DNA from: Gloeobacter kilaueensis JS1
GTDB lineage: Bacteria; Cyanobacteriota; Cyanobacteriia; Gloeobacterales; Gloeobacteraceae
Direction: 5' to 3'
Assembly (NCBI RefSeq): GCF_000484535.1
Contig: NC_022600.1
Span: 3,224,001 to 3,288,000 of the forward strand
Length of the DNA stretch: 64,000 bases
The notes beneath the pieces are model-generated. The model ran no database searches, was not told where the DNA came from, and saw only the letters and a list, made by a program, of their open reading frames with translations. Both the position numbers and the translations under genes were made by a program. Position 1 is the first letter of the stretch; each line of letters opens with the position of its first letter. Positions 1 through 64,000 of the stretch are shown here, piece after piece.

Positions 1-1215
1 ACTGATGCTATACGCAACAGCCCTACCTGGGACCAAATCAAAGAAACAATAGCCGAACTTAATCAGTTCGAGGAACTGCCTCTGCGAGCAACACAGTTGC
101 TGCGCGACAGGAGCATTCGTTCGAGCAGGGAGAACTTCTACAGAACGATTGGAGTGATGCGCGGGGCGATCGAGCGTGGAGCACGCGCCTTCATCCAGCC
201 CGGTACATCAAGCCTGAACACATATGCCTCGGCACGTACAAGCGAAGTGTGCTGGTTAAATCGCACCATTCTTACCTGGGCCGACCTGCGAGTTCTGTCG
301 GAACTCGCTTCGGATCGCAGCATTGAACAACTTGACCTACCCCGGCAGCTAACTGCCGAGGTGAGCATACCTGGATTGCCTTCAAAGGCACCTGAATTTC
401 GTCTGTCGTCTGGACGAACCGGTAAAGGAATTATCGTTGCTGTTATTGATTCGGAAGTTGCTCTTCAGCATCCCGCTCTCGTCGGTCGTGTGATTCAAAA
501 ACGCAATTATTCGCGCGAACCCTGGGGAAATCCCGATGCTCATGGAACAACTGTTGCAGGAATTATTGCCGCTCAATCAGATCAATACGACGGAATCGCG
601 CCAAATGCAACAATTTACAATTACAAGGTTCTTGCGACCAATCGCTTCTCAAATGGGAACGATTTTTATGGCAATCTTGCCATTCAATCTGCTCTGGAGG
701 ACGGAGCCCATATTGCGAATTGTTCTTGGGGTGCTGGACCGATTAGCGACGGCCGATCTCGCGAGGCCAGAGCTTGTAACGCTGCGTGGCAATATGGACT
801 TACCATAGTCAAGAGTGCTGGAAATAATGGTCCTACTGCAGGCAGTTTAACCTCTCCAGCGGATGCGGAAGGAATTATTGTTGTTGGAGCTACTGACGAA
901 ACAGGTGTTACTGTTCAGGATTACAGTAGTCGTGGTCCGCTCAAGAATGGTGAGCATCGTCCGCATCTAGTGGCAGTAGGTGGAACCACTCTGCGCGGAG
1001 TCGATGGTTGTACTGTAGGTGGAGACTTCGGAGATTGCGGGTATGGAACCAGTTTTGCTGCTCCCTATATAACTGGTCTGATTGCGCTTCTACTAGAAGG
1101 CGAACCAGACCTAGAACCCGACCAATTACGCACTAAATTGTTACATTTGTGTAATCCATTAAGAGCACACAGCTTAGATGTTGACGGAGAAGGATTTCCG
1201 CTTCTGCCACTTTAG
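1..1215 (+). CDS. S8 (subtilisin-like) serine protease, 5' end outside window
   Basis: The reading frame is open from base 1, so the true start lies upstream; the internal TTG at 97 is not convincing. The visible 404 residues carry a propeptide-like region (roughly codons 35-120) followed by a subtilase domain. The catalytic Asp is in AVIDSE (codon at 448), the His in DAHGTTVAG (codon at 541), the oxyanion Asn in SAGNNGP, and the Ser in GTSFAAP (codon at 1051). The S8 family hydrolyses peptide bonds. No signal peptide can be judged because the N-terminus is missing. The stop overlaps by 4 nt the stop of a convergent gene whose product resembles this protein's own propeptide. Codon use is lower in GC than in the chromosomal core, which suggests an accessory gene. 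Family call is firm; biological role unknown. Confidence 0.9.
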   Translation, partial: TDAIRNSPTWDQIKETIAELNQFEELPLRATQLLRDRSIRSSRENFYRTIGVMRGAIERGARAFIQPGTSSLNTYASARTSEVCWLNRTILTWADLRVLSELASDRSIEQLDLPRQLTAEVSIPGLPSKAPEFRLSSGRTGKGIIVAVIDSEVALQHPALVGRVIQKRNYSREPWGNPDAHGTTVAGIIAAQSDQYDGIAPNATIYNYKVLATNRFSNGNDFYGNLAIQSALEDGAHIANCSWGAGPISDGRSREARACNAAWQYGLTIVKSAGNNGPTAGSLTSPADAEGIIVVGATDETGVTVQDYSSRGPLKNGEHRPHLVAVGGTTLRGVDGCTVGGDFGDCGYGTSFAAPYITGLIALLLEGEPDLEPDQLRTKLLHLCNPLRAHSLDVDGEGFPLLPL

Positions 1216-1550
1216 GGTGACAGCCGATCGACATTGATGGCATGTGGCAAATCGAGAAACTCTACTCTGTCAAAGCTGGCCAAATTTTTAATTGTATGTG
1301 CTGGGACACGCGCCAGAATTGTGTGATTAAGCCAGGCAGTTGATGTCACTTCTCCTCCCGACCGCCGGATGGTTTCTTCAATAGGGTCAACTATTTTCTG
1401 GAAAGCTTCACGCGACTGTGCGATCCGATCGCTTCTCGAGATGCCTTCTACTTTGGGCTCATGCACCTTCAACTCCAAAACCAGGTCGAGCATTGCTGAA
1501 CTATCAGCTTGCTCCAGCCACGCCTCCAACTCAGCTGCAATCTTTTGCAT
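1212..1550 (-). CDS. Stand-alone subtilase-propeptide-like protein
   Basis: A 112-residue protein with no signal peptide, convergent to the subtilase and sharing its stop region. Its second half matches the subtilase propeptide region by eye. Both have SRE.F followed by a helical stretch, then WLN.TIL, then LAS..R.(E).LDLP. The first 50 residues (alternating acidic and leucine-rich) have no obvious counterpart. Subtilase propeptides act as intramolecular chaperones and tight inhibitors of their protease, so a free copy could be an inhibitor or immunity protein. That function is inference. The IS66 insertion lies 65 bp upstream of its start and may have replaced its promoter. Confidence 0.7.
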   Translation of the reverse strand: MQKIAAELEAWLEQADSSAMLDLVLELKVHEPKVEGISRSDRIAQSREAFQKIVDPIEETIRRSGGEVTSTAWLNHTILARVPAHTIKNLASFDRVEFLDLPHAINVDRLSP

Positions 1551-1615
1551 AACCGACGAACCTCATCTCTATCAGCTGCAATCTATACAAACATAGTAGC
1601 CTTTTTACTACGAAT

Positions 1616-1637
1616 GTAACTGTTCAGGTGCTGGTTT
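1616..1637. repeat. Left terminal inverted repeat of the IS66 element
   Basis: It starts GTAACTGTTCAGGTGC and pairs imperfectly with the inverse complement of 3091-3112. The transposase stop codon (1624-1626) lies inside this repeat. Confidence 0.9.
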
Positions 1638-3057
1638 CCGGGATCAGTGACGGTTGAGCAAAACCCCCATGATAGGTTGCCTGCAACGCTCGCACGAAAA
1701 ACTCCATCGCCGAGCGGCCCTGCCGCCGACACGATTGGATCACACTCAACAAGTCCGCCGTCTGGGCATACCCTGCCTGCGACCGGCTTCCTCCCGACAC
1801 TTTGCGCCGGGTCACAGCCAAGCGTAAGTTCCGCTCCGACAGATTGTTGTCCGGACGCACCGCCGGATTCGACAAAAACTGCCACCACTGCCCAGCGCGC
1901 TCCTGCAACGAGCGCAGCAGTTTGCTCCCTGCATAGGCTGCTTTCGGTTGCCAGGTGCGGATCGCCTGCTCCACCCGCACCCGAAACTGCTGCCCCCAAC
2001 TTTGCCAACTCGCGCTGTCCCCGTCCTGCTGCCACTGCCGGTAGCGCTTGAACGCTTCGTCAATCAGCTCAATGAAGACCGCGCCGATGCCTGCTGGCTC
2101 GGCTGGATGGAGGGCGAGTTTTTTGAAATGCCGCCGCAGATGGGCCAGACACTTTTGCTGCGCCTGCACCTGATAGCCGTTGTAGGCACTGAAGTCATCA
2201 CTGACGAGGGTGCCACAAAAGCGCTCGCCCAACCGACCACGCAGTTCCAAACGCGAGCGCGTCTGCCCGGCATGAAATAGACTCAGCCGCTCGCTGCCAA
2301 AGTGCCACAACCACTCTTTACACCCAGCCACCGGCCAGGGCGTCTCATCCACATACACCACCGCCTCAGTGGCCAGATGCTGCCAGGCCGCCTGCACACT
2401 GGCAGCGACCGCCAGGGCCGTGCGCTCCTTGACTGCCGCCAGCGTCCCCACCGCAGGCCGCCAGCCGCACAAGCTCTCGACGAATTCGGCTTGTTTGTCC
2501 AGACTGAGATGGCCGTAGTGGCCCAACCAACTCAGCACCGCCATGAGCGTGGCATCCAGCTCAAAGTGACCGACCAGACGGCTGGGCCACTTTGGGGTGT
2601 GGGTGCTCCGGCAGTGCGTACAGCATCCAGTCGGGCGGCGAAACTCGACGATTTCGAGAGGCCGCTCGGCAAAACAGGCCACCTGCCGCGCTTCGACGCT
2701 CAGGGTCTGCCACTGCCTCCCGCCGCACTGGGGACACTCCCCCAGCGAGACCGCTTCCAAACGGTCTGGGGTGCCGAAGCCTTTGCGGGTTTTGCCCTGA
2801 TGGCCGGGCTGAGCACCCGGTTTTCTTTTCGGAACCTTGGGTTCTCCTTCGGGCTTGGGTTTGGGTGATTCGGGCTTTGTGAGGAGGTCTGCGGAGGGGG
2901 GACGGCTTGAGGTGGTGCTGTCGGTGGCCAGACGGGTTTGCAACTGTTCAACGATGCCCCCCAGGCGGGTAATGTACTCCAGCAACAAGTCAATCGCCTG
3001 CGGCTGGGGCATCTGCAATAACTCGTCACGGCTGGGCAGGGGTGGTAACGCACTCAT
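1624..3057 (-). CDS. IS66 family transposase (TnpC-type)
   Basis: A 477-residue transposase that cuts and joins the ends of the surrounding IS. In order it has an N-terminal leucine-rich coiled segment (about 15-45), a Pro/Lys-rich linker with the IS66 signature KPGAQPGHQG, a zinc-binding region (CPQCGG and CTHC), and the DDE catalytic domain. The likely catalytic acids are the Asp of VYVDETPW, the Asp of LVSDDFSAY and the Glu of NNLSERNLR. Length is normal for single-gene IS66 elements and no frameshift is visible, so it is probably active. Start is ATG at 3057, 34 bp inside the right inverted repeat. Confidence 0.96.
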   Translation of the reverse strand: MSALPPLPSRDELLQMPQPQAIDLLLEYITRLGGIVEQLQTRLATDSTTSSRPPSADLLTKPESPKPKPEGEPKVPKRKPGAQPGHQGKTRKGFGTPDRLEAVSLGECPQCGGRQWQTLSVEARQVACFAERPLEIVEFRRPTGCCTHCRSTHTPKWPSRLVGHFELDATLMAVLSWLGHYGHLSLDKQAEFVESLCGWRPAVGTLAAVKERTALAVAASVQAAWQHLATEAVVYVDETPWPVAGCKEWLWHFGSERLSLFHAGQTRSRLELRGRLGERFCGTLVSDDFSAYNGYQVQAQQKCLAHLRRHFKKLALHPAEPAGIGAVFIELIDEAFKRYRQWQQDGDSASWQSWGQQFRVRVEQAIRTWQPKAAYAGSKLLRSLQERAGQWWQFLSNPAVRPDNNLSERNLRLAVTRRKVSGGSRSQAGYAQTADLLSVIQSCRRQGRSAMEFFVRALQATYHGGFAQPSLIPETST

Positions 3058-3090
3058 ACCGAAAGCGTACAGTCTGTTATCGCTCCGTCA

Positions 3091-3112
3091 AGACCAGCAC
3101 GTGAATGCTTAC
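3091..3112. repeat. Right terminal inverted repeat of the IS66 element
   Basis: Read on the minus strand it starts GTAAGCATTCACGTGC and matches the left end at 17 of 22 positions. The duplicated octamer follows directly at 3113-3120. Confidence 0.9.
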
Positions 3113-3245
3113 CTACGAATAGCCGTGGCAGAACAGAAGTTGCAGCAGCCGTGCCTCGTACTGAACTGCCACGGATTCTGGATCTTAGAAAAGAAAAAGC
3201 ATTTCTCGCTTTCTCCTCTCAATTGGGTTGAAGGTGCTTGAAAGC

Positions 3246-3602
3246 CTAACCCACTGTTACCTGGTTGGTCTCGACGGCGGTTGCGCCGTTGACGCCTCTG
3301 GCTACCGCCACCAGCTTGGTGAGGATGGCCTGGTTGGGCACTTTGCCCTTCAAGACGACCGTGCTGCCGGTCTGGGCAACGTAGATCGTGTCGATATCAT
3401 CTACCTCTGGATCGTTGTCGAAGGCAAGCGCAACGCGCTTGGCAAGTCCACTCTGGTCGTACTCACCGTGCAGGCCGACCCGCTCGGGCGCGACCGTCTC
3501 ACCGGAGGGGGTGGTGGGAGCCTGAGCCGGGGCAGCGGCGGCCTGGGGCGGTTTTTCAAGACCAAATAGACGCTGTAGCCATCCCATATCGTCTGAGTCC
3601 AT
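3246..3602 (-). CDS. BON-domain protein
   Basis: A 118-residue protein. Residues 1-15 contain a short hydrophobic stretch (MGWLQRLFGLE), followed by an Ala/Pro-rich linker to about residue 40. A BON domain (about 48-117) has the typical pattern of a helix with LAKRVALAF, then TIYVAQTGSTVVLKGKV, a second helix and a final strand ending in TNQVTV. BON domains are linked to membrane or phospholipid interaction in periplasmic and envelope proteins. The protein has no lipobox or clear signal peptide, so its location is uncertain. It stands alone, transcribed away from the operon at 3821. Confidence 0.8.
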   Translation of the reverse strand: MDSDDMGWLQRLFGLEKPPQAAAAPAQAPTTPSGETVAPERVGLHGEYDQSGLAKRVALAFDNDPEVDDIDTIYVAQTGSTVVLKGKVPNQAILTKLVAVARGVNGATAVETNQVTVG

Positions 3603-3820
3603 GCGAAACGACTTTTCCCCAGCATATTAACCGTGCGGGACCGAAAAACGTCCCCAAAGACAGATGTTGTAATCTCACGATCCCACTCTTCAATAAACTT
3701 TTATCAGGTGGGATGTATACAGCGCGACATCACGGGCGCAATCCTCTCTGGGGGCACCGGTGAGCAGGACAGTCTCCGATTCCGCCATACTTGGTATGGA
3801 AAAAGGACAAGGAAGAAGCG

Positions 3821-5422
3821 GTGGTCGATTCTCAACTGACAGCCGGTGAGGGCGAGGGTATCGTCGCCCAGTTGCATCTGCTCGTCCGGGCCCGTGCAGC
3901 ACTCATCTACATCGTCTCGCCCGAAGAAGGACCGGTGGAGGCGGCCCTCGAACAGGTGGCGGCCCTCGATCGGCCATCGCGCCGCATCCGCCGCTGGGAT
4001 GTGGTGGCAGGCTGGGAGGACACAGGCCAGGCAAAGGGAGCAGCGATTCAGGCGCTCGAGCAGGTGCGCGCCGCCGCCGATGAGCCGGTGCTCTTTTTAA
4101 TCAGAGACCTGCACCCGGCGCTCAGCAATCCCCTGGCCGCTCAAAATTATCCGGTGGTGCGCGCCCTCAAAAAACTGGCGATCGATCTTAAAGACAAGCG
4201 CAAGACGGTGATCTTGCTCAGCCATACGGTGGCGGTGCCCGCCGAGCTGCGCGAGGAGATGGTCGTCGTCGATTTTCCGCTGCCCACTGCCGCTGAAATT
4301 CGCCGCCTTTTGCGCACGAGCGTGCCCGCCGAGCAGTACCAGATTCAAGATCTGGCCGAGGAGCAACTGGTGCGTGCCTGCCAGGGTCTTTCGCGCACCC
4401 GCATCCGCCGGGTACTGGCCCGTGCCCTCGCCGCCAACGAGCGCGTGAGCGAGGGTGACATCGACCTGGTGCTCGAAGAAAAAAAACAGTACGTCCGGCA
4501 GACGGAGGTGCTCGAATTTTATCCGGCCCGCGACTCACTCAAAAGCGTCGGCGGCCTCGAAAACCTCAAAAGCTGGGTGCGCGAGCGGCGGGGCAGCTTC
4601 AGCGAAGGGGCGCGGCGCTACGGCCTGCCCAACCCAAAAGGCGTGCTCCTGGTGGGCATCCAGGGCACCGGCAAATCCCTTTCGGCCCGCACGATCGCCT
4701 GCGAGTGGCGGATGCCACTGCTCAGGCTCGACGCCGGTCGCCTCTTCGGCGGGCTGGTCGGGGAATCGGAAAGCCGGGTGCGCCAGATGATTCAGATTGC
4801 CGAGGCGATGAGCCCCTGCGTGCTCTGGATCGACGAAGTGGACAAAGCTTTTGGCGGCGTCGATGCCAGTGCTTCGGGCGATTCGGGCACCAGCAAGCGC
4901 GTCTTCGGCTCGCTCATCACCTGGATGCAGGAGAAGACCACCCCGGTCTTTATCGTCGCCACCGCCAACAACGTCGAAGTTCTGCCTGCGGAATTTTTGC
5001 GCAAGGGCCGCTTCGATGAGATTTTCTTTCTCAACCTGCCCAACTTGAGCGAGCGCCAGGCGATCTTTCAAGTCCACCTCCAGCGCCTCCGGCCCCAGCG
5101 GCTGCGCGAGTTCGATCTCAAAGCCCTCGCCGCCCACACCCAGAACTTCAGCGGCGCTGAGATCGAGCAGGTGATCGTCGATGCGATGCACCTCGCTTTT
5201 AATAGCCGCCCTGGCCGCGAATTCTCGATGGAAGATATATTCCATAGTGTCGAGCAAACGGTGCCGCTCGCCTCGATCGCCCGCCAGCAGATCGCCCGGC
5301 TCAAGCGCTGGGCTGCCCAGTCGGGAGCCCGCACCGCCTCGATCGACACCGAACTCAGCCAAGAGATCCAGGCGATCGCCGCCCGCCACGGCCTCGACTC
5401 CGTCGAGATCGATGATCCTTAA
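3821..5422 (+). CDS. ycf46: Ycf46-like AAA+ ATPase
   Basis: A 533-residue ATPase. The N-terminal half (about 10-210) resembles a degenerate AAA module with LFLIRDLH in the place of a Walker B motif. The C-terminal half is a canonical AAA+ domain with Walker A GIQGTGKS (about 279-286), Walker B VLWIDEVD (about 334-341) and arginine-finger region RKGRFDE. The arrangement and length fit Ycf46, a plastid/cyanobacterial protein that has been linked to inorganic-carbon responses. I chose GTG at 3821 because AAGGA lies 8-9 nt upstream; an in-frame TTG at 3791 is possible but has no ribosome site. It is the first gene of an operon with Ycf35, DUF2997, a GrpE-like protein and Hsp70, which suggests protein or complex remodelling. 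Confidence 0.88.
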   Translation: MVDSQLTAGEGEGIVAQLHLLVRARAALIYIVSPEEGPVEAALEQVAALDRPSRRIRRWDVVAGWEDTGQAKGAAIQALEQVRAAADEPVLFLIRDLHPALSNPLAAQNYPVVRALKKLAIDLKDKRKTVILLSHTVAVPAELREEMVVVDFPLPTAAEIRRLLRTSVPAEQYQIQDLAEEQLVRACQGLSRTRIRRVLARALAANERVSEGDIDLVLEEKKQYVRQTEVLEFYPARDSLKSVGGLENLKSWVRERRGSFSEGARRYGLPNPKGVLLVGIQGTGKSLSARTIACEWRMPLLRLDAGRLFGGLVGESESRVRQMIQIAEAMSPCVLWIDEVDKAFGGVDASASGDSGTSKRVFGSLITWMQEKTTPVFIVATANNVEVLPAEFLRKGRFDEIFFLNLPNLSERQAIFQVHLQRLRPQRLREFDLKALAAHTQNFSGAEIEQVIVDAMHLAFNSRPGREFSMEDIFHSVEQTVPLASIARQQIARLKRWAAQSGARTASIDTELSQEIQAIAARHGLDSVEIDDP

Positions 5423-5445
5423 AAAGCGTAACGATGAGGCGCTCC

Positions 5446-5820
5446 ATGTCCCACTTCACCACCGTCCGTCTGCAACTAAAAAACCGGGCCGTCCTGCGGA
5501 CCACCCTCGAACAGCTCGGCCACACCGTAAGCGAGAACGCCCCGGTGCGCGGCTACCGGGGCAACAGCACCCGCGCCGACCTGGTCGTCCACCGCCAGAA
5601 CGGCTACGACATCGGCTTTTATCAAAAGGGCGAGGCTCTTGAGATGGTTGCCGACTTCTGGGGTGTGGGGCTCACAGCCGAACAGTTCCTCGCCCCCGTC
5701 CAGCAGCGCTATGCCCACAATCTGCTGTTGGCCACCGCCGCCGAGCAGGGCTTTAGCGTCGAGAGCGAAGAAGTGAGCGGTACCGGTGAGTTGCGGGTCG
5801 TGCTCGGGAGGTGGGCGTGA
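5446..5820 (+). CDS. ycf35: Ycf35 family protein (DUF1257)
   Basis: A 124-residue protein starting MSHFTTVRLQLKNR, the classic start of Ycf35/DUF1257 proteins. An upstream in-frame ATG at 5434 would add only four residues. The family is conserved in cyanobacteria and red-algal plastids and has no established biochemical function. It has no signal peptide or membrane segment and is probably soluble and cytoplasmic. It follows the AAA ATPase by 23 nt. Its stop overlaps the next start by one base (TGATG), so the two are probably translationally coupled. Confidence 0.9.
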   Translation: MSHFTTVRLQLKNRAVLRTTLEQLGHTVSENAPVRGYRGNSTRADLVVHRQNGYDIGFYQKGEALEMVADFWGVGLTAEQFLAPVQQRYAHNLLLATAAEQGFSVESEEVSGTGELRVVLGRWA

Positions 5821-6035
5821 TGGCCGAGTACCAGCGCATCGAATTTGTCATCGGCAAAGATGGCCGGATCACCGAGCAGGTGAGCGGCGCTGTCGGCTCC
5901 CACTGCACCGAGATCACCGCCGCCCTCGAAAATGCCCTGGGCCGGGTAGAAAAGCAGGAGCTGACCAGCGAGTACGACGGAGCCGCCCAGGTGAGCGAAT
6001 CGTTGCCGCACCGCCTCGACCAGGGGAATGCCTAG
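5820..6035 (+). CDS. DUF2997 family small protein
   Basis: A 71-residue acidic protein. It opens with a strand-turn-strand pattern (RIEFVIGKDGRITEQVSG) followed by a helix containing CTEITAALENALG, the usual DUF2997 layout. The family often sits beside Ycf35-type genes in cyanobacteria; no function is established. The ATG at 5820 overlaps the ycf35 stop, and its own end overlaps the next gene by 8 nt, placing it firmly inside the operon. Confidence 0.85.
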   Translation: MAEYQRIEFVIGKDGRITEQVSGAVGSHCTEITAALENALGRVEKQELTSEYDGAAQVSESLPHRLDQGNA

Positions 6036-6669
6036 CCACGACGCACTCTTGCGCAGCTACATGCAGTCTGTCGGTATCGAGAGCTGGCGGCAGCTGGCCC
6101 GGCGGTGCGGCGTATCCGCTCGGGCCGTGCAGCTGGTGCGCCGGGGAGAAGCAGACCAGTTGCGGACGAGGGCGGCCCAGCAACTGGCAGCCGGTCTGGC
6201 GGTGGATCTGCCCACGTTTTTAGGTGATTTTGGCAGGCTGGATCTGCCCCGGTCCCCCCGCGACCGCGACGCTCTCTGGGCGGAGTGCCGGCGGCTCCAA
6301 CAGCAGCTCGACGAACAAAAAGCGCTACTTACCGCCCAGTTTCGCACCCAGACCGCCGGGCAGCTCCTTGCCCTGCTGGTGCAGGCTCCCACCCTGCGCG
6401 AGGCCGCCCTCAAAAATCCCGCCCTGAAGGCGGCAAGTTTTGTGCATCTGCTCGCTCCCCTCGAAAGCCTGATGGCCGACTGGGGCTACCGGACCATCGG
6501 GGCGGTCTGGCAGCCCGTATCCTTCGACCCCGACCTCCACCAGCCCGACAGCGAGAAGATCGTGCCGGGTGAGGCGGTCTACGTTCGCTTCGTGGGCTAC
6601 CGGAGCGACGACGGTGCTGTGCTCTGCAAGGCAAAAGTGAGCCGCACGCTGCCGGGAGGGAGTCCATGA
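6028..6669 (+). CDS. HTH-GrpE-like fusion protein
   Basis: A 213-residue protein with two parts. Residues 1-65 look like a Cro/C1-type helix-turn-helix (SWRQLARRCGVSARAVQLVRRG). After a Glu/Gln-rich coiled stretch (about 80-110) comes a region resembling the C-terminal half of GrpE. That region has helical pairs, then FDPDLHQ, then a small beta domain with PGEAVYVRFVGYRSDDG and CKAKVSRT. GrpE proteins release ADP from Hsp70 chaperones. The adjacent Hsp70 gene overlaps by 4 nt (ATGA), supporting a dedicated exchange factor. The HTH may serve as a protein- or DNA-binding adaptor. The GrpE assignment is by pattern and could be challenged. Confidence 0.72.
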   Translation: MPSHDALLRSYMQSVGIESWRQLARRCGVSARAVQLVRRGEADQLRTRAAQQLAAGLAVDLPTFLGDFGRLDLPRSPRDRDALWAECRRLQQQLDEQKALLTAQFRTQTAGQLLALLVQAPTLREAALKNPALKAASFVHLLAPLESLMADWGYRTIGAVWQPVSFDPDLHQPDSEKIVPGEAVYVRFVGYRSDDGAVLCKAKVSRTLPGGSP

Positions 6670-8201
6670 GCACCGTCGCCATCGACTTCGGCACCTCCAA
6701 CACCGTCGTCTGCATCGAAAATCAGGTCAAAAAAACCGCCGAGACCCTCGTCTTTCCCTTCAGCTTGAGCTACCAGGGCGGCCCGGCGCTGGTGCCCTCG
6801 CTCATCTACGTCGAAGCCGGAGGTTCGGTTTGCATCGGCAGGGACGCCGCCCAAAAAAGCAACCGCACCCGTTTATTTCAGGGCTTCAAGCGCGAGCTGT
6901 CCCAAGAATTTACCCCTTCGCCGCGCTGGATCGACAATGTCGAGTACGGCCCGGAGACGGTGGCAGAACTCTTTCTGCGCGAACTCATCGCCGCTATCGG
7001 GCAACAGCAGATCGTCCCCAGCCAGCTCATCGCCAGTGCGCCGGTGGGCGCTTACGAGCGTTACTTGCGCTGGCTTCGCGAAGTGTGCGTCCGCTTCAAG
7101 CTGCCGGAGCCGGTGGTGGTCGATGAACCGACGGCGGCGGCTCTGGGCTACGCGATCGATGAACCGGGAGCCCTGGTGCTCGTCATCGATCTGGGGGGCG
7201 GCACGCTGGATCTGGCGCTGGTGCGGACGAGCAAGTTGCGCCCAGGGGAGCGCGCCTACCGGGCGGAGGTGCTGGCCAAGTCCGACCGGCCCTGGGGCTG
7301 CGGCGGGGTCGATATCGACCAGTGGATCGCTGAAGATTACCTGACCCGCCGGGGATTCAGCCGCGCCCAGGTAGAAACGTCAGCCTGGCAGAATCTGCTC
7401 CTGGTGGCCGAAGCGGTCAAAATTCGCCTTTCGACCCACCGCGAGGCCCGCGAGAGCTGGCTCGACGAGGAGAGCTTCGAGACCTTCGAGGTCCACCTCG
7501 ACCGCGAGCGCTTCGAGGCGATTCTCGAACACAACCTGTTGTTGGAGCGGCTGCGCGAGGCGATCGACGAAGTGCTCGATCAAGCCTACGGCAAGGGCAT
7601 CGCCAAAAAAGCGATCCAGCACGTGCTGCTGGTAGGCGGCACGAGCTTGATCCCGGCTGTCCAGAAACTCGTCACAGGCTACTTTGGCCGCGAGCGGGTG
7701 CATTTTGGCAGGCCCTTCGAGGCCGTCGCCCACGGCGCGCTCAGTCTGGCCCACTACAGCAGCCTCGACGACCTCCTGCGCCACACCTACGCGCTGCGCC
7801 ACTGGAACCCCTATGCCCGCCACTACGAGTACCTGCCCATCTTTGCCAGCGGCACCTCCTACCCGGCCACTGCCGAGCCGGTCCTCCTGCAGGCCAACGC
7901 CAGCGGCCAGCAGGAGGTGAGCCTGGTGGTGGGAGAACTGAGCAGCGAGGCGACCACCGAAGTCTACGAGGATGCCGCCGGGATGCTGCGCACCCGCGCC
8001 GGGAGTGCTGACAGCAGTTTTCGGCCCCTGGGCAAACGCAATCAGGTGAACTTCGTTCTCGATCCGCCCGGCACCGCCGGGGTGGACCGCCTCGAAGTAC
8101 TCTTCACCGTCGATCAGGCCCGCACCCTGCGCGCCACCGTCCGCGACCTTTCGACCGACGCCCTCTTAGTCGATGCCCAGCCGGTGGGCCGATTGAGCTG
8201 A
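6666..8201 (+). CDS. Hsp70 family (DnaK-like) chaperone, divergent
   Basis: A 511-residue Hsp70-type ATPase. The phosphate-1 loop AIDFGTSNTVV lies at residues 5-15, the phosphate-2 loop LVIDLGGGTLDLAL near 170, and the adenosine motif HVLLVGGTSLIPAV near 320. The nucleotide-binding domain is complete. The C-terminal substrate part (about 385-511) is shorter than in DnaK and ends in a beta-sandwich-like region without a helical lid. Divergent Hsp70s of this shape usually serve specific clients. Translation is coupled to the HTH-GrpE gene (ATGA overlap). It closes the operon that begins with the Ycf46-like ATPase. Confidence 0.93.
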   Translation: MSTVAIDFGTSNTVVCIENQVKKTAETLVFPFSLSYQGGPALVPSLIYVEAGGSVCIGRDAAQKSNRTRLFQGFKRELSQEFTPSPRWIDNVEYGPETVAELFLRELIAAIGQQQIVPSQLIASAPVGAYERYLRWLREVCVRFKLPEPVVVDEPTAAALGYAIDEPGALVLVIDLGGGTLDLALVRTSKLRPGERAYRAEVLAKSDRPWGCGGVDIDQWIAEDYLTRRGFSRAQVETSAWQNLLLVAEAVKIRLSTHREARESWLDEESFETFEVHLDRERFEAILEHNLLLERLREAIDEVLDQAYGKGIAKKAIQHVLLVGGTSLIPAVQKLVTGYFGRERVHFGRPFEAVAHGALSLAHYSSLDDLLRHTYALRHWNPYARHYEYLPIFASGTSYPATAEPVLLQANASGQQEVSLVVGELSSEATTEVYEDAAGMLRTRAGSADSSFRPLGKRNQVNFVLDPPGTAGVDRLEVLFTVDQARTLRATVRDLSTDALLVDAQPVGRLS

Positions 8202-8213
8202 TGGGCGCAAAGT

Positions 8214-8606
8214 TTATCCATTGTCGGGGCGGGTGAGAGGCGATTTTGCTGGTTCTGAAACTTCCTCAAGCTTCAGCTCTCTGCTCAAAAAATAGTTCAA
8301 GAACGTGCGAATCACCGCGATGAGGGCGAGCTTGCCCAGTTCTTCAAACGTCGGCGCAACGGTAGTAGCCAGAATGTCCGCCCCCAGTTGAAATTCGAGT
8401 GCCAGCGCCAGCCAGGTACCAAAGCGCAGCCGGATCTGGTTGAACGGAAAATCCTGTCCCTGCGGGCGGCGGCTGAGTTCGAGGCCGAGCACGAGGGTGC
8501 GAAAAAGACCAAACACGATACAGGCGACCGAAGCCGTCTCCAGGCAGAAGCGGGCCACCGCCACCGTTGCTTTGAGAGCGGATTCAAACAGGGCAAAATT
8601 CTCCAT
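8214..8606 (-). CDS. DUF1622 membrane protein
   Basis: A 130-residue membrane protein with about three hydrophobic segments: one near 15-42 (VAVARFCLETASVACIVFG), one near 64-80 and one near 85-105. The charged pattern RLRFGTWLALALEFQLGADIL matches the conserved core of DUF1622, a family of small inner-membrane proteins of unknown function. It converges on the Hsp70 gene, with 12 nt between the stops. The C-terminal tail is polar and probably cytoplasmic. Confidence 0.82.
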   Translation of the reverse strand: MENFALFESALKATVAVARFCLETASVACIVFGLFRTLVLGLELSRRPQGQDFPFNQIRLRFGTWLALALEFQLGADILATTVAPTFEELGKLALIAVIRTFLNYFLSRELKLEEVSEPAKSPLTRPDNG

Positions 8607-9129
8607 CGCTCCCCAGATACCGGTCTAGAAGCTCCTGTCGTGTACCAGATTGCCACATCCGCCCCAACCAGGGCGCATTCGGGGCAGTCTGAAGCAGGCA
8701 GTCGTTCCAACGGATATCCACCTGGATAGAACAAAATGTCCGGCTGACAGTGTTGAAGGTGCCTGTACTCATCGAAACTGACGACAAGAGAACGTTTTTG
8801 GCCCTGAACCCCTTCGTTGGTCCCTGCCAACCGCCGACAGTGTCCGACGTCGGCAGTCTCCCAAAACAGCCAAGTCACTTGTGCCAGCCCTGGAAAGTCC
8901 TTTTCCAGGGCTTTTTCTGGCGCTGGTCTAAGCGTTGTAAGCAAAGACAAAGAAGTGTTGCAGAAATGAGCTGAGCGTACAGTCTATGCAGATTAGAGAG
9001 CGTAAAGCGCGCACGTACCCTATTCGGGGGATTTATAGGAAAGCCGTGCATATCTCTATCCAAAGACGGATGTGGGACTGAAATAGAGATTTGTACTCTG
9101 AGTTGACCAAGTGGCTATTGGTCAAAGGT
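8607..9129. other. Gap without a convincing gene; possible gene remnant and small transcript
   Basis: No reading frame here has a good start and family match. On the minus strand, two overlapping frames (about 8606-8787 and 8700-8885) give protein-like strings such as SIQVDIRWNDCLLQ and VVSFDEYRHLQH. This could be a frameshifted remnant that I cannot name. On the plus strand there is a hairpin GCCGAC/GTCGGC (8833-8854) and then a strong terminator (8886-8917), although no plus-strand gene precedes it. Confidence 0.35.
8886..8917 (+). terminator. Rho-independent terminator with no obvious upstream gene
   Basis: An 11-bp perfect stem (AGCCCTGGAAA with TTTCCAGGGCT, 5-nt loop) is followed by a T-rich tract. 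Orientation is plus. The nearest plus-strand gene ends 685 bp upstream, so it may end an unannotated small RNA. Confidence 0.8.
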
Positions 9130-9552
9130 ATGGCATCGATGACAGAAAATACCCATGAGCGGATCATGAGTGCCCTGCGCACGATGGAGCAGGAAGGTCG
9201 TCTGCCGATGAATGCCGGTGTGCTCGTCGATGAATTGATGAAATCGACGAATCTGGCCCGCAGCACTGTTTACCGCTACCAGCGGCAATGGCGCAAGTAT
9301 GCCCGCGCACCGCGCACGACGCTCGACGAAGACCTGGCGACGGCAAATGCCCAGCAGCGCTTTTTGATCAGCATCCGAATGCCTGCAGATCTGCTGCGCT
9401 GGCTCAAGTCCAGGGGCGAATCTCAAAATATTGGTTACCAGTCTCTGATCGTCGCTCTGCTGTACTGGACAAAGGACAACCCGCTCCTTAGCAGCCAGGT
9501 GGCCGGTTTTGACAGCGAAGACGAGGAGTACGACGAGGACGAGCTAGGCTGA
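9130..9552 (+). CDS. Predicted DNA-binding protein with acidic tail
   Basis: A 140-residue protein. Residues 1-55 contain a helix-turn-helix-like pattern (AGVLVDELMKSTNLARSTVYRYQRQWRKY). The middle (about 80-115) holds FLISIRMPADLLRWLKSRGESQNIGYQSLIVALLYW, which resembles a ribbon-helix-helix or BrnA-like module. The C-terminus is strongly acidic. The ATG at 9130 (preceded by AAAGG) is preferred to a TTG at 9091. Probably a transcriptional regulator; the target is unknown and no partner gene overlaps it. Confidence 0.6.
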   Translation: MASMTENTHERIMSALRTMEQEGRLPMNAGVLVDELMKSTNLARSTVYRYQRQWRKYARAPRTTLDEDLATANAQQRFLISIRMPADLLRWLKSRGESQNIGYQSLIVALLYWTKDNPLLSSQVAGFDSEDEEYDEDELG

Positions 9553-9561
9553 AGCGTCCGG

Positions 9562-9858
9562 TTACTTTGTAAACGGATCGTGCTCGACCAGTATCTTCTG
9601 CAACTTGGCGTCGTCGATGCGCGAGGCTAGTTTTTTACCTTCGTGCAGGTCACGCAGGGTTTTGGTCAGGCTGATAGCGGAGGCGAGACTAAACGAAAGT
9701 CCCATCGCCAGGAAGCCCTTGATCCACTGATCGACGGGCAGATAAAAAATTCCTCCCGCCGTCAGCACCAGCGAAAGGAGCATATTGGCCCATGCCTGGG
9801 CGAGCCAGGCGGGGCTGTGGATGTTCGCGCCAGCCTGGTACATTTCTTCTGAACGCAT
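9562..9858 (-). CDS. YiaA/YiaB-like two-helix inner membrane protein
   Basis: A 98-residue protein with two hydrophobic segments: AWANMLLSLVLTAGGIFYL (about 18-38) and IKGFLAMGLSFSLASAISLTKTL (about 44-66). A basic C-terminal tail follows (RDLHEGKKLASRIDDAKL). This fits the YiaAB two-helix family of unknown function. The ATG at 9858 has GGAGGA 9-10 nt upstream; the longer frame lacks a ribosome site. It is convergent with the 9130 gene, with 9 nt between stops. Confidence 0.75.
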   Translation of the reverse strand: MRSEEMYQAGANIHSPAWLAQAWANMLLSLVLTAGGIFYLPVDQWIKGFLAMGLSFSLASAISLTKTLRDLHEGKKLASRIDDAKLQKILVEHDPFTK

Positions 9859-9988
9859 CACAGCGAATCTCCTCCAAGGTTGCTCGACTACCGGTATAGC
9901 TGTCCTGTAACAGCTCCTGGGCGCAAGTTGTGCCGGTTGCTGAACTGGCCGGAGATTAGGATGGGTGGAAGCGTGCAGGAGGTTTGCT

Positions 9989-10429
9989 GTGTTTATCCAG
10001 CCGGGCAGCCGTCTACCCCTGTTCAAGATCGCCGGTACAGACGGGCAGGTAATCAGCAGCGCCGATTTTCGCCAGCGCTACAATCTCCTGCTGATCTTTC
10101 TCGACCAGCCCCGGCAACTGGACTACCTCGATGGATTCGTCGCTGCCGCCGAGCAGCTGCGCCTGGCCAACACCCGCGCCATCGCCTTTTTGTCCCAGTC
10201 GGGCTTTGAGAAGCCATTGCCCTTTGCAACGGTCCTCGATCCAGAGCGCCGCATCTACGAGCAATTGGGCATTCCAGAAAAAGCGCTGGTGTTGAGCGAC
10301 CGCTTCGCCACCGTGCGCAAGATCTTTTGGGCTCCGGAGCCGATTGCCCTGCCGGAGGTGCCGGAGGTGCTCAGTTGGGTCGAATTTATCGACCTCGAGT
10401 GCCACGAGTGCAACACGCCACTTTTTTGA
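9989..10429 (+). CDS. Peroxiredoxin/thioredoxin-fold-like protein
   Basis: A 146-residue protein. The pattern PLFKIAGTDGQVISSADFRQRYNLLLIFL resembles the opening of AhpC/Bcp-type redoxins. The later segments AIAFLSQSG and ATVLDPERRIYEQLGIPEKALVLSDRF fit the rest of that fold. However, the position of the peroxidatic Cys is occupied by DQP, so it is probably not a peroxidase. Two cysteines occur near the C-terminus (LECHECNTPLF). GTG at 9989 was chosen because AGGAGG lies 6-7 nt upstream. Role unknown. Confidence 0.62.
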   Translation: MFIQPGSRLPLFKIAGTDGQVISSADFRQRYNLLLIFLDQPRQLDYLDGFVAAAEQLRLANTRAIAFLSQSGFEKPLPFATVLDPERRIYEQLGIPEKALVLSDRFATVRKIFWAPEPIALPEVPEVLSWVEFIDLECHECNTPLF

Positions 10430-10435
10430 ACGACG

Positions 10436-11665
10436 CTAACCGGGAAGATCCAGGTACTGCAGCGCTTCGAGAAAAGACAGCTCCTTATGGCGGCGCAGCC
10501 CGTCCGGACGGTCCGGATTGAGGCCCGTAAAGGTCAATCCCGTGCGCTGGTAATCGATAAAACTCGCGTAGCGGGTTAGTGCCTCCAGGCAGGTCTGGGC
10601 CAGGCTAAGGATTTCCGGATTGAACTGGCGCTCTGCAACCCGCACGTAGGTAGACAGGCGCTCAATGGCATAGGAAAAGCCGGTGTTAAAAAGCGGCAAT
10701 CCGCGCTGGGCAATTTGAGCAAACAGTTCGATGGCTTTGTGGTGCTCGCCCAGGCGAGCGAGCTGTTCTGCCCGGATCGCCGGACCATCCGGTAGCCAGG
10801 TAAACCAGTTCATCAGATTTTCTGGCCAGTCGTGCAACCGGTCGAGTTCGCCGAAGCGCAGCAGGGCGTAAGCGCCGACGGTGGCGGCGATCGGATCGTT
10901 CAATTTGCCGTACAGCAGTTCTTCGGCGTGGTTTGCGATCGTCTGGGCTTCCTGCAGATAGCCGCGACTACGAAACTGCAACAGTTGCCGGGCCGCCTCG
11001 TGCTGGACGATCAAGCCGATCTGCCAGCCCGGTGCGTCGGTGCGATAGACGAGTGGATCGGCACCAGGCCCGATGGCCTGCAGGTACACGAGGTTCTGGG
11101 GCTGCTGGCCCTGCTGCAAAAGTTGAACCAGGGCAACATCGTCCTGGGGGGACAGTTGCAGCTTCAGGCGGTAGGCTTGGGCCGCCTCCGGGATCGACAC
11201 CGACTCAGCACTCAGCTGCCAGGGCGACTGAACGAGCCGGTAGCCGTCCATAAGACTGCCGCCATAAAGGCGCAGCGCGACATCGCTCGTCCTGATCGCT
11301 GCTTTTGGCGCACCTTTGAAACTGGGGGTGCGCTTTTTGAACTTATCGAAGTAGCTGTTCCAATCGAGGGCAAAGGTGCTGCCCGCCAGCTGCGGCGCAT
11401 CGGGTGTCCAGACGACGGCCTCGCCCGTCAGGGTAACGGTCTCGTTCTCCGGCCCGTCCTCATCGACGCTGAAGGGGGCGCTGTAGGCCGTCCCATCCGG
11501 CAGGGCCGCCGAGACAAAATACGCTCCCGGCGACAGGGACACGGCCCGGTCGAGCGTCGTCCGAGCAACCAGATTGAGATCGGCGCTCCTGATTTCGATG
11601 GGCAGGGCGGCGGTGTTCAGTTCGCCGGAGGGTGCTTCCCCCAGTACAAAGCGGACCCACTTCAC
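10436..11665 (-). CDS. Unknown beta-sandwich plus helical-repeat protein of the caspase operon
   Basis: A 409-residue protein with no recognised family name. Residues 1-75 form a beta-rich module (LPIEIRSADLNLVARTTLDRAVSLSPGAYFVSAALPDG) similar in style to the tail of the preceding caspase. Residues 75-200 are a second beta-rich region. Residues 200-409 are helical with a TPR/HEAT-like rhythm (QLARLGEHHKAIELFAQIAQRG). It starts at GTG 11665 with AGGAGG upstream, overlapping the caspase stop (GTGA). Last gene of the three-gene operon. Its coupling suggests it regulates or presents substrate to the caspase. No signal peptide. Confidence 0.7.
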   Translation of the reverse strand: MKWVRFVLGEAPSGELNTAALPIEIRSADLNLVARTTLDRAVSLSPGAYFVSAALPDGTAYSAPFSVDEDGPENETVTLTGEAVVWTPDAPQLAGSTFALDWNSYFDKFKKRTPSFKGAPKAAIRTSDVALRLYGGSLMDGYRLVQSPWQLSAESVSIPEAAQAYRLKLQLSPQDDVALVQLLQQGQQPQNLVYLQAIGPGADPLVYRTDAPGWQIGLIVQHEAARQLLQFRSRGYLQEAQTIANHAEELLYGKLNDPIAATVGAYALLRFGELDRLHDWPENLMNWFTWLPDGPAIRAEQLARLGEHHKAIELFAQIAQRGLPLFNTGFSYAIERLSTYVRVAERQFNPEILSLAQTCLEALTRYASFIDYQRTGLTFTGLNPDRPDGLRRHKELSFLEALQYLDLPG

Positions 11666-12867
11666 GGCGCACCTCCTGCAACCTTTACCTGCCAGCGCGC
11701 AAGCGGTGGGCGGGCCAGCTGAATGCGGGTGTAATTTTTTAGCCCCGGCTGGGGAGGATCGACTTTGCCGCGCAGGATGTACGAGCCACCCGGCAACTGG
11801 CTCCGGTAAGGATGGGGATCGACTGGGGCAACGAGATTCCAGATCTCGGCGTCTTCTTCGCTGCACACCTGGACATGTACACTGGCTAGCGCTCCCGGCG
11901 GCAACACCTCCAGTTGAATTTCGACCGTCGGCGGAGCCGTTAGATAACAGATCACCGCGTCCTTGACCAGGCCGTTGGTAATGCACTCCTGATCGGTCTT
12001 GTAGAGCGCATTCAGGCGGCTGATCTCGTCGCTCAGGCTTTTGGCGAGCGAGTTGACCGTCACCCGCCAGCGGGGTACGTCCTCTTCCTGCTCGGGTGGG
12101 GTGCCCGCCAGATTCTTGAGGCACTGGATGAGCGCTTTGCTGAAGATGCTTTGATCGCCTTTGATCGCATAGGCTTTGCTGTCGGCGACGGCAGCGTAGA
12201 AGATAGGGGCGCAGCGATCGTCCCGGCCTCCCAGCTCGATATCCCAGGGAGCGGTCGTATTGAGCTTTTCAAAGTTCTTGAACTTGGCCGGTAGATTGCG
12301 GCAGGCATCGATGAAGTAAAACTGCTTCTGGGCGATTTCAGGACAATTTGCAGAAAAGGCCATGCCGTCGAAGATTTCGCGGCTGCGCACGGCGTTGGTG
12401 AGCGCCGAACCAAGACCGTCGCCAAAATTTTCCAATAACAAGATCGAATCCTGGCGGCTCGCCTGCACGCCATGACCGGCGAAGTAAAAAAGGGCAATGC
12501 CATCCTTATGCGTACTGGCGTCGGTGCGCCATTCGGCGAGGGCCGTCAGAAAGCTCTTGAGCGTGCCGTCGCCCGCTCGATCGAGAATTGCCGCAAGTTC
12601 CGGCTCCGCCTCGATTTCTTGTTCAGAAGGCGAAAGGAGCAGACGACAGGTAGCAAGCGGCACCGGCAGGGTGCTCTGGTTGTCGATGAGCCAGCGATAA
12701 AAGCGAAAGGCGCTCAGGGCCGTCGAAGAAAGCTGCTTCATCCCGAAACTCTCTGGGGCGGGTGTACCACCTCCTTCGGGCAGGTGGGGATAGTGGCTGA
12801 TACCGACGATCAGGGCGTGAAAACCCGGTTCGCCCTTCAGGATTTTTCTGTTATCGACCAGCAGCAT
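11662..12867 (-). CDS. Caspase-like (peptidase C14) protease
   Basis: A 401-residue protein with a caspase-fold domain at about 10-310. It opens FHALIVGISHYPHLP, has the catalytic His132 in FYFAGHGVQ and the catalytic Cys189 in FYFIDACRN. The C-terminal 90 residues form a separate beta-sandwich (LEVLPPGALASVHVQV, then LPGGSYILRGKV), resembling the start of the next protein. C14 enzymes of bacteria usually cut after basic residues and often act in programmed responses. It overlaps both neighbours by 4 nt (ATGA with the hydrolase, GTGA with the downstream gene), so the three are strictly coupled. No transmembrane segment, so probably cytoplasmic. Confidence 0.92.
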   Translation of the reverse strand: MLLVDNRKILKGEPGFHALIVGISHYPHLPEGGGTPAPESFGMKQLSSTALSAFRFYRWLIDNQSTLPVPLATCRLLLSPSEQEIEAEPELAAILDRAGDGTLKSFLTALAEWRTDASTHKDGIALFYFAGHGVQASRQDSILLLENFGDGLGSALTNAVRSREIFDGMAFSANCPEIAQKQFYFIDACRNLPAKFKNFEKLNTTAPWDIELGGRDDRCAPIFYAAVADSKAYAIKGDQSIFSKALIQCLKNLAGTPPEQEEDVPRWRVTVNSLAKSLSDEISRLNALYKTDQECITNGLVKDAVICYLTAPPTVEIQLEVLPPGALASVHVQVCSEEDAEIWNLVAPVDPHPYRSQLPGGSYILRGKVDPPQPGLKNYTRIQLARPPLARWQVKVAGGAP

Positions 12868-14063
12868 CAGCCGCCTCCCTGTCCTGCAAAAATCTTGACC
12901 AGCCGCTCGCCCAGCCGATCGTAGAAGCTAGGGCGGACGAAGTAGGCTCCGTGCGCCTGAAAAAAACTCACCCCGGACGAATAGCTCAGATCCTCGACCC
13001 CGGCGACGATGTCCTTTGTCGCGAAACTGAGGGCGTCGGTCGGATCGAAGACATTCAGCCAGACTTTCTTGACGTTTTCAGGCTTTTTCAACGTCAATTC
13101 CGGCTGGTCTTCCTGCAACTTAAACAGTTTTTGGACAGCGAACATACCGAGCTGCGAGCCGACCGTAACCACTGCGTCCACCTCGATCTCCGGACGGTAG
13201 TAACTGAGCAGATCGTAGGTGATGATGCCTCCCAAACTGTGGGCGACGACGATGAGCGGGTCGTTCGCTGTGCGCAGGGCAAGGGCTTTATCCAGTTGCT
13301 GGCTGATTGCCTGAATAATCTTGCCAGGCTGTGCCTTGCTGCCCCGGTCATCGAGGTAGACGAACACATCGCCAAAAAAGAGCGTGACCATCCTCTGCAG
13401 GCTCGTGCGCGCCAGGTCCAGAAGCTTCTGGCTGGCCAGGTTGAGCGCCGCTTCCTGTATTCGGGAGAGTGCTTCGTCAAATTCGTTTGGAACATCGGCG
13501 GTTCCCAGCGCCTCGACCTCACCCGCCGCCGGGGAATCCGTTTCCAGAAACCGGGTGCGATCGAAAAGTTCGCGGAGGAACGCCTCGTCATCTTTTACAA
13601 CCGCGAGCCAGTCAGGTTTCGGATTCTTACGAGCGTACTCAGAAAGAGTAAACGCCTGGGAAGCGAGCCCGGCAAGTTTCTGCGCCGGGACTTCGACCGT
13701 CGCAATGCTCCAGAGCAGATCGATTGCCTGCTCCAGCGAGCCATTTCTGGCCGTTTCCACGAGTAACTTTTGAGTACCACTGCCCTGCACAATCAGCGGA
13801 TTTTGAGCCAGGATCTCACCTACCACATCTTCGCCCCCCAGCCCTTCCACTCCGACCTGCGGCAGGTACGAGAGGTTGGCGACCGCACCGGCACTGCCCC
13901 AAAAAGGATTGAAAATTTGCCGGGAAGCGGGCAGGGAGCCAGCCCGCTCAAGAACGTACTTCAAAAAAAGCGCGTCGCGAATCTCTTGATTGCGCCGGTA
14001 CGCCCTGCGCTGCTCATCGTCGTCCTGCCGGTTGGCGACCCCATGCACAAATACCAGGGGCAT
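12867..14063 (-). CDS. Alpha/beta-hydrolase (lipase/esterase-like), first gene of caspase operon
   Basis: A 398-residue protein. It begins MPLVFVHGVANRQ, the oxyanion-loop strand of alpha/beta-hydrolases. The nucleophile elbow is AHSLGG with Ser at about 276. A following VVTVGSQLG strand and FDPTDALSF supply the likely acid, and HGAYF near the end the likely His. The helical insertion between about 85 and 230 is long for the family. ATG at 14063 has AGGAG 8 nt upstream; the longer frame to 14093 is not needed. It is coupled to the caspase by an ATGA overlap. Substrate (lipid or ester) unknown; an effector role is inference. Confidence 0.85.
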   Translation of the reverse strand: MPLVFVHGVANRQDDDEQRRAYRRNQEIRDALFLKYVLERAGSLPASRQIFNPFWGSAGAVANLSYLPQVGVEGLGGEDVVGEILAQNPLIVQGSGTQKLLVETARNGSLEQAIDLLWSIATVEVPAQKLAGLASQAFTLSEYARKNPKPDWLAVVKDDEAFLRELFDRTRFLETDSPAAGEVEALGTADVPNEFDEALSRIQEAALNLASQKLLDLARTSLQRMVTLFFGDVFVYLDDRGSKAQPGKIIQAISQQLDKALALRTANDPLIVVAHSLGGIITYDLLSYYRPEIEVDAVVTVGSQLGMFAVQKLFKLQEDQPELTLKKPENVKKVWLNVFDPTDALSFATKDIVAGVEDLSYSSGVSFFQAHGAYFVRPSFYDRLGERLVKIFAGQGGG

Positions 14064-14202
14064 ACGGATTCTCCTGTCTATGCCTGTCTTCAATTAATAG
14101 CTCTGACTGCCCCCGCCCATGCAACGCTGACATCTCCATAAAGGTGTGAGAGAACACACGACTGGGGGGGAAGTGCAACGTATTCTTTGAGGATGCTTCT
14201 AA

Positions 14203-16494
14203 GTGTGGTGCGGTATGCAGTGGATCTGTCGTTTTCTCGCTCAGCTTCTCAAAAAGCCACTTCTCAACCGCTCTGGTCGTTCGTGGCTGGTAGGTCTGGG
14301 ATTGGCTGCAAGTATCACCGTGCAGGTCACTCCCGCCCAAGCCCAGGTGAGCTTTCTCAGTGCGAAGAGTCTTCCTGTTGGGGTGATTGGAGAGGCAGCC
14401 GGAGATCTAGACGGGGACGGTGATCTCGATTTGGTAATTACCCAACTTACTGGCTATTACGACGGCAGAGTCTTAGTGCTCAAGAACAGTGGTAACGGTA
14501 GCTTTGATCCATCGCAGAGCGTTGTCGTCCCTATCGGACACAACGTATTACCTGGAGAGCTTACCCTGGGTGACTTTGATGGCGATGGCGACCTCGATAT
14601 CGCCACCGCGAACTTCTACACGTCCGGCGTCTCGGTCATAAAAAACAACGGAGACGGTACCTTTGCTCTCGCCCAGACGCTTGAATTCGGTGCCGACTCC
14701 GTCGTCGCTGGTGATCTCGACGGTGATGGCGATCTAGATCTGATCACCGGGCTCTCCGCTTCCCAGAGCTACGTCTCCCTGCTCAAAAACAACGGCAACG
14801 GCACCTTTGCTCCACCAGTTAAACTGCTGATCGTCCCCTCCGCTCCTTACAGCCCTCTCTCCGTCGCACTCGGAGATCTCGATGGCGACGGCGATCTCGA
14901 CATCGCCTTTGCTCCCGGTGCAGACCAAGGGTCGCTCTCGGTGCTCAAGAACAATGGCAACGCAACATTTGCTCCACCCAATCAGGTCACAACTGGAGCG
15001 TACCTGGAATCGATTGTGCTCGCAGACCTCGATGGCGACAGCGATCTCGATCTGGCAATCACTGGAGGCAACGAGCGCAGGGTGGTGCAGGTATTCAAGA
15101 ACAATGGCCTGGGCAGTTTTGGTGCAGTTGCTCTCTTCAGCACTGCTGGCAAAGTGCCGAACACCCTTACTGCCGGTGACCTCGACGGTGATGGTGACCT
15201 CGATCTGGTGAGCACGGACCGTACAGATGGCACCGTCTCGGTGCTCACCAATGGCGGAAACGCGACTTTTACTACATCCCGTTCCTATGCCGGGGCCGGC
15301 AATTATTTGGCTAGGGCGGTACTCGGCGACTTCGACGGTGACAGGGCTCTCGATGTGTCGGTAGGTGCAAGTTGCAGCTCGTCGATATTGTTTAACCGGG
15401 GAGGTACCCTACTCGCCGCTCGCAACTTTGCCACGGGTGGTGAGGCATCGGCAGTTGCCCTCGGAGATCTCGACAGCGACGGTGACCTGGATGTGATCGC
15501 GGTGGATAGCACTGGCCTGGATACAGGCATCTCGGTGCTCAAAAACAAGGGCAACGGTGGCCTTGGTGCTCCCCGCCGCTACCCGAGCCCGAGCCCCTCG
15601 GGGCTTGTCTCGGGGTTTGCCAGTGGTGATTTTGACGGCGATGGAGATCTGGATCTGGCCGTAGCGGAGTATTTCAGTGGCATTATTCAGGTGCTCTCCA
15701 ACAACGGCAAAGGTACTTTTGTGGCAACTGCCAACTTCAATGCGGGCAGTGCAATCTCCAGTCTGAGCGTCGGGGATCTCGACAGCGACGGTGACCTGGA
15801 CTTGCTGGCTGCCAGTCGAAATGACTATATCTCGGTATTCCGGAACGGCGGCGGCACTTTTGGTGCCCCAAGGCGTTTTTCTTTCTATATCGACAACGGC
15901 AACGATCTTGCTAACGCCCAAGTTGTCCTGGGTGACATCGACGGTGACGGCGACCTGGATCTAGTTGCGCCTCAGTTCAATTCTAATAGGCTCGGTATAC
16001 TCAAGAACAACGGCGATGGTACCTTTGCCACCAACACTACCTACCTGTCTGTTGATGGAAGACCTCTAGGTGTTGTTGGTGCCGACTTTGACGGCGATGG
16101 TGACCTGGATTTAGCTGTCACCGTCACCGTCAGCAATGGCTCTATAGTCTCCGTTCTGTTAAACAGAGGTGATGGAACTTTTGATGCCCCTGCTATCTTC
16201 CACACTATTGACGGAAACAGCAGCATTTCTGCTGGTGACCTGGACGGTGACGGTGACGTTGATCTCGTTACATCGGGTAGACTTGCTAACGTTTCGGTTC
16301 TACTCAATCGGGGTGGAGGCCGCTTCGCGCTTGAGGCCAGCCTTACACCAGCCGCTGACGGTGTAGCAATCGGAGATCTAGACGGCGATGGCGATCTGGA
16401 TCTAACCGTGGCGAGGGGCGGAAACAACACGTCGGTGGCGGTGCTTGAGAACATAACCCGACGACGCACTCTGAGTGCGGCTGCCCATAAATAG
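14203..16494 (+). CDS. Secreted FG-GAP/VCBS repeat protein, 14 calcium-loop repeats
   Basis: A 763-residue exported protein. The signal peptide is near residues 15-48 (hydrophobic WLVGLGLAASITVQV, cleavage after PAQAQ). The rest is 14 tandem repeats of about 50 residues, each with a DLDGDGDLDL-type loop that should bind calcium, followed by a strand such as VSVLKNNGDGTF. Such repeats build seven-bladed beta-propellers as in integrin alpha chains; 14 repeats would make two. GTG 14203 with GAGG upstream is taken as start; ATG 14215 is possible. It is divergent from the hydrolase operon. Repeats 5 and 7 have degenerate loops (DGDSDLD, DGDRALD). Likely an adhesion or carbohydrate-binding surface protein. 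Confidence 0.88.
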   Translation: MWCGMQWICRFLAQLLKKPLLNRSGRSWLVGLGLAASITVQVTPAQAQVSFLSAKSLPVGVIGEAAGDLDGDGDLDLVITQLTGYYDGRVLVLKNSGNGSFDPSQSVVVPIGHNVLPGELTLGDFDGDGDLDIATANFYTSGVSVIKNNGDGTFALAQTLEFGADSVVAGDLDGDGDLDLITGLSASQSYVSLLKNNGNGTFAPPVKLLIVPSAPYSPLSVALGDLDGDGDLDIAFAPGADQGSLSVLKNNGNATFAPPNQVTTGAYLESIVLADLDGDSDLDLAITGGNERRVVQVFKNNGLGSFGAVALFSTAGKVPNTLTAGDLDGDGDLDLVSTDRTDGTVSVLTNGGNATFTTSRSYAGAGNYLARAVLGDFDGDRALDVSVGASCSSSILFNRGGTLLAARNFATGGEASAVALGDLDSDGDLDVIAVDSTGLDTGISVLKNKGNGGLGAPRRYPSPSPSGLVSGFASGDFDGDGDLDLAVAEYFSGIIQVLSNNGKGTFVATANFNAGSAISSLSVGDLDSDGDLDLLAASRNDYISVFRNGGGTFGAPRRFSFYIDNGNDLANAQVVLGDIDGDGDLDLVAPQFNSNRLGILKNNGDGTFATNTTYLSVDGRPLGVVGADFDGDGDLDLAVTVTVSNGSIVSVLLNRGDGTFDAPAIFHTIDGNSSISAGDLDGDGDVDLVTSGRLANVSVLLNRGGGRFALEASLTPAADGVAIGDLDGDGDLDLTVARGGNNTSVAVLENITRRRTLSAAAHK

Positions 16495-16517
16495 ATCACT
16501 CTGCGCCCTGGAGCCAA

Positions 16518-17888
16518 TCAGCCGACCAAATCTTCTATCGCCTCAGCCTGGGTGGGCAGATCGGCGGTGAGGACTTCTGCACCAGTTGAGGTGACGAGCA
16601 CATCGTCCTCGATGCGGATGCCGCGCACGTCGGCAAATTGCTCAAGCCGTTCCCAGTCAATCATCTGCCGGTAGCGCTCGCGGTTGGTCGGATCGTCCAG
16701 GATCGCCGGTACCTGATAAAAGCCAGGCTCGATCGTCGTTGCCATGCCGGTCGTGAGGGTGCGATCGAGGCGCAGGTAGCCCAGGCCGAAGCGATGGGAG
16801 CGGCTGCGGCCCGGAGCGTAACCCGCCAGATCTCCCAGATCTTCCATGTCGTGAACGTCGAGGCCGATGAGGTGGCCGACGCCGTGGGGGAAAAATAAAG
16901 CGTGGGCGTCCGCTTCGACCAGATCTTCGGCTTGACCGCGCAGGATGCCCAGATCTACGAGGCCCGCCGCGATCGTCCGGCAGGCGGCAAGATGAACGTC
17001 CCGGTACTCGACTCCTGGCTTTATCAGGGCGATGGCGTCGTCGTGGGCGGCGAGTACCACGTCGTAGAGGGCGCGCTGGCTCGCGCTGAAGCGGCCCGAG
17101 ACCGGCCAGGTGCGGGTGATGTCCGAGGCCCAGCCCAGCTCCGATTCGGCTCCCGCATCGACGAGCAATAGATCGCCGGGCTGGAGGGGGTTGTAGTAGT
17201 GCTCGTTGTGGAGCACTTCGCCGTGGACGGTGACGATGCTGTTGTAGGCGGTGCCCATCTGGTGAGCGATGAACGCACTTTCGATCGCCGCTCGGACTTC
17301 TGCTTCGCTGCGGGCGCGGCGGGTGGCCTGCATTCCGGCTTTGTGGGCAGCGACGCTCACGGCGGCAGTCCGGCGCAACTCTTCGATCGCCCCCTCGTCG
17401 TGGGTGAGCCGGAGGGCGATCACCGCCTCTGCCAGAGCCAGATCTCTGCCGGTCTGAATCGAGACGGGCCGCTCCAGAAGCCGGGCCTGGGCGATGCTGG
17501 TTGCCGCATCCTGGACCGGCAGCGTCGCCGCTCCGGCGGCGTGGGCCTCCAGATCGGCCAGGGCGTAGGCGCTATCGGCCCCGATCCACTGGGCGATTTC
17601 GCTGCGGCTCGGGGTGGGGCCGTGCCACAGGGCATGGGTAGATCCCGGCTCGTCGATAAATAGTTCCAGATTGCCCCCCTCCAGTCGGATCGCAGCGTTT
17701 TCGAGGGGCGCACCGGCAAAGTACAAAAAGTGGCTGTTGGCGCGGAACGGATAAAGATTGTCGGGATAGTTGCGCCCGATGCTCCGCCCCGACCAGAAGA
17801 TCGCAGGACCATCTACCAGGGCAGCCAGCCGCTGCCGCCGCGTGGTAAGCACACCCGCCATCGAAGGCCGCAACTGCCAGGCCACCAT
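16518..17888 (-). CDS. pepP: Aminopeptidase P family protein (Xaa-Pro aminopeptidase)
   Basis: A 456-residue M24 metallopeptidase that removes N-terminal residues preceding proline. The N-terminal creatinase-like domain covers about 1-180 (YPFRANSHFLYFAG), the pita-bread catalytic domain about 185-445. The metal ligands are all visible: Asp in LLVDAGAE, Asp in SDITRTWP, His in GVGHLIGLDVHD, Glu in TIEPGFY and Glu in GIRIEDDV. No signal peptide, so cytoplasmic. Length is normal for PepP. It converges with the FG-GAP gene and stands 54 bp downstream of the phytase-like gene on the same strand. Confidence 0.95.
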   Translation of the reverse strand: MVAWQLRPSMAGVLTTRRQRLAALVDGPAIFWSGRSIGRNYPDNLYPFRANSHFLYFAGAPLENAAIRLEGGNLELFIDEPGSTHALWHGPTPSRSEIAQWIGADSAYALADLEAHAAGAATLPVQDAATSIAQARLLERPVSIQTGRDLALAEAVIALRLTHDEGAIEELRRTAAVSVAAHKAGMQATRRARSEAEVRAAIESAFIAHQMGTAYNSIVTVHGEVLHNEHYYNPLQPGDLLLVDAGAESELGWASDITRTWPVSGRFSASQRALYDVVLAAHDDAIALIKPGVEYRDVHLAACRTIAAGLVDLGILRGQAEDLVEADAHALFFPHGVGHLIGLDVHDMEDLGDLAGYAPGRSRSHRFGLGYLRLDRTLTTGMATTIEPGFYQVPAILDDPTNRERYRQMIDWERLEQFADVRGIRIEDDVLVTSTGAEVLTADLPTQAEAIEDLVG

Positions 17889-17942
17889 CTCAGGTTCTCC
17901 GTATTGCCAGTCCTCCTATTTTACTGCCGGTGCTTTGTTCTT

Positions 17943-19709
17943 CTACTGGACTGTAAAGGCGGCGGGGGTGACGATCGTGCCGCCGGGGGCGGTGATTGTG
18001 ATCGGGCCTGTTGCGGCTCCGGTGGGCACCACGGCCTTGATCACCGTTCCAGCGGCGGTGGCTTTAAATTTGGCACTCTTGCCACCGGCAAACTGCACCT
18101 GGCTCGTTCCCCGCAGGCCGCTGCCTTCAATCGTCACGACCGATCCGACGGAACCAGCAGGAGTGAAGCTGCTGATGCCGGGAGCCAGGAGCAGTTCCCG
18201 CGCATTGATCTTGAAGGAGTAAATAAAGGTGGGAATGAGCGACTGACCACTGGGACAGGGCGCATCGATCGGCACCTCGCTGCTGGTGGTGTAGGCAGGC
18301 GCATCGACGCAGACATCGAACTGAACGTCGTTGTCGTCCTGGGTAACGCTGAAGTCGTTGTCGGTAATTGCGATCACGACGAGGGAACCGTCCGCCAGAG
18401 CCGGACCCACCGCCAGACCCTCGATCTTCTCCGGCACGACCTGACCGGCAGCCTGCAGCAACCCCAGCAGGTCGAACACGGTTGGGGTCTTGATGACCGG
18501 GATGATGCCGCCGGTCGGATTATCGGGAAGTGCGTCGATGCCCACCAGGCTGGTAGTGCTCACGTCGGTGGCAAAGCGAGTGTCAATCTTGTAGACGCGC
18601 TTGGTACTCACCGGGGTGCTGCCGGTCGGATCGTCCACGCCGATGCCCCGGTTGTCGCGTTCAAGCACCAGTAGCTGGCCATTGGGCAGCGGTGTGATCG
18701 CGCTGATGCCGATGCTGCGCCCCTGCTGGTTGGTCTTGAAGGGATCGGAGGGCACGCGGGCATTGATCGTGGCGAGGGATTCGAGCGGATAGACGTACTG
18801 GGCGAGGTTGGTGCCGCTCGTCAGATCGAATTTGCTCAGGCGAATGTTGCGGCTGTTGCGCCCGTCGCTGCTCGATCCTTCGTTGACCAGCGGATCTTGC
18901 AACAGGGCGTAGGCGGTGTTGCCTGCGATCGTGAAGCCTTCAAAGCCCCGGTTGTCCTGGCGGCCAAAGGTGAGGGCCGGATCGTCGGAGCGGCCATTGA
19001 CATAGTTGAGGCTGCCGTCGGCGATCTTCGGCAGCAAATTGGGGGCGAGGTTGACGCCGCTTACGGCGCTGGGCACGTCGAAGGCACCGATAAAAGCACC
19101 GCCCGCATCGAAGCGGTAGATCGAAGGGCCGTACTCGTCGGAGACGATGAAGCTGCCGTCGGTAAGCACCGCCAGACCCTCCGAATCGAGGCTGCGGCCC
19201 AGGATCGCCGGATTGCCGTTGAGCGGGTCGAGGCTGGGGTTCAGGCCGTTGAAGGCGGTGCCGCTCGCGAAAGTGAGGCCGCCCACGGTCGTGTTGGGCG
19301 ACTGGATGGTGAGTGGGATGGTCTTTACCAGTTGAAAGTTGCTGATTGCGCCGGTTTTAAGGTCGATGTCGAGGGTAAATTTCTGAATCCGGTTCTCGTA
19401 GCTGATCACTCCGCCACCGGGACCGCGATCGGGTTCTCCGTAGAAGACGAAGCGCCGCACGCCGGGGGTGCCGGTGGGCTGGTTGTTGGCCGGATCGCTT
19501 TTGGCGTAGACCAGGTCAGACCCGAAGCCGCCCAGACGGTTGATGTTGGCCGAATTGGTGCCCGGAGGAACGGGGGTGAGGTCGGTGGCGTTGCCAGGAA
19601 CGGTCAGAACGTTGACCAGGGCGGGCTCAGCCCAGGCAGGAGCGCTGATCGCACTCAAAAGCAGGCAGGAGCCGACGACCAATCGCAGTGGCAGTGGCAG
19701 TGATTTCAC
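17943..19709 (-). CDS. Secreted phytase-like esterase with C-terminal IPT/TIG domain
   Basis: A 588-residue exported protein. GTG at 19709 gives a clean signal peptide (basic start, LRLVVGSCLLLSAISAPAWA, then EPA); a TTG at 19781 would bury it. Residues about 30-480 match the family annotated as esterase-like activity of phytase, with the pattern SEGLAVLTDGSFIVSDEYGPSIYRFD and later NRGFEGFTI and KIEGLAV. The last 85 residues form an IPT/TIG immunoglobulin-like domain (ISSFTPAGSVGSVVTIEGSGL). The family is thought to release phosphate or act on esters outside the cell. It follows a truncated TonB-receptor gene on the same strand; receptors and such enzymes often pair. Confidence 0.85.
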   Translation of the reverse strand: MKSLPLPLRLVVGSCLLLSAISAPAWAEPALVNVLTVPGNATDLTPVPPGTNSANINRLGGFGSDLVYAKSDPANNQPTGTPGVRRFVFYGEPDRGPGGGVISYENRIQKFTLDIDLKTGAISNFQLVKTIPLTIQSPNTTVGGLTFASGTAFNGLNPSLDPLNGNPAILGRSLDSEGLAVLTDGSFIVSDEYGPSIYRFDAGGAFIGAFDVPSAVSGVNLAPNLLPKIADGSLNYVNGRSDDPALTFGRQDNRGFEGFTIAGNTAYALLQDPLVNEGSSSDGRNSRNIRLSKFDLTSGTNLAQYVYPLESLATINARVPSDPFKTNQQGRSIGISAITPLPNGQLLVLERDNRGIGVDDPTGSTPVSTKRVYKIDTRFATDVSTTSLVGIDALPDNPTGGIIPVIKTPTVFDLLGLLQAAGQVVPEKIEGLAVGPALADGSLVVIAITDNDFSVTQDDNDVQFDVCVDAPAYTTSSEVPIDAPCPSGQSLIPTFIYSFKINARELLLAPGISSFTPAGSVGSVVTIEGSGLRGTSQVQFAGGKSAKFKATAAGTVIKAVVPTGAATGPITITAPGGTIVTPAAFTVQ

Positions 19710-19767
19710 AGCACAACTCAAAGACAGAACAGTAGCAGGATCGGCCACCAAGGTTAAGAGACGACTA

Positions 19768-19793
19768 AGCCCCCGCTTCAAAAAAGCAGGGGC
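19768..19793. repeat. Inverted repeat between the TonB-plug and phytase-like genes
   Basis: A 10-bp arm (GCCCCCGCTT) pairs with AAGCAGGGGC with one mismatch around a short A/T-rich loop. It has no T-run after either arm, so it is a hairpin or weak attenuator rather than a typical terminator. Confidence 0.5.
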
Positions 19794-19820
19794 CGGTTAG
19801 AGAGAGGACAGATTGCGGGT

Positions 19821-20135
19821 CTAGCGGCCAGTAAAACCGGGCACCAGTTGCAGGGCGTCCCGGACGGTGATCGCCCCCACCGAACGAAAATCTTCTTTGC
19901 GCAGCACGTAGGTGTTGACGGTCGTATCGCGGGCGCGGGCCGGACGGCGGGTGGCGGTGACGCTTACCTCATCGAGGATGCGGCCAGGCGGCAGGAAGGG
20001 CGAACTGGCCTCGGTGGCAGCCGGGGGCGTGGTCACTACAGCCGGGGTGCTCGCTGAGTCTTGCGCCAAAGCCGGGATCGCTGCCAGCCACAGGCTGAAC
20101 GGGACGACAAATAGATGCCAGGAGGGCTTCAGCAT
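19821..20135 (-). pseudogene. Truncated TonB-dependent receptor (signal peptide and part of plug only)
   Basis: A 104-residue product. It has a signal peptide (WHLFVVPFSLWLAAIPALA), an Ala/Pro-rich spacer and the start of a TonB-receptor plug domain (EVSVTATRRPARARDTTVNTYVL, then VRDALQLVPGF). It stops directly after VPGFTGR, where a normal receptor continues for 550-700 residues of plug and barrel. No barrel sequence follows before the phytase-like gene, so the rest was deleted rather than frameshifted. The reading frame itself is clean. It could survive as a small periplasmic plug protein, but a remnant is simpler. Confidence 0.8.
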
Positions 20136-20187
20136 AAAAAACTTTTCCTCGTGGTTGGGCCTCTATTCTAGCCCCCGCCCCCAGCCC

Positions 20188-20658
20188 TCAGGTGCGCTCC
20201 GAGCGGTTGTCGAGGTTGTCGTCGTCGCCAAAAAGAATCGTTTCCTTGTCGATGAGCCCCTGGGCTTCATCGACGATGTCCTCCTCTTCGTAGCTGGCGT
20301 AGTGCATCGGCTGGTCGATCGGATCGAGGGTGAGATTCTCGGCAAAGGCGCGGATCCGCTGCTGCTCGTCGCTGCCTGTCAGGTCGGTGAGCAGGCCCTC
20401 GTCGAGCATCGCCAGAAATTTTTCGTTCGCCTCCTTGACGTACTCGTAGCGCTCCAGACAGCGCTGGTAAAGGTCGAGCACCGCCTCGCGCACCTCCGGA
20501 TCGACGCTCTCGGCTGCCGCCGCCAGCTCTGCCTCCGTATCGACTGCATTGGTATCGGTCAGTGTCGCCTCACCGCTAGGGCGGGGTTGGGGCTCGATAA
20601 GGGCACTATCGAGGTCACCAAAGTAGCGGGAACGCAGCTCGCGCAGGCGTTGAAGCAT
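20188..20658 (-). CDS. Hypothetical acidic helical protein
   Basis: A 156-residue, strongly acidic protein without signal peptide or membrane segment. It is predicted mostly helical (VREAVLDLYQRCLERYEYVKEANEKFLAMLDEGLLTDL). It ends in a charged tail rich in Asp and Glu. I do not recognise a family. Codon use matches the chromosome and the frame is GC-skewed as in real genes. It is upstream of the TonB remnant on the same strand and divergent from phenylalanine hydroxylase. Confidence 0.65.
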   Translation of the reverse strand: MLQRLRELRSRYFGDLDSALIEPQPRPSGEATLTDTNAVDTEAELAAAAESVDPEVREAVLDLYQRCLERYEYVKEANEKFLAMLDEGLLTDLTGSDEQQRIRAFAENLTLDPIDQPMHYASYEEEDIVDEAQGLIDKETILFGDDDNLDNRSERT

Positions 20659-20829
20659 ATCGGGTCGTCCTGAATGAAGATCCCATCAGTCTCGTCTGTT
20701 CGGGGCTTTCAGGCTTCTATCGGTCGGTGGAACTTCCGGCAGTGTCCGAGCAGATGTGAAGTTCTGCTGCGGATCGGTTGACTGACAGGGGCCGCCGATG
20801 GCACACCAAAAAGAGGAGGTAACGGGCGC

Positions 20830-21543
20830 GTGCAGCAAGATTACGACGACTACAGCGACGAGGACCAGCAAACCTGGAGACGACTGGTCGAACTGCAATT
20901 TCCCCTGTTGCAGGCCCACGCCTGTACAGCCTTTCAAGAGGGTTACGCGCTTCTGGAGCCGCACCTGCGCACCATACCGCGCCTGGAGGATCTGGCCCGG
21001 TTGCTGGAACGGTACGCAGGCTGGAGCGTCGTCGCCGCCGACGGCTTTCTGAGCGCCGAGGACTACTTCGCCCTGCTCGCCCGGCGTATCTTCCCGGTCG
21101 TACCGGCGATCCGCAAGGCGGGAGCGCTTCGCTTCACCCCGGCCCCGGACATCTGGCACGATGTCTGCGGCCACCTGCCGCTCTTGTTCGACCGACGCTA
21201 CGGGCGCTTTGTCGCCGATCTCAGCCGGCGCTTCGCCCAGGCAGGCGAGCGGTTGCGCGTGGCAATCGGCAGGCTCTACTGGTTCACCGTCGAGACGGGC
21301 GTCGTATTCGAAGCGGGCGGGCGCAAAATTTATGGCTCGGGCATTCTCTCCGGCCCCGACGAGATCCGCTACGCAGCAGGCGATGCGGCCCCCGTGCGGC
21401 CCTTCGACCTCGCTCAGATCGTCGCGACCCAGCCGCACTACGAAGATCTGCAGCCTTTTTTTGTCGCGATCGACTCCTTCGACGCCCTGGCACCCTTACC
21501 GGCGGCCCTTGAGCGGCTGCTTAGAGGCGCTCCTGCTCGATGA
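20830..21543 (+). CDS. phhA: Phenylalanine 4-hydroxylase-like aromatic amino acid hydroxylase
   Basis: A 237-residue iron/pterin hydroxylase that would convert phenylalanine to tyrosine. The two His ligands are in PDIWHDVCGHLPLLFD, followed by the Glu-bearing segment WFTVETGVVFE and then YGSGILSGPDEI. Length fits monomeric bacterial enzymes with no regulatory domain. GTG at 20830 has GAGGAGG about 11 nt upstream. The 3' end overlaps a convergent small gene by 23 nt. With kynureninase 300 bp away, this area handles aromatic amino acids. Confidence 0.88.
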   Translation: MQQDYDDYSDEDQQTWRRLVELQFPLLQAHACTAFQEGYALLEPHLRTIPRLEDLARLLERYAGWSVVAADGFLSAEDYFALLARRIFPVVPAIRKAGALRFTPAPDIWHDVCGHLPLLFDRRYGRFVADLSRRFAQAGERLRVAIGRLYWFTVETGVVFEAGGRKIYGSGILSGPDEIRYAAGDAAPVRPFDLAQIVATQPHYEDLQPFFVAIDSFDALAPLPAALERLLRGAPAR

Positions 21544-21775
21544 GCTTTTCGCAGTGAGCGACGCCCTCATCGTTGAGCACGATCCGAAAGTTGGTCCGCT
21601 CGATGTAGCCGCTCTTTTGCAGCGCCTTGCAGGCGTCCTGGAGATCTTTGAGGCCCAGGCCGCTCGCCACCTGCACGTCTTTTAAGTACGTGGCGTGCTC
21701 GGGATCTTCGAGGGCGAGGTGGTAGATCGCCTTCAGGGTCTTCAGTTCACTCTGATGCTTATCGACAAACCGCAT
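21521..21775 (-). CDS. Small winged-helix-like protein
   Basis: An 84-residue protein. The order helix (ELKTLKAIYHLAL), helix, recognition-like helix (GLGLKDLQDACKALQKSGYIE) and wing (RTNFRIVLNDEGVAHCEKL) fits a winged-helix DNA-binding domain. No other domain is present. It overlaps the end of phhA antisense by 23 nt and follows kynU by 69 bp on the same strand. Target unknown; control of neighbouring aromatic genes is only a guess. Confidence 0.65.
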   Translation of the reverse strand: MRFVDKHQSELKTLKAIYHLALEDPEHATYLKDVQVASGLGLKDLQDACKALQKSGYIERTNFRIVLNDEGVAHCEKLIEQERL

Positions 21776-21844
21776 GGGCAGGCACTTGTGGACGTTTGTG
21801 CTTCTTTTTTAGCACGTCCGGGCCCGCTCTGCCAGTGCCGGTGT

Positions 21845-23074
21845 TCAGGTGACGCTCTGGCGGCGCATAAATTCGGGCCGGTCCCATTCGGCTGCGTCCA
21901 TGACGGCGGTGAGGGCAGCCACCGCATCCCAGATGTCGGTGTAGCGGTTGTAGAGGGGAGCAAAGCCAAAGCGCAGCACGTCGGGAGAACGAAAATCCCC
22001 GATCACCCCCCGCCGGATGAGCGCCTGGATAATGGCGTACCCTTGCGGGTGGCGCAGGCAGACCTGGCTGCCCCGGCCTTCGCCCTCGCGGGGAGAAGCC
22101 AGGGCAAAATCGAGGCGGGCCCCCTCTACCAGATCGATGAACAGATCCCCCAGGGCGAGCGACTTGTGGCGGATCGCGTCCATCGGTGCTTCTAAGAGCA
22201 GATCGACGCCGCATTCGAGGGCAACCAGGCTCAAGATCGAAGGCGTGCCGCACAAGAAGCGCTCGATCCCGGCGGCGGGCCGATAATCGGCCTCGAAGGC
22301 AAACGGTTCGGCGTGGCCCAGCCAGCCCGTCAAAAAAGGCCGGAGTCGGGGCTGGAGGGCGTGGGCGACGTAGAGAAAGGCCGGTGCGCCGGGACCGCCG
22401 TTGAGGTACTTGTAGCCGCAACCGACAGCCAGATCGACGGCGCAGGCGTCGAGGGCTACGGGCAAGGCTCCGGCGCTGTGGGCCAGATCCCAGAGGATGA
22501 GCGCGCCACGCTCGTGGGCACAGGCGGTGATCGCAGCCATGTCGAGGCGGGCTCCGTTGCGGTAATCGACCTCGGTAAGCAGTACGACCGCCGTCTCAGC
22601 GTCAATGGCAGCGCAGATCTCGCTGGGGTTGACGGTGCGCAACCGACAGCGATGGCCCGACAGCGCCGCCAGTCCCTGGGCAATGTAGAGGTCGGTTGGA
22701 AAATTACCGTCCTGCGAAAGGATGACGGAGCGGGGTGCCTGCAACTCGACCGCTCCGGCCAGAAGTTTGAGGAGGTTGATCGAAGTCGAATCGGCCACCA
22801 GCACCTGGCCTGTGTCCGCTCCGATGAGCCTGCCAATCTTGTCGCCCACCCGGCGCGGCAGGGTAAGCCAGTCGTGGGTCGTCCAGCCGCCGATGAGCGC
22901 TTCGCCCCATTGCTTGCGCACAAGCTGCACGAGACGGTCGGAGGTGGCCAGGGGCAGAGCTCCCAGCGAGTTGCCGTCGAGGTAGACAATCCCCTGGGGC
23001 AACAGAAAATGCTTGCTGAAGGGGGCGAGGGGATCGCTCGCATCGAGGGCGAGGGCTTCGGCGCGGGAAAGCAT
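21845..23074 (-). CDS. kynU: Kynureninase
   Basis: A 409-residue PLP enzyme that cleaves kynurenine to anthranilate and alanine in tryptophan breakdown. It starts MLSRAEALALD; ATG at 23074 is preferred because the longer frame to 23125 adds an unmatched tail. Typical segments are YLDGNSLGALP near 30, WDLAHSAGALPVALD near 210 and the PLP-lysine segment GCGYKYLNGGPGAPAFLY near 240. Length is standard. No tryptophan dioxygenase or formamidase lies in the window, so the upstream steps must be encoded elsewhere or be absent. Confidence 0.95.
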   Translation of the reverse strand: MLSRAEALALDASDPLAPFSKHFLLPQGIVYLDGNSLGALPLATSDRLVQLVRKQWGEALIGGWTTHDWLTLPRRVGDKIGRLIGADTGQVLVADSTSINLLKLLAGAVELQAPRSVILSQDGNFPTDLYIAQGLAALSGHRCRLRTVNPSEICAAIDAETAVVLLTEVDYRNGARLDMAAITACAHERGALILWDLAHSAGALPVALDACAVDLAVGCGYKYLNGGPGAPAFLYVAHALQPRLRPFLTGWLGHAEPFAFEADYRPAAGIERFLCGTPSILSLVALECGVDLLLEAPMDAIRHKSLALGDLFIDLVEGARLDFALASPREGEGRGSQVCLRHPQGYAIIQALIRRGVIGDFRSPDVLRFGFAPLYNRYTDIWDAVAALTAVMDAAEWDRPEFMRRQSVT

Positions 23075-23244
23075 ATTGATTGAGGGTGCAGAGAGGACCG
23101 GAGGGCCAGTAAACAGACATTCCAAAGATTATGATGCACTTGCAAAAACTGCTCCCTAGAGTGGGCATCGGCTTCTTCCCCGGCTGCAGACAGGTTTGAC
23201 GGTTTTTGGCTGCCTGACAATTCCACCCGCTCAGTCGTGTACCG

Positions 23245-24912
23245 ATGATCGACCAAGACGCGGCAGATACTGCCCCTGTAACCCAACGCACCGACTGGGC
23301 TTCCTACCTCGGTCGCCTGGTCGGTGGCCGCTATCGCATCGTCCGTTTTATCGCCGGCGGGGGGATGGGCCGCGTCTACGAGGCGCTCGACACCCGCCTG
23401 GCCGAAAAGGTCGTCGCCCTCAAGGTGCTGGTACAGCACCTGTTTGCCGAGGACGAACGGGCATTTGAGATGCTGTTGCAGCGCTTCGAGCAGGAGGCGA
23501 GATTGAGCGCGCTGCTGGGCCGCCACCCCTGCATCATTCAAGTCACCGACTACGGCATCGAGGACAGCAGGCCCTACCTGGCGATGGAGTACCTGGGCAA
23601 AGCACCGGAGGGGCGCTCGCTCACCCAGCTCATCGAGCAAGAAGGTGCCCTCGCCCCCGAGCGGGTCGTCGCCCTGGCCGCCCAGATCTGCGACGGCCTG
23701 GCCTACGCCCACAACCTGCGCGTCCAGGTCGAAGGCCAGACGATCCGGGGCGTGATCCACCGCGATGTCAAGCCCAACAACATCTTCGTCCTGCAGCGGG
23801 GCGAGTTGGGCGAGACGATCAAGATTCTCGATTTTGGCATCGCCAAGGCGGTGAGCGACGCCAGCATCGCCCTCGGCACCAACACCGGCTTTGTCGGCAC
23901 CCCAAAATACGCGGCCCCCGAACAACTGCGCGGCGACCCGCCGGACGCACGCTCTGACATTTACTCGCTGGGGGTAGTGCTCTATCAGATGCTCACAGGC
24001 CGCCTGCCCCTGCAGCCCAAGACAGATTCCTTTCCAGGCTGGTATCAGTATCACAACTACGAGCAGCCGATCGGTTTCGAGGGCACCGCTGTCCCGACGG
24101 CTCTTGCGGCAGTTGTTCTGTCCTGTCTTGCCAAAAAGCCCGAGGAGCGTCCCCAGACGATGCAGGAGCTGGCTCAGCGGCTGCAGGTTGCCCTGAACAC
24201 TCCCGATCCGCTGCCGCGCCGTCCGGTTCTGGGCTGGTTTGCTGCCGCTTCTCTGGTTGCCTTGCTGGTTGCCGCCGGCACAGGACTGATCTGGCAACAG
24301 CACGACCCAACGAAACCCTCCCCTGTTGCTGCCACCGCCCCGGTCCTTCAGACTCCGCCGCCAAAGCGTCCATCCTCCCCACCTACCAGACGCGCACGCC
24401 CAACCGCAGCCGGACCCACCCCTGCTGCCCAGCCCCCCCGCCGGAGTACGTCAGAACCAGCGGCATCGCCCAGTGTGGCAAAGCGACAACCCGCAGCGAC
24501 AAAACCGCCGCCTGCCCGGTTGCCAGTTCTTTCTGAGCCGCCTCCCGCTCCCTCCCCGCCTGTAGTCCGGCAGGTTCCGGAACCCCTGCCCCGGCTGTAC
24601 GCCGTTGCCCTGGGCACCGGCAGCACCGCCCGCAACGAGATTCGCGGCGAGACGAACACTTTTGCCCCCGACACGCCCGAAATTTATTGCGTCTGGAAGG
24701 CGAACGTGAGAACCAGCACCGAGCTGCGCATCGTCTGGGTGGCCGACGAGACGGGCGAAAAGCTGGCTGAGGACGGGATGCCCCTCAGTGGGGCGATGTC
24801 CGGCACCTTTAATCTCAGCAAGCCGGAGGACGGCTGGACAGCTGGCCGCTATCACCTGGAGCTGTACCTGGGAGAAGTCCTTGCTCAGTCGGTGCCGTTT
24901 ACGGTGCGCTAG
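23245..24912 (+). CDS. Membrane-anchored serine/threonine protein kinase
   Basis: A 555-residue kinase of the bacterial PknB type. The kinase domain is at about 28-315: Gly-rich loop AGGGMGRVYEA, catalytic Lys in VVALKVL, HRDVKPNNI, DFG motif and activation segment ending GTPKYAAPE. A single transmembrane segment (about 330-350, WFAAASLVALLVAAGTGLIW) is followed by a Pro/Ala-rich linker (355-455) and a C-terminal beta-sandwich sensor (about 460-555) presumably outside the membrane. No PASTA repeats. It converges on the P450 gene with 7 bp between stops. Substrates unknown. Confidence 0.95.
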   Translation: MIDQDAADTAPVTQRTDWASYLGRLVGGRYRIVRFIAGGGMGRVYEALDTRLAEKVVALKVLVQHLFAEDERAFEMLLQRFEQEARLSALLGRHPCIIQVTDYGIEDSRPYLAMEYLGKAPEGRSLTQLIEQEGALAPERVVALAAQICDGLAYAHNLRVQVEGQTIRGVIHRDVKPNNIFVLQRGELGETIKILDFGIAKAVSDASIALGTNTGFVGTPKYAAPEQLRGDPPDARSDIYSLGVVLYQMLTGRLPLQPKTDSFPGWYQYHNYEQPIGFEGTAVPTALAAVVLSCLAKKPEERPQTMQELAQRLQVALNTPDPLPRRPVLGWFAAASLVALLVAAGTGLIWQQHDPTKPSPVAATAPVLQTPPPKRPSSPPTRRARPTAAGPTPAAQPPRRSTSEPAASPSVAKRQPAATKPPPARLPVLSEPPPAPSPPVVRQVPEPLPRLYAVALGTGSTARNEIRGETNTFAPDTPEIYCVWKANVRTSTELRIVWVADETGEKLAEDGMPLSGAMSGTFNLSKPEDGWTAGRYHLELYLGEVLAQSVPFTVR

Positions 24913-24919
24913 CGCCCTT

Positions 24920-26281
24920 TTAGACAGAAGCCGGGACGCGCCCGCAAACGCGCCGGGTTCCAGGCATCAGGTACAGGCCATCCGGCGGGGCAAGGGTCAC
25001 TCCTCGCCGCACCGGCAATAGCGGGCGCGGGTGAACCAGGTGCATCTCCAGCTGGCTGAGAAACGTCGCGAGCACCAGCTTCATCTCGTAGAGGGCAAAG
25101 GCCATGCCGATGCAGCGCCGGTTGCCGCCCCCGAAGGGCAAATATTCGTAAGGCGAAAAAGTGCGCTCCAAAAACCGCTCGGGCCGGAAGCGATCCGACT
25201 CGGGGTAAATGTCGCTGCGGTGGTGCGTCAGGTAGATAGCGGCAGTCAACCGCTCCCCAGTCGTATATTCGTGCCCCAGGATCCGGACAGGTTTGCGCAC
25301 GACGCGGGGCGATGTGATGAGGGCCACCGGATAGATGCGCAGAGTCTCAGAGCAGACGGCATTCAGGTAAGGGAGGCGGGCCACCGCCTCCGGATCGAAG
25401 TCGGTCCCGAGCCCGTCGAGTTCGGCGCGCAACCGCTGGTACACCTCCGGCAGGTAGTGAATCCAGTAGAGCGCCCAGACCAGAGAGGTCGCAGTCGTCT
25501 CGTGACCGGCCACCAGCAGCGTCATCAATTCGTCGCGCAGTTCGACATCGCTCATCGGCTCGCCCCGCTCGTCGCGCGCCGCCAGCAGCAAACTGAGGAT
25601 ATCGTTCGCCGCCGGGTCGGGCCTCTGCCGCCGCTCGCGAATCTCAGCATAAAGCAGCGCATCGATCTGCTCCAGGGAGCGGTTGAGCTGGCCACGGGGA
25701 CTCCAGGGACCGAGATCGTCCGGCAACAAGAGCAATAGCCCCATCAACAGTGGCGCGCTCATCGTGTCGAGCATGTTGCTCAAGATCCGGCGCAACTGCC
25801 GCAGGCGCGCACCGCCTTCCAGGCCAAAGACTGCCTGCAAGATCACCGAGAGCGAGATGCGCTGCATCGTCGAGCGAATGAGAAAGGGACTGCCCGGCTG
25901 CAGCCCGGCGATTACCTGGGATGTGAGTTGGCGGATCAGCTCGCCGTAGGAGCGCATCCGCTCGCCATGAAAAGGCGGCATCAACAGTTTTCGCTGCTGC
26001 TGGTGGCGCTCGCCGTCGAGCAACAACAGCGAATTGCTGCCCAAAGTCGGCTTGAGCGCCTGGTTGGAGGCACCGGCATCGAAGGTGCCGCTCTCGGCGC
26101 TAAAAAGCTGCTGGATCGCCTGCGGGTCGCTCAGGAGCACCAGCGGTGGAAAGACGCCGATGCGCATCGTAAACGCATCGCCAAAGCGCCCTCGGGTGGC
26201 TTCGAGGTATTCGGTGGGCCGCCCCAACCAGCGCATCAGCTGAAACGGCGACGGCGAAGCGGGACCGGCAGGCAGAGACAT
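24920..26281 (-). CDS. Cytochrome P450
   Basis: A 453-residue monooxygenase. The I-helix oxygen motif AGHETTAT lies near 245, the K-helix ExxR in ETLR near 315, and the heme-binding loop FGGGNRRCIG near 390 with its ligand Cys. Length and motifs resemble the CYP110-like P450s common in cyanobacteria, which act on fatty acids, terpenes or alkanes. No ferredoxin or terpene synthase is adjacent, so the substrate cannot be inferred. No membrane anchor. Confidence 0.95.
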   Translation of the reverse strand: MSLPAGPASPSPFQLMRWLGRPTEYLEATRGRFGDAFTMRIGVFPPLVLLSDPQAIQQLFSAESGTFDAGASNQALKPTLGSNSLLLLDGERHQQQRKLLMPPFHGERMRSYGELIRQLTSQVIAGLQPGSPFLIRSTMQRISLSVILQAVFGLEGGARLRQLRRILSNMLDTMSAPLLMGLLLLLPDDLGPWSPRGQLNRSLEQIDALLYAEIRERRQRPDPAANDILSLLLAARDERGEPMSDVELRDELMTLLVAGHETTATSLVWALYWIHYLPEVYQRLRAELDGLGTDFDPEAVARLPYLNAVCSETLRIYPVALITSPRVVRKPVRILGHEYTTGERLTAAIYLTHHRSDIYPESDRFRPERFLERTFSPYEYLPFGGGNRRCIGMAFALYEMKLVLATFLSQLEMHLVHPRPLLPVRRGVTLAPPDGLYLMPGTRRVCGRVPASV

Positions 26282-26386
26282 GGCGAGACGACCACGAGCG
26301 TACCCCCACAGGTTAGCGCGCTGCCCAGCCTATTGCCGAGTGACAAATGGCATGTACGATCAGCTCAGGACTATGACGGAGGACCG

Positions 26387-26956
26387 ATGGGCAAGCCCTG
26401 CTCACCAATCCAGCTATTGGCGATCTCCGGTAGTCTGCGGGCCGCCTCCTCAAATACGGTTCTGCTGCGGGCCATCTCCCAGCTGGCACCGCCGGGCGTC
26501 AGAGTCGAACTCTACAGCGCCCTGGGTGAGTTGCCCCACTTCAACCCCGATCTGGAGGGCAAAGAACCGCCGGTTGTGAGGGACTTCTGGTCCCGGATAC
26601 GCGGAGCCGATGGTCTGTTGATTTCAAGCCCCGAGTACGCCCACGGTGTACCGGGAGTGCTCAAGAACGCCCTCGACTGGCTGGTGAGCGGTGAAGAATT
26701 TATTGCCAAGCCCGTCGCCCTCCTCAATGCCTCGCCGCGAGCGACCCACGCCCAGGCGTCGCTGAGCGAGATCGTGACGGTGATGTCGGGGCGCATCGTC
26801 CACGAGGCGTCGATCGCCGTGCCCCTGCTCGGTAAAAATCTCGATGCAGCGGGTATTCTCGCCCACGCCGAGATCGCTATGGCCCTGCGCGGCGCGCTTA
26901 CTGCTTTTGTAGAAGTGATCGAGCGCTTTCGGACCCAGACGCAAGTTCCGCAATAA
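26387..26956 (+). CDS. NADPH-dependent FMN reductase
   Basis: A 189-residue flavodoxin-fold reductase. SGSLRAASSNTVLLRA (residues 10-25) binds the FMN phosphate, and SPEYAHGVPGVLKNALDWL (about 85-103) is the family signature. It reduces FMN or quinone-like substrates with NADPH. ATG at 26387 has an ACGGAGGA site just upstream; the long open frame from 25928 is antisense to the P450 and was not used. It is divergent from the P450 gene, and a shared role in electron supply is possible but unproven. Confidence 0.92.
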   Translation: MGKPCSPIQLLAISGSLRAASSNTVLLRAISQLAPPGVRVELYSALGELPHFNPDLEGKEPPVVRDFWSRIRGADGLLISSPEYAHGVPGVLKNALDWLVSGEEFIAKPVALLNASPRATHAQASLSEIVTVMSGRIVHEASIAVPLLGKNLDAAGILAHAEIAMALRGALTAFVEVIERFRTQTQVPQ

Positions 26957-26983
26957 AAAACTCCCGCGCTTTGGGCGCGGGAG
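26955..26983 (-). terminator. Rho-independent terminator for the small membrane-protein gene
   Basis: An 8-bp GC stem CTCCCGCG/CGCGGGAG (26961-26983) precedes a run of six T on the minus strand. It lies 80 bp beyond the 27063 stop and may also serve the flavin reductase transcript. Confidence 0.85.
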
Positions 26984-27062
26984 GGAGGGACGAGAGTCAG
27001 GAGGAGTGGAGGATGGCCTGGGGGGAAGAAAGATTGCTCAGCCAGACAGACTGGAGCGCACC

Positions 27063-27278
27063 TCAGGCCAGTTCTGCTCCCTGGGTCCAGACCCAGCAAC
27101 CCAACAGGCCAGTGGCAGCGAGCAGCAGCAGTGGCAGCGCACCGGTGGCGAAGATGGGCATCTGACCGGTGGTGGCGGCGTAGAAGAGCGTAAAGCAGGC
27201 CACCAGGGGGACGATGATACCGGTGGCGACTCCGAGAATTTGAAGGGCGTAGAGGCGGTTGCGGCAGTGGCTGGTCAT
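27063..27278 (-). CDS. Small two-helix membrane protein
   Basis: A 71-residue protein with two hydrophobic segments: YALQILGVATGIIVPLVACF (about 10-30) and PIFATGALPLLLLAATGLLGC (about 41-61). A basic start (MTSHCRNRL) suggests the N-terminus is cytoplasmic. I know of no family match. The well-formed terminator downstream supports expression. Confidence 0.6.
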   Translation of the reverse strand: MTSHCRNRLYALQILGVATGIIVPLVACFTLFYAATTGQMPIFATGALPLLLLAATGLLGCWVWTQGAELA

Positions 27279-27409
27279 CTGAGGTGCTCCATGTCTGGCT
27301 CGATGTCTTTATCATCTTTTGGAGCGGCATTCGCCGGGATGATGTGCGGAGCATTCTCAGCTGCGATCAAGCGCAATGCTCCTCGCGAGCAGACGTATCG
27401 GCAACAGCG

Positions 27410-29068
27410 CTAAGGAGTCGTGCGCCGCAAGATGAGCACCTGCGAGGCACCAACCGGCAGCCAGCGCTCGAACGGATAGCGCTCGTAGAGTGCGTACCCG
27501 GCGATTGGGCCAAAGGCCACGGTGTAGTCGTCGCGGTCCACCCACCACCAGCTTTTGCCCGGCGTAGCCTTGTAGCGCGGGTCGTAGTTGTACCAGCCGT
27601 TGAACTCGAAGCCGCCGTCGGTGTTGGCAGGGGTGAGGCGGCCTGCAGCCATGCCGGCGCGCAACGCCTGCCAGCGCACCCGGTTCCAGGCCAGGTAGTC
27701 GTGGACGGCGGCGGTGGAGAAGACCCCGTAGGCCGTGCTCAGGACCAGACAGAGCGCAAGAAGTATGCCGTCCTGTTTGAGCGAGACAGTGGCCGGTTGG
27801 GCGAGGGCGAGCACGATGAGGAGCGGCAGGAAAAAAAGAAAGTAGCGGTCGTAGGAAGCTGTCCGCGTCGCGATGAGCAAAAAGTAGGCGAGGCTGCCGG
27901 TGAGGGCGAATACAGCCGTCCAGGCTCTGGGCCGCCGTTCGATGGCCAGGAGCGAAAAATAGGCGATGAGCGCCGCCCCAAAAATGCCCACGACCGTAAC
28001 GCCGACCCAAAAGAGCACGGGTCCTTTGGGCATGTGTGGCAGCCAGAGGGTAAAGGTGTCCTTGAGAATCGGAAAACCGATACCAAAATCGAAGAGCACG
28101 CCCCCGAAGATATAAGGAATCAATCCGTCCGGCAGCAGCGGGCGGCCCGCCGCAACGACGGCAAACAGGGCGAGGGCAATGAGACTGCTGCCGCCGCCAT
28201 AGAGCAGGCGCTGACGCAAGGGCAGTTCCCGCCAGCTCGCCCACGCCGGTATGAGCAGCCAGGGAAACAAAAAAAGGCCCGAGTAGAGAGCCGCCTGGGC
28301 CAGGGAGCGGGCGACGTGCGCCAGGCTGTCAGCTCGAAAGTAGCCTCTTACCAGTTCTCCCGCCTGCTCGCTGTACATCTGGGGCAACCGACCACTCGCA
28401 CTCAACCAGCCCTGATAGAACCCCAGGCACAGGAGTACGACGGCGAGCGGCACCAGGGCTTTGATGCATCGGCGTGGCCGCAGGCCATAGTGGGTAACAT
28501 ACGCCAGGCAAAAGGCAAAAGGCAGCACCAGGGCAAACTGGCGGGTCAGGGTGGCAGCGCAGGCAAAGAGGGTGCCGAGGGCCATCTCGCCGTTCGTGTC
28601 CCGGCGGAGGCCCCGCAACAAAAAGACGATCGCCAGGACACAGAAGGTATAAAACGGCACGTCCGTCATGAAGGTGTAGGCAAGATTGAGATAGGCCGGG
28701 TTAAAGAGCACCACCAGAGCGGCGATCAGCGCCACCGGCCAGCTTGCATACATGTCCCGAGCAAGTGCGTAGGTGGCAATCACTCCAATCCAACCCAGCA
28801 CCAGCGTCGAGAAGCGCAGCGCGTCGAAGGAAAAACCGGCGGGCAGGCAAAAAAGTGCCCCCCAGAGGCTCTGGGCAACCTGGCTTGCCGGAGCCCAGTC
28901 CGTCAGCCGAAAGTCGCCAGCGAGAATAGATTGTACAGCTTTTCCATAAGCCCAATCGTCGTTGAGCGGAAAGTTGCCGAGCGGGTTGATAGCAAAAACG
29001 ACGAACAGCCAGAGGAGTGTGAGCAGACCTCCAGCGATCGGATCGGTACGATTGAACTTTTCACTCAT
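27410..29068 (-). CDS. Membrane glycosyltransferase, family 39 (PMT/ArnT-like)
   Basis: A 552-residue polytopic protein with about 11-12 hydrophobic segments. The first loop contains LNDDWAYGKAV, with the paired acids expected of GT-C transferases. The segment FNPAYLNLAYTFMTDVPFY corresponds to the conserved second acidic loop. GT39-type enzymes move a sugar from a polyprenyl-phosphate donor to protein or lipid outside the cytoplasmic membrane. Length fits. The next upstream gene is divergent; no donor-synthesis gene is adjacent. Confidence 0.85.
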   Translation of the reverse strand: MSEKFNRTDPIAGGLLTLLWLFVVFAINPLGNFPLNDDWAYGKAVQSILAGDFRLTDWAPASQVAQSLWGALFCLPAGFSFDALRFSTLVLGWIGVIATYALARDMYASWPVALIAALVVLFNPAYLNLAYTFMTDVPFYTFCVLAIVFLLRGLRRDTNGEMALGTLFACAATLTRQFALVLPFAFCLAYVTHYGLRPRRCIKALVPLAVVLLCLGFYQGWLSASGRLPQMYSEQAGELVRGYFRADSLAHVARSLAQAALYSGLFLFPWLLIPAWASWRELPLRQRLLYGGGSSLIALALFAVVAAGRPLLPDGLIPYIFGGVLFDFGIGFPILKDTFTLWLPHMPKGPVLFWVGVTVVGIFGAALIAYFSLLAIERRPRAWTAVFALTGSLAYFLLIATRTASYDRYFLFFLPLLIVLALAQPATVSLKQDGILLALCLVLSTAYGVFSTAAVHDYLAWNRVRWQALRAGMAAGRLTPANTDGGFEFNGWYNYDPRYKATPGKSWWWVDRDDYTVAFGPIAGYALYERYPFERWLPVGASQVLILRRTTP

Positions 29069-29299
29069 CGGCAGATCCTTGCCGCTGCGGGCCTTTCAAT
29101 TCGTCTGTATGGGGGAGCTACTGCCAGAGAGCTACAGCGAAAAAAATGCTATGAAGCTCTTGCAATAAGCTTTTTAAGCCCAGAAATGGGAGGTTTCATC
29201 TCTGCGGGGGAAGCAGGGCGGGAGGGGAATGTTCATAATTTAGCTGAGAGCAACCCCCCAGTCATTTTTCACCAGTGATTATCCGATCCAGGTGAGACT

Positions 29300-30775
29300 A
29301 TGCTATCAATTACATCTGTCTCCGGGGCAGAGATTGCTATCGATCGCGCACCCGTCTTTGTTCTCGGAGCTGGTCCTGCCGGGCTTGCTTGCGCCTATAC
29401 TCTGAGCAAGCTCGGTCTGCCCGTGGTCGTCGTCGAGCGCGACGATCAGGTGGGTGGATTGGCAAGAAGTATTGTGCATAAGGGCTTTATCCTCGACTAT
29501 GGTCCCCATCGCTTCTTCACCAAGCTCGCTCCCGTTCTCGACCTGTGGAACGAAGTTTTGGGCGATGAGCAGGTGACCGTCAACCGCCTGACGCGCATCT
29601 ACTACGGTGACAGGTACTTTTCTTATCCGCTCAAAGCCTTCGAGGCGCTCTTTATGCTGGGACTGATTGAGAGTAGCCGCATCGTGCTCTCCTACGCAAC
29701 GGCGCAGCTATTTCCCAATCCAGCGCCGCGCAACTTTGCTGAGTGGGTGACGGGCCGCTTTGGCAGACGGCTCTTTGAAATCTTCTTCGAGGGTTATACC
29801 GAAAAACTCTGGGGCATTCCCTGCACTGAAATTTCAGCCGAATGGGCCGCCCAGCGCATCAAGGGATTATCGCTTCTGGCGGCGGTGCGCGGTGCCCTCT
29901 TTGGCAACAGCGGTCGGGTCAAAAGCCTCATCGACCAGTTTCAATTTCCCCGCCTGGGCTCCGGCCAGTTGTACGAGCGAATGGCGACTGCGCTGCGGGA
30001 ACAGGGCCAGAGCCTGCTGCTCAATACCGAGGTGGTGGGCCTTACCCACGCCGGGGGACGGGTGAACGCTGTTCGCCTCAAAGACCGCACAAGTGGCAGG
30101 GAGTATCGCGCTGAGTGCTCCGCCGTCGTCTCCTCGATTCCGCTGACCCGGCTTGTCGAGCAATTAGAACCCACTGCTCCAGAAGCGGTCCTGGCGGCGG
30201 CCCGTTCGCTGCGCTTTCGCAACACGGTGCTGGTGTACCTATTTGTCGAAAGCCACGCACTGTTCCCGGACAACTGGCTCTACATCAACGATCCGACGGT
30301 GGCGCTGGGCCGGGTGACCAACTTTGCCAACTGGTCGCCTGCGATGCTGCCCGAGAACGGAACCTGTACACCCCTCTGCTGCGAGTACTGGTGCCAGTTC
30401 GACGGTCCCTGGACGATGGGCGACGCTGCGCTTGTCGAGCGAGCCGAGCAGGATCTGCGCCGCATCCGGCTTTTAGACCAGCAAAAAGTCATAGAGGGCT
30501 TCGTCGTCCGTCTGCCGCGCACCTATCCGATCTACGCTGGTAACTACGAGCAGGCGCTCAGCACCCTGCGCGCTCACCTGCAGCAGTTCAGCAACCTGCA
30601 GGTGGTGGGCCGCTACGGTGCCTTCAAATACAACAACCAGGACCACAGCCTGCTGATGGGCATCCTGGCAGCGCGAAACGTTCTGCAGCCCGGCCAGCAC
30701 AATCTGTGGGCCGTCAACTCCGACAGCGAGTACCACGAGGAGGTCAAAGTCGCAGCAGCTTCCGCTGTCCGCTAG
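29300..30775 (+). CDS. FAD-dependent NAD(P)-binding oxidoreductase (UDP-galactopyranose mutase/amine-oxidase-like)
   Basis: A 491-residue flavoprotein. The Rossmann fingerprint VFVLGAGPAGLACAYTLSKLG (about 18-38) is followed by ERDDQVGGLARS and DYGPHRFFTK, typical of the amine-oxidase/UDP-galactopyranose-mutase superfamily. Later segments YTEKLWGIPCTEISAEWAAQRI and KYNNQDHSLLMGILAARN fit proteins that act on sugar nucleotides in cell-surface glycan synthesis. It is divergent from the glycosyltransferase gene, which fits such a role, but its exact substrate is not shown by the sequence. Confidence 0.85.
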   Translation: MLSITSVSGAEIAIDRAPVFVLGAGPAGLACAYTLSKLGLPVVVVERDDQVGGLARSIVHKGFILDYGPHRFFTKLAPVLDLWNEVLGDEQVTVNRLTRIYYGDRYFSYPLKAFEALFMLGLIESSRIVLSYATAQLFPNPAPRNFAEWVTGRFGRRLFEIFFEGYTEKLWGIPCTEISAEWAAQRIKGLSLLAAVRGALFGNSGRVKSLIDQFQFPRLGSGQLYERMATALREQGQSLLLNTEVVGLTHAGGRVNAVRLKDRTSGREYRAECSAVVSSIPLTRLVEQLEPTAPEAVLAAARSLRFRNTVLVYLFVESHALFPDNWLYINDPTVALGRVTNFANWSPAMLPENGTCTPLCCEYWCQFDGPWTMGDAALVERAEQDLRRIRLLDQQKVIEGFVVRLPRTYPIYAGNYEQALSTLRAHLQQFSNLQVVGRYGAFKYNNQDHSLLMGILAARNVLQPGQHNLWAVNSDSEYHEEVKVAAASAVR

Positions 30776-30778
30776 TGA

Positions 30779-32470
30779 TCAAGGCCGAACCGTATTGCGA
30801 GCTTTTCGCAGTGCCTCGTCGAGCAGTTTGCGAATCTGGGGATTGTCGAGGGAGGTGATCGAGCTGAACTGGTAGGGCGGCTGGCTGAGGGAGCCCACAT
30901 AACCCTGTTGCAGAAACGGGGCGTAGGACGGCTCACCTGCCAGCTGCGTCTTGAAAAAAGCAACGGTGACCGCCCGAAGGGCAGTGAAGTAGCTTGCAGG
31001 ATCCGGGCCGACGAATTCTTTGGGAATAGGCAGTACCGAGGCGGTTTGCCCAGGGTCGATGGTCGGTGTGAAGTGGGTGGCGTTGCGGGCCAGCACGAGA
31101 TATTTTTGCGGGACTTTCAAGAAGCTGAAGGGCAAAAATTGCTCCAGCTCTGGCCGGGCAAAGGCATCCTTGTTGGCTGAGACCATGAGTGTCGGCACGG
31201 CGACGCGGCCCATTCCCGGTCTGCCAAAGACAGCGGCCCCGATCGGATTGATCGCAAACACAGCTTTGATGCGCTCGTCGCGAAATTCGGTCGGGGCGGT
31301 GGCTGGTAACAGCAAGGTACCGCATTCGAGCAGCAAAGCAGAGTTGACCAGTTCCACCAGCCGGTCTCTGTTGTCGCAGACCGAATGCACCGTGTCGTAG
31401 TCGATAGTGGCTCCTCCCACAGTCAGAGCGGTGTAACCACCCATCGAATGACCGACAATGCCGCTCTGGGAGGCGTTCAGTCGCCCCTGCCAGGCAGGGT
31501 CCGTCCGGGAGAGCCGCTCCAGTTTATCGAGAAGCGCTGAGATGTACTGGGGGCGGGCGATGAATTCACCGGGACCGCCGCTACCGCTCACGCCGCTGAA
31601 GAGTTCGGCGGCGCGCTTTTTGTCGGATCCGGGGTGATCGAGGGCCGCTACGGCGAAACCCCAGGAAGCCAGGTGCTGAGCCAGCCAGCCGAAGGTCCGG
31701 CGATCCGAGGCGACGCCGTGGGAGATGACGATAAGGGGGGCAGGGCGAGCAGTGCCCACCGGTAGATAGACATCCGCTGTGATCTGGGCGGTTGATGCGA
31801 GGCGCAGCCAGTCCTCCGCCTGGGCATAGCGGGGGTTGTTGAAGGACAGGGTGCGCACCTCGGTGCGAAAAGGACCAGTCTGGCGCGGGTCCGCCGTACC
31901 TGCAGCCGGTGGCTCGGCAACAGTGTCAGCCTCCGCCTGCTTTTCGACGGCGCTGAAGGTGACTTCGCCCAGGTCGAACAGACTGGCCACCTCCCTGCCC
32001 ACCTGCTCGCCGGAGGAGACATCGACCTTGAGGGTCGTGAGCGGATAGCTCTGTAAAAAACTGAGCAGCGTCAGGCCGCCGGGGGAACCCGCCCCCAGCA
32101 ACAGCGCGGCGCGCAGGGCATGAAAGCTGCTGTTGCCTGCCTCGGTAGGCAACAGGCTGCCCAACCGTTGCAGGACGCGCTCGCCCACCGGCGAGTAGGT
32201 GATTCGAGAAACCAGCGCCAGATTGACAGGCAGGGGGGTAATGAGGACGTTTCGCAGGCTGGCGAGATCCCCCGACCCTGCCAGATTGATTAGATAGGCG
32301 AGCTTGTCGCTCACCTTGCCGGTCTGCACGTAGCTGTCGAGGTCTGCTACCGGTAGCGACAGGCCAAAAGGACCGTAATTAAATAGCAGACTCTCTGCTG
32401 AGCGGGCCGGACCAGCCAGGGTTACCAGCGCGGCAAAAACCAACAGCCATCTTCCTGCCACTCGGAGCAT
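30779..32470 (-). CDS. Secreted alpha/beta-hydrolase with N-terminal DUF1400
   Basis: A 563-residue exported protein. The signal peptide is LRVAGRWLLVFAALVTLAGPARS, then AES. DUF1400, a cyanobacteria-rich domain, occupies about 25-140 (LLFNYGPFGLSLPVADLDSYVQTGK). The hydrolase domain (about 200-540) has PAPLIVISHGVASDR and nucleophile elbow GHSMGGYTAL. ATG at 32470 has GGAGAAAA upstream. Similar proteins are annotated as platelet-activating-factor acetylhydrolase-like or plasmid-type lipases. Probably periplasmic ester hydrolysis. Confidence 0.88.
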   Translation of the reverse strand: MLRVAGRWLLVFAALVTLAGPARSAESLLFNYGPFGLSLPVADLDSYVQTGKVSDKLAYLINLAGSGDLASLRNVLITPLPVNLALVSRITYSPVGERVLQRLGSLLPTEAGNSSFHALRAALLLGAGSPGGLTLLSFLQSYPLTTLKVDVSSGEQVGREVASLFDLGEVTFSAVEKQAEADTVAEPPAAGTADPRQTGPFRTEVRTLSFNNPRYAQAEDWLRLASTAQITADVYLPVGTARPAPLIVISHGVASDRRTFGWLAQHLASWGFAVAALDHPGSDKKRAAELFSGVSGSGGPGEFIARPQYISALLDKLERLSRTDPAWQGRLNASQSGIVGHSMGGYTALTVGGATIDYDTVHSVCDNRDRLVELVNSALLLECGTLLLPATAPTEFRDERIKAVFAINPIGAAVFGRPGMGRVAVPTLMVSANKDAFARPELEQFLPFSFLKVPQKYLVLARNATHFTPTIDPGQTASVLPIPKEFVGPDPASYFTALRAVTVAFFKTQLAGEPSYAPFLQQGYVGSLSQPPYQFSSITSLDNPQIRKLLDEALRKARNTVRP

Positions 32471-32645
32471 AGGATTTTCTCCTGGACCTCCGATCATTGT
32501 CCGCCTGAAATCGGCTTTGAAAACAGTGTGGCTGGCCTCTGGCCCCTGACAATCGCCCTATTCCCCAGAACAGAGAGGCAAAAACCCTAAGTTGTGTTAA
32601 GAAGAATAAAGAACGGTAACTAGAAGTGTATCTGGAGACTGTCCT

Positions 32646-32891
32646 ATGGATATTTTCGGCATCAACCTGGGTGCGCCAAAGCTTGTGGACGGCCTGAAGC
32701 TGGCCTTCGCCGCCGAGCTTGGCATCGCCACCCTTTCGGAGCTGACGATCGGTGCTCTCGGCCTTGACAAGAACATTCTCACCCGCCCGCTGGTCGATAT
32801 TCAGCGGCTGAACGCAGCGGCACAGACGCTGCTGTGGGGGGCGCTCATCTACCAGCTTGAGCAGCCTGTGCCTGCTCAGAGCGCTGAGTAG
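32646..32891 (+). CDS. Small conserved-looking protein, function unknown
   Basis: An 81-residue protein, ATG at 32646 preceded by CTGGAGA. A moderately hydrophobic helix (LKLAFAAELGIATLSELTIGAL, about 18-40) and a second (LNAAAQTLLWGALIYQL, about 55-71) could associate with a membrane. I do not recognise it. Its own promoter-like AT-rich region upstream suggests a monocistronic gene. It is not one of the small photosystem subunits whose sequence I know. Confidence 0.6.
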   Translation: MDIFGINLGAPKLVDGLKLAFAAELGIATLSELTIGALGLDKNILTRPLVDIQRLNAAAQTLLWGALIYQLEQPVPAQSAE

Positions 32892-33070
32892 CAAGAGGCC
32901 GAAGGTCTGCATACTTACTATTTTTGTAGGCGGTATGACAACTGCAGCTCTCTCCAGAGTTGGAACCTGCTAGCATGCAGATCTGCGTATCTTTGAAGAA
33001 AAGCCGAGTTGTATTGCAGGCGGCGGCACCGGCATATTGCTGGTTAGGATAGGCCCGTTGTTGCCCGTTG

Positions 33071-33763
33071 GTGGCCGTGGCAAGCAGTAGGAGGCAGCGG
33101 ACAGCCGGGCTGTGCCTGGGGGCGTGGCTATGGTGGACAGCAGTAGCGGTAGCTCTACCCCTGCAGGATCACCTGCCGCCGACGGATCTGGCGGGACGGC
33201 CCGTTAGCGCTGAGCAGCTGCGCGGGCGGATAACGGTGCTGGTGCTCGCCGGACAGGCCAACGAAGCGGAGGCCACCGCCGTCAGCGATGAAATCGTCGC
33301 TGCGATGAATGCCCAGCCCGAGCGCTATGCCTTTGTGGTCGTGATGGATCTGGCGGGCGTGCCGGAGTTTGGCCGGGGACTGAGTGTAGCCATCGTCCGC
33401 GAGCGGTTGGAGCGGGAGGATCAGCTTCTCGCTGCGCGCCTCGAACAAGGAGGGCAGACCTTCAAGCCGCCGCTGCGGCTGCAGTTGCCGGACTGGAGCG
33501 GGCAGGCCACGCGCTTCTGGCTGGCCGCAATACCGGAGGCCGGGTACGCTGTCTTTCGCGCACCGGAAGGGCACACCCGCTTTGAGCGCGACCGGCTAAG
33601 ACGCGAGCGGCAACGGTTGCGCAGCGAAGTGCAGGTATTTGTGCTCGATGAAAAGCACGAACTGAAGGCCCAGTACGTCGGACGAAGCGCCGGAGCACGG
33701 GCGATCGAGGCGATGCGCACCCTACAGCCTCACAGCCCTGCGGCTCTGGGCAATTTGCAGTAA
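33071..33763 (+). CDS. Exported thioredoxin-fold-like protein (YtfJ-like)
   Basis: A 230-residue protein with a signal-peptide-like start (TAGLCLGAWLWWTAVAVALPL). The pattern LPPTDLAGRPVSAEQLRGRITVLVLAG resembles redoxin openings. The final part VFVLDEKHELKAQYVGRSAGARAIEAM resembles the closing strand-helix of that fold. No active-site Cys is present, so redox activity is unlikely. YtfJ-type proteins share this pattern. GTG at 33071; function unknown. Confidence 0.6.
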   Translation: MAVASSRRQRTAGLCLGAWLWWTAVAVALPLQDHLPPTDLAGRPVSAEQLRGRITVLVLAGQANEAEATAVSDEIVAAMNAQPERYAFVVVMDLAGVPEFGRGLSVAIVRERLEREDQLLAARLEQGGQTFKPPLRLQLPDWSGQATRFWLAAIPEAGYAVFRAPEGHTRFERDRLRRERQRLRSEVQVFVLDEKHELKAQYVGRSAGARAIEAMRTLQPHSPAALGNLQ

Positions 33764-33772
33764 AAGCATCGC

Positions 33773-34813
33773 TTAAACCGCCACTTCGACCACTCGTGGT
33801 TCTGATATAAAGACAGCGGCGACGATCTGCTCCAGTTCATTGTGCTGGCGCACCAGGTCGCGGTAAACGGCAATCTGCCTGCGGCAGCGGGCGAGGTTGT
33901 GGGCGCACCGGCTCCCATAGGCTGCCGGATCCCACTGGAAGTAGCAGTCCTCGAAGTAGTCGATCAAGTAGCGCATCGCCAGTTCGAGGGTGATGAGCTT
34001 GATGGCAGCGATGAGACAGCCAGGATCGAGGGCGTGGAGGGCACCGGCCTCGGCGTAACCTTCGAGACTGGCTTGCAGTGCCATGAGATCGAAATGTTCG
34101 CCTGCCGTACACCAGGAGCGCAGGGCGTCGCCCAACTCGACGTAGAGGTTGTGGTACATGAACGTGTCGAGGTCCACTATCCCAACCACCGCGCCCGCCT
34201 CGTCAAAAAGAAAATTGGTGAGCTTGAGGTCGCCATGGATGATCTGGCGAGGCAGATCGGCTGGTAACAGCAGAGCCGGGATCTGCTCGATAAGAAAAAG
34301 CCACTCGAACTCTACGTGCGGATCGCTGGGGTGGGCGAATAGCTGCTGCCAGATCTGCTCGCTGGCATGAAAGTTAGGCAATTGAAACTGAAAATCGTGG
34401 TCAAAGTCAGATAAGAGGCGGTGCAGGTGACCGGCGGCCCGGCCTGCGTGTTGCAGGTAGGCAGCGCTGGGAGCACGGCGGTGCGAGCGGCCCGGCAGGC
34501 AGTTCATCACCCGCCAGGATTGCTCCTGCCAGTCGAGGTGCAGATCCCCCTGGCGCGTTCGCATAAATCGCGGAATGCCAAAGCCCTGGTTAGATAAATA
34601 GCAGCTCACCGCCTCGGCGTCCTCAGTCACCGCCTTGTCGAAGGCCGGGTGGAGGCTCTGGCAAATGTAGGCGGCGCTGTTGGTCTCAAGCTGCCAGGTC
34701 TGCTGGATCTGGCCAGTTTGCAGCCGGGTCAGTCGCTGAGGCTCTCCCAGCTGGAATGCATCTACAACAGGTTGCAGCCACGGAAGATTGTTGCTGCTGG
34801 TCATACTCCTCAT
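33773..34813 (-). CDS. Phosphotransferase enzyme family protein (APH/choline-kinase-like)
   Basis: A 346-residue kinase-fold protein. The catalytic loop is IIHGDLKLTNFLFD (about 210-223) and the metal-binding Asp lies in IVDLDTFMY (about 231). The family includes aminoglycoside kinases, homoserine kinase II and choline kinases. ATG at 34813 or 34804 is plausible; the longer frame to 34906 has no ribosome site. Sister proteins in sugar pathways are N-acetylhexosamine kinases (NahK-like), whose length fits. It converges on the gene at 33763. Confidence 0.82.
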   Translation of the reverse strand: MRSMTSSNNLPWLQPVVDAFQLGEPQRLTRLQTGQIQQTWQLETNSAAYICQSLHPAFDKAVTEDAEAVSCYLSNQGFGIPRFMRTRQGDLHLDWQEQSWRVMNCLPGRSHRRAPSAAYLQHAGRAAGHLHRLLSDFDHDFQFQLPNFHASEQIWQQLFAHPSDPHVEFEWLFLIEQIPALLLPADLPRQIIHGDLKLTNFLFDEAGAVVGIVDLDTFMYHNLYVELGDALRSWCTAGEHFDLMALQASLEGYAEAGALHALDPGCLIAAIKLITLELAMRYLIDYFEDCYFQWDPAAYGSRCAHNLARCRRQIAVYRDLVRQHNELEQIVAAVFISEPRVVEVAV

Positions 34814-34952
34814 AGGCGACGCAGTGCAGGCTGCTGCCAGTTTCAAAGCATAGCGGACAGCGGGCTGCCTGTAAAACATATTCCCCCGCCAGAGCTGTGA
34901 AGGCAAAGGAGGGTTGCGCTAGTCTGGAAAGATCCCCGCTGTTCACACCACC

Positions 34953-35411
34953 ATGCCCGGCAGTTCGACGCGCAAATTACTCATCGATAACCGCAAGGCC
35001 CGCTTCGAGTACGAGATTCTCGAAACCTACTCGGCGGGTCTGGCTCTCCTGGGCAGCGAGGTCAAGGCGATTCGTGCCGGTCGCGCCAACCTCACCGATG
35101 CTTTCGCCCGCATCCAGGCGGGCGAGGTACTCCTTTACAACATGCACATCTCCCCTTTGCAGACCGCCGGTGCCTTTGCCCACGATCCTCTGCGCACGCG
35201 CAAACTCCTCCTCAAGCGCCGCGAGATTAACAAGCTCACTGGCCGCGTCGAAGAAAAGGGCCTGACCCTGGTGCCGCTCAAACTTTACCTCGAAGGCAGC
35301 TGGATCAAGCTGGACCTGGGCCTGGCGCGGGGCAAAAAGCTCTACGACAAGCGCGAGGACGTTAAAAAGCGCGAGGCCAAGCGGGATATGGAGCGGGCGC
35401 TGCGCCGTTAG
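34953..35411 (+). CDS. smpB: SsrA-binding protein SmpB
   Basis: A 152-residue protein required with tmRNA to rescue stalled ribosomes. It has the typical opening NRKARFEYEILETYSAGLALLGSEVKAIR, then ANLTDAF, the internal FAHDPLRTRKLLLKRREI and the basic C-terminal tail KKLYDKREDVKKREAKRDMERAL. Length is standard. tmRNA itself is not in the window. Its stop overlaps the convergent hxlR-like gene by 4 nt. Confidence 0.97.
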   Translation: MPGSSTRKLLIDNRKARFEYEILETYSAGLALLGSEVKAIRAGRANLTDAFARIQAGEVLLYNMHISPLQTAGAFAHDPLRTRKLLLKRREINKLTGRVEEKGLTLVPLKLYLEGSWIKLDLGLARGKKLYDKREDVKKREAKRDMERALRR

Positions 35412-35761
35412 TGGGTTGAAGTGGGTACAGGCTCCTCGCACCTGTACCAGCGCTGGGCAATGTCGTGGATCTGATCGAGGACGACAACCAGGTCCTCCAT
35501 ACGTTCGGTGAGACTGTAGGTCACCTGGGGCGGCACCGTCGGCTCGTACTCGCGATGAATCAGCCCCGCCTCCACCAGCATCCGCAGCCGCTCTGCAAGG
35601 ATGCGCGAGGAGATGCCGGGGATGCAGCGCTTGAGCGCTCCGTAGCGCAGGGGGCCGTTCGAGCGCAGGTTCCAGAGAATATAAAGCGTCCAGGGACCGC
35701 TCAGCAGCCTGAGCAGCGTATTCATCGGACAGGGATCGCTGTGGTGCTTGAGAACTGTCAT
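35408..35761 (-). CDS. HxlR-type winged-helix transcriptional regulator
   Basis: A 117-residue regulator with the HxlR core: LLSGPWTLYILWNLRSNGPLRYGALKR, then ISSRILAERLRMLVEAGLIHREYEPTVPPQVTYSLTE. A Cys in the N-terminal arm (HHSDPCPMN) matches the position of the redox or electrophile sensor Cys in QorR/YodB-like members. AGGAGG lies upstream of the start. It is divergent from the azoreductase at 35990, a classic regulator-target pair for quinone or diamide stress. Confidence 0.9.
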   Translation of the reverse strand: MTVLKHHSDPCPMNTLLRLLSGPWTLYILWNLRSNGPLRYGALKRCIPGISSRILAERLRMLVEAGLIHREYEPTVPPQVTYSLTERMEDLVVVLDQIHDIAQRWYRCEEPVPTSTH

Positions 35762-35789
35762 CGCCTGCCTCCTGCTGCCGGTCGATAGT

Positions 35790-35815
35790 TACTTTAAGAC
35801 AACTACTTTACTTTC
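35790..35815. promoter_or_regulatory. Direct repeat in the hxlR-azoR intergenic region
   Basis: TACTTTA occurs at 35790-35796 and 35804-35810, 14 bp apart, about 30-50 bp from the hxlR start. Such paired sites near the regulator start suit autoregulation by the HxlR-type protein. The assignment is inference. Confidence 0.4.
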
Positions 35816-35989
35816 TAGACCACCGGGCGATAGTGTCAAGGTGTACCGGGAGGATGCGGCAGATACTCTAAGAGCCGAGACGACCGGGATATAGTCTGTC
35901 AGCCCACGCCACAGTTTGCCTTACACGTTGTTTTTGAGCGCGTGTGCCAGTCCGCTGCGTTTGCCAACTTTTGCATGGAGAATTATCGC

Positions 35990-36610
35990 ATGGTCCATAT
36001 TCTGCACATCGATGCGAGCCCGCGCGGCGAGCGCTCCGTCTCCCGCACCCTGGCGGGCGAATTTGTCGATAAGTGGAAAGCTGCCCATCCGGGCGGTACG
36101 GTTACCTACCGCGACCTGGGTCATAACCCGGTACCGCTCGTCGATGAAACCTGGATCGCCGCTGCCTTCACTCCACCGGAGGCGCGCCCGCCCGAACTGG
36201 CTCAGGCCATCGCCATCTCGGACGAACTGGTAGACGAGCTTCTGGCCGCCGATCGCTACATCTTTTCGGTGCCGATGTATAACTTCAACGTACCGGCTGG
36301 TTTCAAGGCATACATCGACCAGATCGTGCGCGTTGGCCGTACCTTTGCGGTCACCCAGGAGGGATACGCCGGGCTGGTGGCAGGCAAAAAGGCACTATTT
36401 ATCACCGCCCAGGGAGGCAGTTATCGTCCTGGCACCCCCGCAGAAGCTTACAACTTCCAGGAGCCTTACCTGCGGGCCATCTTTGGCTTTCTCGGCATTA
36501 CCGATGTCAGCTTTATTCAAGCTGATACCCTGAACCGCGATGAGCCGTCCCGCGAAAAATCGCTCGCCGAGGCCCAATCGGCGGTCCGCCTGACAGCGAG
36601 TAGCTGGTGA
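35990..36610 (+). CDS. azoR: FMN-dependent NADH-azoreductase
   Basis: A 206-residue flavodoxin-fold enzyme that reduces quinones and azo compounds with NADH. HIDASPRGERSVSRTLAGEF (residues 5-24) and PMYNFNVPAGFKAYIDQIVR (about 95-114) are signature segments, with FITAQGG near 143. ATG at 35990 has GGAG 9 nt upstream; the GTG at 35942 is less likely. It is divergent from the HxlR-type regulator and probably repressed by it, de-repressed by electrophiles. Confidence 0.93.
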   Translation: MVHILHIDASPRGERSVSRTLAGEFVDKWKAAHPGGTVTYRDLGHNPVPLVDETWIAAAFTPPEARPPELAQAIAISDELVDELLAADRYIFSVPMYNFNVPAGFKAYIDQIVRVGRTFAVTQEGYAGLVAGKKALFITAQGGSYRPGTPAEAYNFQEPYLRAIFGFLGITDVSFIQADTLNRDEPSREKSLAEAQSAVRLTASSW

Positions 36611-36712
36611 AGTCTGGTGATCCTCCACTGTCAGGTGGATGGCAAATTGCCGGTCAGAACCTATCGTGAAGCCGCACACTGCGCTTATCTGGCTGCAGGA
36701 GAAACAACGACG

Positions 36713-36985
36713 ATGCACACATCAAGTTCTTTGTGTCTGGCTCTCGCCCTCACGGTTGCCGGCTCCGGGCTGCTACTGGTGCCCGCCCATGCTCAGGCGT
36801 TTACGACCACGAACACCCTGGCCCGCACCTACACCTACACCAAAAAGCGGGCCAGGGGGAATCGGGCCGCTTCTGTAAAGGAGCAGTGCCTGAAACTCAC
36901 CCAGTCCAACGCCTACGACCCGCAACTGCTGGTCAAGTACGACAAACTCAAGTGCGATCAGGTGCTGGCAGCCAAAAAGTCCTGA
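36713..36985 (+). CDS. Small exported protein, function unknown
   Basis: A 90-residue protein with a good signal peptide (SLCLALALTVAGSGLLLVPAHAQA). The mature part is about 63 residues, basic, with two Cys (EQCLKL and KCDQV) that could form a disulfide. ATG at 36713 has CAGGAG 9 nt upstream. No family recognised. A strong terminator follows 25 bp after the stop. Confidence 0.68.
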   Translation: MHTSSSLCLALALTVAGSGLLLVPAHAQAFTTTNTLARTYTYTKKRARGNRAASVKEQCLKLTQSNAYDPQLLVKYDKLKCDQVLAAKKS

Positions 36986-37009
36986 CTGCCCGCCTCGACT
37001 TCCCCTGCG

Positions 37010-37046
37010 CTCCGGCAAATCCTGGGATTTGCCGGAGATTTTTTAT
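37010..37046 (+). terminator. Rho-independent terminator
   Basis: A near-perfect 12-13 bp stem (CTCCGGCAAATCC with GGATTTGCCGGAG) is followed by ATTTTTTATT. It terminates the small exported-protein transcript. Confidence 0.93.
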
Positions 37047-37192
37047 TGATGAAAGCATGACAGAACAGCAAAAGCGTATCAGAAGAAACGCCTACTCCAG
37101 GCGGATCTTCGGATAGGATCCGGTGTAAAGCTTCTGGTTTTTGCCCCTGCAAATCTGAAGCAAAAGCCCCAGATCGAGCCTTACTGTCTGTT

Positions 37193-38656
37193 ATGCAACA
37201 TACCACCGCTTTTCAACGGATTACCTCTCAGCTATCCCAGCGGCCCGACCCGGATCGCTGCCGCCGCTCACCGTTTACGATTGCCATCGTCGGAGCGGGT
37301 TTCAGCGGCACGCTATTGGCCTTTCACCTTTCACGGTTGTGCGGTCCGCTGCCGGTGCGGCTGGTGCTCATCGAGCGGGCGAGCCGCTTTGCCCAGGGCG
37401 CGGCCTACTCTACCCGTTGCCCCCTGCATCTTCTAAACGTACCGGCGGGCCGGATGAGCGCGCTGCCCGAGGCGGCGGGTCATTTTGTGAACTGGCTTGC
37501 GCAGGAAGGTCTGGACGCGGACCCGGACAGCTTTCAGCCGCGCCAGGTATACGGGCGCTACCTGCGCAGCCTTTTTGATCAGAGTACCGAGCATTTTGCT
37601 GGTCTTGAGCACCTGCGCGGTGAGGTAACGGCGGTGCTGCCCAATCCGGACGGTACCGCCGCTATAGTCGAGCTGGCGGACGGCTCGTCGCTGACGGCGG
37701 ACCGGGTGGTGCTGGCTCTGGGCAATCTCAGCCCCGCCCAACCGCTTGCCGGTCACTGGGACTTTTATCAAAGCCCGCGCTACGCCCGCGATCCCTGGTC
37801 AGAAACCCTCTTTAGCGGACTCGATCCCCAGGCACCGGTGCTGCTGGTCGGGAGCGGACTCACGATGGTGGACAAGGTGCTGGAGCTGGAGGAAGCAGGC
37901 CACCGGGGAGCGATCTTCGTGCTCTCGCGGCGGGGGTTGATGCCCCTTGCCCACCGTTTTCCCAGGGGACGGGCCAGGCTACCCGCTCTCCTGCCAGCCA
38001 CGGCAGATGGCTGGTGCCGCCTGCTGAGGCAACTGGCGCGGGAGAGTGCCGACTGGCAGCATGTCGTCGATGGCATCCGGCCCCTCACCGAGCAGATCTG
38101 GAGCGCGTTCAGCCTCCAGGAGCAGCACCGCTTCCTGCGCCATCTGCGCCCCTACTGGGAGGTGCATCGCCATCGCATCGCTCCCGAGGTGGCCCGCCAA
38201 ATCGAGCAGGTCCGAACAAGTGGCCGCTTGCAGGCTCTCGCTGGCCGTCTGCTGGCTTTTTATGAGCGGGCGGACGGCGTGGAGGTCGTCTTTCGACCGC
38301 GTGGCAGCGGCGAGAGGCAGTCACTCAAGGTCGAGCGGGTCGTCAATTGTACCGGCCCCGAGAGCCGCATCGAGCGCATCGCAGAACCGCTCATCCGCAG
38401 GTTGCACGCCCAGGGTCTTATCCGGGCCAATCAAACTGGGCTCGGACTCGACGTGACGGCGGGCGGTGCGCTGATTGACCACAGCGGCACAGCGTCCCGG
38501 TTGCTCTTTACGATCGGTCCCCTGCGCAAGGGGTGCCTGTGGGAGACGACGGCGGTTCCAGAACTGCGGGGGCAGGCGGCGGTTCTTGCCCGGCAACTGC
38601 TTGAGCCTGTGCTGGCCAATCTGACGGCAGCGGGGGGGCAGGGGCAGAACAGCTGA
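37193..38656 (+). CDS. FAD/NAD(P)-binding protein (NAD_binding_9 type)
   Basis: A 487-residue flavoprotein. The Rossmann motif FTIAIVGAGFSGTLLAFHLSRL (about 28-49) is followed by QGAAYSTRCPLHLLNVPAGRMSALPE, the hallmark of the FAD-NAD(P)-binding family that includes hydroxylase-like and lysine/ornithine monooxygenase-like proteins. A second nucleotide site is VLLVGSGLTMVDKVLEL (about 219). No substrate can be assigned. No partner gene is coupled to it. Confidence 0.85.
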   Translation: MQHTTAFQRITSQLSQRPDPDRCRRSPFTIAIVGAGFSGTLLAFHLSRLCGPLPVRLVLIERASRFAQGAAYSTRCPLHLLNVPAGRMSALPEAAGHFVNWLAQEGLDADPDSFQPRQVYGRYLRSLFDQSTEHFAGLEHLRGEVTAVLPNPDGTAAIVELADGSSLTADRVVLALGNLSPAQPLAGHWDFYQSPRYARDPWSETLFSGLDPQAPVLLVGSGLTMVDKVLELEEAGHRGAIFVLSRRGLMPLAHRFPRGRARLPALLPATADGWCRLLRQLARESADWQHVVDGIRPLTEQIWSAFSLQEQHRFLRHLRPYWEVHRHRIAPEVARQIEQVRTSGRLQALAGRLLAFYERADGVEVVFRPRGSGERQSLKVERVVNCTGPESRIERIAEPLIRRLHAQGLIRANQTGLGLDVTAGGALIDHSGTASRLLFTIGPLRKGCLWETTAVPELRGQAAVLARQLLEPVLANLTAAGGQGQNS

Positions 38657-38670
38657 AGCAGGCGATCAAG

Positions 38671-39546
38671 CTACCGCTCTGCGTCATCACTGCCCGTACC
38701 CAGAGCAAGTTCTCCTGCCTGGAGCATCAGGCCGTCGGGTGGCTTCAGCCCCGTCCAGAAGCAAAAAGCCGCCTCCGCCTGGGCCACCAGCATCGGCAGG
38801 CCATCGACGGTGCGCAGACCCTGGGCGGCGGCCAGTTGCAATAGCCGGGTCGGTCGGGGCCGATAGATAAGGTCGTAGACGCAGGCGGTAGGGGGCAGGA
38901 GGCTCAGCTCGGCAAGCGGACTGGCGGCGGTGGATGGGGCCATGCCGACGGGCGTGGTGTTGACCAGCAAGCCCGTATCAGCCAGCAGCGCCTCCTGCTC
39001 CTCCCAGGGGTGAACGCTGATGGCAGGCATGGGGGCAAGCCGGGCCTCAAAGGCAGCGAGCCTGTCATGATCGCGCCCCAGCACCCGGATGCGCTCGAAG
39101 CCCAGGGCGGCACAGCCCAGGGCCACCGCCAGCGCCGAACCACCGCAGCCTAAGATCGTGGCATGGCCTTGCAGGGGCAGATCCGCGATCGGGGCGATGA
39201 AACCCGCGATGTCAGTATTCGCTCCCACCAGACGACCGTCCGCTTCCTGGCGGATCGTGTTCACCGCTCCGGCGCGCTCCGCCTCGCTCGTGAGTCCATC
39301 CAGCAGGGATAGAACAGCCTGCTTGTGGGGAATGGTGACGTTAAAGCCAATAAAGCCTGAACGGCGCAGCCCAGCCAGGGCCACGGCCAGATCGGTGGGG
39401 GCCACCGGAAGCGGCACATAGACCAGATCGAGGCCGAGCCTGGCGATGACGGCGTTGTGCATCGCCGGGGAGAGCGAGTGGGCCACCGGATAACCGAGCA
39501 GCCCCAGAAGCCGGGTCGAACCCCGGACGATAAAAGAATCGGACAT
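38671..39546 (-). CDS. aroE: Shikimate dehydrogenase
   Basis: A 291-residue NADPH enzyme that reduces 3-dehydroshikimate to shikimate in aromatic amino acid synthesis. The substrate-binding segments are GYPVAHSLSPAMHNA, FNVTIPHK with the catalytic Lys, and GAVNTI. The NADP site is ILGCGGSALAVALG. Length and order are typical. Start at ATG 39546 fits the family (MSDSFIVRGSTRLLGLLG). It is divergent from ilvB with a 99-bp gap. Confidence 0.96.
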   Translation of the reverse strand: MSDSFIVRGSTRLLGLLGYPVAHSLSPAMHNAVIARLGLDLVYVPLPVAPTDLAVALAGLRRSGFIGFNVTIPHKQAVLSLLDGLTSEAERAGAVNTIRQEADGRLVGANTDIAGFIAPIADLPLQGHATILGCGGSALAVALGCAALGFERIRVLGRDHDRLAAFEARLAPMPAISVHPWEEQEALLADTGLLVNTTPVGMAPSTAASPLAELSLLPPTACVYDLIYRPRPTRLLQLAAAQGLRTVDGLPMLVAQAEAAFCFWTGLKPPDGLMLQAGELALGTGSDDAER

Positions 39547-39645
39547 CACAGGCACCGGAAGCCGAAGACGGGACAGTTACTGCTGCAGCGGTGATGTAGA
39601 GTAAGTGGTTACAGGGAACCGTTATTTTCGCTACAGGTCAGATCT

Positions 39646-41436
39646 ATGCATACTACCGGAGCCTTCGCCATCGTCGATAGCCTCTGTCGCCAGGGTGTCC
39701 GGCATATTTTCGGTTATCCGGGCGGCGCGATTTTACCGGTCTACGACGAAATTTACCGGGCCGAGGCGGAGGGCCGGTTGCAGCATTTTCTGGTGCGCCA
39801 CGAGCAGGGAGCGGCCCACGCGGCGGACGGCTACGCCAGGGCAACGGGGCGGACCGGCGTCTGTGTGGCGACCTCCGGACCGGGGGCGACCAATCTGGTG
39901 ACTGGCATCGCCACCGCCCACATGGATTCGATCCCGATGGTCGTGCTCACAGGCCAGGTGCCGCGCCGGGCGATCGGCTCCGACGCCTTTCAAGAAGCGG
40001 ACATCCTGGGGATTACCCTGCCCATCGTCAAACATTCTTATATCGTCCGCGACACTGCTCAGATCAGCCAGATCTTCTGCGAAGCGTTCCACATCGCCGC
40101 TACCGGCAGACCCGGCCCGGTCCTCATCGACCTGCCCAAGGATGTCGGACAGGAAAGTTTTGAATATCACCCCGTCGAGTGTGCGCCCAAAATTCCTGGC
40201 TACCGGCCCACGACGCGGGGCAATCCCCGCCAGATTGCAGCGGCGGCCAAACTGATCCTCGAAGCCGACAAGCCACTTCTTTATGTCGGCGGCGGTGCCA
40301 TCGCCTCGGGAGCCCACGCCGAGGTGCTGCAATTGGCCGAGCTGTGTGCGATTCCGACGACGACGACGCTCATGGGCAAGGGCGCTTTTCCTGAACAGCA
40401 TCCGCTCGCCCTCGGAATGCTCGGGATGCACGGCACCGCCTACGCCAACTTTGCCGTCACCGAGTGCGACCTGCTCATCGCCGTCGGAGCGCGCTTCGAC
40501 GACCGGGTAACAGGCAAGCTCGACGAATTTGCCGCCCACGCCAAGGTGATCCACATCGACATCGACCCGGCGGAGGTGGGCAAGAACCGGGCACCGGATG
40601 TGCCGATCGTGGGCGATGTCAGGCTCGTATTGCAGGAACTCAACAAAAAGCTCGTCGCCGGTCAGCCCCGCAGCCGCGCCTGGCTTGAGCGCATCGAGCG
40701 CTGGCGGGCCGACTATCCGCTGGAGGTGCCGGGCGACGGTACCCGGCTTTTTCCGCAGCAGGTGATGGTCGCCTTCCGCGAGCTGGTGCCGGACGCCTTT
40801 TATACGACCGACGTCGGCCAGCACCAGATGTGGGCGGCTCAGTTTCTTAAAAATGGTCCCCGCCGCTGGATCTCCTCCGGTGGCCTCGGCACGATGGGTT
40901 ACGGCTTCCCGGCGGCGATCGGCGTCCAGGTCGCTCTGCCCGAAGAGGATGTCGTCTGCATCTCAGGCGATGCGAGCTTTCAGATGAATCTGCAAGAAAT
41001 CGGCACCGCCGTGCAGTACAACCTGCCGGTCAAGACGGCGATCGTCAACAACGGCTGGCAGGGCATGGTCCGCCAGTGGCAGGAATTTTTCTACGACCGA
41101 CGCTTCTCCCACTCCCACATGCAGCCCTCGATGCCCGATTTTGTCAAGCTCGCCGAGGCGTTCGGTGCCTCTGGCCTGGTCATCGACCATCCCGACCAGC
41201 TCGAAGCCGGCATCAAAGAACTGATGGCGAGCGAGGGACCGGTGATCTGCGATTTTCGGGTCGTCGCCGATGCCAACTGCTACCCGATGGTGCCGCCGGG
41301 CAAGGCCAACTACCAGATGGTGGGTCTTCCTGTCCAGCCGCCGCTAGAGGCGCTGGAGCTTATCTACTGTCCCAACTGCAACACCAAGAACACCACCGCC
41401 AACCGCTTCTGTCCCAGCTGCGGCACCAAGCTTTAA
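39646..41436 (+). CDS. ilvB: Acetolactate synthase large subunit with C-terminal zinc ribbon
   Basis: A 596-residue ThDP enzyme that makes acetolactate for branched-chain amino acids. The ThDP-activating Glu lies in [19 protein letters not shown] (about 45-63). The central FAD region follows. The C-terminal ThDP motif is [30 protein letters not shown]. The end is unusual: after the normal terminus (near 565) comes [22 protein letters not shown], a two-CxxC zinc ribbon. No regulatory small-subunit gene (ilvH) is adjacent. Confidence 0.95.
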
Positions 41437-41809
41437 GCGGCTGTTTTTGAGGACTGGAGGTGTTGCTCCTTTGGGTGTGAATTAATGTTGACGAGCCGAT
41501 CTATTTCGAGCCTCCGCTTTTATAGTAAGAGTGTCGTTAGCAAAAGAGTTCACGACCTGGAGCGAGTGACAAGTAAGCGATTTCCGCTTTCGATCTACAC
41601 TCAAACCTTGAAGCCGAAAGTGCTCTCCTCCTGGTTTCCTGGCGTAGTCGATGCGATGACCCCAACCCAATACTGAAGCGTCCCAAATTTTGGAAAACGG
41701 GAGTTTCCTGGTTCGTTTATGACAGAAACTCCATCGAGATTCTAGATGTGAATCGGGACAATTTTGGTAGAAGGTCTGGGGTTTTCGCATGGGAACCGGT
41801 CGGGGAGCG
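41437..41809. other. Intergenic stretch without a supported gene
   Basis: Short open frames here lack ribosome sites and family patterns. An 8-bp inverted repeat GGAGTTTC/GAAACTCC lies at 41700-41732 with a 17-nt loop. Nothing else is clear. Confidence 0.5.
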
Positions 41810-41839
41810 TTGCACCATTTGTTTTTGATGCGCTAACAT
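41810..41839 (+). promoter_or_regulatory. Likely promoter of the SRP RNA gene
   Basis: A -35-like TTGCAC (41810-41815) and a -10-like TAACAT (41834-41839) are separated by 18 bp. The predicted start falls at about 41845, the expected 5' end of the RNA. Confidence 0.55.
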
Positions 41840-41844
41840 GATCG

Positions 41845-41945
41845 TTGCCTGGGCCCGTGCGGCTCAGACGCCCGAACCGTGTCAGGACCTGACGGTAGCA
41901 GCACTAAGGGATGCTCTGGGCAGGCGCGTGGTTCCGGGTTTTTTT
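41845..41945 (+). ncRNA. ffs: Signal recognition particle RNA (small bacterial type)
   Basis: The conserved helix-8 core is visible: GAACC, then GTCAGGACCTGACGG, then AGCAGCACTAAGGG. GCCTG at 41846-41850 pairs with CAGGC at 41921-41925 to close the molecule. The RNA binds Ffh and directs nascent membrane proteins to the translocase. A T-run (41939-41945) after a GC-rich segment probably ends transcription, so the 3' boundary is approximate. It lies 80 bp upstream of purA in the same orientation. Confidence 0.92.
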
Positions 41946-41994
41946 GTGCCCGAATTTCACATTGACAGGCTCCTGTTTTTTCCCTTACGCTTGA

Positions 41995-43330
<1,336 letters not shown>

Positions 43331-43332
<2 letters not shown>

Positions 43333-43399
43333 CGCTATACGGCAGCATCGACAGAAAGTACCCATCAATATCAGGCAGTGTATGCCTGAAAATAGCGCT
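43331..43399. repeat. Nested inverted repeats directly after purA
   Basis: Outer arms AGCGCTAT (43331-43338) and ATAGCGCT (43392-43399) enclose a perfect hairpin TCAGGCA-GTGTA-TGCCTGA (43371-43389). The outer arm touches the purA stop codon. There is no T-run, so it may be an RNA stability or processing structure. Confidence 0.65.
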
Positions 43400-43455
43400 T
43401 CCGGTGCTGTGCGACAATACCGAGCATGACCGGAGAAGGAAAGACCAGTGAATAC

Positions 43456-43483
43456 TTGGCAAAAGAAATTTGCCATCTATAAT
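43456..43483 (+). promoter_or_regulatory. Strong sigma-70-type promoter
   Basis: TTGGCA (43456-43461) and a perfect TATAAT (43478-43483) are spaced by 16 bp. No coding start follows until 43642, but a terminator follows 50 bp downstream. Confidence 0.7.
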
Positions 43484-43489
43484 AGCGGC

Positions 43490-43558
43490 GGACGCTGATA
43501 GCGATTCCACGCTCCTTCTGTTGATGCCTGTACCCCCGAGGTGTTGCCGGGGGGTTTT
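43490..43558 (+). ncRNA. Candidate small RNA of about 70 nt
   Basis: A transcript from the promoter at 43456 would start near 43490 and end at the terminator 43532-43558. It would contain a short hairpin AGCG/CGCT (43500-43513), an unpaired CTCCTTCTGTTGATG stretch, and the terminator hairpin. Size and layout resemble cyanobacterial Yfr1, but the Yfr1 hallmark ACTCCTCACAC is absent. Identity unknown. Confidence 0.5.
43532..43558 (+). terminator. Rho-independent terminator of the candidate small RNA
   Basis: ACCCCCG pairs with CGGGGGGT across a 9-nt loop and is followed by TTTT. Confidence 0.75.
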
Positions 43559-43641
43559 GCATACAATTTTCACTGCTACAATCTCTTCTGAATAGTGGAT
43601 TGACTCGATCAGGATCTCTTTTCAACTGAGGACAGGTGTCT

Positions 43642-44445
43642 ATGAATGGACAGAGGCAAGCGCTGGAGAATCGCCTGCACACTGGCCGGTGGGCGCTCCT
43701 ATGGTTTGCATCGACGCTACTTACTGCTATGCCGGTCGGTGCCCAACCCAACGCCGCGCCGGAGCAGGTTTTAGACAGGGTTTGCGACTGGTTCAAAGCC
43801 CAAAAAGCTTTTCGCGTCGAGGTCGATACCGCCTACGACGACGTGCTGGAAGATGGCCAGAAGGTGCAGTACAGTGCCTTTCAGCAACTCTCGGTACAAA
43901 AGCCCGATCGCCTGCGCTCGGACTACGTGGGCGACGAGCGGGTCACCGAATTTTACTACGACGGCAAGTCCTTCGCGTTGCTTTCTCCTCAGAAGAAACT
44001 ATACGTCACCAGGTCAGCACCAGCGACGATCGATCAGGCGGTGGACACGATTGCCGAAAAATACGGCATCACCATTCCCCTCTCCAATCTGGCCGTCGCC
44101 GACCCGTGTACCAGGCTCAGGAGCGATCTGCTCACCGGTACCTTCGTCGGCAACGATATGGTCAACCGGGTGACAGGCTCCCACTTTCTTTTTAGCGGCA
44201 GTGAGCGGGACTGGCAGTTGTGGGTGAGTGACGGAGAAAAACCCCTGCCGATGAAACTGGTAATCACCTACAAGAAGCTGCCGGGAGCCCCGCAGTACAC
44301 GGCTGTATTTTCTAACTGGGATTTCGCACCAGGTTTTAGCGAAGAGGCTTTTGCCTTCAAACCTCCGGCGGGAGCTTACGGGATCGAATTCTTGCCGCCG
44401 GAGAGTGCCCAGAACGCTCCTCAGAAGCGAGGGAAAAAATTATGA
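43642..44445 (+). CDS. Exported DUF2092 protein
   Basis: A 267-residue protein with a signal peptide (ALLWFASTLLTAMPVGAQ). The mature part has the DUF2092 pattern: VCDWFKAQKAFRVEVDTAYDDVLEDGQKVQYS, then RPDRLRSDYVGDERVTEFYYDGKSFALLSP-like strands and WQLWVSDGEKPLPMKLVITYK. The fold resembles LolA/LolB lipoprotein carriers, so a periplasmic hydrophobic-ligand role is possible. Its stop overlaps the next start (ATGA), so the pair is coupled. Confidence 0.85.
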   Translation: MNGQRQALENRLHTGRWALLWFASTLLTAMPVGAQPNAAPEQVLDRVCDWFKAQKAFRVEVDTAYDDVLEDGQKVQYSAFQQLSVQKPDRLRSDYVGDERVTEFYYDGKSFALLSPQKKLYVTRSAPATIDQAVDTIAEKYGITIPLSNLAVADPCTRLRSDLLTGTFVGNDMVNRVTGSHFLFSGSERDWQLWVSDGEKPLPMKLVITYKKLPGAPQYTAVFSNWDFAPGFSEEAFAFKPPAGAYGIEFLPPESAQNAPQKRGKKL

Positions 44446-45329
44446 ACCGCATCTTTTTGCCCTGTACCCTCCTGGGTTTGTGGATTGCCCTCGGCACGTC
44501 TTTTACCGTAGGAGCGGGTGCCCAGCGCTTTGGGGGTGGTGGGGGCGCTTCGCCGCGCCTCAACCGCAGCGTTAATTTGCAAAATCGAGGCAATATTTCG
44601 CTGCCGGCGGGGAGTACGCGCGACAATGCCAGTGCTCGCGCCCGAGTTGCCGAGGCGCGCAACAATCCAAACGTTCAAAATCGGCTGAATGCGGCGCGCA
44701 ACAATCCCACCAATACTCGCGACCGTGCGGTGCAACTGCGCAACAACCCGAACGTGCGAAACCGGGTCAACGAAGCGCGCAACAACCCCAATCTTCAAAA
44801 CCGCGTGGCCGAGGCGCGCAACAACTCAAATTCACAAAACCGGGTCAATAACATTCGCTCCAACCGCAACGTGAGAGCCAGCGTTCAAAATCGCGCGAAC
44901 GAGATTCGTAACAATCGGGTTACCAACGTCAATATCCGCAACAACAACATCAACATTGCACCGCCCAGGAGTGCCTGGGGTGGCGGTGGCTGGTACGGCG
45001 GCGGCTACTACACTCCCCCCGGATGGGGTACTGCATTTACCTTTGCTGCGGGCCTGGCCATCGGCGCAGCACTCAGCGCTCCACCGCCCTACTACACTCC
45101 CGTGGTTATTGGTTCCACCAGATATGTCTACTCTGATGGCGTCTTTCTGCAACCAGTGGGCGGCCAGTACATCGTTGTCCGGCCTCCACTCGGAGCGGTG
45201 GTCGATTATTTACCCGACGGATGCCTGACCACGCAACAGGGTGGCATCGTGCTTTATGACTGCAGCGGCGTCCTCTACCAGCCTTACTACGAAGCAGATG
45301 CCCTGGTCTACAGGGTAGTCCGGCTCTAG
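44442..45329 (+). CDS. Exported Asn/Arg repeat protein with C-terminal conserved domain
   Basis: A 295-residue protein with a signal peptide (LPCTLLGLWIALGTSFTVGAGA). Residues about 65-165 are about seven imperfect 13-residue repeats of the form NRVNEARNNPNLQ, rich in Asn and Arg. A Gly/Tyr/Trp-rich hinge (GGGGWYGGGYYTPPGW) leads to a hydrophobic segment and a C-terminal domain (about 215-295) with YVYSDGVFLQPVGGQYIVVRPPLGAVVDYLP, similar to proteins annotated DUF6515. It is coupled to the DUF2092 gene. Probably an envelope or surface protein. Confidence 0.75.
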   Translation: MNRIFLPCTLLGLWIALGTSFTVGAGAQRFGGGGGASPRLNRSVNLQNRGNISLPAGSTRDNASARARVAEARNNPNVQNRLNAARNNPTNTRDRAVQLRNNPNVRNRVNEARNNPNLQNRVAEARNNSNSQNRVNNIRSNRNVRASVQNRANEIRNNRVTNVNIRNNNINIAPPRSAWGGGGWYGGGYYTPPGWGTAFTFAAGLAIGAALSAPPPYYTPVVIGSTRYVYSDGVFLQPVGGQYIVVRPPLGAVVDYLPDGCLTTQQGGIVLYDCSGVLYQPYYEADALVYRVVRL

Positions 45330-45351
45330 GGGCGCAATCGCCAGTAGAAGC

Positions 45352-45380
45352 GACCTGCCCCTGTCCAGCTGCGGCAGGTC
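45352..45380. repeat. Inverted repeat downstream of the Asn-repeat gene
   Basis: GACCTGCC (45352-45359) and GGCAGGTC (45373-45380) form a perfect 8-bp stem 23 bp after the stop. No T-run follows, so it may be a mRNA end structure or weak terminator. Confidence 0.5.
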
Positions 45381-45409
45381 TACCCTCTGCGACTGGTATA
45401 GTGTGAGGG

Positions 45410-46147
45410 TTGCAACGTGTTCATCCCTTGACCAAGCCTGCCACGCCGCGCCTGCGGGTGCGCCGCCGTCCACCCGCAAAAGCCCAGGCTCCCTTTGACT
45501 ACCGCAACTTGATCCTGGCGGCTTTTGTCCTGCTTGGGGGTGCAGGAGCGAGTTTTTTTGGCTTTCAGTTTGGTCAAAAAGCACTCGAAGATGTCTCCTC
45601 GCCCAGAACACCCAGTGGTGAGGGGCGCAAGGTACTGGGCAAAAGCCAGGGTCTACTTAAAGAAGCCGAAATTCTCGGTTCGCTGACCACTGCCTCCGAG
45701 GTGCCCGAGGCGCTTACGCCGGACGAGCTATTAGAACAAGAAGAAGACCTGGCAGCCGAAGACAGCAGTTCGGCCAAAGTCAAAGTCTCCGCCCGCTCAG
45801 TTCAAGAAAACGTCTCGCTCAGCGTCGATTCGCTCTCCTGGCAGGGCAGCAATCTGGTGCTCCAGGTGAGCCTGCAGAACAAGAGCTACCACGCGGCGCG
45901 CTTTGCCTACAGCCCGGCTTTTGGTCTGCTCGTGGTCACCGACGATCAGGGCAAGCCCCTGCGCACCGTCAGCGAAGGTTTGCCGCCAGAACTTCCCGAC
46001 GATCGTCAGGTTTACAAGGGCAATATTCAAATTCCAGCAAGCGAACTGGGTAACAGCCGCTCCCTCAACTTGAGCCTCACCGACTATCCCGACCGCCAGC
46101 TGCAATTTCAGCTCAATGCCATCCCTGTCCCGCCCCGGCCTCAGTAA
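45410..46147 (+). CDS. Single-pass membrane protein, function unknown
   Basis: A 245-residue protein. The basic N-terminus (RLRVRRRPPAK) precedes one transmembrane segment (NLILAAFVLLGGAGASFFGFQFG, about 33-55). Then comes an acidic, disordered stretch (about 60-120) and a C-terminal beta-rich domain (about 125-240) with LSVDSLSWQGSNLVLQVSLQNKSYHAARF. That domain looks like an extracytoplasmic immunoglobulin-like fold. The start is uncertain (TTG at 45410 or 45428). No family recognised. Confidence 0.68.
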   Translation: MQRVHPLTKPATPRLRVRRRPPAKAQAPFDYRNLILAAFVLLGGAGASFFGFQFGQKALEDVSSPRTPSGEGRKVLGKSQGLLKEAEILGSLTTASEVPEALTPDELLEQEEDLAAEDSSSAKVKVSARSVQENVSLSVDSLSWQGSNLVLQVSLQNKSYHAARFAYSPAFGLLVVTDDQGKPLRTVSEGLPPELPDDRQVYKGNIQIPASELGNSRSLNLSLTDYPDRQLQFQLNAIPVPPRPQ

Positions 46148-46151
46148 CGCT

Positions 46152-46985
46152 TCAGGAGCGCTCCGCTTGAGAAGAAGGCACCGGCGTCCGCTCGCGGCCT
46201 AAGGGTGCGGCTTTGCCGGCAAAGTTGTAGGCAAAGACGCGCACCCCCGGTGCGTCCTCGGCGCGGGGCAACTCGGCGGCGGTGAACTGGGCGACGGGGC
46301 TGGTGTAGACTTTGACCGATTCGCTCTTGAAGTACTTCAAGAACGGCTCGACGTTGCCCAGATCGCAGGCTTGTTCGGCGGCGGCGGTGCGGTAGTAGGT
46401 GGGCACCACCAGCCTTGGCTGCAACTGCTGAGTTGCCTCGTGCGCCAGTGCCGGATCGAAGCTTTTGAGTCCGCCACCCACCGGCACAAACAACAGATCC
46501 GGCTTGCCCAGCAGGATCTTTTCTTCGTCGCTCAGGGGAGAGGCAATCACCCCAAGGTGAACGATGTCCATCCCGGCCTGCCGCCAGCGCCAGGCGACGT
46601 TGACGCCGAACTGCTTGCCATCCTTGCGGTCGTGCAGGGTCTTGACGCCCTGGAGTTTGTCGAAGCGATCGACGGTGAAGACGCCCGGCTGATAGAGCAC
46701 GCGGGGATTGCCCCGGACAACGTCGAGCGCGCCCTCGTCGAGCAGGCGCGAGCTGAGCAAGATCAAGTCGGCCTGCACCTCCGGGCGGCGGTACCCGGCG
46801 GTACAACCGGCGGGCCGGAAAGGATCGACCAGCAGCCGCCCCTCGCTGGAGCTGAACAAAAAGCAGGAGTGGCCCAGCCAGGTCACCTGCAGTCCTTTGG
46901 GCCGGACCGGAGCAGCGATTACCGGTACTGCAGCGGCCAGGGCACAACTGGCGAGGCCCGTTTGCAACAGTTGTCGTCTTCTCAT
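46152..46985 (-). CDS. Exported metallo-beta-lactamase-fold hydrolase (Tat-type signal)
   Basis: A 277-residue protein. It begins [24 protein letters not shown], a twin-arginine-like signal. The mature part is MBL-like with [23 protein letters not shown] and later [10 protein letters not shown] and VVPTYYRTA. The canonical HxHxDH metal motif is missing; SSRLLDEG occupies its place. It may therefore bind metal poorly or act as a structural homologue of UlaG-like enzymes. It overlaps the trpG stop by 4 nt (ATGA). Confidence 0.78.
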
Positions 46986-47560
46986 GCGTTCGCTAAACTC
47001 TCCAAGAAATTGCGGAGCAGATCTTTACCGGCGGCAGTAAGGATACTCTCCGGGTGAAACTGGACCCCCTGAATGTGTGGCCAGGCGCGGTGGCGCACGC
47101 CCATAACTGTCCCGTCCTCGGTCCAGGCAGTGATTTCGAGCACCTGCGGAAAGCGCTCGCGGTCGATGACCAGCGAGTGGTAGCGGGTGGCCACAAAAGG
47201 TTGCGGCAGATTGGCAAAGACCCCTTCTCCCCGATGGTGAATGAGCGAAGTCTTGCCGTGCATCAACTCGGTTGCCCGGACAATTGCCCCGCCAAAGACC
47301 TGACCGATCGCCTGGTGGCCGAGACAGACGCCCAGAACCGGCAGCGAAGATCCCAGTTCAGCGACGATGGCCCCGGAGATTCCGGCATCCTCGGGACGAC
47401 CTGGACCGGGAGAAATCACGACGGCTGCCGGAGCCAACTCGCGCACCTGATCGAGATTGATCTGGTCGTTGCGCCGGACCTGTACCTCAGCCCCCAGTTC
47501 TGCCAGGTATTGCACCAGATTGTAGGTAAAGCTGTCGTAATTATCGATGACCAGGATCAT
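46982..47560 (-). CDS. trpG: Anthranilate/aminodeoxychorismate synthase glutaminase subunit
   Basis: A 192-residue class I glutamine amidotransferase that supplies ammonia to anthranilate (or 4-amino-4-deoxychorismate) synthase. It starts [18 protein letters not shown]. The catalytic Cys is in [10 protein letters not shown], and the His/Glu pair is in GVQFHPESI. TrpG and PabA cannot be told apart by sequence here and one protein may serve both. It overlaps the MBL gene start (ATGA), an odd partner for this enzyme. Confidence 0.93.
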
Positions 47561-47702
47561 TGTGCTAACCGAGCTTACCCGCCTGCATAAACTTCCCTAT
47601 CATAGACAACCCAGGCTCGAACAGGGCGACAAGTGGCCCCAATCGTTGGCAGTGTCACCCGATCGTGGTACAGTTCTTCGCGCCATCGCAGGAAATTCGA
47701 CC

Positions 47703-48554
47703 GTGCAAAAGCAGATGCTTCGTTTCTCTTTTCAGCGTCAGGCTGTGGCTGCCGTTGTGGCCGGCTTCGTCGGTATTCTGACATTGCTGCTCGCTCCTCC
47801 CCGCCCGGTCTCTGCCCAGACGAGCGGTGGCCAGCTCAAAGTTGTCTTCGTGCCCCCAAAGAGCGCCTTCGGCAAGTCGATGGAAAAAGTCCTCAACCAG
47901 GGCGGCTCCAACAGCGGTTTTGCCAAAATTGTCGCTTCGCTCAACAAGCTATTTATCTTCCCGCGCGATCTGCCGGTGATCTTTCGCGAGTGCGGCTTTG
48001 TCAACGCCTTTTACTCGCCGCCCCAGCACACGATCACCGTCTGCTACGACCTGATGCAGCACTTTGGCGATCTTTTCAGCAAACAGGGCAAATCCGGGAC
48101 AGAACTGGGCCGGTTGGTCGCCGGGGCAACGCTCTTTACGTTTTTTCACGAATTTGGCCACGCCCTGATTGGCGAAATGGGCATCCCGGCCACAGGCAAA
48201 GAAGAAGATGCCGTCGATGAATTTTCGACGCTACTGCTGGCGCGTCTGGGCGATACCGGCCAGTTTGCCGTGCGCTCCGCCGCCTACTGGTTTGCCCTCG
48301 AAGGACAGCAGCAGGCCCGCACCGGCAGAGTAAGCGATCTACCGTTCTGGGACGAGCACTCCCTCAATCAGCAGCGCTTTTACGATGTCATCTGCATTCT
48401 TTACGGCAGCAGCCAGAAGCGCTACGCCAACCTGGCCACCGCCGTCGGCATCCCGCCCACCCGCGCCGCCCGCTGCGTGCGGGACTACCCCAAAGAGCGC
48501 AAAGCCTGGAACGCCCTGCTGGCCCCTCACCTCAAGCGCCAGTTTTCGCTTTAG
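47703..48554 (+). CDS. Exported DUF4344 metallopeptidase-like protein
   Basis: A 283-residue protein with a signal peptide ([25 protein letters not shown]). A zinc-protease motif [10 protein letters not shown] (about 154-163) is followed by [12 protein letters not shown], which supplies the third ligand, as in the DUF4344 family. The region [12 protein letters not shown] precedes it. GTG at 47703 has AGGA 9 nt upstream. It probably acts in the periplasm; substrate unknown. Its stop overlaps argB by 4 nt, convergent. Confidence 0.82.
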
Positions 48555-49492
48555 CTGAGTTCGGAGGCGACGAGCATACTGCCGATGCCCTGGTCGGTGA
48601 GCACTTCGAGCAACAGCGCGTGCATCTGGCGGCCATCGACGATGTGAGCGGCGCGCACCCCCTGGGCCAGGGCGCGCACGCAGCACTGCACCTTGGGAAT
48701 CATGCCGCCGACGACGATGCCCTGGTCGATCAACCGGCGCGCCTGGTAGATGTCGAGCTTGCGCACCAGGGTCTTGGGATCGTTTTTGTCGAGCAAAATC
48801 CCGGCGGTGTCGGTGAGCAAGATAAGCTTCTCAGCGTCGAGGGCCGCCGCCAGTTCCCCCGCCGCCGTGTCGGCGTTGATGTTGTAAGCCTGGCCGTGCT
48901 CGTCGCTGGCCACACTCGAGAGCACCGGGATATGGCCATCTTTAAGGAGCGATTGCACGAGCTTGGGGTTGATGCTCTGGATGTCGCCGACAAAGCCTAT
49001 CTGGGGCTGTTCCTGGGCGCTCGTGTGGGGGCGGGCCTCGATGATCGTGCCGTCCCTGCCGCACAAGCCCACCGCTGAACCGCCCGCCTGATTGATCATC
49101 TGGACGATCGACTTGTTGACCTTGCCTGCCAGGACCATCTCCACCACTTCCATCGTGTCGGCGTCCGTTACCCGCAGACCGCCCACAAATTGCACCGGAA
49201 TATTGAGTCGGGCAAGCCAGCTGTTGATCTCAGGGCCGCCGCCGTGGACGACCACCGGCTTGATGCCGACGGTCGCAAGAAAGACGATGTCGCGGATCAC
49301 CTGCTCGCGCAGGGCGGCCTCTACCATCGCCGCCCCGCCGTACTTGACGACGATCGTCTTACCTGAGAAGCGCTGAATGTAAGGCAGCGCCTCCGCCAGC
49401 ACCTGCACCCGATCGACCGGTGAGATGGGCGTAGTAAAGCAACTGGGAGCCGTCTGGGAGGCAGTGCGCAAAGAATCGGCGGTCTGGTCCAT
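48551..49492 (-). CDS. argB: Acetylglutamate kinase
   Basis: A 313-residue kinase for the second step of arginine synthesis, also a target of the PII protein in cyanobacteria. VVKYGGAAM binds the phosphates and [13 protein letters not shown] the substrate. The C-terminal [22 protein letters not shown] is typical. Start ATG at 49492 overlaps by one base the stop of the upstream SDR-like gene (TGATG); a GTG one codon earlier is possible. Length matches PII-regulated ArgBs. Confidence 0.96.
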
Positions 49493-50151
49493 CACAACTC
49501 AAATAGCGCGAAATCTTTCCCACTGTAGGTCATCTGCCGGTCCACAGCCGAAAGAATCCGGTTGCGGGCCCGGTAGGATTCGAGGGCACAGCAGACCAGG
49601 GCCGCCACATCAGCTCGATGAATCGTCCCGGCCACGCGCGGATCCTCGGTGAGCACGCCGTTGCCGGTGGCAGGCTCCGACTTGAGGCCGCCGGGCCGGA
49701 TAATCGTATAGGCAAGGCCGCTATGCACCAGATGCTGCTCGGCCTTGTCCTTTTCGATTAAGACCGGTCCCAGCGTCTGCAACACCTGGGCGGGCAGGGC
49801 GACCGCACTGTTACCGGTACCGATCGAAGTAATCAAGACGAAGCGCCCGACCCCCGCCGCTGCTGCTGCATCGATCAAGTTGCGGTTGCCAGGGTAGTCG
49901 GCGCGCCGGCCATCTTTTGGCAGGCCACCGATCGTACTCACCACCGCCTCGATCGGTTCAGATCCAAACGCCCGGCTTACAGATAGTGGATCGAGGGCGT
50001 CACCGAAAACGACTGCGACACCCATCGCCTCCAGTTCCTGCCGGGTCGCCTCCGAGCGCAGGAGTGCTTTTAGCGGCTGCCCCTGGGCGCTAAGCTGGCG
50101 GGCAATTTCAAACCCCACTCCACGGCTGGCACCGGCCAGAAGAATGGTCAC
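49492..50151 (-). CDS. NAD(P)-binding atypical short-chain dehydrogenase-like protein
   Basis: A 219-residue protein. The nucleotide fingerprint [18 protein letters not shown] lies at residues 3-20, and [14 protein letters not shown] near 105. It lacks the YxxxK catalytic pair of classical SDRs, as in atypical SDRs that serve as redox sensors or assembly factors (Ycf39-like). It is coupled to argB by a stop/start overlap, although a shared pathway is not evident. Confidence 0.85.
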
Positions 50152-50207
50152 TGTACACCCTTACAACACCAGTCTTTAAGCTTACGCCATCGGGTTTGAA
50201 GCTGGCA

Positions 50208-50537
50208 CTAGCGGTGCAGGGAGTTCAAAAGCAGGTTGACGCCCGTCTGGATCAGCGCTCCCTGCAGAGTCTGGGGCTGCCCGTAGCCGTAGCCGCCGTA
50301 ATAGCCCTGGTTGGCGTAACTGCGCTGCTGGCAGTAGCCGTTGCGGCCACAGGTGTAACCGTCGTTGTAACCCTGGTTGTAGCCCTGGTTGTAGCTGTTG
50401 TCGTAACCGTAGCCCTGGTTGCCGTAGTAGGGCTGGTTGTAGCTGCCGTAGGTGTTGGGCAAAAATTGTGCCTGTGCCGGTGCAGCCAGGGTCAGAGCGG
50501 TCAACGAAAGGGCAGCAAGAGCAAGAACTTTTTTCAT
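50208..50537 (-). CDS. Small exported Gly/Tyr/Asn/Gln-rich protein
   Basis: A 109-residue protein with a signal peptide (KKVLALAALSLTALTLAAPAQAQ). The mature part repeats YNQ, GYG and NQGY patterns (YNQGYNQGYNDGYTCGRNGYCQQ), a low-complexity, prion-like composition with two Cys. The C-terminus (QGALIQTGVNLLLNSLHR) is a short amphipathic helix. It may be a surface-layer or matrix protein; no family recognised. ATG at 50537 chosen for the signal peptide. Confidence 0.7.
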   Translation of the reverse strand: MKKVLALAALSLTALTLAAPAQAQFLPNTYGSYNQPYYGNQGYGYDNSYNQGYNQGYNDGYTCGRNGYCQQRSYANQGYYGGYGYGQPQTLQGALIQTGVNLLLNSLHR

Positions 50538-50661
50538 GGCACAAGTGAGGGTAAAAGGTCCAGCCTCCGTGGCCACTGCCTACGGCTGCTCTAGCCCCTA
50601 TTATCCCCTGCGCCCCCTGCACCACACTTGCGCTTTCGCGCAGAGATCGCTGCGGCGATAC

Positions 50662-50667
50662 TATAAT
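50662..50667 (+). promoter_or_regulatory. Possible -10 element upstream of dnaE
   Basis: A perfect TATAAT lies 100 bp before the dnaE start. No good -35 hexamer is found at the right distance, so this is weak. Confidence 0.3.
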
Positions 50668-50766
50668 TTGCGTAGACAAGTGTTCATGATCTCCGATCAG
50701 CCGGCGGTGATTGCTTCCAGATCTAGCGTCCGGTAGGATGATGGCCTGTATAACTAGTGCTCCACG

Positions 50767-53700
50767 ATGCAGTACGTCAACCTTCACACCCACAGCGACT
50801 ACAGCCTGCTCGACGGAGCGAGCCAGGTGCCGGACCTCATCGAGCGGGCCAGGAGCCTGGAGATGCCGGCGATCGCCCTCACCGATCATGGGGTGATGTA
50901 CGGGGCGGTGGAGCTGATTAAAAAATGCCGCTCCGCCGGCTTGAAGCCCATCGTCGGCACCGAAGGGTACGTCATCAACGGCGATATTCGCGACAAGACC
51001 CGCCGCTACCGCCGCTACCACCAGGTGCTGCTGGCCAAAAATCTGCAGGGCTACAAAAATCTCGTCAAGCTGGTGACGATCTCGCACCTGGAGGGCATGC
51101 AGGGCCGGGGCATCTTTGCACGCCCCTGCATCAACAAAGAACTGCTGACCCAGTACCGCGAGGGTCTTATCTGCACCTCCGCCTGTCTGGGGGGCGAGAT
51201 TCCCCAGCAGATTCTCAACGGTACCTTCGATCAGGCCCGCCGCATCGCCCAGTGGTACAAGGAGCTGTTCGCGGACGATTTTTATCTGGAGATTCAAGAT
51301 CACGGCCAGCGGGAGGACCGCGTCGTCAACGTCGCCCTGCTGCGCCTCAGCCGCGAGCTGCATATCAAGCTCATCGCCACCAACGACTCGCACTTTACCT
51401 CCTGCGAGGATGTAGACGCCCACGACGCGCTGTTGTGCATCCAGACGGGCAAGCTGGTGAGCGAGGAGAACCGGATGCGCTACACCGGCACCGAGTTTCT
51501 CAAAAGCGCCGAGCAGATGGCGAGCATGTTTCGCGACCACCTGAGCGACGAGGTGATCGCCGAAGCCCTCGCCAACACCCTCGAAATTGCCGAGAAAGTC
51601 GAGCGGTACGACCGCGAACTGTTGGGAGACGCCCGGCTGCCGCAGTTTCCGATCCCGCGCGGCCACACCGCCGAGAGCTACTTAGAGCAGGTGAGCTGGG
51701 AGGGGATGCGCGAGCGCTTCGGCAGCCAGATCGACCCCGTCTACCGCGACCGGCTCAAGTACGAGCTGGGCATTATCGAGCAGATGGGCTTTGCCACCTA
51801 CTTTCTGGTGGTCTGGGACTACATCAAGTACGCCCGCGACCACAGCATCGCCGTCGGACCAGGACGCGGTTCAGCGGCGGGCTCCCTCGTCGCCTACGCC
51901 CTCAAGATCACCAACATCGACCCGGTGCGCTACAACCTGCTTTTTGAGCGCTTTCTCAACCCGGAACGCAAGTCGATGCCCGACATCGACACCGACTTTT
52001 GCATCGAGCGCCGCGACGAGATCATCCGCTACGTCACCGAAAAGTACGGCGAGGAGTACGTCGCTCAGATCATCACCTTCAACCGCCTCACCTCCAAGGC
52101 GGTGCTCAAGGACGTGGCGCGGGTGCTCGACATCTCCTACGGCGACGCCGACAGGCTCGCCAAGCTCATCCCGGTAGTGCGCGGCAAACCCGTTCCCCTC
52201 AAAAAAATGATCTCAGAGGAGACGCCCGCGCCGGAATTCAAACACGCCTACGAGAGCGACGAGCGCACCCGAAAGTGGGTCGATCTGTCGATGCGCATCG
52301 AGGGCACCAACAAGACCTTCGGCGTCCACGCCGCCGGGGTGGTGATTTCGAGCATTCCCCTCGACGAACTGGTGCCGCTGCAAAAAAACAACGACGGCCA
52401 GGTGATCACCCAGTACTACATGGAGGACATCGCCGATCTGGGCCTTTTGAAGATGGACTTTCTCGGCCTGCGCAACCTGACGATGATCTACCGCGCTCAG
52501 GAGTTGATTGGCCAGTACCGGGGCGAGCACATCGACCTTGACAACCTGCCCCTCGACGACCCCCAGACCTACGCGCTGCTGGGCAAAGCGGACCTGGAGG
52601 GCATCTTTCAACTAGAATCCTCCGGCATGAAGCAGATCGTCCGCGATCTGCGCCCCTCCAACATCGAAGACATCTCATCGATCCTGGCACTCTATCGGCC
52701 TGGACCGCTCGATGCCGGGCTCATTCCTGAATTTATCGACCGCAAGCATGGCCGCAAGCAGATTCAATATCTGCACACTTTACTGGAGCCAATCTTAAAA
52801 GAAACCTACGGCGTTCTATGCTATCAAGAACAAATTATGAAAGTCGCCCAGGAATTGGGCGGCTATACCCTCGGTCAGGCCGATCTGCTCCGGCGGGCAA
52901 TGGGCAAAAAAAAGCGCGAGGAGATGGAAAAGCACCGCTCGATTTTTGTCGATGGCTCCGCCAAAAATGGCGTCCCCAGTCGAATCGCAGAAGAGCTATT
53001 TGAGCAGATGGTTGTCTTCGCAGAGTACTGTTTTAACAAGAGTCATTCTGCTGCCTACGGCTACGTTACTTTCCAGACGGCCTATCTTAAAGCCCACTAT
53101 CCAGTCGAGTACATGGCCGCACTATTGAGTTCGGTCAAAGGCGATCAAGATAAAGTTCAAAAATATATCGCTTCCTGTTTGAGCATGGGCATCGAGATCG
53201 AGCCGCCCGACATCAACCGCTCCGGTTTTGACTTCACTCCTCAAGACAAGAGCATTCTCTTTGGCCTCGGGGCCGTCAAGAACGTCGGCGAAGGGGCGAT
53301 TCAGGCGCTCATCGAAGCGCGTGCCCAGAAAGGTGCCTTCCGCAATCTGGCCGATCTGTGCGACCGGGTCGATCTGCGGGTAGTCAACAAGCGCGCCCTC
53401 GAAGCGCTGGTCAAAGCCGGTGCCTTCGACAGCTTTTCGAGCAACCGGGGTCAGTTGCTCGCCGATATGGAAAAGGTGGTGGATTGGGCCCAGGACCGCG
53501 CCCACGACCGCAGCATCGGCCAGTTCAACCTCTTTGACGCCTTTGCCGCCGCTGCTTCTGAGCGGATGGCAAGTTTTGAGAGCGCCCCGAGTGCGCCGCC
53601 CACCGCCGATCTGCTCCCGGCGGACAAACTGCGCTTCGAGCGGGAACTATTGGGCTTTTATGTCTCGGACCATCCCCTCAAGGCGGTGCGCGAGAGCGCC

Positions 53701-54243
53701 AGATTGCTCGCGCCGATCAATCTGGCGGATCTGGCCGATTGTCGGGTCGAGAGCAGCGTGAGCGCGATTGCCCTGGTGCGCGATGTAAAGGCGGTCGTCA
53801 CCAAAAAAGGCGACCGTATGGCGATCGTGCAACTGGAGGATTTGACCGGTTCGACTGAGGCGGTGGTCTTTCCGAGAGTCTACGAGCGGGTCGGACCCCT
53901 GTTTGTCACCGATGCGCGGCTGATGCTCTGGGGAAAGATCGACCTGCGCGATGAGCGCCCTCAGCTCATCATCCAGGACGCTAAACCGATCGAGGAAGTC
54001 AAGATGGTCGTCATCGACCTCGAACCGCGCTCGGACGTGCAGACCTGGCACCAGTTGCGCGAGTTGTTGCAGGCGCACCAGAGCGAGACAGCCCATATTC
54101 CGGTGATCGCCTCGATCAAAAATGACCAGCGCCACAAGCTCATCCGCTTTGGCCACCAGTTTCGCATCAGCAACGACAGCGCCCTGATTCAGGCGCTGGC
54201 GCGCAAAGGTTTTGCTGCCCGGCTGGCGCGGATCGTCAATTGA
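50767..54243 (+). CDS. dnaE: DNA polymerase III alpha subunit, contiguous and intein-free
   Basis: A 1158-residue replicative polymerase. The PHP domain opens [16 protein letters not shown]. The catalytic acids lie in MPDIDTDFC (about residue 403). The tudor/OB region is near 990-1070 ([29 protein letters not shown]). The site that carries the split intein in many cyanobacteria, FAEY-CFNK, is present uninterrupted with Cys at about residue 755 (codon at 53029). Codon use is less GC-rich between about 52700 and 53190, around that site. The end overlaps the convergent Crp-type gene by 8 nt. Confidence 0.97.
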
Positions 54244-54820
54244 GCAGGACGCAGGGGGCAGCCGTTGTCGGGCGGAGGATGAGGCGGTGACGGGCAACGC
54301 GCAGGATGCGTCCCTGGCGCTCGAGCTGGTTGAGGATGCGGGTGACGGTGACTCGCGAAGTACCCACCAGATCGGCAAGATCTTGATGGGTCAGGCGCAA
54401 GTCGATGAGCCGTCCTTCGGCCACATCGCAGCCAAAGCGGCGGGCGAGCCAGACGAGCACCGATTCGATGCAGACCTGGGCATCCTTGCACTGGACAATT
54501 TCCAGCAGGTCCATCGCTCCCCGGACGTGCCGGATGAGGGCGTCGGTGAGCCGGGACCACTGATCTTTGGGAACGCGCACGGCCACGACCGGTGTCAAAC
54601 ATTCGAGGTGGTAAGGTTCGACCTGCACCAGTTCTCGGCCAACCACATCCCCCGGCCCCCAGAGGCCGAGGGAGATGAGTGTACCGTTCTCATGCCAGGT
54701 GGTGGCGCGCACGATACCCTGAACCAGCTGCCAGAGGCAGTCGCGCTCGTGGGGCAAAAGCGCCCGGCGCTCGAAGGTGTGCGTGCGGGAATAAGCCGTC
54801 GAGATGATTGAAGTAGCCAT
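54236..54820 (-). CDS. Crp/Fnr family transcriptional regulator
   Basis: A 194-residue regulator. The N-terminal cyclic-nucleotide-binding-like barrel is short (starting near [22 protein letters not shown], then [13 protein letters not shown]). It lacks the arginine of a cAMP-binding cassette, so the ligand is unlikely to be cAMP. The C-terminal HTH is [31 protein letters not shown]. Cyanobacterial relatives are NtcA and CysR. A matching palindrome lies upstream of sulfite reductase (58776). Confidence 0.9.
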
Positions 54821-54872
54821 AGTGTGGGTAGCTGCTGCAGGACGGGAAGTACCGTCACAGCAGGATAAGCGG

Positions 54873-55496
54873 TTACCAGCTTTCTGCTAGGGACACAGGC
54901 TCAAGCCATAGCTGCAGGCCGAGCTGTTCGAGGTACTGCAATCCGTCCCCAATCTGCGCCTCGCTGCCGCGCAACTCAAGGTCGAACCAGCCGTCGTCGT
55001 TGCTGCCGGAACCCAACAGCGCACCGAGAATGGTGAAGCTCAGCTTGTATCTGGCCGTCAGATTAGAGAGCACCGGCTCGCGCCGGAAGCGCTGCGGTAC
55101 GTGCAGGCGCACCCGCAGAGAGACTTCTGTGCTCCGTTCGTTCAGAGGCTTGATAAAAACGCGCTCCCGGTCGCTATGCAGTTGTACCGGGCAGGCAAAC
55201 TGGTCAGGTGCTGAGAGCACACCCTCGTAGTCGAATACCCCCACCTCAAAGTTGAGGTGCCTGGGCAACGGCACCCCCGGCCCCTGGGGCGAGACGTTAC
55301 AGTACATCTCCAGGCCAATCCAGTCTCTTCCTTCCTGCCGCACTGCCAGCGAAAGCGCAGAGGTGTCAGTGCTCAGCGTATGCCAGTGGACCACCGAGGC
55401 CGACCGGTCCCAGAGCGTCGCCGGAATACAGACCTGCCGGGGAATCCGCAGATGGGTGCGCAGTCGAGCAGTCCGGCTCTCGGCAGTGGTGTTCAT
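54873..55496 (-). CDS. NIL-domain-containing protein
   Basis: A 207-residue protein. Residues 1-130 are beta-rich and unrecognised (VVHWHTLSTDTSALSLAVRQEG). The last 75 residues form a NIL domain (SNLTARYKLSFTILGALLGSGSNDDGWFDLELRGSEAQIGDGLQYL), otherwise found at the end of methionine ABC transporters and some ferredoxins, where it senses small ligands such as methionine. ATG at 55496 has GGGAG upstream. Near the Crp-type regulator and sulfite reductase it may have a sulfur-related role, which is inference. Confidence 0.75.
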   Translation of the reverse strand: MNTTAESRTARLRTHLRIPRQVCIPATLWDRSASVVHWHTLSTDTSALSLAVRQEGRDWIGLEMYCNVSPQGPGVPLPRHLNFEVGVFDYEGVLSAPDQFACPVQLHSDRERVFIKPLNERSTEVSLRVRLHVPQRFRREPVLSNLTARYKLSFTILGALLGSGSNDDGWFDLELRGSEAQIGDGLQYLEQLGLQLWLEPVSLAESW

Positions 55497-55643
55497 GGGT
55501 GCTCCCGGTTCGTGCAAACAGATAAAGGGGCCAGTTCCCGGTTAAAAATAAATTACCGGTAAGTTGGTCGATTTATCGTAGTTAGTGCCCATTATGCTTG
55601 CACATCTGCGCTGAGATTGCAAGCTGTCTGCTGACAATTGCGC

Positions 55644-56453
55644 TCAAAAAACCGACAGCAGCCACAGACCGATCGCCGTTGCGGCAAGAAAAACCAGTCC
55701 CATCGCTCCGGCGAGGGGTTTGCCGCCCAGGCCGCTCACCCACTCTCTTACGGCACCGGTGGACCGCACGATCCCGTGGGTGTCGATGAGGGTCATCCCC
55801 CAGACCCAACCGGCGTGCAGTCCCCAGGCCAGATAAAGATTGCCCCCCGAGAGTATTCTTGCCAGCACCAGGACCATGCCCATTGCCCAGAGCCCCGGTA
55901 GTTCCCGCGCTGCCTCAGCGAATTTGTCGAGCTGCCAGATAAGGTGCAGTGCGGCAAAGACGAGGCTGCTGGCAACTGCTGCGGTCCAGGGACCGTAGGG
56001 CAAAAGGGTCTGGAACAGAAAACCGCGAAACAACAGCTCCTCGACTCCGCCCACAAAAAGCCCGATCACAAGCGGCAGCAAAAAAGGTTGCCCACCCAGG
56101 CGCACAGGCTTTATCTGTGCCCAACCCGCTGCCGTCTCAAAGCCAAACAGCAGCGCCAATCCCAGTGTTCCGAGGCCGAGCCCGGCAAGCACCTGCAACC
56201 CAGCCCGCCCGCCGGCATCTCCGAGGCCGTAGGCGGCAAGGGGAACGGCAAGCCAGGCACTGACTGCCCAGACAACGATCGGAATGATGAGGTAGAGGCT
56301 GAGCAGAAGCTTGAGCCTGTCAGCAAAAGCAATAGGCCGACCGGGCCGCCAGCCCAGCCGGATGAGCTGGGGCAGTGCCACCGGCAGCCAGAGGCCAAAG
56401 CAGCCTGCGGCGACGACAAAGACAAGCAGTAGCGGCGAGGGGGCATCCGGCAT
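55644..56453 (-). CDS. CPBP family intramembrane metalloprotease
   Basis: A 269-residue membrane protein with about seven hydrophobic segments. The three CPBP motifs are EELLFRGFLFQ (about 138), FAALHLIWQ (about 166) and a later WGLHAGWVWG (about 210). This is the Abi/CAAX protease superfamily, which handles prenyl-protein processing, bacteriocin self-immunity or membrane protein trimming. No bacteriocin gene is adjacent. Function therefore open. Confidence 0.88.
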   Translation of the reverse strand: MPDAPSPLLLVFVVAAGCFGLWLPVALPQLIRLGWRPGRPIAFADRLKLLLSLYLIIPIVVWAVSAWLAVPLAAYGLGDAGGRAGLQVLAGLGLGTLGLALLFGFETAAGWAQIKPVRLGGQPFLLPLVIGLFVGGVEELLFRGFLFQTLLPYGPWTAAVASSLVFAALHLIWQLDKFAEAARELPGLWAMGMVLVLARILSGGNLYLAWGLHAGWVWGMTLIDTHGIVRSTGAVREWVSGLGGKPLAGAMGLVFLAATAIGLWLLSVF

Positions 56454-57025
56454 AGATTGGAATTTTTCGACTAATTAGACGGAGCTAAATAGGCATCAGA
56501 TTTGGGCTGGAGTGGGGGAAGCGGGTTTTTGAGTACTTCTAAAACCGTCCCCACCCCTCCACACCCCCCCTGCCCCCCGCTCTCCTCCTCCTGCCCCCCG
56601 AATGGGGGGCTGCCCCCGCTGGGCAGGGAAGAAGAGGGGGGGTTCACTGTAACTGGGTTGCGGGTGGGATGGGCGAAGTCAGTTGCAGACTCGAAGGGAT
56701 GCATAGCTGTTTTGATCTGACGTTAATTACCTTCGGCTACACTTCAACAACATCTGCTGTCTTGGGCACCTTCTCGATAAACCAATCCATGCTCAAACGA
56801 CCTGAGCGCTGAGGCGTCTGGTATAGGGGTGGTCTAATGGGAGTCCAGTTGGAGCGCAAACGCTGCTGCACCACATCAGAAAGACTGCCTGACCGTTTTC
56901 TGTTCACACGGGCGCGGATCATGTAGGTATTTTAGCCCAGGCATGATCCGGTGGGAATCCAGCCAGGAAAGTGTCCGACTGGAAGCTAGCCGGGAGGGCA
57001 TCCAACCTATGCCCTGATCCTGGTT
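56454..57025. other. Intergenic stretch with a G/C-run hairpin and no supported gene
   Basis: From about 56500 to 56650 the sequence is an extreme C-rich then G-rich tract. A perfect hairpin GCCCCCC-GAAT-GGGGGGC at 56593-56610 sits inside a longer imperfect C-run/G-run pairing. A 61-residue minus-strand frame (56737-56922) has no ribosome site or family match and may be a gene scrap. Confidence 0.55.
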
Positions 57026-58708
57026 CTAGAGCAATTGCGCCTCGAGGTCGGCTTTGCCTTTGCGGGCGCAAAAGTCACCGAAGGATTCGCCGGGCAACCG
57101 CTCGTCTTTGAAGTAGGCAAACAGAGGAGCGAGCAGCGCGGCGATCTCCTCGCGCTTGACCCGCTCGCGGAAAAGCCAGTTGAGCCGGGTCGATTCAAAG
57201 TTGCCGCCCAAAAACAGGTGGTAGGCACCGGGGGCACTGCCGACAAAACCGATTTCACCCATGTAGGGGCGGGCACAGCCGTTCGGACAGCCGGTCATCC
57301 GAATCGAGATGGGCGTGTCGGCCAGCTCCAGCTGCCGCAGGTGGGCAGTAAGTTCCTCAACGATCGAAGGGAGCACCCGCTCCGATTCGGTGAGGGCAAG
57401 GCTGCAGGTGGGCAGAGCCGGGCAGGCCATCGCGTAGCGATGGGAGGGGACGATATTGTCGGCTGTCTCGATGCCTGCCCGCTGCAAGATCCCATCGATG
57501 GCCTCGCGCTGATCGGGTAGAACATCGACGATGAGCAGGTTCTGGGTCGGCGTAAAGATAAGGTGCAATCCAAAGCGCTCGACGATCTGGCGCAGGGCAG
57601 ATTTGAGATAAAGACCTTCTCGATCGAGAATGCGGCCATTCTCGATCCAGAGGCCCAGAAAGTAGCGCCCGTCGCCCTGGGGGTGCCAGCCCAGGTAGTC
57701 CTCGTAGCGCCAGGAAGCTACAGGCCGCCAGGGTAGCAGAGCTTTGCCCAGGTACTTTTCGACTTGATCGCGAAACCATTCCAGCCCGCGATCGTGGATG
57801 AGATATTTGAGCCGGGCATGGCGGCGGTTGTAGCGATCGCCAAAATCGCGCTGCACCAGCACGATCGCCTTGACCGCATCGAGCATGTCCTCGGGAAGGA
57901 CAAAGCCCAGGTGATCGGCGCGGCGCGGGAAGGTCTCGGGGTTGGCGTGGGTCATCCCGAGGCCGCCCCCCACCGTCAGGTTGTACCCCACCAGCCGCTC
58001 GCCCTCGAAGAGCGGCACCAGGCCCAGATCCTGCGTGTAGAGATCGACCGAATTGTCGCCTTCGACGGCGACGGCGATCTTGAACTTGCGGGGCATGTAG
58101 GTCTTGCCGTAGATGGGTTCGACCTCCGGCTCGTCGGTAAAAAGCTTTTCTTCGCCCTGCCAGACTTCGACGTAGGCACCGGTGCGGGGAGTGAGCAGCT
58201 CGGCAATCTGAACCGCCGCCTCGCGGGCCGCCACGTAGGGCAAAGAAGCAAAGGGCGCAGCCGGAGCCATGACGTTGCGGTTGATGTCGCCGCAGGCTCC
58301 TAAAGTCGAGCCGAGGTGGGTGCTGATCGTCGCTACCACCTCCTGCAGGTTGCGCTTGTGGATACCGTGCAACTGCAGGCCCTGGCGGGTGGTGGCGCGG
58401 ATCGTGCCGTTGCCGAGACTGTCGGCGAGGGCGTCAATGGCCAGATAAAAGGCCGCCGGGGCGTAACCGCCCGGATTTTTGGTGCGCACCATAAAAGAAT
58501 AGTCAGGCTCAAGGGCGCTTTCCTTGCGCGCCTTGCGCTCGTCGCGGTCATCTTGCTGGTAGATGCCGTGGAATTTAAGCAGTTGCTGCGACTCCTCACC
58601 AAAGTGCGTCGTCGGCTCCGCCAGTTCCTCGCGCAACCTGCCGCGCAGGTTGTCGCTCTGCTCTTTGATCCGCTCAACTTTTGAGCGCCGCACCGTCGTC
58701 TCAGTCAT
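57026..58708 (-). CDS. sir: Sulfite reductase, siroheme/4Fe-4S hemoprotein
   Basis: A 560-residue enzyme that reduces sulfite to sulfide by six electrons. The cluster ligands are CPALPTC and CPNGC (near 430 and 475), the siroheme-coupled 4Fe-4S pattern of sulfite and nitrite reductases. Siroheme-side segments are ATTRQGLQLHGIHK and ACGDINRNV. In cyanobacteria the donor is usually ferredoxin, though the CysI-type NADPH form cannot be excluded by sequence. A Crp-type palindrome lies 68 bp upstream of the start. Confidence 0.93.
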   Translation of the reverse strand: MTETTVRRSKVERIKEQSDNLRGRLREELAEPTTHFGEESQQLLKFHGIYQQDDRDERKARKESALEPDYSFMVRTKNPGGYAPAAFYLAIDALADSLGNGTIRATTRQGLQLHGIHKRNLQEVVATISTHLGSTLGACGDINRNVMAPAAPFASLPYVAAREAAVQIAELLTPRTGAYVEVWQGEEKLFTDEPEVEPIYGKTYMPRKFKIAVAVEGDNSVDLYTQDLGLVPLFEGERLVGYNLTVGGGLGMTHANPETFPRRADHLGFVLPEDMLDAVKAIVLVQRDFGDRYNRRHARLKYLIHDRGLEWFRDQVEKYLGKALLPWRPVASWRYEDYLGWHPQGDGRYFLGLWIENGRILDREGLYLKSALRQIVERFGLHLIFTPTQNLLIVDVLPDQREAIDGILQRAGIETADNIVPSHRYAMACPALPTCSLALTESERVLPSIVEELTAHLRQLELADTPISIRMTGCPNGCARPYMGEIGFVGSAPGAYHLFLGGNFESTRLNWLFRERVKREEIAALLAPLFAYFKDERLPGESFGDFCARKGKADLEAQLL

Positions 58709-58775
58709 ACCTGTCTTTTTGCCCCAGTTCCCCGGTATCTCTATCGAGATTTAGCAATTTTTTGAGCATTTGTCA

Positions 58776-58791
58776 CGTGAGCTTGCTCACA
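58776..58791. promoter_or_regulatory. Crp-type operator palindrome between sir and htrA
   Basis: CGTGAGCTTGCTCACA fits the GTGA-N6-TCAC core of Crp-family sites and is a perfect GTGAGC/GCTCAC palindrome around TT. It lies 68 bp before sir and 91 bp before htrA. A Crp/Fnr-type gene is 4 kb away (54236). Confidence 0.7.
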
Positions 58792-58794
58792 TCG

Positions 58795-58806
58795 GCAAAA
58801 CTTTGC
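58795..58806. repeat. Second small palindrome in the sir-htrA region
   Basis: GCAAA-AC-TTTGC is a perfect 12-bp inverted repeat directly downstream of the Crp-type site. It could be a second regulator site. Confidence 0.45.
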
Positions 58807-58881
58807 TGACATAGTTCACGTTCGGAACCGCCGCTTTGCAGTCGGCGTCTACTTTCTGTAGTTGTCCTGGTGCCTGTTTCG

Positions 58882-59775
58882 ATGAACTGGAAGCCTGCCC
58901 TCACAGGTCTTGTCCTGCTCGGTATTCTCGGCCTTGCTTCGCCGCTGCCCGTCCTTGCCTTTGACCCAGAGGAGACGACGACGATCAAAGTTTACGACCG
59001 GGCGAGCAAGGCGGTCGTGAGCATTCGCAGCAGCGACGGCACCGGTGCCGGAGCGCTCATCGATCCGAGCGGGGTGATCATCACCAACAACCATGTCGTG
59101 CAGGGCAATCGGCGCGTGCAGGTGCAGACGGCGGACGGGCGGAGCTATACCGGCAGCGTGCGCGCCCTCGACCGGCGCAACGACCTGGCGATCGTCGAGA
59201 TTCAACCAAATCGAGCGCTGCCTTATCTGCGCCTTGCAACAGGACCGGCGCGGGTCGGCCAGCGCGTCTACGCGATCGGCAATCCCTTTGGCCTCGATCG
59301 CACCCTCACCGTCGGCATCCTGAGCCGGATCGCCCCGAACGGCGACCTGCAGACCGATGCCGCCCTCAACCCCGGCAACTCCGGTGGCCCGCTCCTTAAT
59401 TCGGATGGCGAAATCATCGGCATCAACAAGGCAATCTTGAGCGAGAGCGGCGGCAGTATCGGCATCGGTTTTGCCACCCCCACAACCCCGGTGCGGACAC
59501 TGCTTGCCAGTGGCAACCGCGAGACAGCTCAGCGCCCCGACCGCCGGGGACTGGGCGTCGTCCTCGATACCCAGACGCTCACCGTCCTCGAAGTCCAGCC
59601 GGACTCGCCGGCGGAGCGCGCCGGTCTGCAACCGGGCGATCAGTTGCTGGGGGTCAACAACTACGCCCTGCAAAGCTCTACCCAATTGCAGCAGATCTTG
59701 CAGCGCGCAGCTGGCACACTGATATTGACTGTGGCCCGCGATCGGCAGATCGGGCGCGTCCGGATCGAGTTGTAG
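58882..59775 (+). CDS. htrA: HtrA/DegP-type trypsin-like serine protease
   Basis: A 297-residue exported protease with one PDZ domain. The signal peptide is MNWKPALTGLVLLGILGLASPLPVLA. The catalytic His is in TNNHVV, Asp in RRNDLAIVEI and Ser in PGNSGGPLL. The PDZ region is at the end (VLEVQPDSPAERAGLQPGDQLLGVNN). Such enzymes remove damaged periplasmic proteins. ATG 58882 is chosen; a GTG 12 nt earlier is possible. A serpin gene follows 13 bp downstream. Confidence 0.95.
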   Translation: MNWKPALTGLVLLGILGLASPLPVLAFDPEETTTIKVYDRASKAVVSIRSSDGTGAGALIDPSGVIITNNHVVQGNRRVQVQTADGRSYTGSVRALDRRNDLAIVEIQPNRALPYLRLATGPARVGQRVYAIGNPFGLDRTLTVGILSRIAPNGDLQTDAALNPGNSGGPLLNSDGEIIGINKAILSESGGSIGIGFATPTTPVRTLLASGNRETAQRPDRRGLGVVLDTQTLTVLEVQPDSPAERAGLQPGDQLLGVNNYALQSSTQLQQILQRAAGTLILTVARDRQIGRVRIEL

Positions 59776-59788
59776 TCGGTTTGTCTGG

Positions 59789-61081
59789 ATGATCTTGTTG
59801 AGACTGGCCTTAATCTTTGCTTGCCTGCTGGCTTCTTGTGCAGTTGCTGTCGCTGCTCCGCGCAAGGCAGCCCTGAGTGCCCGCGAGGTCAGCGTTCCGC
59901 TCAATATCCGCCTGCGCGAGGCGAACCTGCGCTTTGGCTTTCGGCTTTTGAGCGAGCTGACGGAGGAAGCCCAGCCCCGCGAGGGGAATATCTTGATTTC
60001 GCCTTTGAGCGTCGAAATTGCCCTGGGCCTGCTGCTGCCGGGAGCCTCCGATCCGGTCAGGCGCGAGATCGCAAGTACGATCGAGTGGCGCGATCAGGAG
60101 CTGGACCAGGCGAGCGAGGCCCTCGCCTTGCTGAGCGAACAGTTTCGCACCGATGAGCCACGGATACAGCTGACGCTTGCCAACGTGCTCTGGGCGCAGG
60201 GAAGTGCCGCCGATCTTTCTCAACGCTTTTCGGGGCTGGCCCTCCCCCGTCCTGGAGCAAATGTGCTGATCGCCAATTTACAAAATTCGACGACAGCCAT
60301 CGATCTCAACCGCCAGCTCTCCCTGGGCACCAGCGGTCAGATCGATCGGGTTCTCGATCGAGAGCGACCGCAGACCCGCTCGCGGGTACTGGTAAACGCA
60401 GCCACTTTTCGTGCCCCCTGGCGGCAGGCATTCAATCCGGTAGAGACGAGCGAGGTTCCTTTTACCCTGAGCGATGGCAAGCAGAAGACCGTGCAGCGCA
60501 TGGGGATGACCGGCAGCTTTCGCTACTTCGAGGGGCGCGATTTTCAGGCGGTGAACCTGCCTTTTGGCCGCAACAGTGAATGGAGCATGATCGTGTTTTT
60601 GCCCGCCGCCGGTACCACCCTCACCGCCTTTGAAGACGACCTGAGCGACGAGCGCTGGCAGCTCTGGATGCAGCAATTTGCCCTGCGCGATGGAGCCGTC
60701 TACCTGCCCCAGTTGCGGTTGCGCTACGGCAGTGGTCTGAGCCGGGCCCTCAAGGCGCTGGGCATGGTAAACGCCTTTTCGGCAGGAACGAGCTTTCCTG
60801 GGCTGGGAACCGCCCTCGACGAGGTGAGCCACCAGACCGCCTTCGAGGCCCGCGAGGATGGCCTGGAGCCGCCACTGCCCACCGGCGACACCAAGCAGCG
60901 TCCGCTGAGCATCGTCAATCCAGCCCAGTCACCTTCAGCCCGCAGTGAGCGCCGCCGCCGGGCACCCTTCGTCTTTAATGTCGATCGGCCTTTCTTTTTT
61001 GCGATCTACAACAATTACTCCGGCTTCGTGTTGTTTTTAGGTTCCGTCGTCGATCCGACCGAGACCACCAACAGCGGTTAA
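59789..61081 (+). CDS. Exported serpin family protein
   Basis: A 430-residue serpin with a signal peptide (RLALIFACLLASCAVAVAA). Typical serpin segments are LREANLRFGFRLL, EGNILISPLSVEIALGLLLPGA, then VLVNAATFRAPWRQAF, and the closing FVFNVDRPFFFAIYNNYSGFVLFLG. Inhibitory serpins trap proteases by inserting the reactive-centre loop. Here the hinge reads EDGLEPPLPTG: P14 is Leu and the usual small residues are replaced by prolines, and the loop is long and Arg-rich (SERRRRAP). Inhibition is therefore doubtful. It sits just after htrA. Confidence 0.93.
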   Translation: MILLRLALIFACLLASCAVAVAAPRKAALSAREVSVPLNIRLREANLRFGFRLLSELTEEAQPREGNILISPLSVEIALGLLLPGASDPVRREIASTIEWRDQELDQASEALALLSEQFRTDEPRIQLTLANVLWAQGSAADLSQRFSGLALPRPGANVLIANLQNSTTAIDLNRQLSLGTSGQIDRVLDRERPQTRSRVLVNAATFRAPWRQAFNPVETSEVPFTLSDGKQKTVQRMGMTGSFRYFEGRDFQAVNLPFGRNSEWSMIVFLPAAGTTLTAFEDDLSDERWQLWMQQFALRDGAVYLPQLRLRYGSGLSRALKALGMVNAFSAGTSFPGLGTALDEVSHQTAFEAREDGLEPPLPTGDTKQRPLSIVNPAQSPSARSERRRRAPFVFNVDRPFFFAIYNNYSGFVLFLGSVVDPTETTNSG

Positions 61082-61141
61082 CAGCCAGACGCCGTGTAGG
61101 ATACAGACAAAGACCACCAGAAGACATCGTGACAGCCAAAG

Positions 61142-61939
61142 ATGAGTAGCGATCGGCAGAACTGGCTTTTTTGGGGACCGCAAATTATCGGGGTCTTGAT
61201 CCTCGCTTTTTTGCTTGTGAGCCTCAACCCGGTGCGTTTTGTGGGCAACGGCGAAAACCTCGTGGTCTTCTCCTGGCTCGGGGGCATCCAGCGCGAGGCG
61301 CTGCAGCCGGGGGCGCACCTGGTGCTGCCGGTGGTCTCCCAGACGATTCCCTTCGACATCAAGACCCAGACGCTCACGTTCAAAAATGGCGGCGAGAACA
61401 CCTACGGTCCCCGCGTCGTCGCCCTCACCCGCGACGGTCAGGAGATCAGCACCGAAGTAACGATGCAGTTTGTCGTGGCCGATCCGGCCAAAGTCTACGA
61501 GACTCTGGGCACTGACTATATCGACCGCATTGCGCCGATTGTTCGTTCTGTGATCTCTTCTGAAACCAGCGGCTTTTCTGCCCAGGCGCTCTACTCGACA
61601 AAGCGTCCCCTGTTGCAGGCGCAGATCCGCGAGCGGGTGGCAGGCAACCTCGGTCCCTACGGCATCAACGTCCTCGATCTGCTGCTCAGGGACGTGAGCT
61701 TCGACAAGGACTTTGTCTCGGCCATCGAGGCCAAGACGATCGCCGAGAACCAGCTTGCCAAAAAAGACTACGAGATCGATCAGGCCACCCAGGAAGCCAA
61801 GACTGCCATCTCCGAAGCCCAGGCGGAGGCTGGCCGCCTCGGAGCCAAAGCCGATGCCCTGACTAAAAATCCTGCCTACCTGCGGGTGGTCCAATCGGGC
61901 GTGCTGGGCGATACTCTCGATACTCTCGTCACCCGCTAA
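61142..61939 (+). CDS. Prohibitin/SPFH-domain membrane protein
   Basis: A 265-residue protein with one N-terminal transmembrane segment (WGPQIIGVLILAFLLVSL) and a Band-7/SPFH domain (about 30-200: NLVVFSWLGGIQREALQPGAHLVLPVVSQTI). A helical tail (about 200-245) is rich in Glu, Ala and Lys. Prohibitins form membrane rings that scaffold proteins and often regulate proteases. It follows the HtrA-serpin pair on the same strand by 60 bp. Confidence 0.9.
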   Translation: MSSDRQNWLFWGPQIIGVLILAFLLVSLNPVRFVGNGENLVVFSWLGGIQREALQPGAHLVLPVVSQTIPFDIKTQTLTFKNGGENTYGPRVVALTRDGQEISTEVTMQFVVADPAKVYETLGTDYIDRIAPIVRSVISSETSGFSAQALYSTKRPLLQAQIRERVAGNLGPYGINVLDLLLRDVSFDKDFVSAIEAKTIAENQLAKKDYEIDQATQEAKTAISEAQAEAGRLGAKADALTKNPAYLRVVQSGVLGDTLDTLVTR

Positions 61940-61954
61940 ATTTCACTACCGGGG

Positions 61955-62149
61955 GTGCCTGTGACGACAAATCTGCAGGTAGGCGAAAAATTCCCCGATG
62001 TAGAATTGCTCGATCACGAGCGCCAACCGATGCGCTTCTTGTTCTTCATGCGGCAGCGCCTCAGCGGCATCGGTATTGCAACCAGGAACTGCCGCCAGGA
62101 GCAGCTACAACTCCATGTTTCAGAAACCAGCTTGTTTCGTTTAAAATGA
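61955..62149 (+). pseudogene. Truncated redoxin-like gene fragment
   Basis: The 64-residue frame begins like an AhpC/redoxin protein (LQVGEKFPDVELLDHERQPM) and then loses all similarity after about residue 28. No active-site Cys motif remains in order. The break lies at about 62035, just before the AT-richer toxin-antitoxin region. The gene was probably cut by the event that brought that region in. Confidence 0.65.
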
Positions 62150-62170
62150 AACATGGCCATTTCTGAAACA
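62113..62170 (+). promoter_or_regulatory. Operator cluster and leaderless-looking promoter of the AbiE-like operon
   Basis: Three GTTTC...GAAAC palindromes occur: GTTTCAGAAAC (62117-62127), GTTTC/GAAAC at 62134-62152, and TTTCTGAAAC (62160-62169). In addition CCATGTTTC (62113) pairs with GAAACATGG (62148-62156). A -10-like TAAAAT (62142-62147) would place the transcript start at or beside the ATG at 62153. No ribosome site precedes that ATG. Type IV antitoxins are known to repress their own promoters through inverted repeats. Confidence 0.65.
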
Positions 62171-63220
62171 GACTTGCTTAACCTCCTAGATGTTATTCGA
62201 GCTCGGCTTCCTGCAAGATGGAAGCTTGAGCGCGAGCAGATCGAGCCTCACCTCGGGCGAGGGATGAGGCCAGACGCAACGGCAGTCCTTACAGATCCAC
62301 AGGGTATGAGCGCGGCCATCATCATCGAAGTGAAAAGCCAGCCAGTAGAAGCGCACAAGGTACCGTATATTGCAGCTCAGCTGCGCCGCTATGATCAGTG
62401 CGTTCCATTGTTACTGTGTCCCTTTTTAGGTAAGGCTGCCCGTACACGGCTGCTCGAATACGAAGTTAATTATATAGATTCTGTTGGAAACTCCAGACTC
62501 GCCATTGAGAAGCCCGCAATCTTTATAGAAACAACAGGAACTGACAAAAATCCCTACCGGGAAGCGGGAAAACCTTTGCGCTCATTGAAAGGGGCAGGTG
62601 CAGGAAGAGCTATACGAGCGCTATGCGACTTTATTCCTCCATATGGAGTTCGTGAACTTGCCAAATGTTCAGATGCTGCGGTGTCAGCAATCAGCCGGGT
62701 GGCTGACTTATTAGAGCGCGATGGGCTTGTGCAGCGCAGTAGTGGGCGTATTATTGATGTTGATTGGTGTGGAGTTTTGAGACGCTGGAGCCAGGATTAC
62801 GTGTTGTTTGTTTCTGGTAAGTATACGTCGTACTTAGAGCCTCGAGGTCTTTCAAACCTATTGTCTAAACTTCAGAATCTACAAGAGAAATGGGCTTTGA
62901 CAGGATCGCTAGCTCTAAACCAACGTGTGTCCGTTTCGCCAGCACGGCTTGGGCTGGTATATGTTCCTAATGTTCGTACTACAGCGAAGAATTTGCAGCT
63001 AGTGGAGACTGAAACAGGAGCGAATGTTATTTTACTTGAACCGTTTGATCCAGTTGTTTTCTCTCGTCTATGGGACTGGGAGATGCCGCAGCGAAATGCG
63101 GCAGCTACGCAGGTTGCTGTAGACCTTATGGTCAGTCCGGGTCGTGGTCCTGCTGAGGCTGAGGCATTGCTGGAATGGATGGGAAAAAACGTATCTGTGT
63201 GGAGGCGTAAGTGTATCTAA
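62153..63220 (+). CDS. AbiEi-like type IV antitoxin/regulator with nuclease-fold-like N-terminus
   Basis: A 355-residue protein. Residues about 40-125 look like a restriction-endonuclease-type fold (DATAVLTD, then IIIEVKSQ), where EVK is the family-like acid-Lys pair. A winged helix follows at about 165-195 (YGVRELAKCSDAAVSAISRVADLLERDGLVQR). The C-terminal part (about 205-345) resembles the AbiEi toxin-neutralising domain. The downstream nucleotidyltransferase overlaps by 10 nt. Codon use is lower in GC than upstream. AbiEi name is by context and pattern. Confidence 0.75.
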   Translation: MAISETDLLNLLDVIRARLPARWKLEREQIEPHLGRGMRPDATAVLTDPQGMSAAIIIEVKSQPVEAHKVPYIAAQLRRYDQCVPLLLCPFLGKAARTRLLEYEVNYIDSVGNSRLAIEKPAIFIETTGTDKNPYREAGKPLRSLKGAGAGRAIRALCDFIPPYGVRELAKCSDAAVSAISRVADLLERDGLVQRSSGRIIDVDWCGVLRRWSQDYVLFVSGKYTSYLEPRGLSNLLSKLQNLQEKWALTGSLALNQRVSVSPARLGLVYVPNVRTTAKNLQLVETETGANVILLEPFDPVVFSRLWDWEMPQRNAAATQVAVDLMVSPGRGPAEAEALLEWMGKNVSVWRRKCI

Positions 63221-64000
63221 CGACCGGATTTGAACCGGAATACGTTCAGGCTCGCAAGGCGCTTCTAGATGTTCTAGAAGCGCTTGGTAAACACAGAGAG
63301 GCAGTCGTCCTAGTTGGAGCACAAGCTATATATCTTCGCACTGGCGAGTCCGATCTTGCTGTTGCACCGTACACTACTGATGCAGACTTAATGATCAACT
63401 CTACGATACTCACTGATAAGCCTCTACTCGAAGAAGTACTTGAAGCTGCAGGATTTAAATTAGAGACTCCTCCTGGTGCATGGAAGAGCAGTGGAGATAT
63501 AGCAATCGATTTTATGGTTCCAGAAAGTCTAAGCGGACAGGGTAGAAGAGGAGCCGACCTTGGTAATCATGGACGAAGGGTAGCGAGGCGAACTCTAGGT
63601 CTGGAGGCAGCACTTGTAGACCAGGACGTACAAATTATTGGAGCTCTGGAAGATACCGATACTCGAAAGTTTGAAATTAGAGTAGCTGGACCAGGTGCAT
63701 TGTTGATTGCAAAGTTGTATAAAATCGAAGAGCGAATAGAAAAACCACATCGTCTGAGTAATAAGGATGCCCTCGATGTGTACCGCCTTTTGAGAGAAAC
63801 TTCTGTGGACACAATGGCCGCGACTATGAAAAAGCTTTTGGCGGACAAGCGCTCCCAAGAGATTACAGAGCAGGGCATACGCTACTTGGAGGAACTGTTT
63901 ACGTCTGCGACAGCCAGAGGTGCAGCAATGGCTGGAGAGGCAGCACATCCACTTGTAGACTCTGGAGAAATAGCAGCTTCAAGTGCAGCGCTTGCTAAAG
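63211..64000 (+). CDS. AbiEii-like nucleotidyltransferase toxin, 3' end outside window
   Basis: The frame is open from GTG at 63211 to the window edge (263 codons seen). GGAGG lies 5 nt before the start. The nucleotidyltransferase core shows VLVGAQAIYLRTG (about 28-40) and TDADLMI (about 53-59), the Gly-rich and DxD parts of the AbiEii/MenT-type fold. KLYKIEERIEKPHRLSNKDALDVYRLL (about 171-197) is the conserved basic helix. Family toxins add nucleotides to tRNA ends or similar targets, neutralised by an antitoxin such as the overlapping upstream gene. Confidence 0.78.
   Translation, partial: MYLTTGFEPEYVQARKALLDVLEALGKHREAVVLVGAQAIYLRTGESDLAVAPYTTDADLMINSTILTDKPLLEEVLEAAGFKLETPPGAWKSSGDIAIDFMVPESLSGQGRRGADLGNHGRRVARRTLGLEAALVDQDVQIIGALEDTDTRKFEIRVAGPGALLIAKLYKIEERIEKPHRLSNKDALDVYRLLRETSVDTMAATMKKLLADKRSQEITEQGIRYLEELFTSATARGAAMAGEAAHPLVDSGEIAASSAALAK

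Follow-up and report, generated by a model that had tools for sequence, protein, structure and literature searches.

The operon at positions 3821-8201 of the Gloeobacter kilaueensis JS1 window (the whole stretch of 64,000 nucleotides that was analysed) raises the question of which client is served by an AAA+ ATPase, two small conserved proteins, a GrpE-like factor and an Hsp70 encoded together. The initial annotation had suggested a complex for assembling or unfolding a specific client, perhaps one related to photosynthesis or CO2. Devotion to a client is likely, as the genes form a recurring module that co-occurs with a family of proteins carrying an N-terminal LGG tag, a family previously undescribed. 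The preferred reading of the operon, with a probability of about 0.6, is a dedicated Hsp70/GrpE-like/AAA+ machine that would bind and hold or remodel LGG-tagged repeat proteins, perhaps in a response to stress or conflict. The operon comprises five genes on the + strand (ycf46, ycf35/DUF1257, DUF2997, the HTH and GrpE-like gene 4, and hsp70) with the following features:

3821..5422, + strand: module-type ycf46, AAA+ ATPase of 533 aa, GTG start (Pfam AAA 5.8e-31, AAA_lid_3 1.5e-8); N-terminal region at residues ~1-240, AAA domain at ~265-480
5446..5820, + strand: module-type ycf35 (DUF1257), 124 aa, ATG start (Pfam DUF1257 2.7e-30)
5820..6035, + strand: DUF2997 protein, 71 aa (Pfam DUF2997 4.1e-21)
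6028..6669, + strand: gene 4 (GrpE-like), whole ORF, without accepted Pfam match
6028..6237, + strand: N-terminal HTH-like segment of gene 4, from the alignment; HTH assigned by inspection, without accepted Pfam HTH match
6265..6669, + strand: GrpE-like coiled coil and C-terminal beta domain of gene 4, profile match to E. coli GrpE
6666..8201, + strand: hsp70 ORF (Pfam HSP70 4.4e-28)
6666..7790, + strand: Hsp70 nucleotide-binding domain (Pfam HSP70, profile match to DnaK)
7818..8201, + strand: short Hsp70 C-terminal region resembling the beta substrate-binding domain and stopping before the helical lid, from the DnaK alignment

A 23-bp gap separates ycf46 from ycf35, and the following genes overlap by 1 bp (ycf35/DUF2997), 8 bp (DUF2997/gene 4) and 4 bp (gene 4/hsp70, ATGA). 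The ORF coordinates and overlaps agree with the tight order from ycf35 to hsp70 described in the initial annotation, and the Pfam matches confirm its naming of the AAA+ ATPase, Ycf35, DUF2997 and Hsp70. The same order was identified in a congener (G294), each gene being under purifying selection (pN/pS 0.26-0.45). Promoter and terminator scans of the operon were uninformative. An IS66-like transposase lies near the operon.

The best PDB sequence matches of the window Ycf46 are Cdc48/p97-type AAA ATPases, and its relation to the Ycf46 AAA+ family extends over the full length, with 51-54% identity to the universal class 1 Ycf46 over ~500 residues. In the tree, from which membership was read directly, the module-type and the universal copies of Ycf46 and Ycf35 fall into separate clades. 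The two window proteins are paralogues distinct from the Ycf46 and Ycf35 that every genome examined contains. A second, canonical ycf35-DUF2997 pair is located elsewhere in the window genome (C1:78284-78868). The AF2 model of Ycf35 is compact alpha/beta (pLDDT 91); Foldseek found no match to it at E <= 0.001 and VIA gave Z of at most 6.2, for KA1/TBP-like arrangements, matches too weak to name the fold after them. DUF2997 has an invariant Cys29 across the aligned module set, and its poor AF2 model (pLDDT 52) was discarded. PDB sequence searches with both proteins returned nothing meaningful, and no assigned function for Ycf35 (DUF1257) or DUF2997 appears in the literature found, as had been stated at the outset.

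The family profile of gene 4 has E. coli GrpE (1dkg_A) as its best match among all PDB sequences, weak (E = 0.012) and below threshold in Pfam, yet collinear over the coiled coil and beta domain and with the DPxxHQ and GY...A.V motifs in common. The GrpE-like half of the HTH-GrpE protein originally proposed is probable, whereas the HTH-like segment is absent or preceded by a hydrophobic one in most relatives. In the alignment, most of them contain an N-terminal hydrophobic segment, probably transmembrane, with or without the HTH-like segment; the window protein has the HTH-like segment only. A Pfam "Death" match (E = 0.024) sits on that segment and is probably due to chance. The GrpE-like gene is not strictly required, since it was detected neither in G229 and G193 nor next to hsp70 in G282.

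The Hsp70 profile matches DnaK at 1.3e-38 with the phosphate and adenosine motifs of the actin-like ATPase core aligned. The DnaK beta substrate-binding domain aligns to residues ~390-429 and weakly to 474-505 of 518, and the canonical interdomain linker is not recognisable in this alignment. The C-terminal helical lid is missing, the protein ending where the DnaK beta domain ends, and it is therefore described as Hsp70-like and lidless.

Modules comprising the full set of five genes, or the majority of them, were identified sporadically in many cyanobacterial families, with varying order and strand, so the cluster found in this neighbourhood survey is not confined to close relatives. Module-type Ycf46 is present in 27 of 292 genomes, most sampled phototrophic cyanobacteria being without the module. 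Genes neighbouring the modules encode proteins with unrelated C-terminal domains (WD40, pentapeptide, LRV, GUN4, FGE-sulfatase) and a common tag, formed by the duplicated N-terminal motif YDAVLGG-x-GVVLGG[LI]EGVK and a HEAT-like segment. Two LGG-type motifs were identified in 55 of 62 tag proteins, 13 residues apart in 48 of these, and conservation extends into the helical segment that follows. Counts are restricted to tag-profile matches, as the neighbour cluster c1 also draws in a few untagged proteins through their repeats. Tagged genes form local arrays and have been duplicated; in G177 one overlaps ycf35. The window genome contains two tagged proteins, one without the first LGG, encoded ~1.18 Mb from the operon, and because these genes lie elsewhere the initial annotation did not include them. 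At FGE-type tagged genes a diversity-generating retroelement was considered and rejected: no reverse transcriptase was present among the few neighbours checked, and the repeats there are gene duplications. No description of a system combining the module and the LGG tag was found in the papers searched.

The tag was identified in all 21 genomes with module Ycf46 and Hsp70 and in 5 of the 271 remaining genomes (Fisher p = 1e-27, in a test that ignores the relatedness of the genomes). The exceptions are 2 of 9 genomes with a partial module and 3 of 262 with neither gene, the latter represented by a 66-aa piece (G199), a short fragment adjoining a ycf46 remnant (G284) and a tag without the LGG motif (G167). 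No more than 17 candidates were scored per genome in the first pass of the search, which may have left some tags undetected. The genus Gloeobacter, from which no tag seed was drawn, served as a test: the window genome (G000) and G294 each contain the module and two tags, G293 contains neither, and G292 has a decayed module, with ycf46 and hsp70 fragments adjoining the same BON gene, and lacks the tag. Because module and tag are gained and lost together, the tagged proteins are likely dedicated targets, and a functional link between the two is very likely. Tags are kept despite a broken hsp70 in G072 and G121, so Hsp70 may not be indispensable.

The link extends to natural fusions, Hsp70-(GAVLGGLAGAKKRLG)-WD40 in L155 and Hsp70-(GASLGGLAGTKKRLG)-WD40 in L132/G172, in both of which an internal LGG motif joins the module Hsp70 to the WD40 propeller. 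These fusions bear on two alternatives. If module and tagged genes merely shared a mobile island with no joint function, proximity would be expected, and 36 of 64 tags are indeed no more than 15 kb from module genes, a figure biased upward because the tag seeds were taken from module neighbourhoods; transposases are also present on a plasmid that carries a tag, and the IS66-like transposase lies near the window operon. Such hitchhiking is nevertheless improbable in view of the fusions, of the co-presence of module and tag where the parts are dispersed (G000, G099, G039 and G177) and of their coupled loss in Gloeobacter, where tags are far from the module. Six plasmid records carry tags, whereas no module Hsp70 was found on plasmids at E <= 1e-60. 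The repeated xLGG close to the N-terminus would also suit processing sites of a double-glycine-type leader, with chaperones delivering the tagged proteins to a peptidase. This is equally hard to credit: no peptidase lies within or consistently beside the module, the motif is internal in the fusions, and a cleaved leader would not need the conserved helical segment that follows it.

That Ycf46, Ycf35 and DUF2997 would assemble or repair a photosystem, phycobilisome or carbon-concentrating component together with Hsp70 agrees with the presence of GUN4 among the tagged-protein domains, with the conserved universal ycf35-DUF2997-fed7 cluster ("cluster g") of cyanobacteria (PMC4284462) and with the universal Ycf46 (slr0374) of Synechocystis, which affects EcaB and CO2 use according to the passage of PMC7496141 that cites Jiang 2015. 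The carbon phenotype cannot simply transfer, however, since the module Ycf46 and Ycf35 belong to separate clades. The module-type Ycf46 is also restricted to few genomes, the module is lost inside genera such as Gloeobacter, and the neighbours examined include no recurrent photosynthesis gene; it is the LGG proteins that track the module. The photosynthetic or CO2-related client is thus unlikely. A conflict system triggered by invaders or damage, with a threshold set by the chaperone core and the tagged proteins serving as variable sensors and effectors, would refine the preferred reading, and is a tentative possibility. It agrees with known systems (PMC7159879), which have these C-terminal domains in common (FGS, GUN4, propellers, pentapeptide) and likewise pair a constant core with variable arms, with the arrays, duplications, sporadic distribution, losses and plasmid-borne tags, and with defence-like genes, namely an AbiLi/AriA-like ATPase inserted among module genes and PIN and HEPN domains nearby. 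Against it, the core lacks MoxR, vWA and GTPases, the tagged proteins scanned have neither a known effector nuclease nor a caspase, TIR or STAND domain, and in PADLOC 2.0 Ycf46 and Hsp70 match through generic ATPase domains only, Ycf35, DUF2997 and gene 4 having no match. A search of a viral collection for the tag returned one weak relative only.

The dedicated machine would comprise the lidless Hsp70, a GrpE-like exchange factor of its own (outside Gloeobacter often with a probable membrane anchor), the p97-like Ycf46 and the accessory Ycf35 and DUF2997. The LGG segment may be an extended hydrophobic peptide bound by this machine, the beta groove of Hsp70 being the most likely site, in the manner of HscA and IscU; that Hsp70 itself reads the tag is an even chance. 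ATP cycling, GrpE-like exchange and remodelling by Ycf46 would keep the tagged proteins apart or unfolded, or assemble them on demand, and the variable C-terminal domains (WD40, pentapeptide, LRV, GUN4, FGE-type) might scaffold, sense or bind a target in stress or conflict, a role that is plausible at somewhat less than even odds. More speculatively, the double LGG could be a peptide code addressing many unrelated sensor or scaffold proteins to one chaperone core, possibly as an immunity or stress switch; we know of no bacterial chaperone with a client-tagging logic of this kind. As a chaperone address, the segment would explain the leader common to many cyanobacterial WD40, pentapeptide, GUN4 and FGE-type proteins and would offer a defined tag-machine pair for biochemistry. 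Module-type Ycf35 and DUF2997 are now tied to an Hsp70/GrpE-like/AAA+ set and to concrete, testable partners sharing a motif, and genes named Ycf46 or Ycf35 should not all be annotated in photosynthesis or carbon uptake.

Among known systems, the universal ycf35-DUF2997-fed7 cluster (PMC4284462) shares with the module adjoining, paralogous Ycf35 and DUF2997. The module differs in adding Ycf46, the GrpE-like factor and Hsp70 and in having no ferredoxin: Fed7 is not encoded among window genes 3246-8606, where the neighbours of ycf35 are ycf46 and gene 4/hsp70. Kaur et al. 2020 (PMC7159879) described NTP-dependent conflict systems (MoxR-vWA ternary, GTPase-centric), some of which include HSP70 and GrpE; these systems have a constant chaperone-type core and variable proteins ending in WD40, pentapeptide, FGS and GUN4, and are patchy, loss-prone and diversified by duplication. 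The constant module with variable C-terminal domains (FGS, GUN4, repeats) was likewise found here, but the core is Ycf46, DUF1257, DUF2997, GrpE-like and Hsp70 without MoxR, vWA, GTPase or VMAP, and the tag is the double LGG motif with a HEAT-like segment. No MoxR AAA+ with a vWA or TRAFAC GTPase core is among the five genes or recurs in the neighbours examined, and Pfam reported no effector-associated or Death-like adaptor domain on the tagged proteins scanned. The terms "ycf" and "DUF1257" are absent from the text of that paper (PMC7159879).

The DnaK-GrpE(-ClpB) and HscA-IscU systems resemble the module in combining an Hsp70 with an AAA+ partner and with an exchange factor of the GrpE type, to which gene 4 probably corresponds. 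An Hsp70 dedicated to a client with a motif has a precedent in HscA, which binds one motif of IscU. Compared with these systems, the module Hsp70 stops short of the lid and its linker is unusual, the GrpE-like factor is often HTH-bearing or probably membrane-anchored, no J-protein is seen, the AAA+ protein is Ycf46 instead of ClpB, and many putative clients have one tag in common.

The operon comprises five genes, ycf46, ycf35/DUF1257, DUF2997, gene 4 and hsp70, all on the + strand of the window (C1:3224001-3288000 of a 4.72-Mb single-contig genome), in the tight order proposed by the initial annotation; from ycf35 to hsp70 successive genes overlap by 1, 8 and 4 bp. The HTH-GrpE reading proposed there for gene 4 is reflected in an HTH-like N-terminus and a GrpE-like rest: the top match of the family profile against the whole PDB was E. 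coli GrpE (E = 0.012), and the alignment is collinear, with DPxxHQ and GY...A.V motifs in common. According to the alignment most relatives of gene 4 have a hydrophobic N-terminus, suggesting membrane anchoring, which is lacking in the Gloeobacter version. Alignment with DnaK shows that the ATPase core of the hsp70 product is intact and is followed by a short beta-SBD-like tail, the protein stopping ahead of the lid. Gene order is unchanged in the congener G294, and pN/pS between both genomes is 0.26-0.45 across all five genes. The surroundings of the operon are:

97-1215, + strand: subtilase-like ORF
1212-1550, - strand: short subtilase-like ORF
1624-3057, - strand: IS66-like transposase (family by inspection), between these ORFs and the operon
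3821-8201, + strand: the operon
11662-12867, - strand: caspase-like ORF (peptidase C14 type by inspection), a few kb downstream

The neighbourhood survey across cyanobacteria (gene 4 search, regions around its matches and a GTDB scan with Hsp70) identified the module genes together in many lineages, including Nostoc linckia z4, Dolichospermum, Anabaena, Cuspidothrix and an Oscillatoriaceae MAG; in Microcoleus and Spirulina some of these genes are present. Order and strand vary between genomes, and in some (G039, G099, G177) the parts are dispersed. Among 292 genomes sampled from the phylum, 27 have module Ycf46, 24 an intact module Hsp70 and 21 both; the module is sporadic yet conserved. In two distant members of the same phylum (G026:C62, L072; G044:C227, L073) a GrpE-like and an Hsp70 gene lie side by side in reversed order, with no tag and no module-type Ycf46; these two genes may represent the ancestral pair.

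Common to the module-adjacent genes is an N-terminal D-x-V-[LI]-G-G ... V-[LM]-G-G-[LI]-x-G-x-K stretch (the LGG tag), invariant or nearly so, followed by a HEAT-like segment and then by unrelated domains: WD40, pentapeptide, LRV, GUN4 or FGE-sulfatase. Two LGG-type motifs were identified in 55 of 62 tagged proteins, 13 residues apart in 48 of those 55, and up to eight tagged genes surround a single module (locus L137). In locus L117 (6834-11351) three tandem duplicated tagged genes with repeated intergenic sequences, the one checked being of FGE-sulfatase type, lie directly upstream of module ycf46, with a HEPN-domain gene in between. On the conjugative Nostoc edaphicum plasmid NZ_CP054695.1 (28713-30543, L273) a tagged GUN4 protein adjoins a SUMF1/EgtB-type gene; module Hsp70 was absent from all plasmids in the collection searched.

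A strong tag was identified in at least 26 of 292 genomes, a lower bound given the limited number of candidates scored per genome: 21/21 with the complete module, 2/9 with only part of it (G072 and G121) and 3/262 without it (Fisher p = 1.2e-27 for co-occurrence, a statistic that ignores kinship). The last three are weak cases: a 66-aa piece (G199), a short piece ahead of a ycf46 remnant (G284) and a tag without the LGG motif (G167). In the genera with internal contrast (g1, g13, g14, g21, g25 and g46) every species having module Ycf46 and Hsp70 carries the tag, and the module-less species lack it. The tag-model seeds were taken from module neighbourhoods, which biases the count of tag-module proximity; none came from Gloeobacter, so this genus gives a test free of that bias. 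The window genome and G294 contain the module and two tagged pentapeptide-type genes each (domains read in the window genome), located in the former at:

C1:2053625: tagged pentapeptide-type gene
C1:2054502: tagged pentapeptide-type gene

The congener G293 has neither module nor tag; in G292, which is also tagless, all that is left of the module is fragments of ycf46 and hsp70 next to the same BON gene. Since 1.18 Mb separate tags and module in the window genome, hitchhiking does not explain this coupling.

Module Ycf46 and module Ycf35 are distinct from the universal copies. Four DUF1257 genes, three DUF2997 genes and four Ycf46 genes are present in the window genome. A search of 26 genomes separated Ycf46 into one module type, scoring 650-750 bits, and two widespread types, scoring about 510 and about 405 bits; DUF1257 divides in a similar way into fed7-linked, module and ycf46-linked types. 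In trees, module Ycf46 (24 rows) and module Ycf35 (17 rows) each form a clade of their own, with fork values of 100/94 and 95/89, respectively; in both, the window genome and G294 cluster with G085. Because of this separation the Synechocystis Ycf46 phenotype, reduced EcaB (PMC7496141), says little about the operon. The window genome also contains another, very divergent ycf35-DUF2997-ycf46 cluster (L011 6336-8657, about 1.787 Mb on C1), with a downstream pentapeptide protein without the tag.

The best reading of these sequences is a dedicated Hsp70/GrpE-like/AAA+ machine whose clients bear the LGG address. In two proteins, of 904 aa (L155, MAG UBA8803) and 849 aa (L132, genome G172), module-type Hsp70 is fused to a WD40 propeller through GAVLGGLAGAKKRLG and GASLGGLAGTKKRLG, respectively; the fusion explains why G172, having module Ycf46, shows no clear separate tag gene. 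The machine would read the motif of its clients, with the beta groove of Hsp70 as the favoured candidate reader, as the motif is hydrophobic, extended and naturally fused next to Hsp70. Ycf46 or Ycf35/DUF2997 could be the reader instead, given that the tag gene and ycf35 overlap in G177 and that G072 and G121 keep tags despite a broken hsp70.

Outside plastid genome reports, nothing joining Ycf46 or Ycf35 with Hsp70 was found in open-access PMC full text, where DUF1257 or DUF2997 appears in three papers only; neither ycf nor DUF1257 appears in the text of Kaur 2020 (PMC7159879). As far as the open-access literature goes, the module-tag system appears to be new. In several Nostocales (L053 6670-8375; also L118, L119, L151 and L152) a defence-like gene pair splits the operon between DUF2997 and the GrpE-like gene, consisting of a protein of about 170 aa and an ATPase of the AAA_21 family that resembles AbiLi/AriA/HEC-01A models. 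These interruptions, together with the variable-arm domain repertoire of the conflict systems of Kaur 2020, which matches that of the tagged proteins, make a conflict or stress role of the module plausible, though unproved.
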